This document shows, piece by piece, positions 1 to 32,203 of a DNA stretch of 32,203 bases. The notes beneath the pieces were generated by a model. That model saw only the letters and a program-made list of their open reading frames with translations, searched no databases and was not told where the DNA came from. Location: positions 1 to 32,203 of the forward strand of contig NZ_ADFR01000013.1 of the NCBI RefSeq assembly GCF_000177375.1, in the 5' to 3' direction. The DNA is from Bulleidia extructa W1219. Lineage in GTDB: Bacteria; Bacillota_I; Bacilli_A; Erysipelotrichales; Erysipelotrichaceae. The position numbers and the translations under genes were made by a program. Numbering within the stretch: the stretch's first letter is position 1; each line of letters opens with the position of its first letter.

Positions 1-1
1 G

Positions 2-133
2 GAGAATTTAAAGAAAGCAAAGACACCAAGGACATCAGATGATCATCAAGGGATGATGTATGGTGGATTGTTGATGAGTTCTATTATGAGTATGTTGGGT
101 ATTGTTATCATGAAGAGAAGAGAAATGGAATAA
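2..133 (+). CDS. C-terminal end of a cell-wall-anchored surface protein (partial)
   Basis: Only the last 43 codons lie in the window, reading in frame from base 2 to TAA at 131-133. The peptide has the three-part layout of a sortase sorting signal. A TPRTSD motif, a variant of LPXTG with Pro and Thr in place, is followed after a short polar stretch by a hydrophobic segment (roughly GGLLMSSIMSMLGIVIM). It ends in a positively charged tail, KRREME. The protein was therefore probably secreted and linked to peptidoglycan by a sortase. The N-terminal part and function cannot be seen. A terminator hairpin follows 15 bases after the stop, which supports this being the real gene end. A plain membrane-anchored tail is the alternative. 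Confidence 0.6.
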   Translation, partial: ENLKKAKTPRTSDDHQGMMYGGLLMSSIMSMLGIVIMKRREME

Positions 134-147
134 TTCATTTCAGAAGT

Positions 148-184
148 AAAAGAGCAGTACATTTGATGTGTACCGCTCTTTTTT
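148..184 (+). terminator. Rho-independent terminator of the partial surface-protein gene
   Basis: A 14-base arm AAAAGAGCAGTACA pairs, with a single A-C mismatch, with TGTACCGCTCTTTT across a short loop and runs into a T tract. It lies just after the stop codon at 133. Confidence 0.85.
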
Positions 185-293
185 GTGCTGGATTGTGGAT
201 GGGGTCGATTAGTAAAGACTTCGTCAAACAGAATCAGGCATTTAATATTTAGGATATACTGATTAATTGAAATAGTAGTGGTTAGTAGGGTGT

Positions 294-941
294 TTACGAA
301 ATTTTTCGGATGTTAAATTGCTTGAGGTTTCCTTTTTCTTCAAAGGTAACGTAATAAGTTGTGTTTTTATCAAAATGAAATAAAAATTCTTTTCTAAAAT
401 CTTCAGTGCCAACAGGGACTTTTCTGAAAAAAAGTTGCGTAAATTTACAAAATTCCACCCTATGTTTTCCGGGAGTGATGAGGATCTTTTCAAAAAATTG
501 TAATGTGTTTTTGGATTTTCCGAGAGGCTTTTTATCAATTGAGAGAAAACGAATTCCTTCTTTTGCGGTTAAGTGAGTCTTTTGTTCTAATTTGAGGATG
601 GCATATCCGGGATGGTTTTTGGCCCACCGGATTTTGTAGATAAAAGCAAAAATACAAAGAGGACCAAATATGATGAAAAGAATGAGTAAGAGCTTGCCTA
701 AGAACATGTATAAATCAGTGGATTTTGATGACGTAGAGGAAGGCAAGAAAATAGGGGCAAAGAGAAAGAGATATATTCCGACTAAGCATAATGGTACTAA
801 TAGAATAATCCATAATTTTTTTTGACGACTAATGTGCCAATAGGATGACTTCAGGCCTGGATGCACAAAGGCCATGATAGGTAAAAGCATGAAAATAAAA
901 TACAGCATTACAAGTGTCTTTATAGGTGTCTCAAATATCAT
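294..941 (-). CDS. Predicted membrane protein with a C-terminal beta-rich domain
   Basis: This 215-aa protein has three hydrophobic segments at about residues 9-27, 43-65 and 79-103. A soluble C-terminal part (about 110-215) is rich in beta-type sequence. That part contains the phrase ITPGKHRVEF and later NTTYYVTFE, a pattern seen in DUF2846/PEGA-like small sandwich domains; this resemblance is by eye only. The ATG is preceded on the minus strand by AGGAG with a 6-base gap, which supports both the gene and its start. It is the only well-supported minus-strand gene in the window and stands alone behind a palindrome that may be its operator. Function unknown. It lies beside the surface-protein tail, so an envelope role is possible but not shown. 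Confidence 0.7.
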   Translation of the reverse strand: MIFETPIKTLVMLYFIFMLLPIMAFVHPGLKSSYWHISRQKKLWIILLVPLCLVGIYLFLFAPIFLPSSTSSKSTDLYMFLGKLLLILFIIFGPLCIFAFIYKIRWAKNHPGYAILKLEQKTHLTAKEGIRFLSIDKKPLGKSKNTLQFFEKILITPGKHRVEFCKFTQLFFRKVPVGTEDFRKEFLFHFDKNTTYYVTFEEKGNLKQFNIRKIS

Positions 942-969
942 CTTTTTCTCCTAAATAAAAATTTACATT

Positions 970-992
970 GGAACAAACGACCCATTTGTTCC
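970..992 (-). promoter_or_regulatory. Perfect inverted repeat upstream of the membrane-protein gene, operator candidate
   Basis: GGAACAAA at 970-977 is the exact reverse complement of TTTGTTCC at 985-992, and T969/A993 extend the arms to 9 bp around a 7-base centre. It sits 29 bases upstream of the minus-strand start at 941. A possible -10 (TATAGA or TATATA, read on the minus strand from about 1006 to 994) lies just upstream, so the repeat would cover the transcription start. No T tract follows, which argues against a terminator. A repressor site is inferred. Confidence 0.5.
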
Positions 993-1076
993 ATCTATAC
1001 GTATATAAAAACCGAACATCCTATTTTAATGATGATGTAGGGGCCTTATTCAGATTAATATGAAACTTTCTTTTTA

Positions 1077-1388
1077 TCAAACGGTTGTGTTTCGAAAGGT
1101 TATATAGGTGAATAAAGATAGATTTTTTGTCTTTTCTATTTTTGCGGATTCTTTATTTTCCACAGCGTTTGAAGATGTTCGTTTTTTACTAAATATTATT
1201 TGTGTCGCCTCTACTATAATTCCACAAGCATATAGGTCTTTTTCTTTTGTAATCTTTTTGACAAATACTATTTTTTCTTGCAGTTCTATCATTTGCATAA
1301 GACTTGATGCAGACCATACTCGACAAAAATCATTTTCATCACAAAGCATCTGATGTGATAATAACTCAATTTCTTTTGATGAGCCTAC
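1077..1388 (-). other. Gene-poor stretch with an open minus-strand frame, possible gene relic
   Basis: The interval between 941 and 1521 has no convincing gene. On the minus strand a frame stays open for about 103 codons (stop to stop). It has an ATG at 1349, giving a 90-aa product with charged, protein-like composition in its first half (KIVFVKKITKEKDLYACGI). There is no SD before that ATG, and I recognise no family. The opposite strand also has a GTG-started 81-codon frame (1108-1353), rich in Phe and Ser, that looks like a shadow. The best reading is a decayed gene fragment or non-coding DNA. Confidence 0.25.
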
Positions 1389-1494
1389 TCAACTAAAAGC
1401 GAGTATAAGTTTACGACGGAGAATGCTATTATTTACAGATAAAATATAGGGAAATAGCTAGCTGGGTTATTCGGTTTTTATTCTAGAAAGACAA

Positions 1495-1503
1495 TGGTAT
1501 AAT
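1495..1503 (+). promoter_or_regulatory. Extended -10 promoter of the hprK operon
   Basis: TGGTATAAT (1495-1503) is a perfect -10 hexamer with the TGn extension. No good -35 is visible 17 bases upstream, which the extended -10 can compensate for. It ends 17 bases before the hprK start and 7 bases before the AGGAG ribosome site at 1511-1515. Confidence 0.65.
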
Positions 1504-1520
1504 ACTGACTAGGAGTTTAT

Positions 1521-2462
1521 ATGCCCAATAAAAAAAATGTAACTATTCAGGAAATCATCAATTTTTTTCATTTTACTCAAGTGACAGGAGATGAAAAAGC
1601 GTTGCAAAATTTCACCAAAGATAATGATATTAATCGTCCGGGTTTTGAGTTAATGGGTAATTTCAGGGACTCGGTCCCCTCCCGGTTGGTGTTAATCGGA
1701 AATAAAGAAACTCGTTATATTAATAATATGCCTGAGGATATTCAAGAGAAGAGATTTCGTCAACTGTTGGAGTATTATAGTGCCGCTATTATTGTGACTC
1801 ACGATAATCCCGTCCCAAAGATTATGAAGAGATTAGCACAAGAGTTGAATTTCCCTATTTTAAGTACGCCTTTAGAGACTCAACAAGTGACAGCAGAGTT
1901 GATTTCGTTTTTGGATGAACAATTGGCAGAAGAAGATACTAAACATGGAGTCTTGGTTTCCGTAGACGGCGTTGGTGTTTTGATTATGGGAGCCAGCGGT
2001 ATGGGAAAATCGGAAACAGCACTAGAATTAATTCATCATGGACATATTTTGATTGCGGACGATCGAGTGGATATTTGCCATATTCATAATGATTTATATG
2101 GAAGAGCGCCAGAAATATTGAAGGGATTATTAGAAATTCGTGGTATTGGTATCATTGATGTTGAAAAAATGTTTGGTGTTTCAGCGATTCGTCATCGTTC
2201 AAAAATTGATTTGGTCATTGACTTAGTGCCTTTCGATAGCCAAGCGGAATATGATCGGATTGGCGGCGAAGATTTGGAACATATGGAAATATTGGGCGTT
2301 TCTGTTCCAAAACTAACATTACCGATTAGTGCCGGGAGAAGTTTGTCGGTATTAGTGGAAACCGCTGTTAGACATTATATGTTAGTGAAAACAGGGAATG
2401 CCGGTGCTAAAATTATTGAAAAAAGATTTATGGTATTAGCGGGTAAGGAGGAAGTATTATGA
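1521..2462 (+). CDS. hprK: HPr kinase/phosphorylase
   Basis: HprK phosphorylates HPr on Ser46 with ATP or pyrophosphate. It also removes the phosphate by phosphorolysis, releasing pyrophosphate, and so sets carbon catabolite repression in Gram-positive bacteria. The 313-aa length is normal for the family. Visible motifs are HGVLVSVDGVGVLI with the conserved His at 142, the P-loop GASGMGKS at 157-164, the adjacent acidic pair ADD at about 179-181, and the family signature LLEIRGIGIIDV at about 203-214. The start is supported by AGGAG five bases upstream. The last four bases (ATGA) overlap the next start, implying coupled translation with the Lgt/HAD fusion. In Bacillus, hprK is followed by separate lgt and ppaX genes; here both are replaced by one fused gene. 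Confidence 0.97.
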   Translation: MPNKKNVTIQEIINFFHFTQVTGDEKALQNFTKDNDINRPGFELMGNFRDSVPSRLVLIGNKETRYINNMPEDIQEKRFRQLLEYYSAAIIVTHDNPVPKIMKRLAQELNFPILSTPLETQQVTAELISFLDEQLAEEDTKHGVLVSVDGVGVLIMGASGMGKSETALELIHHGHILIADDRVDICHIHNDLYGRAPEILKGLLEIRGIGIIDVEKMFGVSAIRHRSKIDLVIDLVPFDSQAEYDRIGGEDLEHMEILGVSVPKLTLPISAGRSLSVLVETAVRHYMLVKTGNAGAKIIEKRFMVLAGKEEVL

Positions 2463-3805
2463 AATTTTTCCCTGATTCTATGACTTTGTTGAGCGTGGGG
2501 AGTTTTACGTTACCTTTTTATGCCGTTGGCGTTTTAGTCGGTGTTTCATTGGCGGTTTGGATTGCGTATCATGAAGCTATGAAGAAAGGAATTCGTATAG
2601 AATTCAATTTAGAAATTGTGGTGGTTGCTGTTTTAGGAGCCATCTTGGTTTCAAGATTTTTTTGGGTCATAGAAAATTTAGATGAATATTTAAAATACTT
2701 GCCCTATGTTTTTGCTTTGAATGATGGGGGATTTTCAATTGTCGGCGGCTTGTTTGGCGTGTCCATATTTACTGGCCTTTATGCGAAAGAAAGACGTCTA
2801 TCTTCTCTTCAAGTGTTGGATTTTATAGCACCTTTATATGCAGGAACAACGGTCATTATACGAATTGCTCGAGCCGTGGAAAGAAGTAGCGTTTGGTTTG
2901 CGATTTTCTTGGATATAGTGGGCATTTTTACAATCTGGTATTTATTCCGACCTTATCGTCATGGTTTTAAGCGAGGTCAATCTTTTGCGTTAACATTTAT
3001 TTGGCTTGGTTTAAGTACCTTGGCTTCAACGGTCTTTAAATGGGATCCAAATCTGAAATCTCAATTCTTGTTAGAAGTGATCACCGAGGGAATCGGTCTT
3101 GCTTTATTGTATTGGATCTATCAGCGTCGACCTGAACGACCGCTTCTGCTCTTTGATTTAGATGGAACCATCATGGATAGTCGAAGAATGGTGTTATATT
3201 GTTATGCGTATTTGTTTAAGAAATATAGTAGTTTAAAGAACTTTACAATGGAGAAACAAGAAGAGGTTTTTGGGGCTTCTTTGAAAGAAGAAATCGAACG
3301 CTTTTTCCCTAATCAAGATGCGAATGCTTTAGTGCAAGAATATCGGCAATATCAGCGTTCTTTCTCTTGGTCAAAAGAAGTATCGTTATTTCCGGAAACG
3401 CAAGAGACTTTGGAATATCTTTGGGAACAAGGATATACGATCGGTTTGGTGTCTTCTCGTTTGACAGAGAGTTGTGAATCGTGGTTGAAACAACTTCATT
3501 TGGATCATTGTTTTTCCGTGGTTGTTGGTCGTGATCAGGTTAAAAATCCAAAACCGTCTCCGGAAGGGATTTATTTTGCTTGTCAAAGATTGAAAGCCAG
3601 TCATTCTAATGCGGTATACATTGGTGATAATGTGACGGATATTCAAGCGGCTAAGAAAGCGGGTGTTTTTGCGATTGGGTTTAATACGGAACAAAGGAAA
3701 TTAGCTCAGTTAAAGAAAGAAAAACCGAATGTCATCATTCATCAATTAGATGAATTGAAAGAAGTTTTAAAGGCGGATCACGCTTGGACTTATGACAAAA
3801 TGTAA
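2459..3805 (+). CDS. Fusion of a degenerate Lgt-like membrane domain with a PpaX/Gph-like HAD phosphatase
   Basis: This 448-aa protein has two parts. Residues 1-222 form a multi-pass membrane domain with the layout of prolipoprotein diacylglyceryl transferase (Lgt). The NDGGFSIVGGLFG stretch at 88-100 matches the Lgt GGxSFHGG motif, but the catalytic His is Val95. The GRxGNFxNxE signature is reduced to IRIARAVERS at 134-143. Transferase activity is therefore doubtful. Residues 227-440 are a HAD phosphatase with intact motifs: DLDGT (nucleophile Asp233, Asp235), SS at 332-333, Lys365 in KNPKPSP, and GDNVTD at 389-394. In Bacillus, PpaX from the same operon hydrolyses the pyrophosphate made when HprK dephosphorylates HPr. 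By position and motifs this HAD part could do that job at the membrane. A phosphoglycolate phosphatase-like role is the main alternative. The start overlaps hprK by 4 bases. Confidence 0.85.
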   Translation: MKFFPDSMTLLSVGSFTLPFYAVGVLVGVSLAVWIAYHEAMKKGIRIEFNLEIVVVAVLGAILVSRFFWVIENLDEYLKYLPYVFALNDGGFSIVGGLFGVSIFTGLYAKERRLSSLQVLDFIAPLYAGTTVIIRIARAVERSSVWFAIFLDIVGIFTIWYLFRPYRHGFKRGQSFALTFIWLGLSTLASTVFKWDPNLKSQFLLEVITEGIGLALLYWIYQRRPERPLLLFDLDGTIMDSRRMVLYCYAYLFKKYSSLKNFTMEKQEEVFGASLKEEIERFFPNQDANALVQEYRQYQRSFSWSKEVSLFPETQETLEYLWEQGYTIGLVSSRLTESCESWLKQLHLDHCFSVVVGRDQVKNPKPSPEGIYFACQRLKASHSNAVYIGDNVTDIQAAKKAGVFAIGFNTEQRKLAQLKKEKPNVIIHQLDELKEVLKADHAWTYDKM

Positions 3806-3826
3806 AAGCCTGTTTGGGCTTTTTTT
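3804..3826 (+). terminator. Small terminator or attenuator between the fusion gene and rapZ
   Basis: AAAAGCC (3804-3810) pairs with GGCTTTT (3817-3823) around a six-base loop and continues into Ts to 3826. It overlaps the stop codon of the fusion gene. The stem has only three G-C pairs and rapZ starts 15 bases later, so partial read-through is likely. Confidence 0.6.
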
Positions 3827-3841
3827 GGAAAGGATGGGGCG

Positions 3842-4705
3842 ATGAAAAATAAATCAGTCATTTTGGTGAGTGGTATGAGTGGAGCCGGAAAGAGTTCTGT
3901 CACCCGTATTTTAGAAGATATGGGATATCACATTATTGATAATTATCCTGTTCAGTTGATGAGCTTTTTGGTGGATATGATTGAATCCAGCATTGATCCT
4001 CGCTATGAGCGGGTGGCTTTAAGCACGACAGCTCAAGATTTCCCAACTTTTTTGCGTTTATTTCGGGGATCGGATATTCGACTTCAGACGTTATTTTTAG
4101 ATGCTCAAGATTCGATTCTACTAAAACGATATAAAAGCACAAGACGCATTCATCCTTTGTTGTTATCAAATAGTGTGAACACATTAGAAGAAGCCATTTC
4201 TGTTGAAAGGCAAAGTTTTCAACAATATATGAGTCAGGATGTGATTGTGATTGATACTTCTTTTACAACGGAAAAGGAATTGCGAGCCAAACTGGAAAAG
4301 TATTTTTTAACTTCTAAGAAACAAGGCTTTTCGATTTCTTTTATTTCATTTGGTTATAAATATGGTTTGCCTATGGATGCTGATTTGGTCTTTGATGTTC
4401 GCTTCTTACCAAACCCTTTTTGGGAAGTTTCTTTACGTGGTTTTAGCGGTAACGATGAATCGGTCTATGCCTATGTGATGGAAAAAGAGGAAACGAAGGA
4501 GTTTTTGCGATATTTAACCACTTATTGTGACTACGTATTTGAAAAGTATCGAGAAGAAGGAAAGAATCATTTGACGGTTGGCATTGGTTGTACGGGTGGT
4601 CAGCATCGTTCAGTAACGATAACGAACTATCTATTTGATTTATACAAAAAGAAATACCATTGTTATAAAGAACACCGTGATGAGAAAGAGTGGTTTCATG
4701 AATAA
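3842..4705 (+). CDS. rapZ: RNase adapter / nucleotide-binding protein RapZ (YvcJ)
   Basis: The 287-aa protein has the Walker A motif GMSGAGKS at residues 11-18, followed by LEDMGYHIIDNYPV, the family's equivalent of LEDLGxxxVDNLP. The C-terminal half carries GYKYGLPMDADLVFDVRFLPNPFW, then LRGFSGND, and near the end GIGCTGGQHRSVTI, all hallmarks of RapZ/YvcJ. In E. coli RapZ delivers the small RNA GlmZ to RNase E. In Bacillus YvcJ binds and hydrolyses nucleotides and affects competence through YvcK-linked processes. The gene starts with ATG after AAGGATGGGG and overlaps the yvcK start by 8 bases, keeping the conserved rapZ-yvcK-whiA order. Confidence 0.95.
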   Translation: MKNKSVILVSGMSGAGKSSVTRILEDMGYHIIDNYPVQLMSFLVDMIESSIDPRYERVALSTTAQDFPTFLRLFRGSDIRLQTLFLDAQDSILLKRYKSTRRIHPLLLSNSVNTLEEAISVERQSFQQYMSQDVIVIDTSFTTEKELRAKLEKYFLTSKKQGFSISFISFGYKYGLPMDADLVFDVRFLPNPFWEVSLRGFSGNDESVYAYVMEKEETKEFLRYLTTYCDYVFEKYREEGKNHLTVGIGCTGGQHRSVTITNYLFDLYKKKYHCYKEHRDEKEWFHE

Positions 4706-5639
4706 AAAGAAAATAGTGGTCATTGGTGGTGGCCATGGGCAAGCTACTATTTGTCGCGGTTTGAAGGAATTAGAAAATATTGAATTAACAGCTATTGTGA
4801 CGGTGGCTGATGATGGTGGCAGTACCGGGCGTTTGCGAAAACAATTCCATATTCCAGCCATGGGAGATATTCGAAATGTGATGATAGCGATGTCAAAAAG
4901 GGAATCTCTAATGCGTGGGTTAATGGAATATCGATTTGAGGATTCGGATGGAACGGAGATGGATATTGCCGGTCATAACCTGGGAAATTTAATTTTAACA
5001 GCTCTAACTCAACAAAGTGGGAATTTTCTGGAAGCGATTCAACAAGTGGCTGAGGTATTGAATGTCCAAGGAAAAATTATTCCTGCCACAACAGAAGTAA
5101 TCTCCTTATTTGCCAGAATGGAAGATGGAGTGGTGGTCAAAGGGGAAGCGAACATTCCGACATTGGATAATCACATTGTAGAAGTGTTTTATGATCAAAA
5201 TGTACAAGCTACGCCACAAGCGATTGAGGCCATTATGAAGGCCGATGTAGTGATTTATGGAATTGGTTCTGTATATACCAGTATTTTGCCCAATGTCATC
5301 ATTCCGAAAGTGAGGGAAGCTTTGAAGAATACCAAAGCTAAGAAAATCTACATTTGTAATGCGATGAGTCAACCGGGGGAAACGGACGGCTATTGCTTAG
5401 AAGATCATGTACAAGCTTTGTTGTCGCATGGGGCAAAGGTGGATGTTGTGATTGGTTCGAAGGATATCATTCCGTCCACCATTTTAGAATCGTATATTCG
5501 AAATGGAAGTCATCCGATACAAGTGTCGGAGTTAAAACATGCCTATCGTTTGATCATGGAACCTTTATTGACGTTTGAAAATGGATTGATTCGTCATGAT
5601 CCGAAAAAGATAGCTGAAGTGATAGAAAGAGAGGCCTAG
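4698..5639 (+). CDS. yvcK: Gluconeogenesis / cell-shape factor YvcK (CofD-like, UDP-sugar binding)
   Basis: YvcK proteins resemble CofD 2-phospholactate transferase but work in carbon metabolism and cell-wall control; Bacillus YvcK binds UDP-GlcNAc and is needed on gluconeogenic carbon. The 313-aa product has the N-terminal glycine loop VIGGGHGQA (8-16), then TVADDGGSTGRLR (35-47) and MGDIRN, with AGHNLGNLIL further on. The loop reads GGHG where many homologues have GGTG. I chose ATG 4698 because MNKKKIVVIGGG fits the family start. The upstream in-frame ATG at 4680 lies deeper in rapZ and would add only six residues. The gene overlaps rapZ by 8 bases, and its stop abuts the whiA ATG, so the three genes are probably co-translated. 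Confidence 0.93.
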   Translation: MNKKKIVVIGGGHGQATICRGLKELENIELTAIVTVADDGGSTGRLRKQFHIPAMGDIRNVMIAMSKRESLMRGLMEYRFEDSDGTEMDIAGHNLGNLILTALTQQSGNFLEAIQQVAEVLNVQGKIIPATTEVISLFARMEDGVVVKGEANIPTLDNHIVEVFYDQNVQATPQAIEAIMKADVVIYGIGSVYTSILPNVIIPKVREALKNTKAKKIYICNAMSQPGETDGYCLEDHVQALLSHGAKVDVVIGSKDIIPSTILESYIRNGSHPIQVSELKHAYRLIMEPLLTFENGLIRHDPKKIAEVIEREA

Positions 5640-6566
5640 ATGTCCTTTGCGACAGAGGTAAAAGCGGAAGTGGCTGCTAAAAAAATGGAAGAAAAAGATG
5701 GACGGGCTTGTTTATCGTCCCTTTTGCAGTTATGTTCTTCTTTGGTTTTATCGAATGGTGAACTTCACTTAGTCGTTTCAACTGAAAATGCGGCTGTGGC
5801 TCGTATGATTGTTCGTTTGATTAAAGAAATATATCAAGCACAGGTGGAATTGTTTATTAAGAGGAAGATGAATTTAAAGAAGAATATGGTGTATGGACTA
5901 CGTGTTCATACTCAAGCTAAGCTTTTATTGGAGGATCTAGGACTTTGGAGTAGTCGTGGGTTGTTGGAAAAACCGTTGGCGAAAATGGTATCGACCACCT
6001 CACAGATTCGGGCATATCTGGCCGGGTGTTTTTTGGCTTCGGGATCAATCAATCATCCGGAAAAGTCAAGTTATCATTTGGAAATTAGCACTAATAGTCA
6101 AACTCATGCGGAATTTGTACAAGCGCAAATGAAAAAGTTTTACATCCATGCTAAAATGATCCATCGAAGAAATAAGTGGGTGGTTTATGTGAAAACAGCA
6201 GAAAAGATAGCGGATTTTTTGCGATTGATAGAAGCTGATGAAGCGGTTATGAATTATGAAAATATTCGTTTATCAAGAGATTTTAGTAATTCCATCACTC
6301 GTTTGAATAACATGGATGTGGCGAATGAGGTGAAAAGCCAAAATGCGGCCATGAAACAATTGGAAGATATTCATCTTTTAGAACAAAGAGGTATAATGGT
6401 AGACCAAAAATTGGCGGATGTGATTCGCTTGCGCAAGAAATATCCGGAAAGCTCTTTAGCGGAATTATGTTTATTGTATGAACAAGAAACGGGAATAGCC
6501 ATTTCAAAGTCGGGAATGAAGCATCGTTTTGTAAAAATTCGTGAGCTTGTTCAGAATCATCTTTGA
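5640..6566 (+). CDS. whiA: WhiA, LAGLIDADG-like DNA-binding regulator of cell division
   Basis: The 308-aa length matches WhiA. It combines an N-terminal domain related to homing endonucleases with a C-terminal helix-turn-helix. The LAGLIDADG-related stretch appears as AYLAGCFLASGSINHP followed by SYHLEIS. The C-terminal part contains LADVIRLRKKYPESSLAEL and ends with SKSGMKHRFVKIREL, the HTH region. WhiA is a transcription factor of sporulation in Streptomyces; in Bacillus it affects chromosome segregation and division. Its ATG begins right after the yvcK stop, so translational coupling is likely. No terminator is visible after it. Confidence 0.95.
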   Translation: MSFATEVKAEVAAKKMEEKDGRACLSSLLQLCSSLVLSNGELHLVVSTENAAVARMIVRLIKEIYQAQVELFIKRKMNLKKNMVYGLRVHTQAKLLLEDLGLWSSRGLLEKPLAKMVSTTSQIRAYLAGCFLASGSINHPEKSSYHLEISTNSQTHAEFVQAQMKKFYIHAKMIHRRNKWVVYVKTAEKIADFLRLIEADEAVMNYENIRLSRDFSNSITRLNNMDVANEVKSQNAAMKQLEDIHLLEQRGIMVDQKLADVIRLRKKYPESSLAELCLLYEQETGIAISKSGMKHRFVKIRELVQNHL

Positions 6567-6594
6567 AAAGTGGAGAAAAGGTTGTTTATGAAGG

Positions 6595-6735
6595 ATGGAA
6601 TACCACTTGAAAGGATTCTGTGATGGGGTTTTAATTCTAATCGCATACAGCCTTATTTCAAGTAGTGCTATTATTTATCATCAGAATTTTCAACTAAGAA
6701 CGCAAACGGTATTTTATCCGTTATACTTGTATTGA
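6595..6735 (+). CDS. Possible 46-aa membrane peptide after whiA
   Basis: A short frame encodes a peptide beginning MEYHLKGFCDG and continuing through a hydrophobic stretch (VLILIAYSLISSSAIIY) to RTQTVFYPLYLY. This is the layout of a single-pass membrane or pilin-like peptide. It has no well-spaced SD. A better spaced ATG at 6589 (after AAAAGG) opens an 11-codon frame, MKDGIPLERIL, in another phase. Either this is a coupled leader/short protein pair, or the region is a non-coding remnant. No family recognised. Confidence 0.25.
   Translation: MEYHLKGFCDGVLILIAYSLISSSAIIYHQNFQLRTQTVFYPLYLY
6607..6635 (+). promoter_or_regulatory. Possible promoter upstream of the acetyltransferase gene
   Basis: TTGAAA (6607-6612), a 17-base spacer, then TTTAAT (6630-6635). 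It lies inside the doubtful small ORF, about 120 bases before the acetyltransferase start. The match is moderate. Confidence 0.3.
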
Positions 6736-6754
6736 GTAAAAAGAGGTAATGAAA

Positions 6755-7672
6755 ATGGTCCAAAGAGCTCTTCCATCCCAAGCAGGAGAAATTAAACAAT
6801 TATGGAAACTTTGTTTTAAACCGGTAGATTCTCGATATACGGAGTATTATTTTAAGCATCTGTTTCGACCGGAACATTGTTATGTGATAGTTGTCGATGG
6901 AAAAGTGGTGAGTTCTTTAATAAGAGCGCCACATAACTTGGTTTTGCATGGTCAGGTGTTAAGGACATCTATGATTTTGGGTGTTTGTACCCATCCAAAC
7001 CATCGTCATCGCGGCTATATGAAACAATTGATGAAGATTACTCTCGATGCTTGTGAACATTCGGAGTTGATTACATTGATTCAAGCTGATCGTCCAAAGC
7101 TATATGCGATATATGGATTTGAGATGGTGTATCGTCGTTTGGCCTTTCGTATACAAGCTAAAGACTTACCAAGGACAAATGGATTTGGTCTGAATTATAA
7201 TCCGGAAGCGTTAGATTTATTAAAAGTATATTCGGTGTTTATCCGTCGTTTTAATGGGTTTTATGCTCGTGATTTAATTTATTTTGTGAAGTATCGTAAA
7301 GAAATCATTGCCCAAGGTGGAAAAATCGTAGCTTATTATGATGGCAAAGATCAAATTCAAGGGTATGCGTCTTTATTGCCAAATGGAAAGAAACAGTTGC
7401 GTATTGAGGAAATGGTGTATTTAGATGCAAATAGTTTGATTAAACTAATGAATGCGGCGGCTAAGGAAAATCCAAATCTGATTTTGGAAGTTAGTGAAGC
7501 GGAAGATTTAAGTGTGGCTTTTCCCAAAGCCAAAAAAGCGATTTATGATTCAACGATGGTACGTTTGAATCATCCGATTTTATTTTCAAAATTGTATGGT
7601 CATAAGGTGGAAACGGTCCAAGAAGCCTTTGGTTTAGATGATCGCCCATTAAATTTAAATGAATTTGCTTAA
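6755..7672 (+). CDS. GNAT-family N-acetyltransferase, Eis-like
   Basis: The N-terminal half is a GNAT fold. The acetyl-CoA loop is visible as HPNHRHRGYMKQLM (R84 to G87 in the R-x-x-G core), preceded by the beta strand MILGVCTH. The later ALIQADRPKLYAIYGFEMVYRR-type region, here LIQADRPKLYAIYGFE, and the 305-aa length match Eis-type acetyltransferases (COG4552). Those have a second degenerate GNAT domain and a sterol-carrier-like C-terminus. The substrate cannot be predicted; known Eis enzymes acetylate amines, including aminoglycosides. I place the start at 6755 because AAGAGGT (6741-6747) is seven bases upstream. The in-frame ATG at 6749 would be only one base from it. The gene stands between whiA and gap with its own probable terminator. 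Confidence 0.8.
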   Translation: MVQRALPSQAGEIKQLWKLCFKPVDSRYTEYYFKHLFRPEHCYVIVVDGKVVSSLIRAPHNLVLHGQVLRTSMILGVCTHPNHRHRGYMKQLMKITLDACEHSELITLIQADRPKLYAIYGFEMVYRRLAFRIQAKDLPRTNGFGLNYNPEALDLLKVYSVFIRRFNGFYARDLIYFVKYRKEIIAQGGKIVAYYDGKDQIQGYASLLPNGKKQLRIEEMVYLDANSLIKLMNAAAKENPNLILEVSEAEDLSVAFPKAKKAIYDSTMVRLNHPILFSKLYGHKVETVQEAFGLDDRPLNLNEFA

Positions 7673-7695
7673 AAGGCCAAAATGTAAGGGCTTTT
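7671..7695 (+). terminator. Weak terminator after the acetyltransferase gene
   Basis: AAAAGGCC (7671-7678) faces GGGCTTTT (7688-7695) with one G-G mismatch. It overlaps the stop codon, and there is no long T run after the stem. Confidence 0.4.
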
Positions 7696-7709
7696 ATAAC
7701 GGTTCGTAA

Positions 7710-7738
7710 TTGACTGTTTATAATGGGGATACTACAAT
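7710..7738 (+). promoter_or_regulatory. Strong sigma-A-type promoter of gap
   Basis: TTGACT (7710-7715), exactly 17 bases, then TACAAT (7733-7738). It ends 32 bases before the gap start codon. Confidence 0.85.
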
Positions 7739-7748
7739 AAAAGTGCTA

Positions 7749-7770
7749 AAAGGAGGTCTTTAGAAGACAT
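7749..7770 (+). promoter_or_regulatory. Unusual ribosome binding site of gap with a hairpin in the spacer
   Basis: A near-perfect SD, AAAGGAGGT (7749-7757), lies 13 bases from the ATG, which is longer than usual. The spacer forms a small perfect hairpin: GTCTT (7756-7760), loop TAG, AAGAC (7764-7768). Folding would bring the SD close to the start codon. No alternative start codon exists in between. Confidence 0.5.
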
Positions 7771-8790
7771 ATGACAGATGTAAAAGTTGCTATTAACGGT
7801 TTTGGCCGTATCGGTCGTCTTGCTTTTAGACAAATGTTCGTGGCTGAAGGGTATGAGGTTGTTGCTATCAACGATTTAACAACTCCTTCGATGTTAGCTT
7901 ATTTGTTGAAGCATGATACCACCCATGGTAATTGGAACCATGACATTAGTTCTGATGACGAAAAAGGAACCATTACTGTTGATGGAAAAGAGATTACAAT
8001 TTATAAAGAAGCGGACGCTTCGAATTTGCCTTGGGGTCAATTGGACATTGATGTTGTCTTGGAGTGTACCGGTTTTTACACCAGCAAGGAAAAAGCTTCT
8101 GCTCATATCAAAGCAGGTGCTAAGAAAGTTGTCATCTCCGCTCCTGCAGGAAATGACTTGCCAACCATTGTTTATTCTGTAAATGAACATACGTTAACAG
8201 CTGAAGATAAGATCATCTCCGCCGCTTCTTGTACAACCAATTGCTTAGCTCCTATGGCTAAGACATTGAACGATTTATATCCAATTCAAACCGGTATCAT
8301 GTGTACAGTTCACGCTTACACTGGTGACCAAATGACATTGGATGGTCCTCAACGTAAGGGCAATAAGCGTCGTTCTCGTGCTGCTGCTTGCAATATTGTT
8401 CCAAACTCTACCGGTGCTGCTAAGGCTATCGGCTTGGTTATTCCTGAATTAAAAGGTAAGTTGATTGGTGCTGCACAACGTGTTCCTGTTCCTACAGGAT
8501 CTTCTACATTATTGTTCTCGGTTGTCAAAGGCAAAGATGTGACGGCGGAAGCTATTAACAAGGCGATGAAAGCCGCTTCTTCAGATTCCTTTGGATATAA
8601 TGAGGAAGAGATTGTTTCTTCTGATATCGTGGATGATACACACGGTTCTATCTTTGATGCGACACAAACAATGGTTACGAAGGTTGATGAGGATACATAC
8701 GAAGTACAAACAGTAGCTTGGTATGATAATGAAAATTCTTATACATCTCAAATGGTAAGAACCATCAAATACTTCGCAAACGTTAAGTAG
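7771..8790 (+). CDS. gap: Glyceraldehyde-3-phosphate dehydrogenase (type I)
   Basis: The enzyme oxidises and phosphorylates glyceraldehyde-3-phosphate to 1,3-bisphosphoglycerate using NAD+ in cytosolic glycolysis. The 339-aa protein shows the Rossmann start INGFGRIGR, Asp35 in AINDLT (typical of NAD preference), and the active-site [12 protein letters not shown] with nucleophile Cys154. His181 follows in [10 protein letters not shown], and then [12 protein letters not shown]. It has its own strong promoter and a terminator, so it is transcribed alone rather than in a gap-pgk-tpi operon. Its codons look like those of a highly expressed gene. The SD is unusually far from the start codon. Confidence 0.97.
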
Positions 8791-8797
8791 TTAAAGT

Positions 8798-8820
8798 AAG
8801 CTCACTTCGGTGAGCTTTTT
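8798..8820 (+). terminator. Rho-independent terminator of gap
   Basis: AAGCTCAC (8798-8805), a TTCG tetraloop, GTGAGCTT (8810-8817), then further Ts. It is perfectly paired and begins eight bases after the stop codon. Confidence 0.93.
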
Positions 8821-8826
8821 ATTTCC

Positions 8827-8855
8827 TTGAATTGAAAACTAATCGCCTATAAAAT
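8827..8855 (+). promoter_or_regulatory. Promoter of the HTH-RCC1 gene
   Basis: TTGAAT (8827-8832), 17 bases, then TAAAAT (8850-8855), 19 bases before the start codon. Confidence 0.6.
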
Positions 8856-8874
8856 AATAAGTGCGGAGGATTTC

Positions 8875-10932
8875 ATGATTAATAAATTTCCAAATAAATT
8901 AAGAGATTTGCGTAAATCATTGGGTTATGCCCAAGGTGAAATGGCGAGTCGTTTAGACATATCTGTGAAAGATTATATGAATTGGGAAAACGGAAACAGT
9001 CTTCCTGCTTTTTCGCAGATTCAAAAAATGGCCATTCTTTTTAACATACCCGTAGAATTACTCATGGATAATCGAAAAGAGATTAGTCAGGATTTATTAG
9101 ATACATTAAGTAAGAGTGTCATCATTCCTAGTTTTGTACAGGCAAAGAAAGAGGCGTCACAAACAGCAACGATGGATCTGGCGTCTAAAGTTCAGTCTGT
9201 GGATGCTTTTGAGGAAACAAAGGTGATGTCTACCATTCAAGATAATCAACACAAAAAGGAAATCAAGGAAGAAGTTGAAAAACGGAAGAAGATTAGTCGC
9301 AAAGCCATTTGGATTGGAAGTGGAGTGACTGCTTCGGTGATCCTTTTGGTTGTGTTGATTAGTTTGTTTTTCAACCGCAAGAATACGTTAGCCATCAGTG
9401 ATATGAATCGGTTGGCATTGGGAAAACATTTTTCAATGTATATTGAAGATAATGGCAATGTCAAGATTCGTGGGAATTTGAGCCATAAGAATGCTTTTGA
9501 AAATTTGGTTCAAGTTAGTGCTTATGGCGATCATGCGGTTGGCTTGAAGAAAGATGGAACGGTCGTTAGTAATGAAAGCAATGATGATGTTTCTAAGATG
9601 AAATCAATTCAGATGATTGCGGCCGGTCATGATCATATCTTAGCTTTGAAGAAAGATGGAACGGTTGTTTGTTCGGGAAATGACAATGCGTGTGCGGTTT
9701 CTGATTGGAAGAATGTAAAGCGTGTCTATGCCGGTAAAAATGTTAGCTTTGGTGTACAAGGTGACGGGAAGGTCTTAGTGGCTGGTGATGGTTCTGAAGT
9801 GAAGGGGATGAGTGGTGTTCAAAGTATTCGTGCCAATGATCAAATGATTGTGATCGTTCGAACAGAAGGTCGTGTTCAAGTGATTGCCAAAGGCAAAAAA
9901 GAAGTTCCGAATGGAAGCCATTTATCCGGAGTGAAGGATGTTGCTTTGACTCAAGATGGCATTTTCGCTATTGATCAGAATCATAAGATTCAATGGTCTT
10001 TGGTCAATGAAGAAAAGACTTCTTTTGATAAGGTGACTTTGGCTCGCTGGCAAAACATCCGCTTCATAGCGGGACAGGGAGATACTTTGGTCGGCATTGA
10101 TCAAAACGGCAGAATGACAGGTATTGGTAATAATAGTTCCAATCAATACGAAAATACAGCTCCCTTGGCTGAACCACAAGCTAAAAAATTAGGGCAAGTG
10201 AAAAATATTAAATTTACTGAAACGACCGCTAATGTAAATATCACATGGGATGCGGTTGAAAATGCGGATCGCTATCATGTGACCATTGATACTGAGCCGG
10301 CTCTTGATTTGAAAGATATTGCAAGCAACAGCACGAGTGTCCCTACAACAAAGTTAGAGTCCGGGAAGACTTATAAAGTCACGATTACAGCTTTGTCAGA
10401 TAAGAAAGATCAATATGCTGAAAGTGATGTGACAACCATTAACTATACCTATAATCAAAAAGTCATTGATCTGGATTCGCCAAAAAATGTAACGAATCAA
10501 GTAACCAAAAATGGTTGGACATTCAAATGGGATAAGGTGGAACATGCGGATTATTATAAGATTGTTTATGATGGACGGGTGTTGGTTGATAAGCAATTAG
10601 AAACAACCTATCACATAGATAATGAAGGTATTCCGGAAAATTCAGAGCATACGATTGAGATTACAGCACATTCGAACCAACCGAAAGTATATCGGGATAG
10701 TGCACCAACAAAGGTTAGAGCGGTTTATACACTGAAAAAATACAACGTGACATTTGTGTTTACAAAGAACGGATCTGTCGTAGGGCGTAAATCTTATACC
10801 TTAGCGAGAGGATCGTATCCATTGGGTTCCATTATCCAAGATGGGGATATTCCGGGCGGATATCATTTGAGTAATCCGGGGCAAGAAGTGGATATTTCTA
10901 AATCGGGTGAGCAACATGTGGAGGTTAAGTAA
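8875..10932 (+). CDS. Transmembrane HTH protein with RCC1-like repeats and Fn3-like domains
   Basis: The 685-aa protein has a modular layout. Residues 5-62 form an XRE-type helix-turn-helix (LRDLRKSLGYAQGEMASRLDIS, then YMNWENGNSLP). Residues 63-143 are a charged linker, and 145-166 a membrane segment with positive residues on its N-terminal side. Residues 180-420 carry RCC1-like repeats, seen as AGHDHILALKKDGTVVCSGN, YGDHAVGLKKDGTVVSN and VYAGKNVSFGVQGDGKV. Residues 440-525 and 535-615 look like two fibronectin-III-type domains (ITWDAVENADRYHVTI; FKWDKVEHADYYKIVYDG). A small beta-rich domain closes the chain. The predicted topology is DNA-binding domain inside and repeats outside, as in RodZ or one-component membrane sensors. 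The start has GGAGG five bases upstream. Function and ligand unknown. The stop overlaps the next ATG by one base. Confidence 0.85.
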   Translation: MINKFPNKLRDLRKSLGYAQGEMASRLDISVKDYMNWENGNSLPAFSQIQKMAILFNIPVELLMDNRKEISQDLLDTLSKSVIIPSFVQAKKEASQTATMDLASKVQSVDAFEETKVMSTIQDNQHKKEIKEEVEKRKKISRKAIWIGSGVTASVILLVVLISLFFNRKNTLAISDMNRLALGKHFSMYIEDNGNVKIRGNLSHKNAFENLVQVSAYGDHAVGLKKDGTVVSNESNDDVSKMKSIQMIAAGHDHILALKKDGTVVCSGNDNACAVSDWKNVKRVYAGKNVSFGVQGDGKVLVAGDGSEVKGMSGVQSIRANDQMIVIVRTEGRVQVIAKGKKEVPNGSHLSGVKDVALTQDGIFAIDQNHKIQWSLVNEEKTSFDKVTLARWQNIRFIAGQGDTLVGIDQNGRMTGIGNNSSNQYENTAPLAEPQAKKLGQVKNIKFTETTANVNITWDAVENADRYHVTIDTEPALDLKDIASNSTSVPTTKLESGKTYKVTITALSDKKDQYAESDVTTINYTYNQKVIDLDSPKNVTNQVTKNGWTFKWDKVEHADYYKIVYDGRVLVDKQLETTYHIDNEGIPENSEHTIEITAHSNQPKVYRDSAPTKVRAVYTLKKYNVTFVFTKNGSVVGRKSYTLARGSYPLGSIIQDGDIPGGYHLSNPGQEVDISKSGEQHVEVK

Positions 10933-11117
10933 TGGATAAAATTTGGTATTATTTAAATCACATAACAAAAGAAAAAGCGGGTCCTTATACAGATGAAGAA
11001 TTGATTAAGCTGTTGAATCAAGGCGTTGTGGATGTGGATGATTATATCTGGATGAAGGATTTCGAAAATTGGTTAAAGGTGGAAGATTCTATCTATTCCA
11101 TTTATATTGGTGAATAA
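10932..11117 (+). CDS. Small GYF_2-domain protein
   Basis: This 61-aa protein is almost entirely one GYF_2 (DUF4339-type) domain. The pattern WYYLNHITKEKAGPYTDEEL, then a hydrophobic helix LIKLLNQGVV and YIWMKDFENW, gives the conserved aromatic pocket and the W-x-x-G/D-x-x-x-W end. GYF domains bind proline-rich or other short peptides, so a protein-binding adaptor role is likely. Its ATG overlaps the stop of the HTH-RCC1 gene by one base (TAATG), and a terminator follows at once. The two are therefore a coupled pair that probably work together. Confidence 0.75.
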   Translation: MDKIWYYLNHITKEKAGPYTDEELIKLLNQGVVDVDDYIWMKDFENWLKVEDSIYSIYIGE

Positions 11118-11137
11118 GGCTGGAAATCCAGCCTTTT
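11116..11137 (+). terminator. Rho-independent terminator after the GYF gene
   Basis: AAGGCTGGA (11116-11124) pairs perfectly with TCCAGCCTT (11127-11135) and continues TT. It overlaps the stop codon of the GYF gene. Confidence 0.88.
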
Positions 11138-11149
11138 CTATGCGGTATT

Positions 11150-11158
11150 TGATATAAT
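11150..11158 (+). promoter_or_regulatory. Extended -10 promoter of the cysS operon
   Basis: TGATATAAT (11150-11158) is a TGn extension plus perfect -10, 27 bases before the cysS start. The -35 region overlaps the preceding terminator and matches poorly. Confidence 0.55.
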
Positions 11159-11185
11159 AGGACAAGAAAATGAGGAACAAGGTGT

Positions 11186-12517
11186 ATGAAACTATACAAT
11201 ACAAAAACGTTGGAAATAGAAGAATTTAAACCGAGAAAAGAGGGGGAAGTCAGCCTTTATGTTTGTGGACCAACTGTCTATAATTATGCACATATTGGAA
11301 ATGCACGACCAATGGTGGTTTTTGATGTTTTGAAAAGAGTGTTTGAGGCTATAGGGCTAAAAGTGAACTATGTGTCAAATTACACGGACGTAGATGATAA
11401 AATCATTCATAAAGCTCTTGAAGAGGGGGTTAGTGAGGAAGAAATTGCCAATCGTTATATTCAAGCGTATGAAGATTTGCGAAAACAATTGAATATTGAA
11501 CAACCTGATCATTGCCCAAGAGTCACACATACTATGGACAGTATTATTTCTTTTATCAAAGGGCTACAGGATCAAGGACATGCTTATGAAGTAAATGGAG
11601 ATGTGTATTTTTCGGTGGATTCTGTTTCGGAATATGGTTCTTTATCTCATCAAAATTTAGAAGAACTGGATGCGGGTAATCGGATTGCTGAAAATGAACA
11701 AAAGAAAAATCCGTTGGATTTCACGTTGTGGAAAAAGACAGATAAAGGTATCCAATGGGAGTCTCCATGGGGAAAAGGACGCCCTGGATGGCATACGGAA
11801 TGCGTGGTTATGATTAATGAAAATTTAGGTCAAACCATTGACATTCATGGTGGCGGATTGGATTTAAAATTTCCTCATCATGAAAATGAAGCGGCGCAAC
11901 AAAGAGCTATGTTTGGACATGAATTAGCGGATCATTGGATGCATAACGCCATGGTGAATATTGATGGGGAAAAGATGTCGAAATCTTTGGGAAATACCTT
12001 ATGGGCGATGGATGTGACGAAAGAATTAGGAACTAATTTAACGCGTTGGTTGATCAGTTCGGTTCATTATCGTAAAGAATTGAATTTTTCTGATGAAACG
12101 ATTCAAGCAGCCAAAACGGAATTGGAAAAAATCTTAATGGCTGTTCATAACGCCACTTTAAAAGTTAAATTTGCGGATGTGGAATGGAATTTTTCGGTGG
12201 ATACACCTTCTTTTGATAGATTTATCAAACAAATGGAAAATGATTTGAATACCCCCAATGCGTATACGGTGATTTTTGAAACTGTCAAGGAATTAAATGC
12301 GTCTATTCGACAAAAGGAACCGGATTATACTAGAATCATGGGTTTGGTGAATAGCATAGAAAAAATGATGGATGTGTTGGGCATAAAATTGGAAAAAGTA
12401 GTCGTTTCTAAGGAAGATAAACAGATTTATCAAGCGTGGCTGGCCGCAAAGAAAGAAAGAAATTTTGATCAAGCGGATCAATATAGGAATATTCTTCAAG
12501 AAAAGGGGTTAATCTAG
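11186..12517 (+). CDS. cysS: Cysteinyl-tRNA synthetase
   Basis: This class I synthetase charges tRNA-Cys with cysteine in the cytosol. The 443-aa protein has YVCGPTVYNYAHIGNARP with the HIGH-type motif at 36-39. The zinc ligands of the family are all present: Cys27, Cys206 (GWHTECVV), His231 and Glu235 (FPHHENE). The KMSKS loop sits at 263-267. The C-terminal end is slightly shorter than in E. coli (461 aa). The stop shares its last base with the GTG of mrnC, keeping the Bacillus cysS-mrnC-rlmB order. Confidence 0.97.
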   Translation: MKLYNTKTLEIEEFKPRKEGEVSLYVCGPTVYNYAHIGNARPMVVFDVLKRVFEAIGLKVNYVSNYTDVDDKIIHKALEEGVSEEEIANRYIQAYEDLRKQLNIEQPDHCPRVTHTMDSIISFIKGLQDQGHAYEVNGDVYFSVDSVSEYGSLSHQNLEELDAGNRIAENEQKKNPLDFTLWKKTDKGIQWESPWGKGRPGWHTECVVMINENLGQTIDIHGGGLDLKFPHHENEAAQQRAMFGHELADHWMHNAMVNIDGEKMSKSLGNTLWAMDVTKELGTNLTRWLISSVHYRKELNFSDETIQAAKTELEKILMAVHNATLKVKFADVEWNFSVDTPSFDRFIKQMENDLNTPNAYTVIFETVKELNASIRQKEPDYTRIMGLVNSIEKMMDVLGIKLEKVVVSKEDKQIYQAWLAAKKERNFDQADQYRNILQEKGLI

Positions 12518-12891
12518 TGGATTTATCCTCGTATTCCGGTCGTACTTTAGCTTTCTTGGGAGATGCTGTTTGGAGCTTGGAGGTGCGTAATAGTTTGTTG
12601 ATGGATGGACAAGGGCAAGGAAAAATCTTGCAGAAAAAGAGTATTTCATATGTGAGTGCTAAGGCACAAGCTCAGTTTTATGAACAGTTGCATCAAGAAG
12701 GATTCTTTAGTGAAGAAGAAGAAAACTGGTATCGCTTGGGTAGAAATAATCATGGTGGATCCACTCCAAAGAACACGGATGTGCAGACTTACCGTATGTC
12801 GACCGGTTTTGAAGCTATTTTAGGCGCACTTTATTTACTGGGAAATGAGACTCGAATAAGACAAATTTGGGACAAAGTTAGGACTTTTTAG
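12517..12891 (+). CDS. mrnC: Mini-ribonuclease III
   Basis: Mini-III is the catalytic RNase III domain without a double-stranded RNA-binding domain; it matures the ends of 23S rRNA in Bacillus. The 124-aa product shows LAFLGDAVWSLEVR with catalytic Asp16, the RNNHGGSTPKNTDVQTYR segment, and GFEAILGALYLLG with Glu99, both acidic residues expected for metal binding. It starts with GTG overlapping the cysS stop by one base. AAGGGG lies farther upstream than ideal, so translation probably depends on coupling. Confidence 0.92.
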   Translation: MDLSSYSGRTLAFLGDAVWSLEVRNSLLMDGQGQGKILQKKSISYVSAKAQAQFYEQLHQEGFFSEEEENWYRLGRNNHGGSTPKNTDVQTYRMSTGFEAILGALYLLGNETRIRQIWDKVRTF

Positions 12892-12901
12892 GAGATAGAA
12901 T

Positions 12902-13615
12902 ATGGCAGAATGGATTTACGGGAAAAATGTTGTGAAGCAAAGTATAGAAGAAGGAATGGTATTAAAATTAATTCTTCAAAGGAAAGAAGACCCGCTGTTC
13001 GTTCTTGCCCAAGAAAAACAGATTCCGGTTGAAATATTAGATCGACATAAAATGACTTCTTTGGTGAAAAGCGATCGTCATCAAGGGGTGGCAGCACAAA
13101 TTCGGAATTATACAATATACAGTGTGGAAGAAATCGTAACCTCAATTCCAAAGGGAAAAGATGGATTGATTGTGATGTTGGATGGTATCGTAGATCCTCA
13201 TAATTTAGGGGCAATCCTCAGGACTTGCGATGCTGTTGGAGCGGATGGAGTGATTTTTAAAAAAGATCGATCCGTTGGTTTGAATGCGACTGTTGCGAAA
13301 GTGAGTGTTGGTGCGATTCAAACGGTTAAATGTGCTTCGGTGACTAATTTGAGTCAAACGATTGAGTGGTTAAAGAAAAGAGGATACTGGGTGGTGGGAA
13401 CCGCCATGGAAGGAAAGGACTATCGCTCTTTAAAGTATGATTATCCAACCGTCTTGGTCATCGGTAATGAGGGGAAGGGGATTTCTTCATTGGTAATGAA
13501 ACATTGTGATTATCGGGTTCATTTGCCGATGGTCGGTAAGATTTCTTCTTTGAACGCTTCCGTATCCACGGGGATTTTACTGTACGAGATTTACAACAAA
13601 CGTTTCCCTCTATAG
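12902..13615 (+). CDS. rlmB: 23S rRNA 2'-O-ribose methyltransferase, RlmB/TrmH family (SPOUT)
   Basis: The 237-aa protein carries the three SPOUT motifs of the TrmH/RlmB group. These are DGIVDPHNLGAILRTCDAVG (motif 1 with Asn and Arg), VLVIGNEGKGIS (motif 2), and LPMVGKISSLNASVSTGILL (motif 3, the knot). The N-terminus (WIYGKNVVKQSIEEG) matches the small substrate-binding domain. RlmB methylates G2251 of 23S rRNA in E. coli; the exact target here is inferred. AGGAGA lies seven bases before the ATG. In Bacillus the nuclease gene yacP (rae1) follows; here a sigma factor starts 9 bases later instead. Confidence 0.92.
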   Translation: MAEWIYGKNVVKQSIEEGMVLKLILQRKEDPLFVLAQEKQIPVEILDRHKMTSLVKSDRHQGVAAQIRNYTIYSVEEIVTSIPKGKDGLIVMLDGIVDPHNLGAILRTCDAVGADGVIFKKDRSVGLNATVAKVSVGAIQTVKCASVTNLSQTIEWLKKRGYWVVGTAMEGKDYRSLKYDYPTVLVIGNEGKGISSLVMKHCDYRVHLPMVGKISSLNASVSTGILLYEIYNKRFPL

Positions 13616-13624
13616 GAGGAGAGT

Positions 13625-14221
13625 ATGTCTATTTATGAAAACCCTTATGAATTGATTTATATGAGTCGCATGGGAGATGAGTATGCCCAGACGACTCTTT
13701 TTCTTCAATATGAGGGTCTATTGAACGCGTTGGTGAATCAAACACTTTTAGCTTATCCAACGGTGCGTCGTTATCGTGATGATATTCTACAAGAGGCTAG
13801 AATTTCTCTATTTCAAGCGATCAATCAGTATCAGGAAAGTAAGAGTGCTAGTTTTAAAACGTTTGTCTGTTTGGTAGTCAAACGAAGAATTTGGAATGTG
13901 GTTCGTGATATTTTAGTAGAATATCAGCATAAAGGTTTTGACTCGATTTCTTTGGATGACCAAGAAGTGAATTATTACGAAATTTTGGAACAAAATAACC
14001 GGTTGGCAGAACCGGAATATTACATGCAATATCAAAATGCGGCGAATCGTTTACAAGAAGAAATCGGTCTTTTGGACGAGGAAGAAAGGGATATTTTATC
14101 TTGCTGGATGGCGAGTGAAAGTTATCAAGAGGCTTCAAAACGATTGGGCTTATCTAAGAAACAATACGATGGTCGATTGCAAAGGGTGAAAAGGAAAATC
14201 AAACAAGCGTTGTATGAATAA
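13625..14221 (+). CDS. Sigma-70 family factor, SigH-like
   Basis: The 198-aa protein has a region-2 core (RRYRDDILQEARISLFQAINQYQ, then FKTFVCLVVKRRIWNVVRDI). A C-terminal region-4 helix-turn-helix follows (DEEERDILSCWMASESYQEASKRLGLSKKQYDGRLQRVKRKI). Length, position after rlmB and before rpmG/secE, and region order match SigH of Bacillus, the factor for competence and early sporulation genes. Residue identity to SigH is only moderate by eye, so the regulon may differ. Its SD (AGGAGG) overlaps the rlmB stop codon region, so both come from one transcript. Confidence 0.85.
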   Translation: MSIYENPYELIYMSRMGDEYAQTTLFLQYEGLLNALVNQTLLAYPTVRRYRDDILQEARISLFQAINQYQESKSASFKTFVCLVVKRRIWNVVRDILVEYQHKGFDSISLDDQEVNYYEILEQNNRLAEPEYYMQYQNAANRLQEEIGLLDEEERDILSCWMASESYQEASKRLGLSKKQYDGRLQRVKRKIKQALYE

Positions 14222-14226
14222 GTGCG

Positions 14227-14256
14227 TTGACGATCCCTTAAGGGATATGCTAAAGT
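14227..14256 (+). promoter_or_regulatory. Promoter of rpmG-secE-nusG
   Basis: TTGACG (14227-14232), 18 bases, then TAAAGT (14251-14256) with TGC extension at 14248-14250. It begins six bases after the sigma-factor stop. The spacer is filled by a perfect palindrome. Confidence 0.65.
14233..14246 (+). promoter_or_regulatory. 14-bp perfect palindrome between -35 and -10, operator candidate
   Basis: ATCCCTTAAGGGAT is its own reverse complement and lies exactly between the two promoter hexamers. A dimeric repressor or spacer-twisting activator could act here. There is no T tract, so it is not a terminator of the sigma-factor gene. Confidence 0.5.
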
Positions 14257-14282
14257 AAGTTAGATTAGGAGTACTTTTCGTC

Positions 14283-14435
14283 GTGGTAAAAAAGGATAAG
14301 ATTACATTGATTTGTAGTGAATGCAATTCTAGAAACTATACAACCAATCGAACTAAGAATTTGAATAAACGCTTGGAATTGAAAAAGTATTGTCCGAAGT
14401 GTGGGAAAACCACCATCCACAAGGAAACGAAGTAG
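14283..14435 (+). CDS. rpmG: Ribosomal protein L33 (zinc-binding form)
   Basis: This short gene encodes 50 residues with two CxxC pairs (Cys11/Cys14 and Cys37/Cys40), which form the zinc ribbon of the C+ type of L33. The middle has the family phrase [24 protein letters not shown]. The start is GTG, with AGGAG at 14267-14271 eleven bases upstream. It sits directly before secE as in Bacillus (rpmGB). L33 is part of the large ribosomal subunit near the E site. Confidence 0.93.
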
Positions 14436-14445
14436 GAGGCCCTGT

Positions 14446-14733
14446 ATGTTTGGTAAAAATAGAATTTTTGGTAACAAAAAAGAATCTGCGAAATTAGCGA
14501 AGAAACAAGTTAGGAAGAAGGCTGTTGTAAAGGATCACTGGTTTACATTCAGTGGTATCCGTAAGGAAGCGGTTCGTGTTCGTTGGCCTAAGTGGAAAGC
14601 CACCAGCAATGAGCCGGGTATATTTAGAAACACAGAGGAAGTATTGCTGTTTACGATTTTCTTCTCATTGTTTTTTGTTCTATGTGATTTCTCGATTGCT
14701 TTCTTATTGAAGTTTGTTGGAATTGGAGGATAA
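14446..14733 (+). CDS. secE: Preprotein translocase subunit SecE
   Basis: SecE stabilises the SecYEG channel. The 95-aa product has a basic N-terminus, the conserved amphipathic stretch GIRKEAVRVRWPKWKAT, and one membrane segment at about residues 66-90. The frame is open upstream, but ATG 14446 is chosen because AGGAGG (14434-14439) is six bases before it; earlier starts would lie within rpmG. It lies between rpmG and nusG, the universal order. It is somewhat longer than the Bacillus protein because of the basic N-terminal extension. Confidence 0.93.
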   Translation: MFGKNRIFGNKKESAKLAKKQVRKKAVVKDHWFTFSGIRKEAVRVRWPKWKATSNEPGIFRNTEEVLLFTIFFSLFFVLCDFSIAFLLKFVGIGG

Positions 14734-14737
14734 GCAA

Positions 14738-15328
14738 ATGAGCGAAATGGATGAAAAGATAGTGAAAGCGACGGATGATGAAAATGAAGTGCGCTGGTAT
14801 GTAGTGAATACGTATGCCGGGCATGAAAATCGTGTTAAAGATAACCTTGAAAAACGGTTAGAAACGATGGGAATTCAAGAGTCGCTATTCCGTATTTTTG
14901 TGGCGGAAGAAGAAGAAATTGTGATTAAAAAGAACAATAAATCAGAAGTGAAGAAAGTGAATATGTTCCCGGGTTATATTTTTGTTCAAATGAAAATGAC
15001 CGATCAGGCTTGGTATGTGGTTCGTAATACACCGGGTGTCACTGGATTTATCGGTTCTTCCGGTGGTGGGGCGAAGCCTTTCCCTGTTTCGGAAGATGAG
15101 ATGGAATCTATTCTACGTCGAATGGGCCATGGAGATCAAAAGGTTGTGGTGGATTTCCAAGTTGGAGATAACGTGAAGATCTTGACCGGACCTTTTGCTA
15201 ATATGATTGGTCGTATTTCTGCTATGAATGATCAAACGCAGATTGCGACGGTCATGACTTTATTGTTTGGTCGTGAAACACCAAATGAAATTAGTTATGG
15301 TGATTTGCAAAAATTAGAAGAAGAATAG
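14738..15328 (+). CDS. nusG: Transcription elongation/termination factor NusG
   Basis: NusG binds RNA polymerase and influences pausing, termination and transcription-translation coupling. The 196-aa protein begins with an acidic tail, then the NGN domain (RWYVVNTYAGHENRVKDNLE, and MFPGYIFVQMKMTDQAWYVVRNTPGVTGFIG). It ends with a KOW domain (GDNVKILTGPFANMIGRISAMN). ATG 14738 is chosen because TTGGAGGA ends eight bases upstream and the secE stop is four bases before. The next gene is not rplK as in most Bacillota but a small membrane protein and an adhesin. Confidence 0.96.
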   Translation: MSEMDEKIVKATDDENEVRWYVVNTYAGHENRVKDNLEKRLETMGIQESLFRIFVAEEEEIVIKKNNKSEVKKVNMFPGYIFVQMKMTDQAWYVVRNTPGVTGFIGSSGGGAKPFPVSEDEMESILRRMGHGDQKVVVDFQVGDNVKILTGPFANMIGRISAMNDQTQIATVMTLLFGRETPNEISYGDLQKLEEE

Positions 15329-15337
15329 GAGTAAGGT

Positions 15338-15772
15338 ATGTCAGAAGAATTGTCTTCTATTATCACCACTTACGCAATTTGGGGCGTGATTTGGTATGTT
15401 CTACAGAGTTATGGACATTTATTATTATTTAAAAAAGCGGGAGTGAATGCGTTGACCGCCTTTATTCCTTTTTATCGGGAATTTAGAATGTTCCAATTGA
15501 CTTGGAAGGATAAAAAAGTGGCTTTGATTTGGGCGGTTTGCATGTTGGGTCTTCCTCTTTGGTGGATTGGAAGTTTTATAAAAGTTCAGGTGATGGCTTG
15601 GCTTGGCTTTTGTGCCTTCATAGTTGCGTTAATATTAGCCGTTATCCGTTCTTTCCATGAAGTAAAAGCATTTAATAAGGGATACGGCTTGGCTATTGGA
15701 ATTATATTTTTAGCACCGGTTGTGAATATTGTATTAGGTAGATCGGATGCTGATTATCAAGGGGCTAAGTAA
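15338..15772 (+). CDS. DUF5684-like small membrane protein
   Basis: The 144-aa protein has about four hydrophobic segments and the layout of the DUF5684 family. It has an N-terminal membrane helix, then LFKKAGVNALTAFIPFYREF (matching the family's kAGxxGWkAlIPfYN pattern). Near the end it has FNKGYGLAIGIIFLAPVVNIVLG and the tail DADYQGAK. Function is unknown for the family; members often sit near signal peptidases or surface proteins. It starts nine bases after nusG, so it is co-transcribed with it, and a terminator overlaps its stop. The adhesin gene downstream may be its functional partner, but this is only a positional inference. Confidence 0.7.
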   Translation: MSEELSSIITTYAIWGVIWYVLQSYGHLLLFKKAGVNALTAFIPFYREFRMFQLTWKDKKVALIWAVCMLGLPLWWIGSFIKVQVMAWLGFCAFIVALILAVIRSFHEVKAFNKGYGLAIGIIFLAPVVNIVLGRSDADYQGAK

Positions 15773-15793
15773 AGGATGAGAAATCATCCTTTT
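15771..15793 (+). terminator. Terminator after the DUF5684-like gene
   Basis: AAAGGATGA (15771-15779), GAAA loop, TCATCCTTT (15784-15792) plus T. It is perfectly paired, overlaps the stop codon and ends the nusG transcript. The T run is short. The next 41 bases to the adhesin start are AT-rich with no clear promoter hexamers. Confidence 0.82.
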
Positions 15794-15834
15794 ACATTAC
15801 TAATTCGATATTTAAAAAAATTAGGAGAGATGAT

Positions 15835-18800
15835 ATGAGAAAAATTCAAAAGATGGGGACTTTGTTATTGACTTTTGTCATGCTTTTAGGAATAGGAGCT
15901 TCAAATATAAGTGTTTTTGCGGAAACGATGGAAAAAACGGGTTTCGAAAACAAAACAGGAAGTACTTCCAATGAAGCTGAATTTTATGCTAAGGAAAAGA
16001 CGGATCAAGGGATAACCATAACGATTCGTGCTGATAAAGGCGTTTTCCCAAAAGGGACAACGGTTAAGGTAAAAGATGTAGCGAAGAAAAATATTCAAAC
16101 CATTATTTCAAACACTATGGGCGACGTCAAAGATGTAGCAGCGGTGGACATTACTTTTTACAATAAAGGAAAAGAGATTGAGCCAACAGGAAATGTAGAA
16201 GTCCGTTTTGTGTCTTCAAGAAAGATAGAGGGAGATAAGCACAAGGTTGTCCATATCAAAGATGATAAAAAAGTGGAAGAAATGGGTTTTTCCGATTCTA
16301 AAAATGCTTCATTTACAGCGACGAGTTTTTCTATTTATGCGATTGTCGGAACGGAAAAATCGAACGAACCGGTCAGAAAGTATGAATTTTATTCTAAGAA
16401 TAAATTAGTGGATACACAAATTCTGAAAAATGGAGAAAAATTAGTCGAACCGTCTATTCCTGATTCAAAAGGAAATGTTTTTTTGAATTGGATAAAGGAA
16501 GATGGCAGTAAATTTGATGCTTTTGGAACGGTGAATGATATCAGCAAGAAAGAAACGGTTAAGGTATACGCTAAATACAAAAAAGAAGTGGCTGTGACAT
16601 TTTATAATGCACACGGTGAAAAAATTGCCATAAAAGTAGGGGAAAAGGGAGAAAAGATTAGAACTGATGATATTTCTTTTGAATTATCGGTCGGGAAATA
16701 TATTCATGGTTGGTGTAAAACTCCTAATGGAACAGAATCTGTCGGTAAAGAAATCAGCTTAGGAGATCAAGATGTGTCCTTATATCCGTTGATTAATGGT
16801 GGGAAATGGCTCTTTTTCAATGGAAATGAGGGTGATGGGAATTCTGTGAATGAACCATTAGAACCTCAATTTGTCAGAGAAGGTCATCACCCTAAATCTT
16901 TTATTCCGGAAAGACGAGGCTATGAATTTTCCGGATGGTATGAAGATAAGGAATGCACAAAGGCATTTGATTTTAATAAAAATATCACTGAGAATAAGGA
17001 AGTTTTTGCGAAGTGGATTGCGAAAGAATCCAGTTATACGATAAAAATTTGGCAGCAAAAATGTGTGGATGGAAAATTTATTGAAGATCATTATGTGATG
17101 AGGGATGTGAAGATTGTGAAGGCTATGTCGGATAGTTCGATCACAAAGGATAACGCAGAGACAGAAGCTAGAAACTACGTTGCGGAATTGATGAGAAAAG
17201 GTAATAGAGACAGTTACAATGATTATTATCATTTTGATTTCAACTCTGACAAAACAAGTATTGAAAACAATAAGGTAAGAGGAGATGGCAGCTCTGTTGT
17301 CAATATCTATTATGATTTACATTCATATACGATTAAATTTCATAAGAAAAATACAGCATGGCCTGAAACGGCTTTAGATGAAAGTAAATTTACGGCACAA
17401 ATGATTGTTGATGGAAAACCGTATGATAAGGATTTTTACTTGGTTGAAAATTACCATGTTGGTGAGAAGATAGAAAATAAAAGACCGGATGTTAAAGCAA
17501 TTGCCAAGGAAGGTGTCAGTGATAAAGCTATACGGACAGGTTGGGTGAATAGAAATGAAGGCGGAGGAATTGTTAACTTTATAACCTATAATGATAATAG
17601 CCTTTCCTATGTCAAGCCAAATTTATTAGTTAGAGAAAATGTTCCGGGGTTTGAAACTATAAATTTTTATCCGGTATTCCCTAAAAAATTAGTAAAAGTG
17701 ACCGTATTTGATTATGTGGAAACCATGGAAAAAGGGATCTATGAGGAAAATAAGAAAGAATTGCCGGGCAGTCCATCCATTTCATTTAGTGCCAGTAGGA
17801 TGATAGGCTTTACGAGAGTTCCTTTAGATGAAGCGTTTTCTAAGAAAATAAAGGTTAAAAGAACTGACGGGCATATAGAAGAGATAACTCTTCCTGATAA
17901 GAAAACCCAGAAAGCTAACTATACTTTCTATAACATTCATAATAGAAATACTTATGAGTTAACGTTTTTCAACAAAAGTGTTGTTGAAAAATCCTATAGA
18001 GGCGATCATGCCATTCCGTATAACGCTACTATTGAGGATAAGATCTATACGCCTAAAAAGCCGCTCGACTTAAGTGATTTTTATACGTTTAAAGGTTGGG
18101 CTAACAGAAAAGGTGAAATTTACGATTTGGAAAAGATTAAGAAAATGCCTAGTAGTAATCTATTTCTTTATGCTCAATGGGAAATCAAAAAGGTGAATGT
18201 TCGTTTTGATAGCAATGGGGGAACGGCAGTGGCTTCTCAAACTATCAATGCGCTGGAAAAGGTTAAAAAACCTCAAAATCCTATCAGAGCCGGCTTTCAA
18301 TTTGCGGGTTGGGCATTGCCAAATGGATCTCCGTTCAATTTTTCAAAAGGGGTTACCACAGATATGCAGTTAATCGCAAGATGGGTAGATAAAAAATCCA
18401 TTGTTGTGAAATACAATGCGAAAGAGGGAGGTCAAGCTCCTATTGATCATAGTAGATATGTAGATGTTTCCAATGTCAAGGTATTAGGAGCTCCGAAAGT
18501 TTTACCAAGAAATAAATTTTTTAAAGGTTGGGAGCTTGATGGAGTGGTGTATTATCCTGGACAATTCTGTTTGTTGAAATCAAAGTTAGCTACAAGGCTA
18601 GCTGATGGGAAGTACGAAATCACTTTAAATGCAGTGTATACTGATGCAACAGAAAAGACCAAGCTCATATATCATGCGAACTTTGGAAGCAATAGGACAG
18701 TGGAAAAAGAATATATCAATAATAGCGATATTCGAGTTTGGAGTGCTCAAAAACTGGGCTTTAACAGAGAGGGATATGAATTCATGGGGTGGAATACCCG

Positions 18801-19035
18801 AAAAGACGGCAGTGGAATCTCTTACGGAATTCGTGATGAAATTAGAGTGGATAATAATCGACCACTTCCTAATGAATTATTTGCTCAATGGAAGAAAAAG
18901 CAGATTTCAAACAGGAGAAATTCACTTCCAAAAACAGCGGATGGTCATCATTTGTCTTTATATGTTTGGACGATGTTGGTTTCAGCAATAGCGATGGTCC
19001 TTATTGGATATGGCCGTAAAGAATATGGGCAGTGA
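15835..19035 (+). CDS. LPXTG-anchored surface protein with InlB-type (Flg_new) repeats
   Basis: This 1066-aa protein starts with a signal peptide (basic MRKIQKMG, hydrophobic core, cut near VFAETM, about residue 29-30). Residues 35-175 form a beta-rich domain (ADKGVFPKGTTVKVKDV up to SFSIYAIVG) of a kind common in Gram-positive surface proteins. The middle holds many InlB B-repeat-like units, recognised by phrases such as REGHHPKSFIPERRGYEFSG, GFQFAGWALPNGSPF and GYEFMGWNTRKDGSG, each ending near an FAKW- or FAQW-type motif. LPKTA at 1031-1035, a hydrophobic stretch and an RKEYGQ tail form the sortase signal. The start has AGGAGAG before ATG. It probably acts in adhesion. Its place between nusG and rplK is unusual. 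Confidence 0.92.
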   Translation: MRKIQKMGTLLLTFVMLLGIGASNISVFAETMEKTGFENKTGSTSNEAEFYAKEKTDQGITITIRADKGVFPKGTTVKVKDVAKKNIQTIISNTMGDVKDVAAVDITFYNKGKEIEPTGNVEVRFVSSRKIEGDKHKVVHIKDDKKVEEMGFSDSKNASFTATSFSIYAIVGTEKSNEPVRKYEFYSKNKLVDTQILKNGEKLVEPSIPDSKGNVFLNWIKEDGSKFDAFGTVNDISKKETVKVYAKYKKEVAVTFYNAHGEKIAIKVGEKGEKIRTDDISFELSVGKYIHGWCKTPNGTESVGKEISLGDQDVSLYPLINGGKWLFFNGNEGDGNSVNEPLEPQFVREGHHPKSFIPERRGYEFSGWYEDKECTKAFDFNKNITENKEVFAKWIAKESSYTIKIWQQKCVDGKFIEDHYVMRDVKIVKAMSDSSITKDNAETEARNYVAELMRKGNRDSYNDYYHFDFNSDKTSIENNKVRGDGSSVVNIYYDLHSYTIKFHKKNTAWPETALDESKFTAQMIVDGKPYDKDFYLVENYHVGEKIENKRPDVKAIAKEGVSDKAIRTGWVNRNEGGGIVNFITYNDNSLSYVKPNLLVRENVPGFETINFYPVFPKKLVKVTVFDYVETMEKGIYEENKKELPGSPSISFSASRMIGFTRVPLDEAFSKKIKVKRTDGHIEEITLPDKKTQKANYTFYNIHNRNTYELTFFNKSVVEKSYRGDHAIPYNATIEDKIYTPKKPLDLSDFYTFKGWANRKGEIYDLEKIKKMPSSNLFLYAQWEIKKVNVRFDSNGGTAVASQTINALEKVKKPQNPIRAGFQFAGWALPNGSPFNFSKGVTTDMQLIARWVDKKSIVVKYNAKEGGQAPIDHSRYVDVSNVKVLGAPKVLPRNKFFKGWELDGVVYYPGQFCLLKSKLATRLADGKYEITLNAVYTDATEKTKLIYHANFGSNRTVEKEYINNSDIRVWSAQKLGFNREGYEFMGWNTRKDGSGISYGIRDEIRVDNNRPLPNELFAQWKKKQISNRRNSLPKTADGHHLSLYVWTMLVSAIAMVLIGYGRKEYGQ

Positions 19036-19059
19036 AGGGACCTGCATTAAGAATTTTTA

Positions 19060-19088
19060 TTGACTTAAAGAGGTAGTTCGTGTAGAGT
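19060..19088 (+). promoter_or_regulatory. Promoter of rplK-rplA
   Basis: TTGACT (19060-19065), 17 bases, then TAGAGT (19083-19088). It lies 86 bases before rplK, leaving a structured leader of about 80 bases. No terminator is seen between the adhesin stop (19035) and this promoter. Confidence 0.65.
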
Positions 19089-19094
19089 GAATAA

Positions 19095-19148
19095 GCACAT
19101 TTATGTGCACGTGCGTGGGAGAAGAGCAATACTTCGTTTACCACAGCA
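19095..19148 (+). promoter_or_regulatory. Probable ribosomal protein L1-binding autoregulatory leader of rplK-rplA
   Basis: A first hairpin, GCACAT-TT-ATGTGC, spans 19095-19108. A second pairs TGC and GTGG (19112-19118) with CCAC and GCA (19141-19148, one bulged A). It then has an asymmetric loop, GA opposite GTTTA, and an upper stem GAAG/CTTC (19121-19124, 19132-19135). A short stem broken by an asymmetric loop, with GGGAG on one side and TTTA-CCAC on the other, is how L1 sites in L11-operon mRNAs mimic the 23S site. The assignment rests on this resemblance and the position before rplK-rplA. Confidence 0.6.
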
Positions 19149-19174
19149 TGTGGAAAGATATAGGAGGAAACCAC

Positions 19175-19600
19175 ATGGCAAAGAAAAAAATTGCAAAGGT
19201 AGCTAAGCTACAATTCCCGGCTGGTGGGGCAAAACCAGGACCGGCATTAGCGTCTGCCGGCATTAATATGCCACAATTCTGTACGCAATTTAATGATGCG
19301 ACAAAGGATCGTCATGGTGACATTGTTCCAGTTATTATTACAGCGTATGAAGATAAGTCTTTTACTTTTGTTATTAAGACGACTCCTGCAGCTAACTTAT
19401 TGAAGAAGGCTGCCGGTATTCAAAAGGCTTCAGGAACACCGAAGACCGTTAAGGCAGGTAAGATTACAGAAGCTCAACTTCGTGAAATTGCGGAATATAA
19501 GCTACCTGACTTAAATGCGAATGATGTTGAATCGGCAATGAAGATTGTTGCAGGTACCGCTCGCAACATGGGTATTGAAATTGAAGGAGGATCGTACTAA
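19175..19600 (+). CDS. rplK: Ribosomal protein L11
   Basis: L11 forms the GTPase-associated centre of the large subunit with 23S rRNA. The 141-aa protein shows the conserved start [30 protein letters not shown], then [20 protein letters not shown], and the tail [18 protein letters not shown] 19175 is chosen because TAGGAGGAAACC precedes it; the longer open frame upstream runs through the leader structure. Its stop overlaps the rplA start by one base (TAATG), so the two are translationally coupled. Confidence 0.97.
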
Positions 19601-20277
19601 TGGCAGGAAAAAACTATAAGAGTTCTTTTGAAAAGGTAGATCACTCTAAGCTATATGACTATAAAGAGGCTTTGGCTTTAGCTAAATCATTAAGTACAAC
19701 TAAGTTTGATTCTTCTGTTGAAGCAAGCTTTGTATTGAATGTTGATCCTCGTCAAGCGGAACAAAATATTCGTGGGGCAATGGTTTTGCCAAACGGTACT
19801 GGTAAGACACAAAAGGTTCTTGTGATCACACAAGGGGCTAAGGAAGAAGAAGCTAAGGCGGCTGGCGCTGATTTTGTTGGTGGTAAAGACATGATTGATG
19901 AAATTAGTCGTGGGTGGTTTGGCTTTGATATTATTGTCGCTACACCAGATATGATGGGTCAATTGGGTAAGTTGGGTAAGGTATTAGGTCCTAAGGGATT
20001 GATGCCGAATCCTAAGACCGGTACAGTGACCATGGATGTTACGAAGGCAATTGATGAAATCAAGAAGGGTAAGGTTGAATACCGTGTTGATCGTGATGGG
20101 AACATCAACGTATTGGTTGGTAAGACCTCTTTCTCGGAAGAACAATTGGCTGAAAACTATAAGGCTTTATACGATGTTATCGTGAAAGCTCGTCCTAATA
20201 CGGTTAAGGGGACTTATTTGAAGAGTGTGACGGTTTCTACAACCATGGGGCCTGGAATCAAGGTAAGTGTTGACTAA
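19600..20277 (+). CDS. rplA: Ribosomal protein L1
   Basis: L1 forms the mobile stalk at the ribosomal E site and represses its own operon by binding the leader mRNA. The 225-aa length is normal. Visible family segments are [29 protein letters not shown], then [21 protein letters not shown], and [14 protein letters not shown] at the end. GGAGG lies 8 bases before the ATG. A strong terminator follows directly, so the usual continuation into rplJ-rplL is broken here by the IS element and a zinc-ribbon gene. Confidence 0.97.
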
Positions 20278-20308
20278 AAAAGAAGAGAAAGTAAAATCTC
20301 TTCTTTTT
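20276..20308 (+). terminator. Rho-independent terminator of rplK-rplA
   Basis: AAAAAGAAGAGA (20277-20288), an eight-base loop, TCTCTTCTTTTT (20297-20308). It is perfectly paired and overlaps the rplA stop. The IS left-end hairpins begin three bases later. Confidence 0.9.
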
Positions 20309-20310
20309 AT

Positions 20311-20355
20311 TATAGGAAACGAAGTTTCCTATAAAAACCATACGCTAAGCGTATG
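20311..20355 (+). repeat. Left-end hairpins of the IS200 element
   Basis: TATAGGAAAC-GAA-GTTTCCTATA (20311-20333) and CATACGC-TAA-GCGTATG (20339-20355) are both perfect hairpins with three-base loops. The second resembles the right-end hairpin in size and loop (TAA against TAT) and is the better candidate for the TnpA-recognised left end. The first may be part of the element or of the flank. Confidence 0.7.
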
Positions 20356-20393
20356 AGAAGGGAAAAGCTTAAGCGATGAAAAAAGCCTCCGTA

Positions 20394-20399
20394 TATAAT
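20394..20399 (+). promoter_or_regulatory. Possible -10 of the tnpA promoter
   Basis: TATAAT at 20394-20399 lies 47 bases before the tnpA start, but no good -35 is seen 16-18 bases upstream (AAGCGA). This suits the low expression usual for IS200 transposases. Confidence 0.35.
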
Positions 20400-20404
20400 T
20401 GAAT

Positions 20405-20942
20405 AAGGCTGACAACCGAAATTCAAAATATAAGGAGGAGATATCAATGGCGACAAAGCCAAATGACGATTCAAGTTTATCACATACGAGATGGAACTGT
20501 AAGTATCATATTGTGTTCATACCAAAGTATAGAAGAAAGGCAATTTATGGAAAATTAAGAGCAGATATAGGAGGGATATTGAGACAGTTGTGTGCATATA
20601 AAGATGTAGAAATTATAGAAGCACATGCAATGAGAGATCATATACATATGTTGGTAAAGATACCACCAAAGATAGCAGTATCAAGTTTCATGGGGTACTT
20701 GAAAGGCAAATCATCGTTGATGATATTTGAAAAACATGCAAATTTAAAATATAAATATGGCAATCGAAACTTTTGGGCGAAGGGTTACTATGTAAGTACG
20801 GTAGGACTGAATACGAAGGTAGTAGAAGAATATATCCGAAATCAAGAAAAAGAAGATATGATACAGGATAATCTAAGTAAAAAAGAATATGTAGACCCTT
20901 TTAAAGGGTAAGCCATAGTGTGCAAACACGGTTGTCAGTCTT
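20405..20942 (+). repeat. Long-range inverted repeat flanking tnpA
   Basis: AAGGCTGACAACCG (20405-20418) pairs with CGGTTGTCAGTCTT (20929-20942), 14 bp with one G-U. One arm lies in the 5' leader 13 bases before the SD, and the other just after the stop codon. It could pair in mRNA or in single-stranded transposon DNA. Confidence 0.6.
20447..20911 (+). CDS. tnpA: IS200/IS605-family transposase TnpA (Y1 HUH)
   Basis: The 154-aa protein is a complete Y1 transposase. It has the opening KYHIVFIPKYRRK, the HUH motif DHIHMLV with His65 and His67, and the catalytic Tyr129 in VEEYIRNQE on the last helix. The GKSSLMIFEKH and FWAKGYYVSTVG segments are typical of IS200. It nicks and joins single strands at hairpin ends. 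I use ATG 20447 because AAGGAGGA lies at 20432-20439; the longer open frame upstream runs through the leader. The ORF is intact, so the element may still be active. Confidence 0.95.
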   Translation: MATKPNDDSSLSHTRWNCKYHIVFIPKYRRKAIYGKLRADIGGILRQLCAYKDVEIIEAHAMRDHIHMLVKIPPKIAVSSFMGYLKGKSSLMIFEKHANLKYKYGNRNFWAKGYYVSTVGLNTKVVEEYIRNQEKEDMIQDNLSKKEYVDPFKG

Positions 20943-20950
20943 TTACACAA

Positions 20951-21020
20951 GACCCTTAAGGGTCGAAGTGTGGTAAAGGCCCTTATAGGGTAGCCTAAAA
21001 ACCGCACGTTATACGTGCGG
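20951..21020 (+). repeat. Right-end hairpins of the IS200 element
   Basis: GACCCTTAAGGGTC (20951-20964) is a perfect palindrome, and an imperfect GGCCCTTATAGGGTAGCC follows at 20978-20994. CCGCACGT-TAT-ACGTGCGG (21002-21020) is a perfect hairpin and likely the TnpA-recognised right end. Confidence 0.7.
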
Positions 21021-21021
21021 A

Positions 21022-21050
21022 TTGTTATTTTTATAAAATCCATATATGAT
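21022..21050 (+). promoter_or_regulatory. Promoter of the zinc-ribbon gene, starting at the IS edge
   Basis: TTGTTA (21022-21027), 17 bases, then TATGAT (21045-21050). The -35 begins one base after the IS right-end hairpin, so the insertion may have supplied or shifted it. Confidence 0.55.
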
Positions 21051-21083
21051 ATATGATAGATGTGTAATAGGAGGGAAAATTAC

Positions 21084-21953
21084 ATGAATTGTAAGAAATG
21101 TGGAGCAGAATTGGCAGAAAACGCCAAGTTTTGTACAGAATGCGGAACATCAGTGGCAATGGCTGCGGATACTGTTCCTACAGAAGAAGTAAAAGAAGAA
21201 GTAAAGCAAGAAACTGAAGAAGTGAAAGCGGAAACAACAGAGACAAAAGAAGAAGCGAAAGAAGAGTCTGTTGAAAAAGTGGAAGAAGTCAAGATGGCAG
21301 CGCAAGAAGAAACGGCTAAAGTCGAAAAGGCAGAAGAGATCAAAACGGAACCTACTCCTATGATGACTTCTAAACCTAAGCAGGGCTTCCAATTAGATAA
21401 GAAGTTTGTTCCATGGATCGCTGCAGTGGTTGTTGTTGCTGTGGCTTTGGTGGTTTACTTTGGTTTTTTCTCAAAGTCAAATTCAAAGGCGTATGCGACT
21501 TGTACGATGTCGGTTAAGCAAAAGGGTGCTAATGTCAATGCTATAACGGAAATTTATGGTAAAGCAGATGATAAAGTGGATCAGATAAAGTTTGATGTCA
21601 ATGTTGGCGTTCCGATTCCGGAAGGGCAAAACATTGGAGATGCTCAGATGCTAGGTGTACAAAGTGCTTTGTCTCAAGCTGAAAAAGAAATAGCGAAGGT
21701 TCCTGGCTTCGATCAAGTTGAACTTAATGCGAAGAAAGATGGCAAAAACATCAATATGAAAATGAAATTCCGCATTCAATATTCTAAGCTTGACCTCACT
21801 AAGTTAAATAGCTCTAAAGGTTCTATTTTAGGTGGTAAATTAGGTGCTGCGAGTGGTTTGAATGAAAGATCCATTAAGGCATTCAAGAGTTTGACGAATA
21901 AACAAGTCGTTGATCAAGTTAAAGCACAAGGATTTAGTTGTAAAGTAAACTAA
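21084..21953 (+). CDS. Zinc-ribbon membrane protein with an acidic linker
   Basis: The 289-aa protein begins with a zinc ribbon (MNCKKCGAELAENAKFCTECG; Cys3, Cys6, Cys17, Cys20). It continues with a Glu/Lys-rich linker (about 33-90, probably helical or disordered) and has one membrane segment at 110-129. The C-terminal domain (135-289) is probably outside the cell. That domain (CTMSVKQKG..., then KAQGFSCKVN) reminds me of DUF1307/YehR-type lipoprotein domains, but only weakly; its two Cys (near its start and end) could form a disulphide. The start is set by GGAGGG 9 bases upstream. It stands between the IS element and the L10 leader, away from its usual context; function unknown. Confidence 0.75.
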   Translation: MNCKKCGAELAENAKFCTECGTSVAMAADTVPTEEVKEEVKQETEEVKAETTETKEEAKEESVEKVEEVKMAAQEETAKVEKAEEIKTEPTPMMTSKPKQGFQLDKKFVPWIAAVVVVAVALVVYFGFFSKSNSKAYATCTMSVKQKGANVNAITEIYGKADDKVDQIKFDVNVGVPIPEGQNIGDAQMLGVQSALSQAEKEIAKVPGFDQVELNAKKDGKNINMKMKFRIQYSKLDLTKLNSSKGSILGGKLGAASGLNERSIKAFKSLTNKQVVDQVKAQGFSCKVN

Positions 21954-21956
21954 TAT

Positions 21957-21985
21957 TTGACAAATAAAACTGATTTCATTATTAT
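21957..21985 (+). promoter_or_regulatory. Strong promoter of rplJ-rplL
   Basis: A perfect TTGACA (21957-21962), 17 bases, then TATTAT (21980-21985). It starts four bases after the zinc-ribbon stop codon and 155 bases before the rplJ ATG, leaving a long leader. Confidence 0.88.
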
Positions 21986-22000
21986 ATTTACGTTATCAAT

Positions 22001-22098
22001 ACCATAGACAGTAACGGCTTTAGAAGCTTAAAAAAGTTACCGAGGTAGATGAAAGTAAATTTATTCTTTCCCCTCGCCAGTCTATCAGCGAGGGTTTT
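22001..22098 (+). ncRNA. L10-type ribosomal leader RNA of rplJ-rplL
   Basis: The leader matches the L10 leader layout of Bacillota. A stem GTAAC (22011-22015) / GTTAC (22036-22040) encloses a GCTT-TAG-AAGC hairpin (22017-22027). A conserved-looking CGAGGTAGATGAAAG stretch follows, and then a terminator. The L10(L12)4 complex is known to bind such leaders and lower rplJL expression. ATAGAC at 22004-22009 is also complementary to GTCTAT in the terminator loop. Confidence 0.8.
22071..22098 (+). terminator. Attenuator terminator in the L10 leader
   Basis: CCCTCGC (22071-22077), a ten-base loop, GCGAGGG (22088-22094), then TTTT. It sits inside the leader, 42 bases before rplJ, so read-through must be regulated. 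Confidence 0.85.
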
Positions 22099-22139
22099 AT
22101 ATCTATAGCGGATTGGTAACTAGATAGGAAGGCGAAGAA

Positions 22140-22685
22140 ATGAATCAAACAGTATTAGAATCTAAGCAAAGCATCGTTTCTGAGATCCAAGAAAAGTTGA
22201 CTAAGTCTTCATCCTCCGTTATTGCGGAATACCGCGGACTTTCTGTTGAAGAAGTAACTGAGTTACGTCGTAAGTTACGTGCAGAGGGTATTGAGTTCAA
22301 GGTGTATAAGAACACATTGGCGTCTCGTGCTGCTGAAGCGGCTGGGTTTGCTGACTTGAATGATTACCTGACCGGTCCTAACGCTATTGCCTTTGCGGAA
22401 GATGAAACGTCGGCAGCTAGAGTCTTAGCTAAGTTTGCGAAAGATCATAAGGCCTTAGTTCTTAAGGGCGGTATTGTTGAGGGGGCTGTTGTAACTCCTG
22501 AAACCATTAAGGAATTATCAGCATTACCAAACAGAGAAGGCATGTTATCTATGTTGTTATCTGTATTAAATGCTCCGGTATCTGGATTTGCTCGTGTGGT
22601 CAATGCGGTGGCTGAAGCGAAATCAACTGGTGTTCCGGTAACTGAAGAAGTAAAAGAAGAAGCCGCAGTGGAAGCGGCTGCCTAG
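22140..22685 (+). CDS. rplJ: Ribosomal protein L10
   Basis: L10 anchors the L7/L12 stalk dimers to the ribosome. The 181-aa protein shows SSVIAEYRGLSVEEVTELRRKLR, then FKVYKNTLASRAAE, and the C-terminal dimer-binding helix (MLSMLLSVLNAPVSGFARVVNAV). It ends in an acidic/Ala-rich tail (EEVKEEAAVEAAA) that makes it about 10-15 residues longer than Bacillus L10. AGGAAGG precedes the ATG. It is controlled by the leader upstream. Confidence 0.97.
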   Translation: MNQTVLESKQSIVSEIQEKLTKSSSSVIAEYRGLSVEEVTELRRKLRAEGIEFKVYKNTLASRAAEAAGFADLNDYLTGPNAIAFAEDETSAARVLAKFAKDHKALVLKGGIVEGAVVTPETIKELSALPNREGMLSMLLSVLNAPVSGFARVVNAVAEAKSTGVPVTEEVKEEAAVEAAA

Positions 22686-22700
22686 TAGGAGGAAAATAAA

Positions 22701-23075
22701 ATGGCAAAGTTAACACAAGAAGAAATTTTATCTTATTTAGATGAAGCGACTATTTTAGAATTAAATGAATTAGTAAAAGCAATTGAAGAAAAGTATGGCG
22801 TTAGTGCTGCTGCTCCTGTTGCTGTTGCTGCGGGTGCTGGCGAAGCGGCTGCCGATGCTGCTCCGGCTAATGTAACGGTTACATTAACCAATGTCGGAGA
22901 AACAAAGGTTGCTGTTATCAAGGTTGTACGTGAAATTACTGGCTTGGGCTTAGTAGATGCTAAGAAGTTGGTAGATGGCGCTCCGGCTGAATTGAAGAAG
23001 GATATTCCTGCTGAAGAAGCTGAAGAAATCAAGAAGAAGTTAATGGAAGCTGGCGCTACAGTTGATATTAAGTAA
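22701..23075 (+). CDS. rplL: Ribosomal protein L7/L12
   Basis: This is the stalk protein that recruits translation factors. The 124-aa protein has the N-terminal dimer domain ([31 protein letters not shown]), an Ala/Gly-rich hinge (about 33-55), and the C-terminal domain [33 protein letters not shown] lies 8 bases before the ATG, 15 bases after rplJ. A strong terminator follows, ending the rplJL transcript. Confidence 0.98.
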
Positions 23076-23092
23076 TTCTAAGTCAATGAAAT

Positions 23093-23116
23093 AAAAGGGC
23101 GTTTGGCCCTTTTTTA
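23093..23116 (+). terminator. Rho-independent terminator of rplJ-rplL
   Basis: AAAAGGGC (23093-23100), loop GTTTG, GCCCTTTT (23106-23113) and further Ts, 18 bases after the rplL stop. Confidence 0.92.
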
Positions 23117-23127
23117 TGTTGTCTTTG

Positions 23128-23156
23128 TTGAAAAAACAAGAGGAATTCTTTACTAT
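23128..23156 (+). promoter_or_regulatory. Promoter of the rsmC-like gene, nearly leaderless
   Basis: TTGAAA (23128-23133), 17 bases, then TACTAT (23151-23156). The start codon at 23171 is only 14 bases after the -10, so the 5' leader would be about 7-9 bases and contain no SD. Confidence 0.6.
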
Positions 23157-23170
23157 TAAGACAATTAAAT

Positions 23171-23764
23171 ATGGAAAATAAACATTATTTTAGCAATAAC
23201 GAAGATTTGCTTTCAAAGCCCATAGAATATCAATATACCATCCGAGAAAAAACCTTAACTTTTCAAAGTGATCTTGGTGTTTTTTCAAAAAACAAGTTGG
23301 ATTTTGGTAGTCATGTTTTGATTCAAACTCTATTGCAGGAAGACTTATCTGGAAAAGGTTTGGATATGGGTTGTGGTGTTGGAGCTATCGGGATTTCGAT
23401 ATTGGCCGAACATAAGAAGGTTGAAATGGATATGGTTGATATCAATAACCGTGCTCTACGTTTATGCCGATCAAATGTAGTGAGAAATGGATTGAAAGCG
23501 AATGTGTTTTTATCCGATGGTTTTAAGAACATCCAAGAAACATATGATTTTATTGTTAGTAATCCGCCAATTCGCCAAGGGAAAGAATTTCTATTCCGTT
23601 TTTATGAAGAGAGCAAATCTCATTTAAAAGACGGAGGATGCTTGTATATTGTGATTCGTAAACAGCAAGGAGCAGCCAGTTCTTTTAAGAAGTTGCAAGA
23701 AGTGTTTGGAAATTGTACAGTACTTGAAAAAAAATCAGGATATTGGATTTTAAAAAGTGCTTAG
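23171..23764 (+). CDS. RsmC/YbxB-family rRNA (guanine-N2) methyltransferase
   Basis: The 197-aa protein is a class I SAM-dependent methyltransferase. It has the SAM loop LDMGCGVGAIGI (64-75), an acidic strand end MVDIN (88-92), and the N6/N2-type active-site motif NPPI at 131-134. The N-terminal SDLGVFSKNKLDFGSHVLI matches Bacillus YbxB, which lies at the same place between rplL and rpoB. E. coli RsmC methylates G1207 of 16S rRNA; the same or a similar target is inferred. The start is fixed by alignment to the short YbxB N-terminus, though no SD precedes it. Confidence 0.88.
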   Translation: MENKHYFSNNEDLLSKPIEYQYTIREKTLTFQSDLGVFSKNKLDFGSHVLIQTLLQEDLSGKGLDMGCGVGAIGISILAEHKKVEMDMVDINNRALRLCRSNVVRNGLKANVFLSDGFKNIQETYDFIVSNPPIRQGKEFLFRFYEESKSHLKDGGCLYIVIRKQQGAASSFKKLQEVFGNCTVLEKKSGYWILKSA

Positions 23765-23836
23765 GAGAATAAAAACGGGTCTTGTTGTCGGCTGAATCAT
23801 GGAGATTACAAAAATTGACACTTCTGAAAAGGTCGG

Positions 23837-23865
23837 TTGACGAAACCGAACCAATCGTATATTAT
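23837..23865 (+). promoter_or_regulatory. Promoter of rpoB-rpoC
   Basis: TTGACG (23837-23842), 17 bases, then TATTAT (23860-23865), 82 bases before rpoB. Another TTGACA at 23815-23820 has no matching -10. The -35 lies in an imperfect inverted repeat (GGTCGGTT / AAACCGAACC). Confidence 0.8.
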
Positions 23866-23889
23866 AGTAAATTGCAAAAGAATCGAATT

Positions 23890-23916
23890 TGGGTAAGGGT
23901 GACTATACCCATTTTT
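23890..23916 (+). promoter_or_regulatory. Hairpin with T tract in the rpoB leader, attenuator candidate
   Basis: TGGGTA (23890-23895) pairs with TACCCA (23906-23911), followed by TTTTT. The stem is only six base pairs, so termination would be weak; it lies between the promoter and rpoB. Confidence 0.4.
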
Positions 23917-23947
23917 GACTTATCTTTATAGCAAGAAAGGCGGCTAT

Positions 23948-26900
23948 ATGAAAGAAACTCAGGCATACCATGTTGTCAAATATGGAAATAAAGCAACACG
24001 TCGTGACTATTCAAAAGTAAGTAGTGGTCTGGATCTTCCTGATTTAGTGGAAATTCAGACAGAATCATTTAATTGGTTTTTAAGAGAAGGGATACAAGAA
24101 GTATTTGATGGTATTTTTCCAATCACCAATCATAGCGAAAGTATTCGATTGAAATTTTTAGGTTATCGTTTGGATGAGCCTGTTTTAAGCGTGTCTGAAT
24201 GTAAACATAAACAAGTTAACTATTGTGCCAAAATGTATGGCGATATGGAACTTGAAATGGTGGATCAAGAAACCGGTGAAGTTTTGACCAAAAGAGAGGA
24301 TGTTTATTTAGGGGAACTGCCTTTAATGACACCGGGTGGAACTTTTATTATCAATGGTGCTGAACGTGTCATCGTTTCGCAGATTGTTCGCTCTCCGGGG
24401 GCCTATTTTGGTATTGTCTCGGAAGAAAGGACGGGGCGTGATACCTATACCAGTGAATTGATTCCAGCTCGTGGAACATGGTTGGAATTTTTAACAGATG
24501 AAAAAAAGGCCAATTTAGGTCGTGTGGTGATGGCTTCGGTTGATCGACGCCGTAAGATTTTAAGTACTGTTTTTCTGAAAGCTATCGGGTTGTCTTTAAA
24601 TCGTGAAAAGAACGGTGGAATTGTGTCTGTTTCTGAAATGCAAAAATTTTTGAAAGCGTTAAAACTACCTATTTATAAAGATGTGGTTGTGCCGAAAGAA
24701 ACAACGGAATTATTAAATGAGTATTCCTTATTGTATACATCTATTTTTGGTAATTATGAAGAATTAAGAAACTCATTAGCTGCTGATAAGTTGCCGACAA
24801 CAAATGATGCTTTATATACCATCTATCAAAATCAACGTCAAGATGAAATTGCGACAGTAGATGGTGCCATGAACTTGATGGATTCTCGTTTCTTTGATCA
24901 TAAAGCGTATGATTTAACGAAAGCGGGTCGCTATAAAGTTCGTCGTAAGTTAAATATCTTGGATCGAATTATTGGACATAGTTTAACAGAAAATTTAATA
25001 GGGGCTGAAGGAAAAGTCCTTGTGAAGAAGGGTACTGTTATTGAGCGTTCCTTGAAGAATGAGTTGAGAGAAGAAATTAATAAGGGTATTGCGATGAGTG
25101 CTGTGCCTTTTGTGCATGCTTTCTCTCATCCGGATGTGGTTTCTGTGAAGACGGCATGGAAGAAGTCTTTGGTTGGTCGTATTTTGGCACAGGATGTGAC
25201 AGGCGATTATGAATTGGAAAGAGGAACTGTTTTAACTGAAACAGATGTTAAGAAAATTTCCAAACAATATGAATCTGTTCTTATTTATGCGGGTATCTAT
25301 GCTAATGAAGTTAAGGTAACCAATGATAATGTCAATGCTGTTTTGAACTTAGGCGATCGTTTATTCCAAATTGGTCGTATTACGGTGAATGAGAAGGACT
25401 TGGTGAACTCGGATGGAGTGGCTTATGTGAATGGCTATGTTCCAAACGTTCGTCGTAGTAATATGACGGTTCGTAATCAAGAAGCGATTGTTAAAGCGGT
25501 GATGGCTGGTGAAGAAGTGACGATTTGGCTGGTTGGTGCAGCTGTACAAACGGTTGAAATTAATGTTGATGGAAATCCGGTCAAGATTATCGGTATTGAT
25601 CCGTTAAATGAAAAAGAAACCATTACCATTTCGGATATTTATGCTTTATATAATTACCAATTAACTATGCTGGATGGTGTTGGTAGCCAAGATGATATCG
25701 ATATGTTATCCAATCGTCGTATTCGTACAATGGGTGAATTATTACAAAACCAATATCGTTTGGGTTTGAGTCGTGCGGAAAGAACCATTAAAGATAGAAT
25801 GTCTATTTCAGACACTTCGGCTTTAACGCCTAAGACATTGGTAAATATTCGCCCTTTGACCACGCCGGTCAAGGAATTCTTCTCGGCTTCACAATTATCA
25901 CAATTTATGGATCAAGAAAACCCATTGGCTGAATTATCCAATAAAAGGCGTATTTCTGCTTTGGGTCCTGGTGGATTAACCCGTGAACGCGCAGGCTTTG
26001 AAGTGCGCGATATTCATAATTCTCACTATGGTCGTATTTGTCCGATTGAAACTCCAGAAGGACCAAATATTGGTTTGATTTCTTATTTAACAACCTATGC
26101 AAAGGTGAATGAATATGGCTTTATTGAAACCCCTTATCGTAAAGTGAAAAAGGGTGTTGTAACTGATGAAGTGGTGTACATGGATGCAGAAGAAGAAAAC
26201 GAACATGTTATTGCCCAATCCAATGCCATTAAAGATAGAAAATTAATTGCGGATAAAGTGGTGGCTCGTGTTGCGGGTGAAACGGTGATGGCAGAGGCTG
26301 AAACGGTTGACTTTGCGGATGTATCGCCTCGTCAAATTGTATCAGTTGCGACGGCTTGTGTTCCTTTCTTGGAAAACGATGACTGTACACGTGCTTTAAT
26401 GGGTGCCAATATGCAGCGCCAGGCAGTTCCTCTATTGAACCCACATAGCCCATTTGTTGGCACGGGGATGGAACATATGATTGCTCGCTATTCCGGTGAA
26501 GCCTGTGTGGCAACGGCACCTGGTGTGGTGACTTACGTGGATGCTTCACGAGTGATCGTGGCTCAAGATGATGGTCAACTCAAGGAATATGAATTAGCGA
26601 AGTATTCCCGTTCAAACGCGTCTACTTGTATCAATCAAAAACCGATTGTATTAAAAGGTGAGCATGTGGAACGTGGGGATATCTTGGCGGATGGTCCTTC
26701 AATGCAAAACGGTGAGTTGGCTCTTGGTCAAAATGTCACCATTGCCTTCATGACCTGGAAAGGTTACAACTATGAAGATGCTATTATCATGTCTGAGAAA
26801 ATGCAGGCAGAAGATTATTATACCTCCGTTCATATTGAAGAATATTCATTAGAATGTCGTGCTACGAAGTTGGGTGATGAGGAAATTACTTACGATATTC

Positions 26901-28084
26901 CAAACGTAGCGGAAGCGGCGAAGAAAAATTTAGATCCTCGCGGAATCATCATGATTGGTGCAGACGTGAAGGAAGGAGATATTTTGGTCGGTAAGGTCAC
27001 TCCTAAAGGACAAACAGACGTTTCGCCAGAAGAAAAGCTGCTGTTAGCTATCTTTGGTGAGAAATCTCGTGAAGTTCGGGATAATTCCTTAAAAGTTCCG
27101 CACGGTGGTGCTGGTACGGTCTTAGATGTTCGTATTTTTCATCGCCATGACAAAGGTGTTGAATTAAAGAATGGCGTTAAGAGCATGGTGAAAGTGTTCA
27201 TTGTTCAAAAAAGAAAGATTTCCGAAGGGGATAAGATGGCTGGCCGCCATGGTAATAAAGGTGTCATCTCTCGTATTAATCCGGTTGAAGATATGCCATA
27301 CATGGCAGATGGAACGCCGATTGATGTTATGTTAAATCCGTTCGGGGTACCTTCCCGTATGAATATTGGGCAGGTGTTGGAAGTTCACTTGGGTCTAGCG
27401 GCGAAACGTTTAGGCGTTAAATTTGCGACTCCTGTATTTGATGGGGTATCAAATGAAGACTTGGCAAATATCATGAAAGAAGCCGGTTCTTCTCCGGATG
27501 GTAAGTACGTCTTGTATGATGGTATGACAGGAGAGGCGTATGATGAACGCATCTCGGTCGGTGTCATGTATATGATCAAATTGGCTCACATGGTCGATGA
27601 TAAATTACATGCTCGTGCGACAGGACCATATTCCTTGGTGACTCAGCAACCTTTGGGTGGTAAAGCTCAAAATGGTGGACAAAGATTTGGGGAAATGGAA
27701 GTTTGGGCTCTTGAAGCCTATGGGGCATCGAATACTTTACAAGAAATTTTGACCGTTAAATCGGATGATATCACAGGTCGTACAAAGACTTATGAAGCTA
27801 TCGTTAAGGGTAAAGACATGCCTACTCCTGGTATTCCGGAATCTTTCCGTGTTTTAGTTCATGAGTTACAATCTCTGGCGATTGATGTTCGCATGTTAGA
27901 TGGTGATGGGCACGAAATGGACTTGAAAGAAATGGAACAACAGGATTTGAAAGAAGAAACAGAAGTGAATTCGGATGTTATGATGGTGAATGATGCCGAT
28001 GAATCAGAAGGATTTATGACTGTCGAAAATGATGAAGAAGTCATCGAAGCCGCTGAAGTGGGATTTGATGAAGGTGAAGAATAG
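23948..28084 (+). CDS. rpoB: RNA polymerase beta subunit
   Basis: RpoB forms half of the polymerase active-site cleft. Clear landmarks are [22 protein letters not shown], then [21 protein letters not shown] (the rifampicin region), GPNIGLI, and [15 protein letters not shown]. The protein is 1378 aa, about 185 longer than Bacillus RpoB (1193). Almost all the extra length lies before the rifampicin region, where Asn665 corresponds to Bacillus His482, an offset of 183. Part of it is a second copy-like unit ([22 protein letters not shown], 408-429) after the normal one ([24 protein letters not shown], 342-365). Asn665 replaces the usual His (E. coli 526). ATG 23948 is chosen because AAAGGCGG precedes it and the family start fits. 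rpoC follows after 10 bases. Confidence 0.97.
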
Positions 28085-28094
28085 GAGGAAAACG

Positions 28095-31000
28095 ATGAAT
28101 ATTAACAATTTTTCCGCGATCAAAATCGGTCTAGCCTCACCGGAAAAGATTCTTAAGTGGTCTTATGGCGAAGTCAAAAAGCCGGAAACTATCAACTACC
28201 GTTCGCAAAAGCCTGAAAAAGAAGGACTTTTTGCGGAACAAATTTTTGGTCCTACTAAGGATTGGGAATGTGCTTGTGGAAAATATAAGAAAGTTCGTTA
28301 TCAAGGGGTTGTTTGTGATCGTTGCGGAGTGGAAGTCACCAAAGCTTCCGTTCGTCGTGAACGCATGGGCCATATTGAATTGGCCGCTCCTGTAACACAC
28401 ATTTGGTATTTACGTGGAACGCCTTCCCGCTTGGCTTTGATCTTAAACCTACCACCAAAACAGTTAGAAGAAATTATTTATTTCGTTTCTTGGGTTGTGA
28501 CGGATCCGGGTGATTTAAGTGATAAACAAAATGGTGTGGTGTATAAACAAGTGATTTCTGAAAGAGAATATCGCACATTAGTAGCTCGTCATGGTGTGGG
28601 TAGTTTTGTGGCTCAAACCGGTGCCGAGGCAATCAAAGTTCTTTTGGAACAAGTGGATTTAGAAGCGGATTATATCGCCATTAAGGCAGAATTGGAAGGG
28701 ACTAAGGGTGAAAAGCGCAAGCAATTGATCAAGCGTTTAGAAACGGTCGAAGCTTTCCGAAATTCGGATAACAAGCCAGAATGGATGGTTCTAAGCGTAT
28801 TGCCTGTTATTCCACCTGATTTAAGACCGATGCTTCAATTGGATGGTGGGCGTTTCGCCTCTTCTGATTTAAATGATTTATATCGTCGTGTGATCACACG
28901 TAACAATCGTTTGAAAAAGTTATTGGAATTAGGGACTCCTTCTATCATTGTTCAAAATGAAAAGCGTATGTTGCAAGAAGCGGTAGATGCATTAATTGAT
29001 AACGGTCGTCGTGGAAAGCCGGTCAATGGGGCTTCTAATCGTGCTTTGAAGTCTTTGTCGAATTCTTTAAAAGGGAAACAAGGTCGTTTCCGTCAAAACT
29101 TGTTAGGAAAACGAGTGGATTTCTCGGGTCGTTCGGTCATTGCGATTGGACCTTATTTAAAGATGTGGCAATGTGGCCTTCCTAGAGAAATGGCTATCAA
29201 TTTATATAAACCTTTTGTTGTTAATGAATTGGTAAATCAACAAATTGCAACGAATCCAAAGACTGCCGAAAAATTAATTGCTCGTCAGGATCATCGTGTT
29301 TGGGATATTGTGGAACAAGTCATTGAACATCATCCTGTTTTCCTAAACCGTGCCCCTACTTTACACCGTCTGGGTATTCAGGCTTTCTTTCCTAAGCTGG
29401 TAGAAGGGCGTGCTATTCGTGTTCACCCATTGGTGTGTCCTGCTTTTAATGCGGACTTTGATGGTGATCAGATGGCTGTGCACTTACCATTAAGTGATGT
29501 AGCTCGTGCTGAAACAGAAGTATTGATGCTTGGCTCTAACAATATTTTAGGACCTAAGGACGGTAAACCAATTGTTACGCCGGGTCAAGACTTGGTGTTA
29601 GGAAACTTCTACTTAAATATGGAAGAAACAGCAGATGAGTTCTATCAGAAAGCGGATGCTTTAGAAGCTATTGGCGAAAAAGTAGAAGCAGAACGTTGGA
29701 GAAGATACGGAGATAATGAAGGACATGTGTTTAAGGATGTGGATGAAGTCTTAATGGCTTATCAAACCGGTGTTGTTCATTTACATAGTCGTATTGTGAT
29801 TCCGGCTGATAAGGCTGGTAAGACCTGTTTCACCGATAAACAAATGAATTCTTACTTGATGACGACGGTTGGAAAGATTATTTTTAACCAAGTATTCCCG
29901 GCAGAATTCCCTTATTTAAACGTGGTGAATGAAGAAAACTTGAAGGCAACTTCCGATGAATTCTTCTTGGCGAAGGGCTCAAATATCAAGAAAGAAATTG
30001 CGGAACGTAACGTAACTTCTGAATTTAAGAAAAAAGAATTAGGTAACCTAATCGCGGCTGTGTTTGATCGCTATAACACAAACGGCACTTCTGATATTTT
30101 AGATGGTTTGAAGGATATGGGGTACTTGTATTCTACTTTGGCCGGTATGACAGTTGCTTTAAGCGATATTAAAGTGGCTCCTCAAAAGAATGAATTGGTG
30201 GCTAAAGGTCGTGAAAGAGCGGAAGTCTTAAATGGTTTAAGAGATCGTGGCTTATTAACGGCTCAAGAATGGGAACGTGCGTTCTCTGAATTATGGGCTA
30301 ACGTAAAGGAAAGCGTCGGAGATTCTTTGATGGCTTCTTTACCTCGTATGAATCCTATTAATATGATGGCTGTTTCCGGTGCTCGTGGTAATAAAAATCA
30401 CTTTACACAGTTGGCCGGAATGCGTGGATTGATGGCTCGACCTACACAGTCGAAATCACGTAAAGAATATCAACCTTCGATTATTGAAGTGCCGATTTAT
30501 TCCTCTTTCCGTGAAGGTATGTCGGTATCAGAATTCTTTATTTCCACTCATGGTGTTCGTAAGGGACTAACCGATACGGCGTTAAAGACGGCCGAATCCG
30601 GTTATTTAACGCGTCGTTTGGTGGATGTGGCACAGGAAGTCATTATTAATGAAGAAGATTGTGGAACAGATAGTGGCTACTTGGTTTCTGATATTATTGA
30701 TCAACGCAATAATTCGATTATCGAAAAATTTTATGATCGCATTGTTGGACGTTATGCTCAACAAGCGATTGTTCATCCGAAAACCAAAGAAATCTTGGTG
30801 GATGAGGATACCTTTATTAGCGAAGAATTGGCTCAAAAGGTCGTTATGGCTGGCGTTAAGGAAGCTTATATTCGTAATGTGTTTACTTGTAAGTCGATGA
30901 ATGGTATTTGTCGTAAGTGTTATGGTCAAAACATGGCTACCGGCCGACTGGTTGAAGAAGGAGAAGCGGTTGGCATTATGGCGGCTCAGGCTATTGGAGA

Positions 31001-31925
31001 ACCGGGTACACAGCTAACCATGCGTAACTTCCATACAGGTGGAGTGGCCACTCAATCGGGAGATATTACACAAGGTCTTCCTCGTGTTGAAGAATTGTTT
31101 GAAGCTTGTACACCAAAAGGAGTAGCGGTCATTTCGAAAATTGATGGTGAAATCACAGATATTCGTGAAAATGATACGCACACAGGACAGATCGTGACGG
31201 TTACGAATAAAACAGAATCGATTGAACATAAGTGTGACTTGACTCAAGTGGTTCGTCAGTGGATGAAACCGGGCACAAAAGTACGCGCTGGTGAAAAATT
31301 GACGGAAGGACAAATTGCACCTAAAGAGTTATTGGAAGTAGCTGGTGTTCGTGCTGTTCAAGAGTATATTTTGAAAGAAGTAAAACGGGTTTATTCAACA
31401 CAGAGTATTGATATTTCTGATAAACACTTAGAGGTTATGATTAAGCAAATGCTTAAGAAAGTCATCATTCTTGAAGGAAATGATTCCGGCTTGAGTGCGG
31501 GCCAAACGTTATCGCTTAATCGTGTGGATGAGTTGAATGAAGCGTTGTTGGATGAAGGTAAGACACCGGCTAAGTATGGTCCTGTCTTATTGGGGATTTC
31601 AAAATCAGCCGTGGAAACAGATTCCTTTTTATCGGCTGCTTCCTTCCAAGAAACAACGAAAGTGCTGACCGAAGCTGCTGTTCGTGGTAAGACGGATAAT
31701 TTGCATGGTTTGAAAGAAAATGTCATTATCGGCAAGCTGATTCCAGCTGGCACCGGTAGAAATTTTGATCGTGAGACAACTCGTCGTATTGAAGAAAGGG
31801 CGGCTGAACTGAAAGCTATTCGGGAAGAAAAGGCTCGTAAATTAGCGGAGGAATCGGAACAACGTCTGCCGGATGATATTTTGGCAGGGATTGACTTTAG
31901 AGGAAAAGATTATTTCCAAGACTAA
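28095..31925 (+). CDS. rpoC: RNA polymerase beta' subunit
   Basis: RpoC carries the catalytic magnesium site, [16 protein letters not shown], with Asp454, Asp456 and Asp458. The N-terminal zinc site has Cys59, Cys61, Cys74 and Cys77 ([19 protein letters not shown]). The second zinc region appears as [14 protein letters not shown], followed by [27 protein letters not shown], the conserved G region near the trigger loop. At 1276 aa it is longer than Bacillus RpoC (1199). AGGAGG (28083-28088) is six bases before ATG 28095 and overlaps the rpoB stop. The ORF upstream of this ATG reads through rpoB and is not used. Confidence 0.98.
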
Positions 31926-32203
31926 TTATTAGATGAATGAAGCTGAATAGAAGCATCAAATTCCATTTATAAAATTAGGATGACTGAATGGATTGAGCGT
32001 ATGTATCAGTTTAATGAGGGTCTTATTTTCCAATATTCATATGGTTTGAATAGTTTCGAAAAGATAGGAAAAGGATAGGAAGATCGTTTGAGATTGACTA
32101 TCCTTTTTATCTGTTTTGACAAAATAGGGAAATTGTAAAATGAGTGAACCAAAGAAATGAAATACGGAATAAATTAAGAAAAAATACAGAGATCATTTTC
32201 CCA
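31926..32203 (+). other. Region after rpoC: no supported gene
   Basis: A 32-codon frame at 31980-32078 (MTEWIERMYQFNEG...) has no spaced SD and ends in the terminator, so I do not call it. After the terminator a TTGACA (32116-32121) and TAAAAT (32136-32141) occur but only 14 bases apart, so a promoter leading out of the window is uncertain. Confidence 0.4.
32069..32108 (+). terminator. Rho-independent terminator of rpoB-rpoC
   Basis: AAAAGGATAG (32069-32078) pairs perfectly with CTATCCTTTT (32098-32107), followed by T. The loop is 19 bases. It lies 144 bases after the rpoC stop, an unusually long 3' region. Confidence 0.8.

Follow-up and report, generated by a model that had tools for sequence, protein, structure and literature searches.

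In Bacillales and Lactobacillales the ptsK-lgt neighbourhood is reported to be constant, and an older survey found HprK only as single polypeptides, with tandem HprK as the exception (PMC2405797). HprK/P dephosphorylates P-Ser-HPr with phosphate and thereby releases pyrophosphate (PPi) (PMC2937029). As related there from Mijakovic 2002, YvoE (PpaX), the pyrophosphatase of the B. subtilis hprK operon, has been proposed to favour this dephosphorylation, and two-hybrid tests have shown an interaction between HprK/P and a pyrophosphatase of Brucella (PMC2937029). Lgt contacts phosphatidylglycerol (PG) through Y26, arm-2 and R143 (PMC4728403; Lgt positions in E. coli numbering), and mutagenesis has established that N146, G154 and R239 are essential and that further residues, G142 and Y235 among them, are important (PMC13251419, PMC4728403). 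The position of H103 is occupied by Y or W in the Lgts of Firmicutes and Actinobacteria, and some natural Lgts have N146C, among them that of L. interrogans, which partly rescues E. coli (PMC13251419). We found no Lgt-HAD fusion and no Lgt pseudoenzyme in the open-access literature.

We analysed a 32,203-nucleotide stretch of Bulleidia extructa W1219 (NZ_ADFR01000013.1, positions 1 to 32,203; hereafter the window), which belongs to a 1.42-Mb genome in 16 contigs and carries, next to hprK, a gene that combines an Lgt-like domain with a PpaX-like HAD domain.

Results

The open frame that follows hprK

The frame at 2459–3805 is a single one of 448 aa with an ATG start, and its start overlaps hprK by 4 bp (ATG at 2459, hprK stop at 2462), as the initial annotation had stated. 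Pfam recognizes LGT at residues 10–221 (59.9 bits, gathering score 24.9) and HAD_2 at residues 230–407 (156 bits). In an AlphaFold2 model built from 26 sequences (pLDDT 86, pTM 0.81), seven membrane helices are followed by a HAD domain; arm-1 and arm-2 are present, and a loop (residues 140–144, between TM4 and TM5) is found where the periplasmic head is expected. Foldseek paired the membrane half with the Lgt of E. coli (5azb, E 3e-8) and the remainder with many HAD phosphatases, whereas the structure matches from VIA-align were HAD chains only and hence have no bearing on the membrane half. The same protein lies 3′ of hprK in about 29 related genomes, where it is under purifying selection. 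We rejected a sequencing or pseudogene artefact because the frame is intact in these genomes with low dN/dS. The terminator scan that picked up a hairpin behind the stop codon (Table 1) gave 6 hits in the region against 3.2 expected by chance.

Two other genes of the window have unusual products. One (8875–10932) encodes a 685-aa protein with an unusual mix of an N-terminal HTH, RCC1 repeats and fn3; the other (15835–19035) encodes a 1066-aa Listeria-Bacteroides repeat protein and lies between a NusG gene (14714–15328) and ribosomal protein genes.

Table 1. Features of the hprK locus in the window and, in the last row, single-chain HprK-HAD proteins of related genomes.
Feature	Position	Strand	Basis
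hprK, HPr(Ser) kinase/phosphorylase, 313 aa	1521..2462	+	TIGR00679 345 bits, cut-off 240
Degenerate Lgt membrane domain, residues 1–226, seven predicted TM helices, 5-residue loop in place of head	2459..3136	+	Pfam LGT; AlphaFold2 and 5azb match; residue table
Arm-2 segment R66–G91 (E. coli 73–99), best-conserved part of the pseudo-Lgt	2654..2731	+	Segment conservation
Val95, position of E. coli His103	2741..2743	+	Residue table
R135 (E. coli R143, kept) to R138 (E. coli N146, now R)	2861..2872	+	Residue table
T187, position of essential E. coli R239	3017..3019	+	Residue table
PpaX-like HAD phosphatase domain, residues 227–448, and stop codon	3137..3805	+	D233xD235GT, S332/S333, K365, GD390xxxD394
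Short hairpin immediately 3′ of the ORF stop	3804..3823	.	Terminator scan, - strand only, weak
rapZ, next gene, first of the rapZ-yvcK-whiA cluster	3842..4705	+	NF003828 298.7 bits
HprK-HAD (PpaX-like) fusions	L063:1266-2879; L064:2073-3686; L065:2004-3623	- (L063)	Motifs of both enzymes

Active-site residues missing from the fused Lgt half

The fused Lgt half has the seven-helix fold of Lgt and misses the NCBIfam equivalog cut-off (TIGR00544, 54.8 versus 118.9 bits). In the window protein H103 is replaced by V, R239 by T, Y235 by L and E243 by T, and the GRxGNFIN signature is lost (G142I, N146R, with E151 and G154 deleted). At the essential positions N146 (or C), G154, R239, Y235 and H/Y/W103 it thus has R, a deletion, T, L and V. 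The degeneracy of the membrane domain, the loss of its signature and the Val at the histidine position, all noted in the initial annotation, were borne out by the residue table. Among the four residues whose loss it had proposed to test, His103 and Arg239 are indeed gone, but Tyr26 (Y21) and Arg143 (R135), both essential in Lgt, are retained.

We then compared 28 sequences from the window's genus with 27 intact fusions. In the former R73 (100%), G98 (93%), G99 (96%), G104 (86%), D129 (100%) and R143 (96%) are kept, and Y26 and R239 are partly kept (75% each). H/Q/Y103, G142, N149, E202, Y235 and E243 are lost, E151, G154 and the periplasmic head domain are deleted, and 25 of the 28 have R or K at position 146. 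Position 103 is Q, H or Y in the intact fusions and Y or W in Firmicutes and Actinobacteria (PMC13251419), so the absence of His103, on which the initial annotation had relied, is no proof of inactivity. It is the loss of residues that published mutagenesis shows to be essential (N146, G154 and, in the window protein, R239) or important (G142, Y235 and others) that makes catalysis by the fused Lgt half very unlikely. The fused half may still bind phospholipid, with which the residues that it keeps are compatible.

Constraint on the degenerate half

Pairwise dN/dS of the degenerate Lgt half (Nei-Gojobori; less sure where dS > 1, near saturation) was 0.05–0.08 in the closest pairs and 0.05–0.15 in close pairs overall. 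A comparison of the window with its closest relative gave 0.12 for the Lgt half, 0.03 for the HAD, 0.06 for hprK and 0.08 for the separate lgt described below. The Lgt half of intact fusions is, in most cases, conserved as well as the HAD half or better, whereas this relation is reversed in the degenerate ones. The Lgt half is nevertheless not decaying freely: it is under purifying selection, its seven helices remain, and the idea of a maintained membrane domain stands.

Where the constraint lies has changed. Mean pairwise identity of arm-2 is 0.53 in the window's genus, or 0.60 when the Lactimicrobium group is left out, compared with 0.45 for intact fusions, and the cytoplasmic loops L3-4 (0.52 versus 0.39) and L5-6 (0.52 versus 0.43) follow the same trend; catalytic TM4 (0.43 versus 0.70) and L6-7 (0.34 versus 0.80) show the opposite. 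In this genus arm-2 and the cytoplasmic loops have gained constraint and the catalytic helix has lost it. The conservation of the loops may partly reflect the positive-inside rule, which does not account for the arm-2 signal.

A separate Cys-type lgt

The initial annotation had suggested a search for a second lgt, and one is present on another contig of the window genome (G000:C15:113070-113840, 257 aa); it is of a Cys type. All but a few incomplete genomes of the genus have such a gene (about 250–285 aa), with the signature GRIGCFLAGCCYG (N146C, N149A, E151C and mostly S202). It scores 283 bits against NCBIfam lgt NF000778 (cut-off 334). A recent duplication of the fused Lgt as the source of the solo gene is not supported, given about 29% identity to an intact fused Lgt and a different Cys signature. 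LspA was found in 34 of 34 good-quality genomes of the genus, so lipoprotein processing continues, and we infer that the Cys-type gene is the working Lgt, although N146C, E151C and S202 set it apart from canonical Lgt. In most of the genus it is the sole full-scoring Lgt (GRxGC...AGCCYG; L001:1468-2241 on the - strand and related loci L033-L062), and its role as a transferase is predicted.

Across 87 tree rows, the genome also encodes a Cys-type lgt in all 59 cases of a non-intact Lgt half and lacks one in 27 of the 28 cases of an intact half. This association rests on only 3–4 independent contrasts, too few for significance (p 0.25). Two genomes (G058, G029) combine an intact fusion with a second Lgt that matches the solo type, the state expected of an intermediate. 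A few genomes encode extra, divergent stand-alone LGT-family proteins of 213–284 aa (L068:2421-3122 and L070:2235-3089, both on the - strand, and L069:2247-2888) beside LytR-CpsA-Psr, VWA/lipase or Listeria-Bacteroides repeat proteins. Two family genomes that are 98–99% complete (G016, G056) had no LGT or HprK match, perhaps through real loss or an assembly gap.

Intact fusions in the family

Nearly all of 245 Erysipelotrichaceae genomes match the fused protein or its HAD half. In a scan of genome contigs, an alignment query gave matches and a single-protein query none. In the family's other genera, one frame of about 490 aa typically carries the LGT match, with a strong score (~200–250 bits), a GRWGNFINQE-type signature and all essential residues. 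This intact active site is not found in the window protein. The usual gene order is hprK - lgtHAD - trxB, and the intact fusion is usually the sole lgt in the sampled genomes. hprK, lgt and the HAD are three separate genes in Paenibacillus, in Sporosarcina and in several further families of Bacilli. Because Lgt-HAD frames also occur in other Bacilli families (f14, some f3), the fusion may have arisen more than once.

In a tree of HprK plus HAD (104 rows, quick method) the window's genus groups as a single clade with support 100 that lies within the intact fusions, and the HAD of the window is orthologous to that of the family fusion at the same locus. Since most of the family carries the fusion with an intact and usually sole Lgt, the fusion is older than the decay and ancestral in the family, and a bifunctional enzyme probably lost one activity in genomes with a Cys-type lgt. 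The earlier proposal that Lgt was recruited as a dead anchor has the order reversed.

A graded series of architectures behind hprK

Within the window's genus, hprK is followed by the degenerate fusion in about 29 genomes and by a HAD-only ORF at 22 loci, many of which share the 4-bp overlap. The named relatives that carry the degenerate form are Solobacterium-labelled MAGs and Lactimicrobium massiliense. In three MAGs (G257, G263, G260) a single HprK-HAD chain of 537–539 aa has the HprK P-loop, the HprK family score and the HAD motifs. On the HprK+HAD tree the HAD-only state requires 6 changes, of which starred branches force 5, and the HprK-HAD state a single change. Outside the genus, one genome (G053) also combines a degenerate fusion with a Cys-type lgt. 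Two members of genus g4 (G003, G137; L158:1417-2646, L167:1613-2842) have a 409-aa protein between hprK and trxB in which a bare stub of seven helices, about 186 aa long, is joined to the HAD; Lgt similarity was not detected in this stub, which is kept independently of the window's genus. Other members of g4, and g5, have the HAD alone, and in genus g56 trxB directly follows hprK. Decay has run in reverse in genus g37 (L157:1875-2963, L176:1433-2521), where an intact Lgt is joined to a shortened HAD without the DxD motif. The HAD beside hprK is kept through nearly every rearrangement, whereas trxB and the Lgt half have been gained and lost. The initial annotation had a membrane anchor place a pyrophosphatase beside HprK. 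Selection on the membrane half in the window's genus agrees with an anchor, but membrane attachment is not generally required, since HAD-only and HprK-HAD forms exist in relatives.

The HAD domain

All four catalytic motifs are intact, as had been noted, and D233, D235, G236, T237, K365, G389, D390 and D394 are invariant among relatives. The best curated NCBIfam match is PpaX (NF009804) at 137 bits, followed by phosphoglycolate phosphatase; this upholds a PpaX-like assignment, but the PpaX cut-off of 218 is missed and the substrate could therefore differ from PPi. The HAD is probably not the only pyrophosphatase, because all 40 genomes examined from the window's genus encode a DHHA2-domain pyrophosphatase-type protein. 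hprK adjoins the HAD in all architectures that carry it. This constant linkage, the fusion to HprK and the similarity to PpaX make an HprK-linked pyrophosphatase the most likely identity.

Discussion

We consider it probable that the 448-aa protein is a former bifunctional enzyme whose dead Lgt half has become a membrane-holding pseudoenzyme and whose HAD is a pyrophosphatase serving HprK/P. An hprK-lgt-ppaX gene order would have given rise to the bifunctional fusion now standard in Erysipelotrichaceae. A separate Cys-type Lgt presumably took over diacylglyceryl transfer to lipoproteins in the window's genus; the fused half lost its catalytic residues and its head domain for the protein substrate and persisted, as a seven-helix domain that its residues suggest is dead, under purifying selection. 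Judging from topology, this domain, encoded in overlap with hprK, would hold the cytoplasmic HAD at the membrane. The HAD most likely hydrolyses the PPi from P-Ser-HPr dephosphorylation, which would pull that reaction forward.

The membrane half might instead be a passive relic that only keeps the HAD folded and cytoplasmic and is hard to delete without harming translational coupling to hprK. Its seven helices were kept while catalytic and periplasmic parts went, genus g4 retains only bare helices, and the membrane half was wholly lost several times. A plain tether, however, would need neither an arm-2, periplasmic or interfacial, that is better conserved than in the enzyme nor the nearly invariant polar residues R73, D97, D129, R143 and R/K146, and we regard this explanation as somewhat unlikely. 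A further alternative, which takes up the lipid-sensing idea of the initial annotation, is a sensor of lipid or lipoprotein state, in which the pseudo-Lgt binds PG through its front cleft or arm-2 and R143 and controls the HAD, linking the envelope to HPr-Ser-P turnover: residues of the PG site (Y26, G98/G99, R143) are retained and those of transfer lost, a basic residue has been added at 146, and arm-2 and the loops L3-4 and L5-6 that face the HAD are conserved. The loops may, however, reflect only the positive-inside rule, and the HAD-only and HprK-HAD relatives do without a membrane half; a sensor is in our estimate unlikely. In a more elaborate version, which we think quite unlikely, the pseudo-Lgt would be a membrane receptor for PG or a lipoprotein signal (arm-2, R143/R146) that gates a pyrophosphatase setting the direction of HprK/P. 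Envelope state would then feed into carbon catabolite control, and the HprK-PpaX fusions would amount to physical channelling of PPi between the two enzymes.

That the fused half is still an enzyme, with residual Lgt activity or as a changed lipid transferase, and that the solo gene does something else, is highly improbable. R143 and strong purifying selection fit such an enzyme, and some distant Lgts lack canonical residues (PMC13251419), but H/Q/Y103, N146, E151, G154, E202, Y235, E243 and the head are gone, relatives without the fused half retain LspA and the Cys-type Lgt, and the solo gene scores near the NCBIfam lgt model. The HAD, for its part, could be a phosphatase for phosphoglycolate or another metabolite, unrelated to HprK chemistry and placed beside hprK by inherited gene order. 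The missed PpaX cut-off, the phosphoglycolate phosphatase models that score next best and the separate pyrophosphatase-type protein speak for this; we hold it to be doubtful, since the HAD has stayed beside hprK in almost all rearrangements and forms a single chain with HprK in three genomes. We favour a pyrophosphatase partner of HprK/P held at the membrane by a pseudoenzyme.

The natural series from separate genes through double enzyme, dead half, bare helices and HAD alone to HprK-HAD shows which partner the HAD needs. With the HprK-HAD single chain, the old proposal of a PpaX-HprK/P partnership on pyrophosphate becomes directly testable, and an Lgt pseudoenzyme with altered constraint may help to tell lipid binding and catalysis apart in an enzyme proposed as an antibiotic target.

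Compared with E. coli Lgt (5AZB/5AZC), the window protein shares the seven-helix fold, Tyr26, Arg143 and G98/G99 but lacks the head, His103, Asn146, Glu151, Gly154, Tyr235, Arg239 and Glu243. Its HAD resembles PpaX (NF009804) as its best curated match, in all catalytic motifs and in hprK linkage, and differs in being membrane-attached and below the curated cut-off, with activity on PPi only predicted. The Bacillus hprK-lgt-ppaX (yvoE) order has the same three functions in the same order, hprK linkage and a PpaX-type HAD; there, however, they reside in three proteins with a working Lgt, whereas the window has one protein in which the Lgt half is probably dead. The Lgt-HAD fusions of Holdemania filiformis, Anaerorhabdus furcosa and Erysipelothrix urinaevulpis (L191, L189, L206) have the same domain order, the same place after hprK and an orthologous HAD, but their Lgt is intact (typically GRWGNFINQE) and usually the sole one, they are 484–490 aa long, and trxB comes next.
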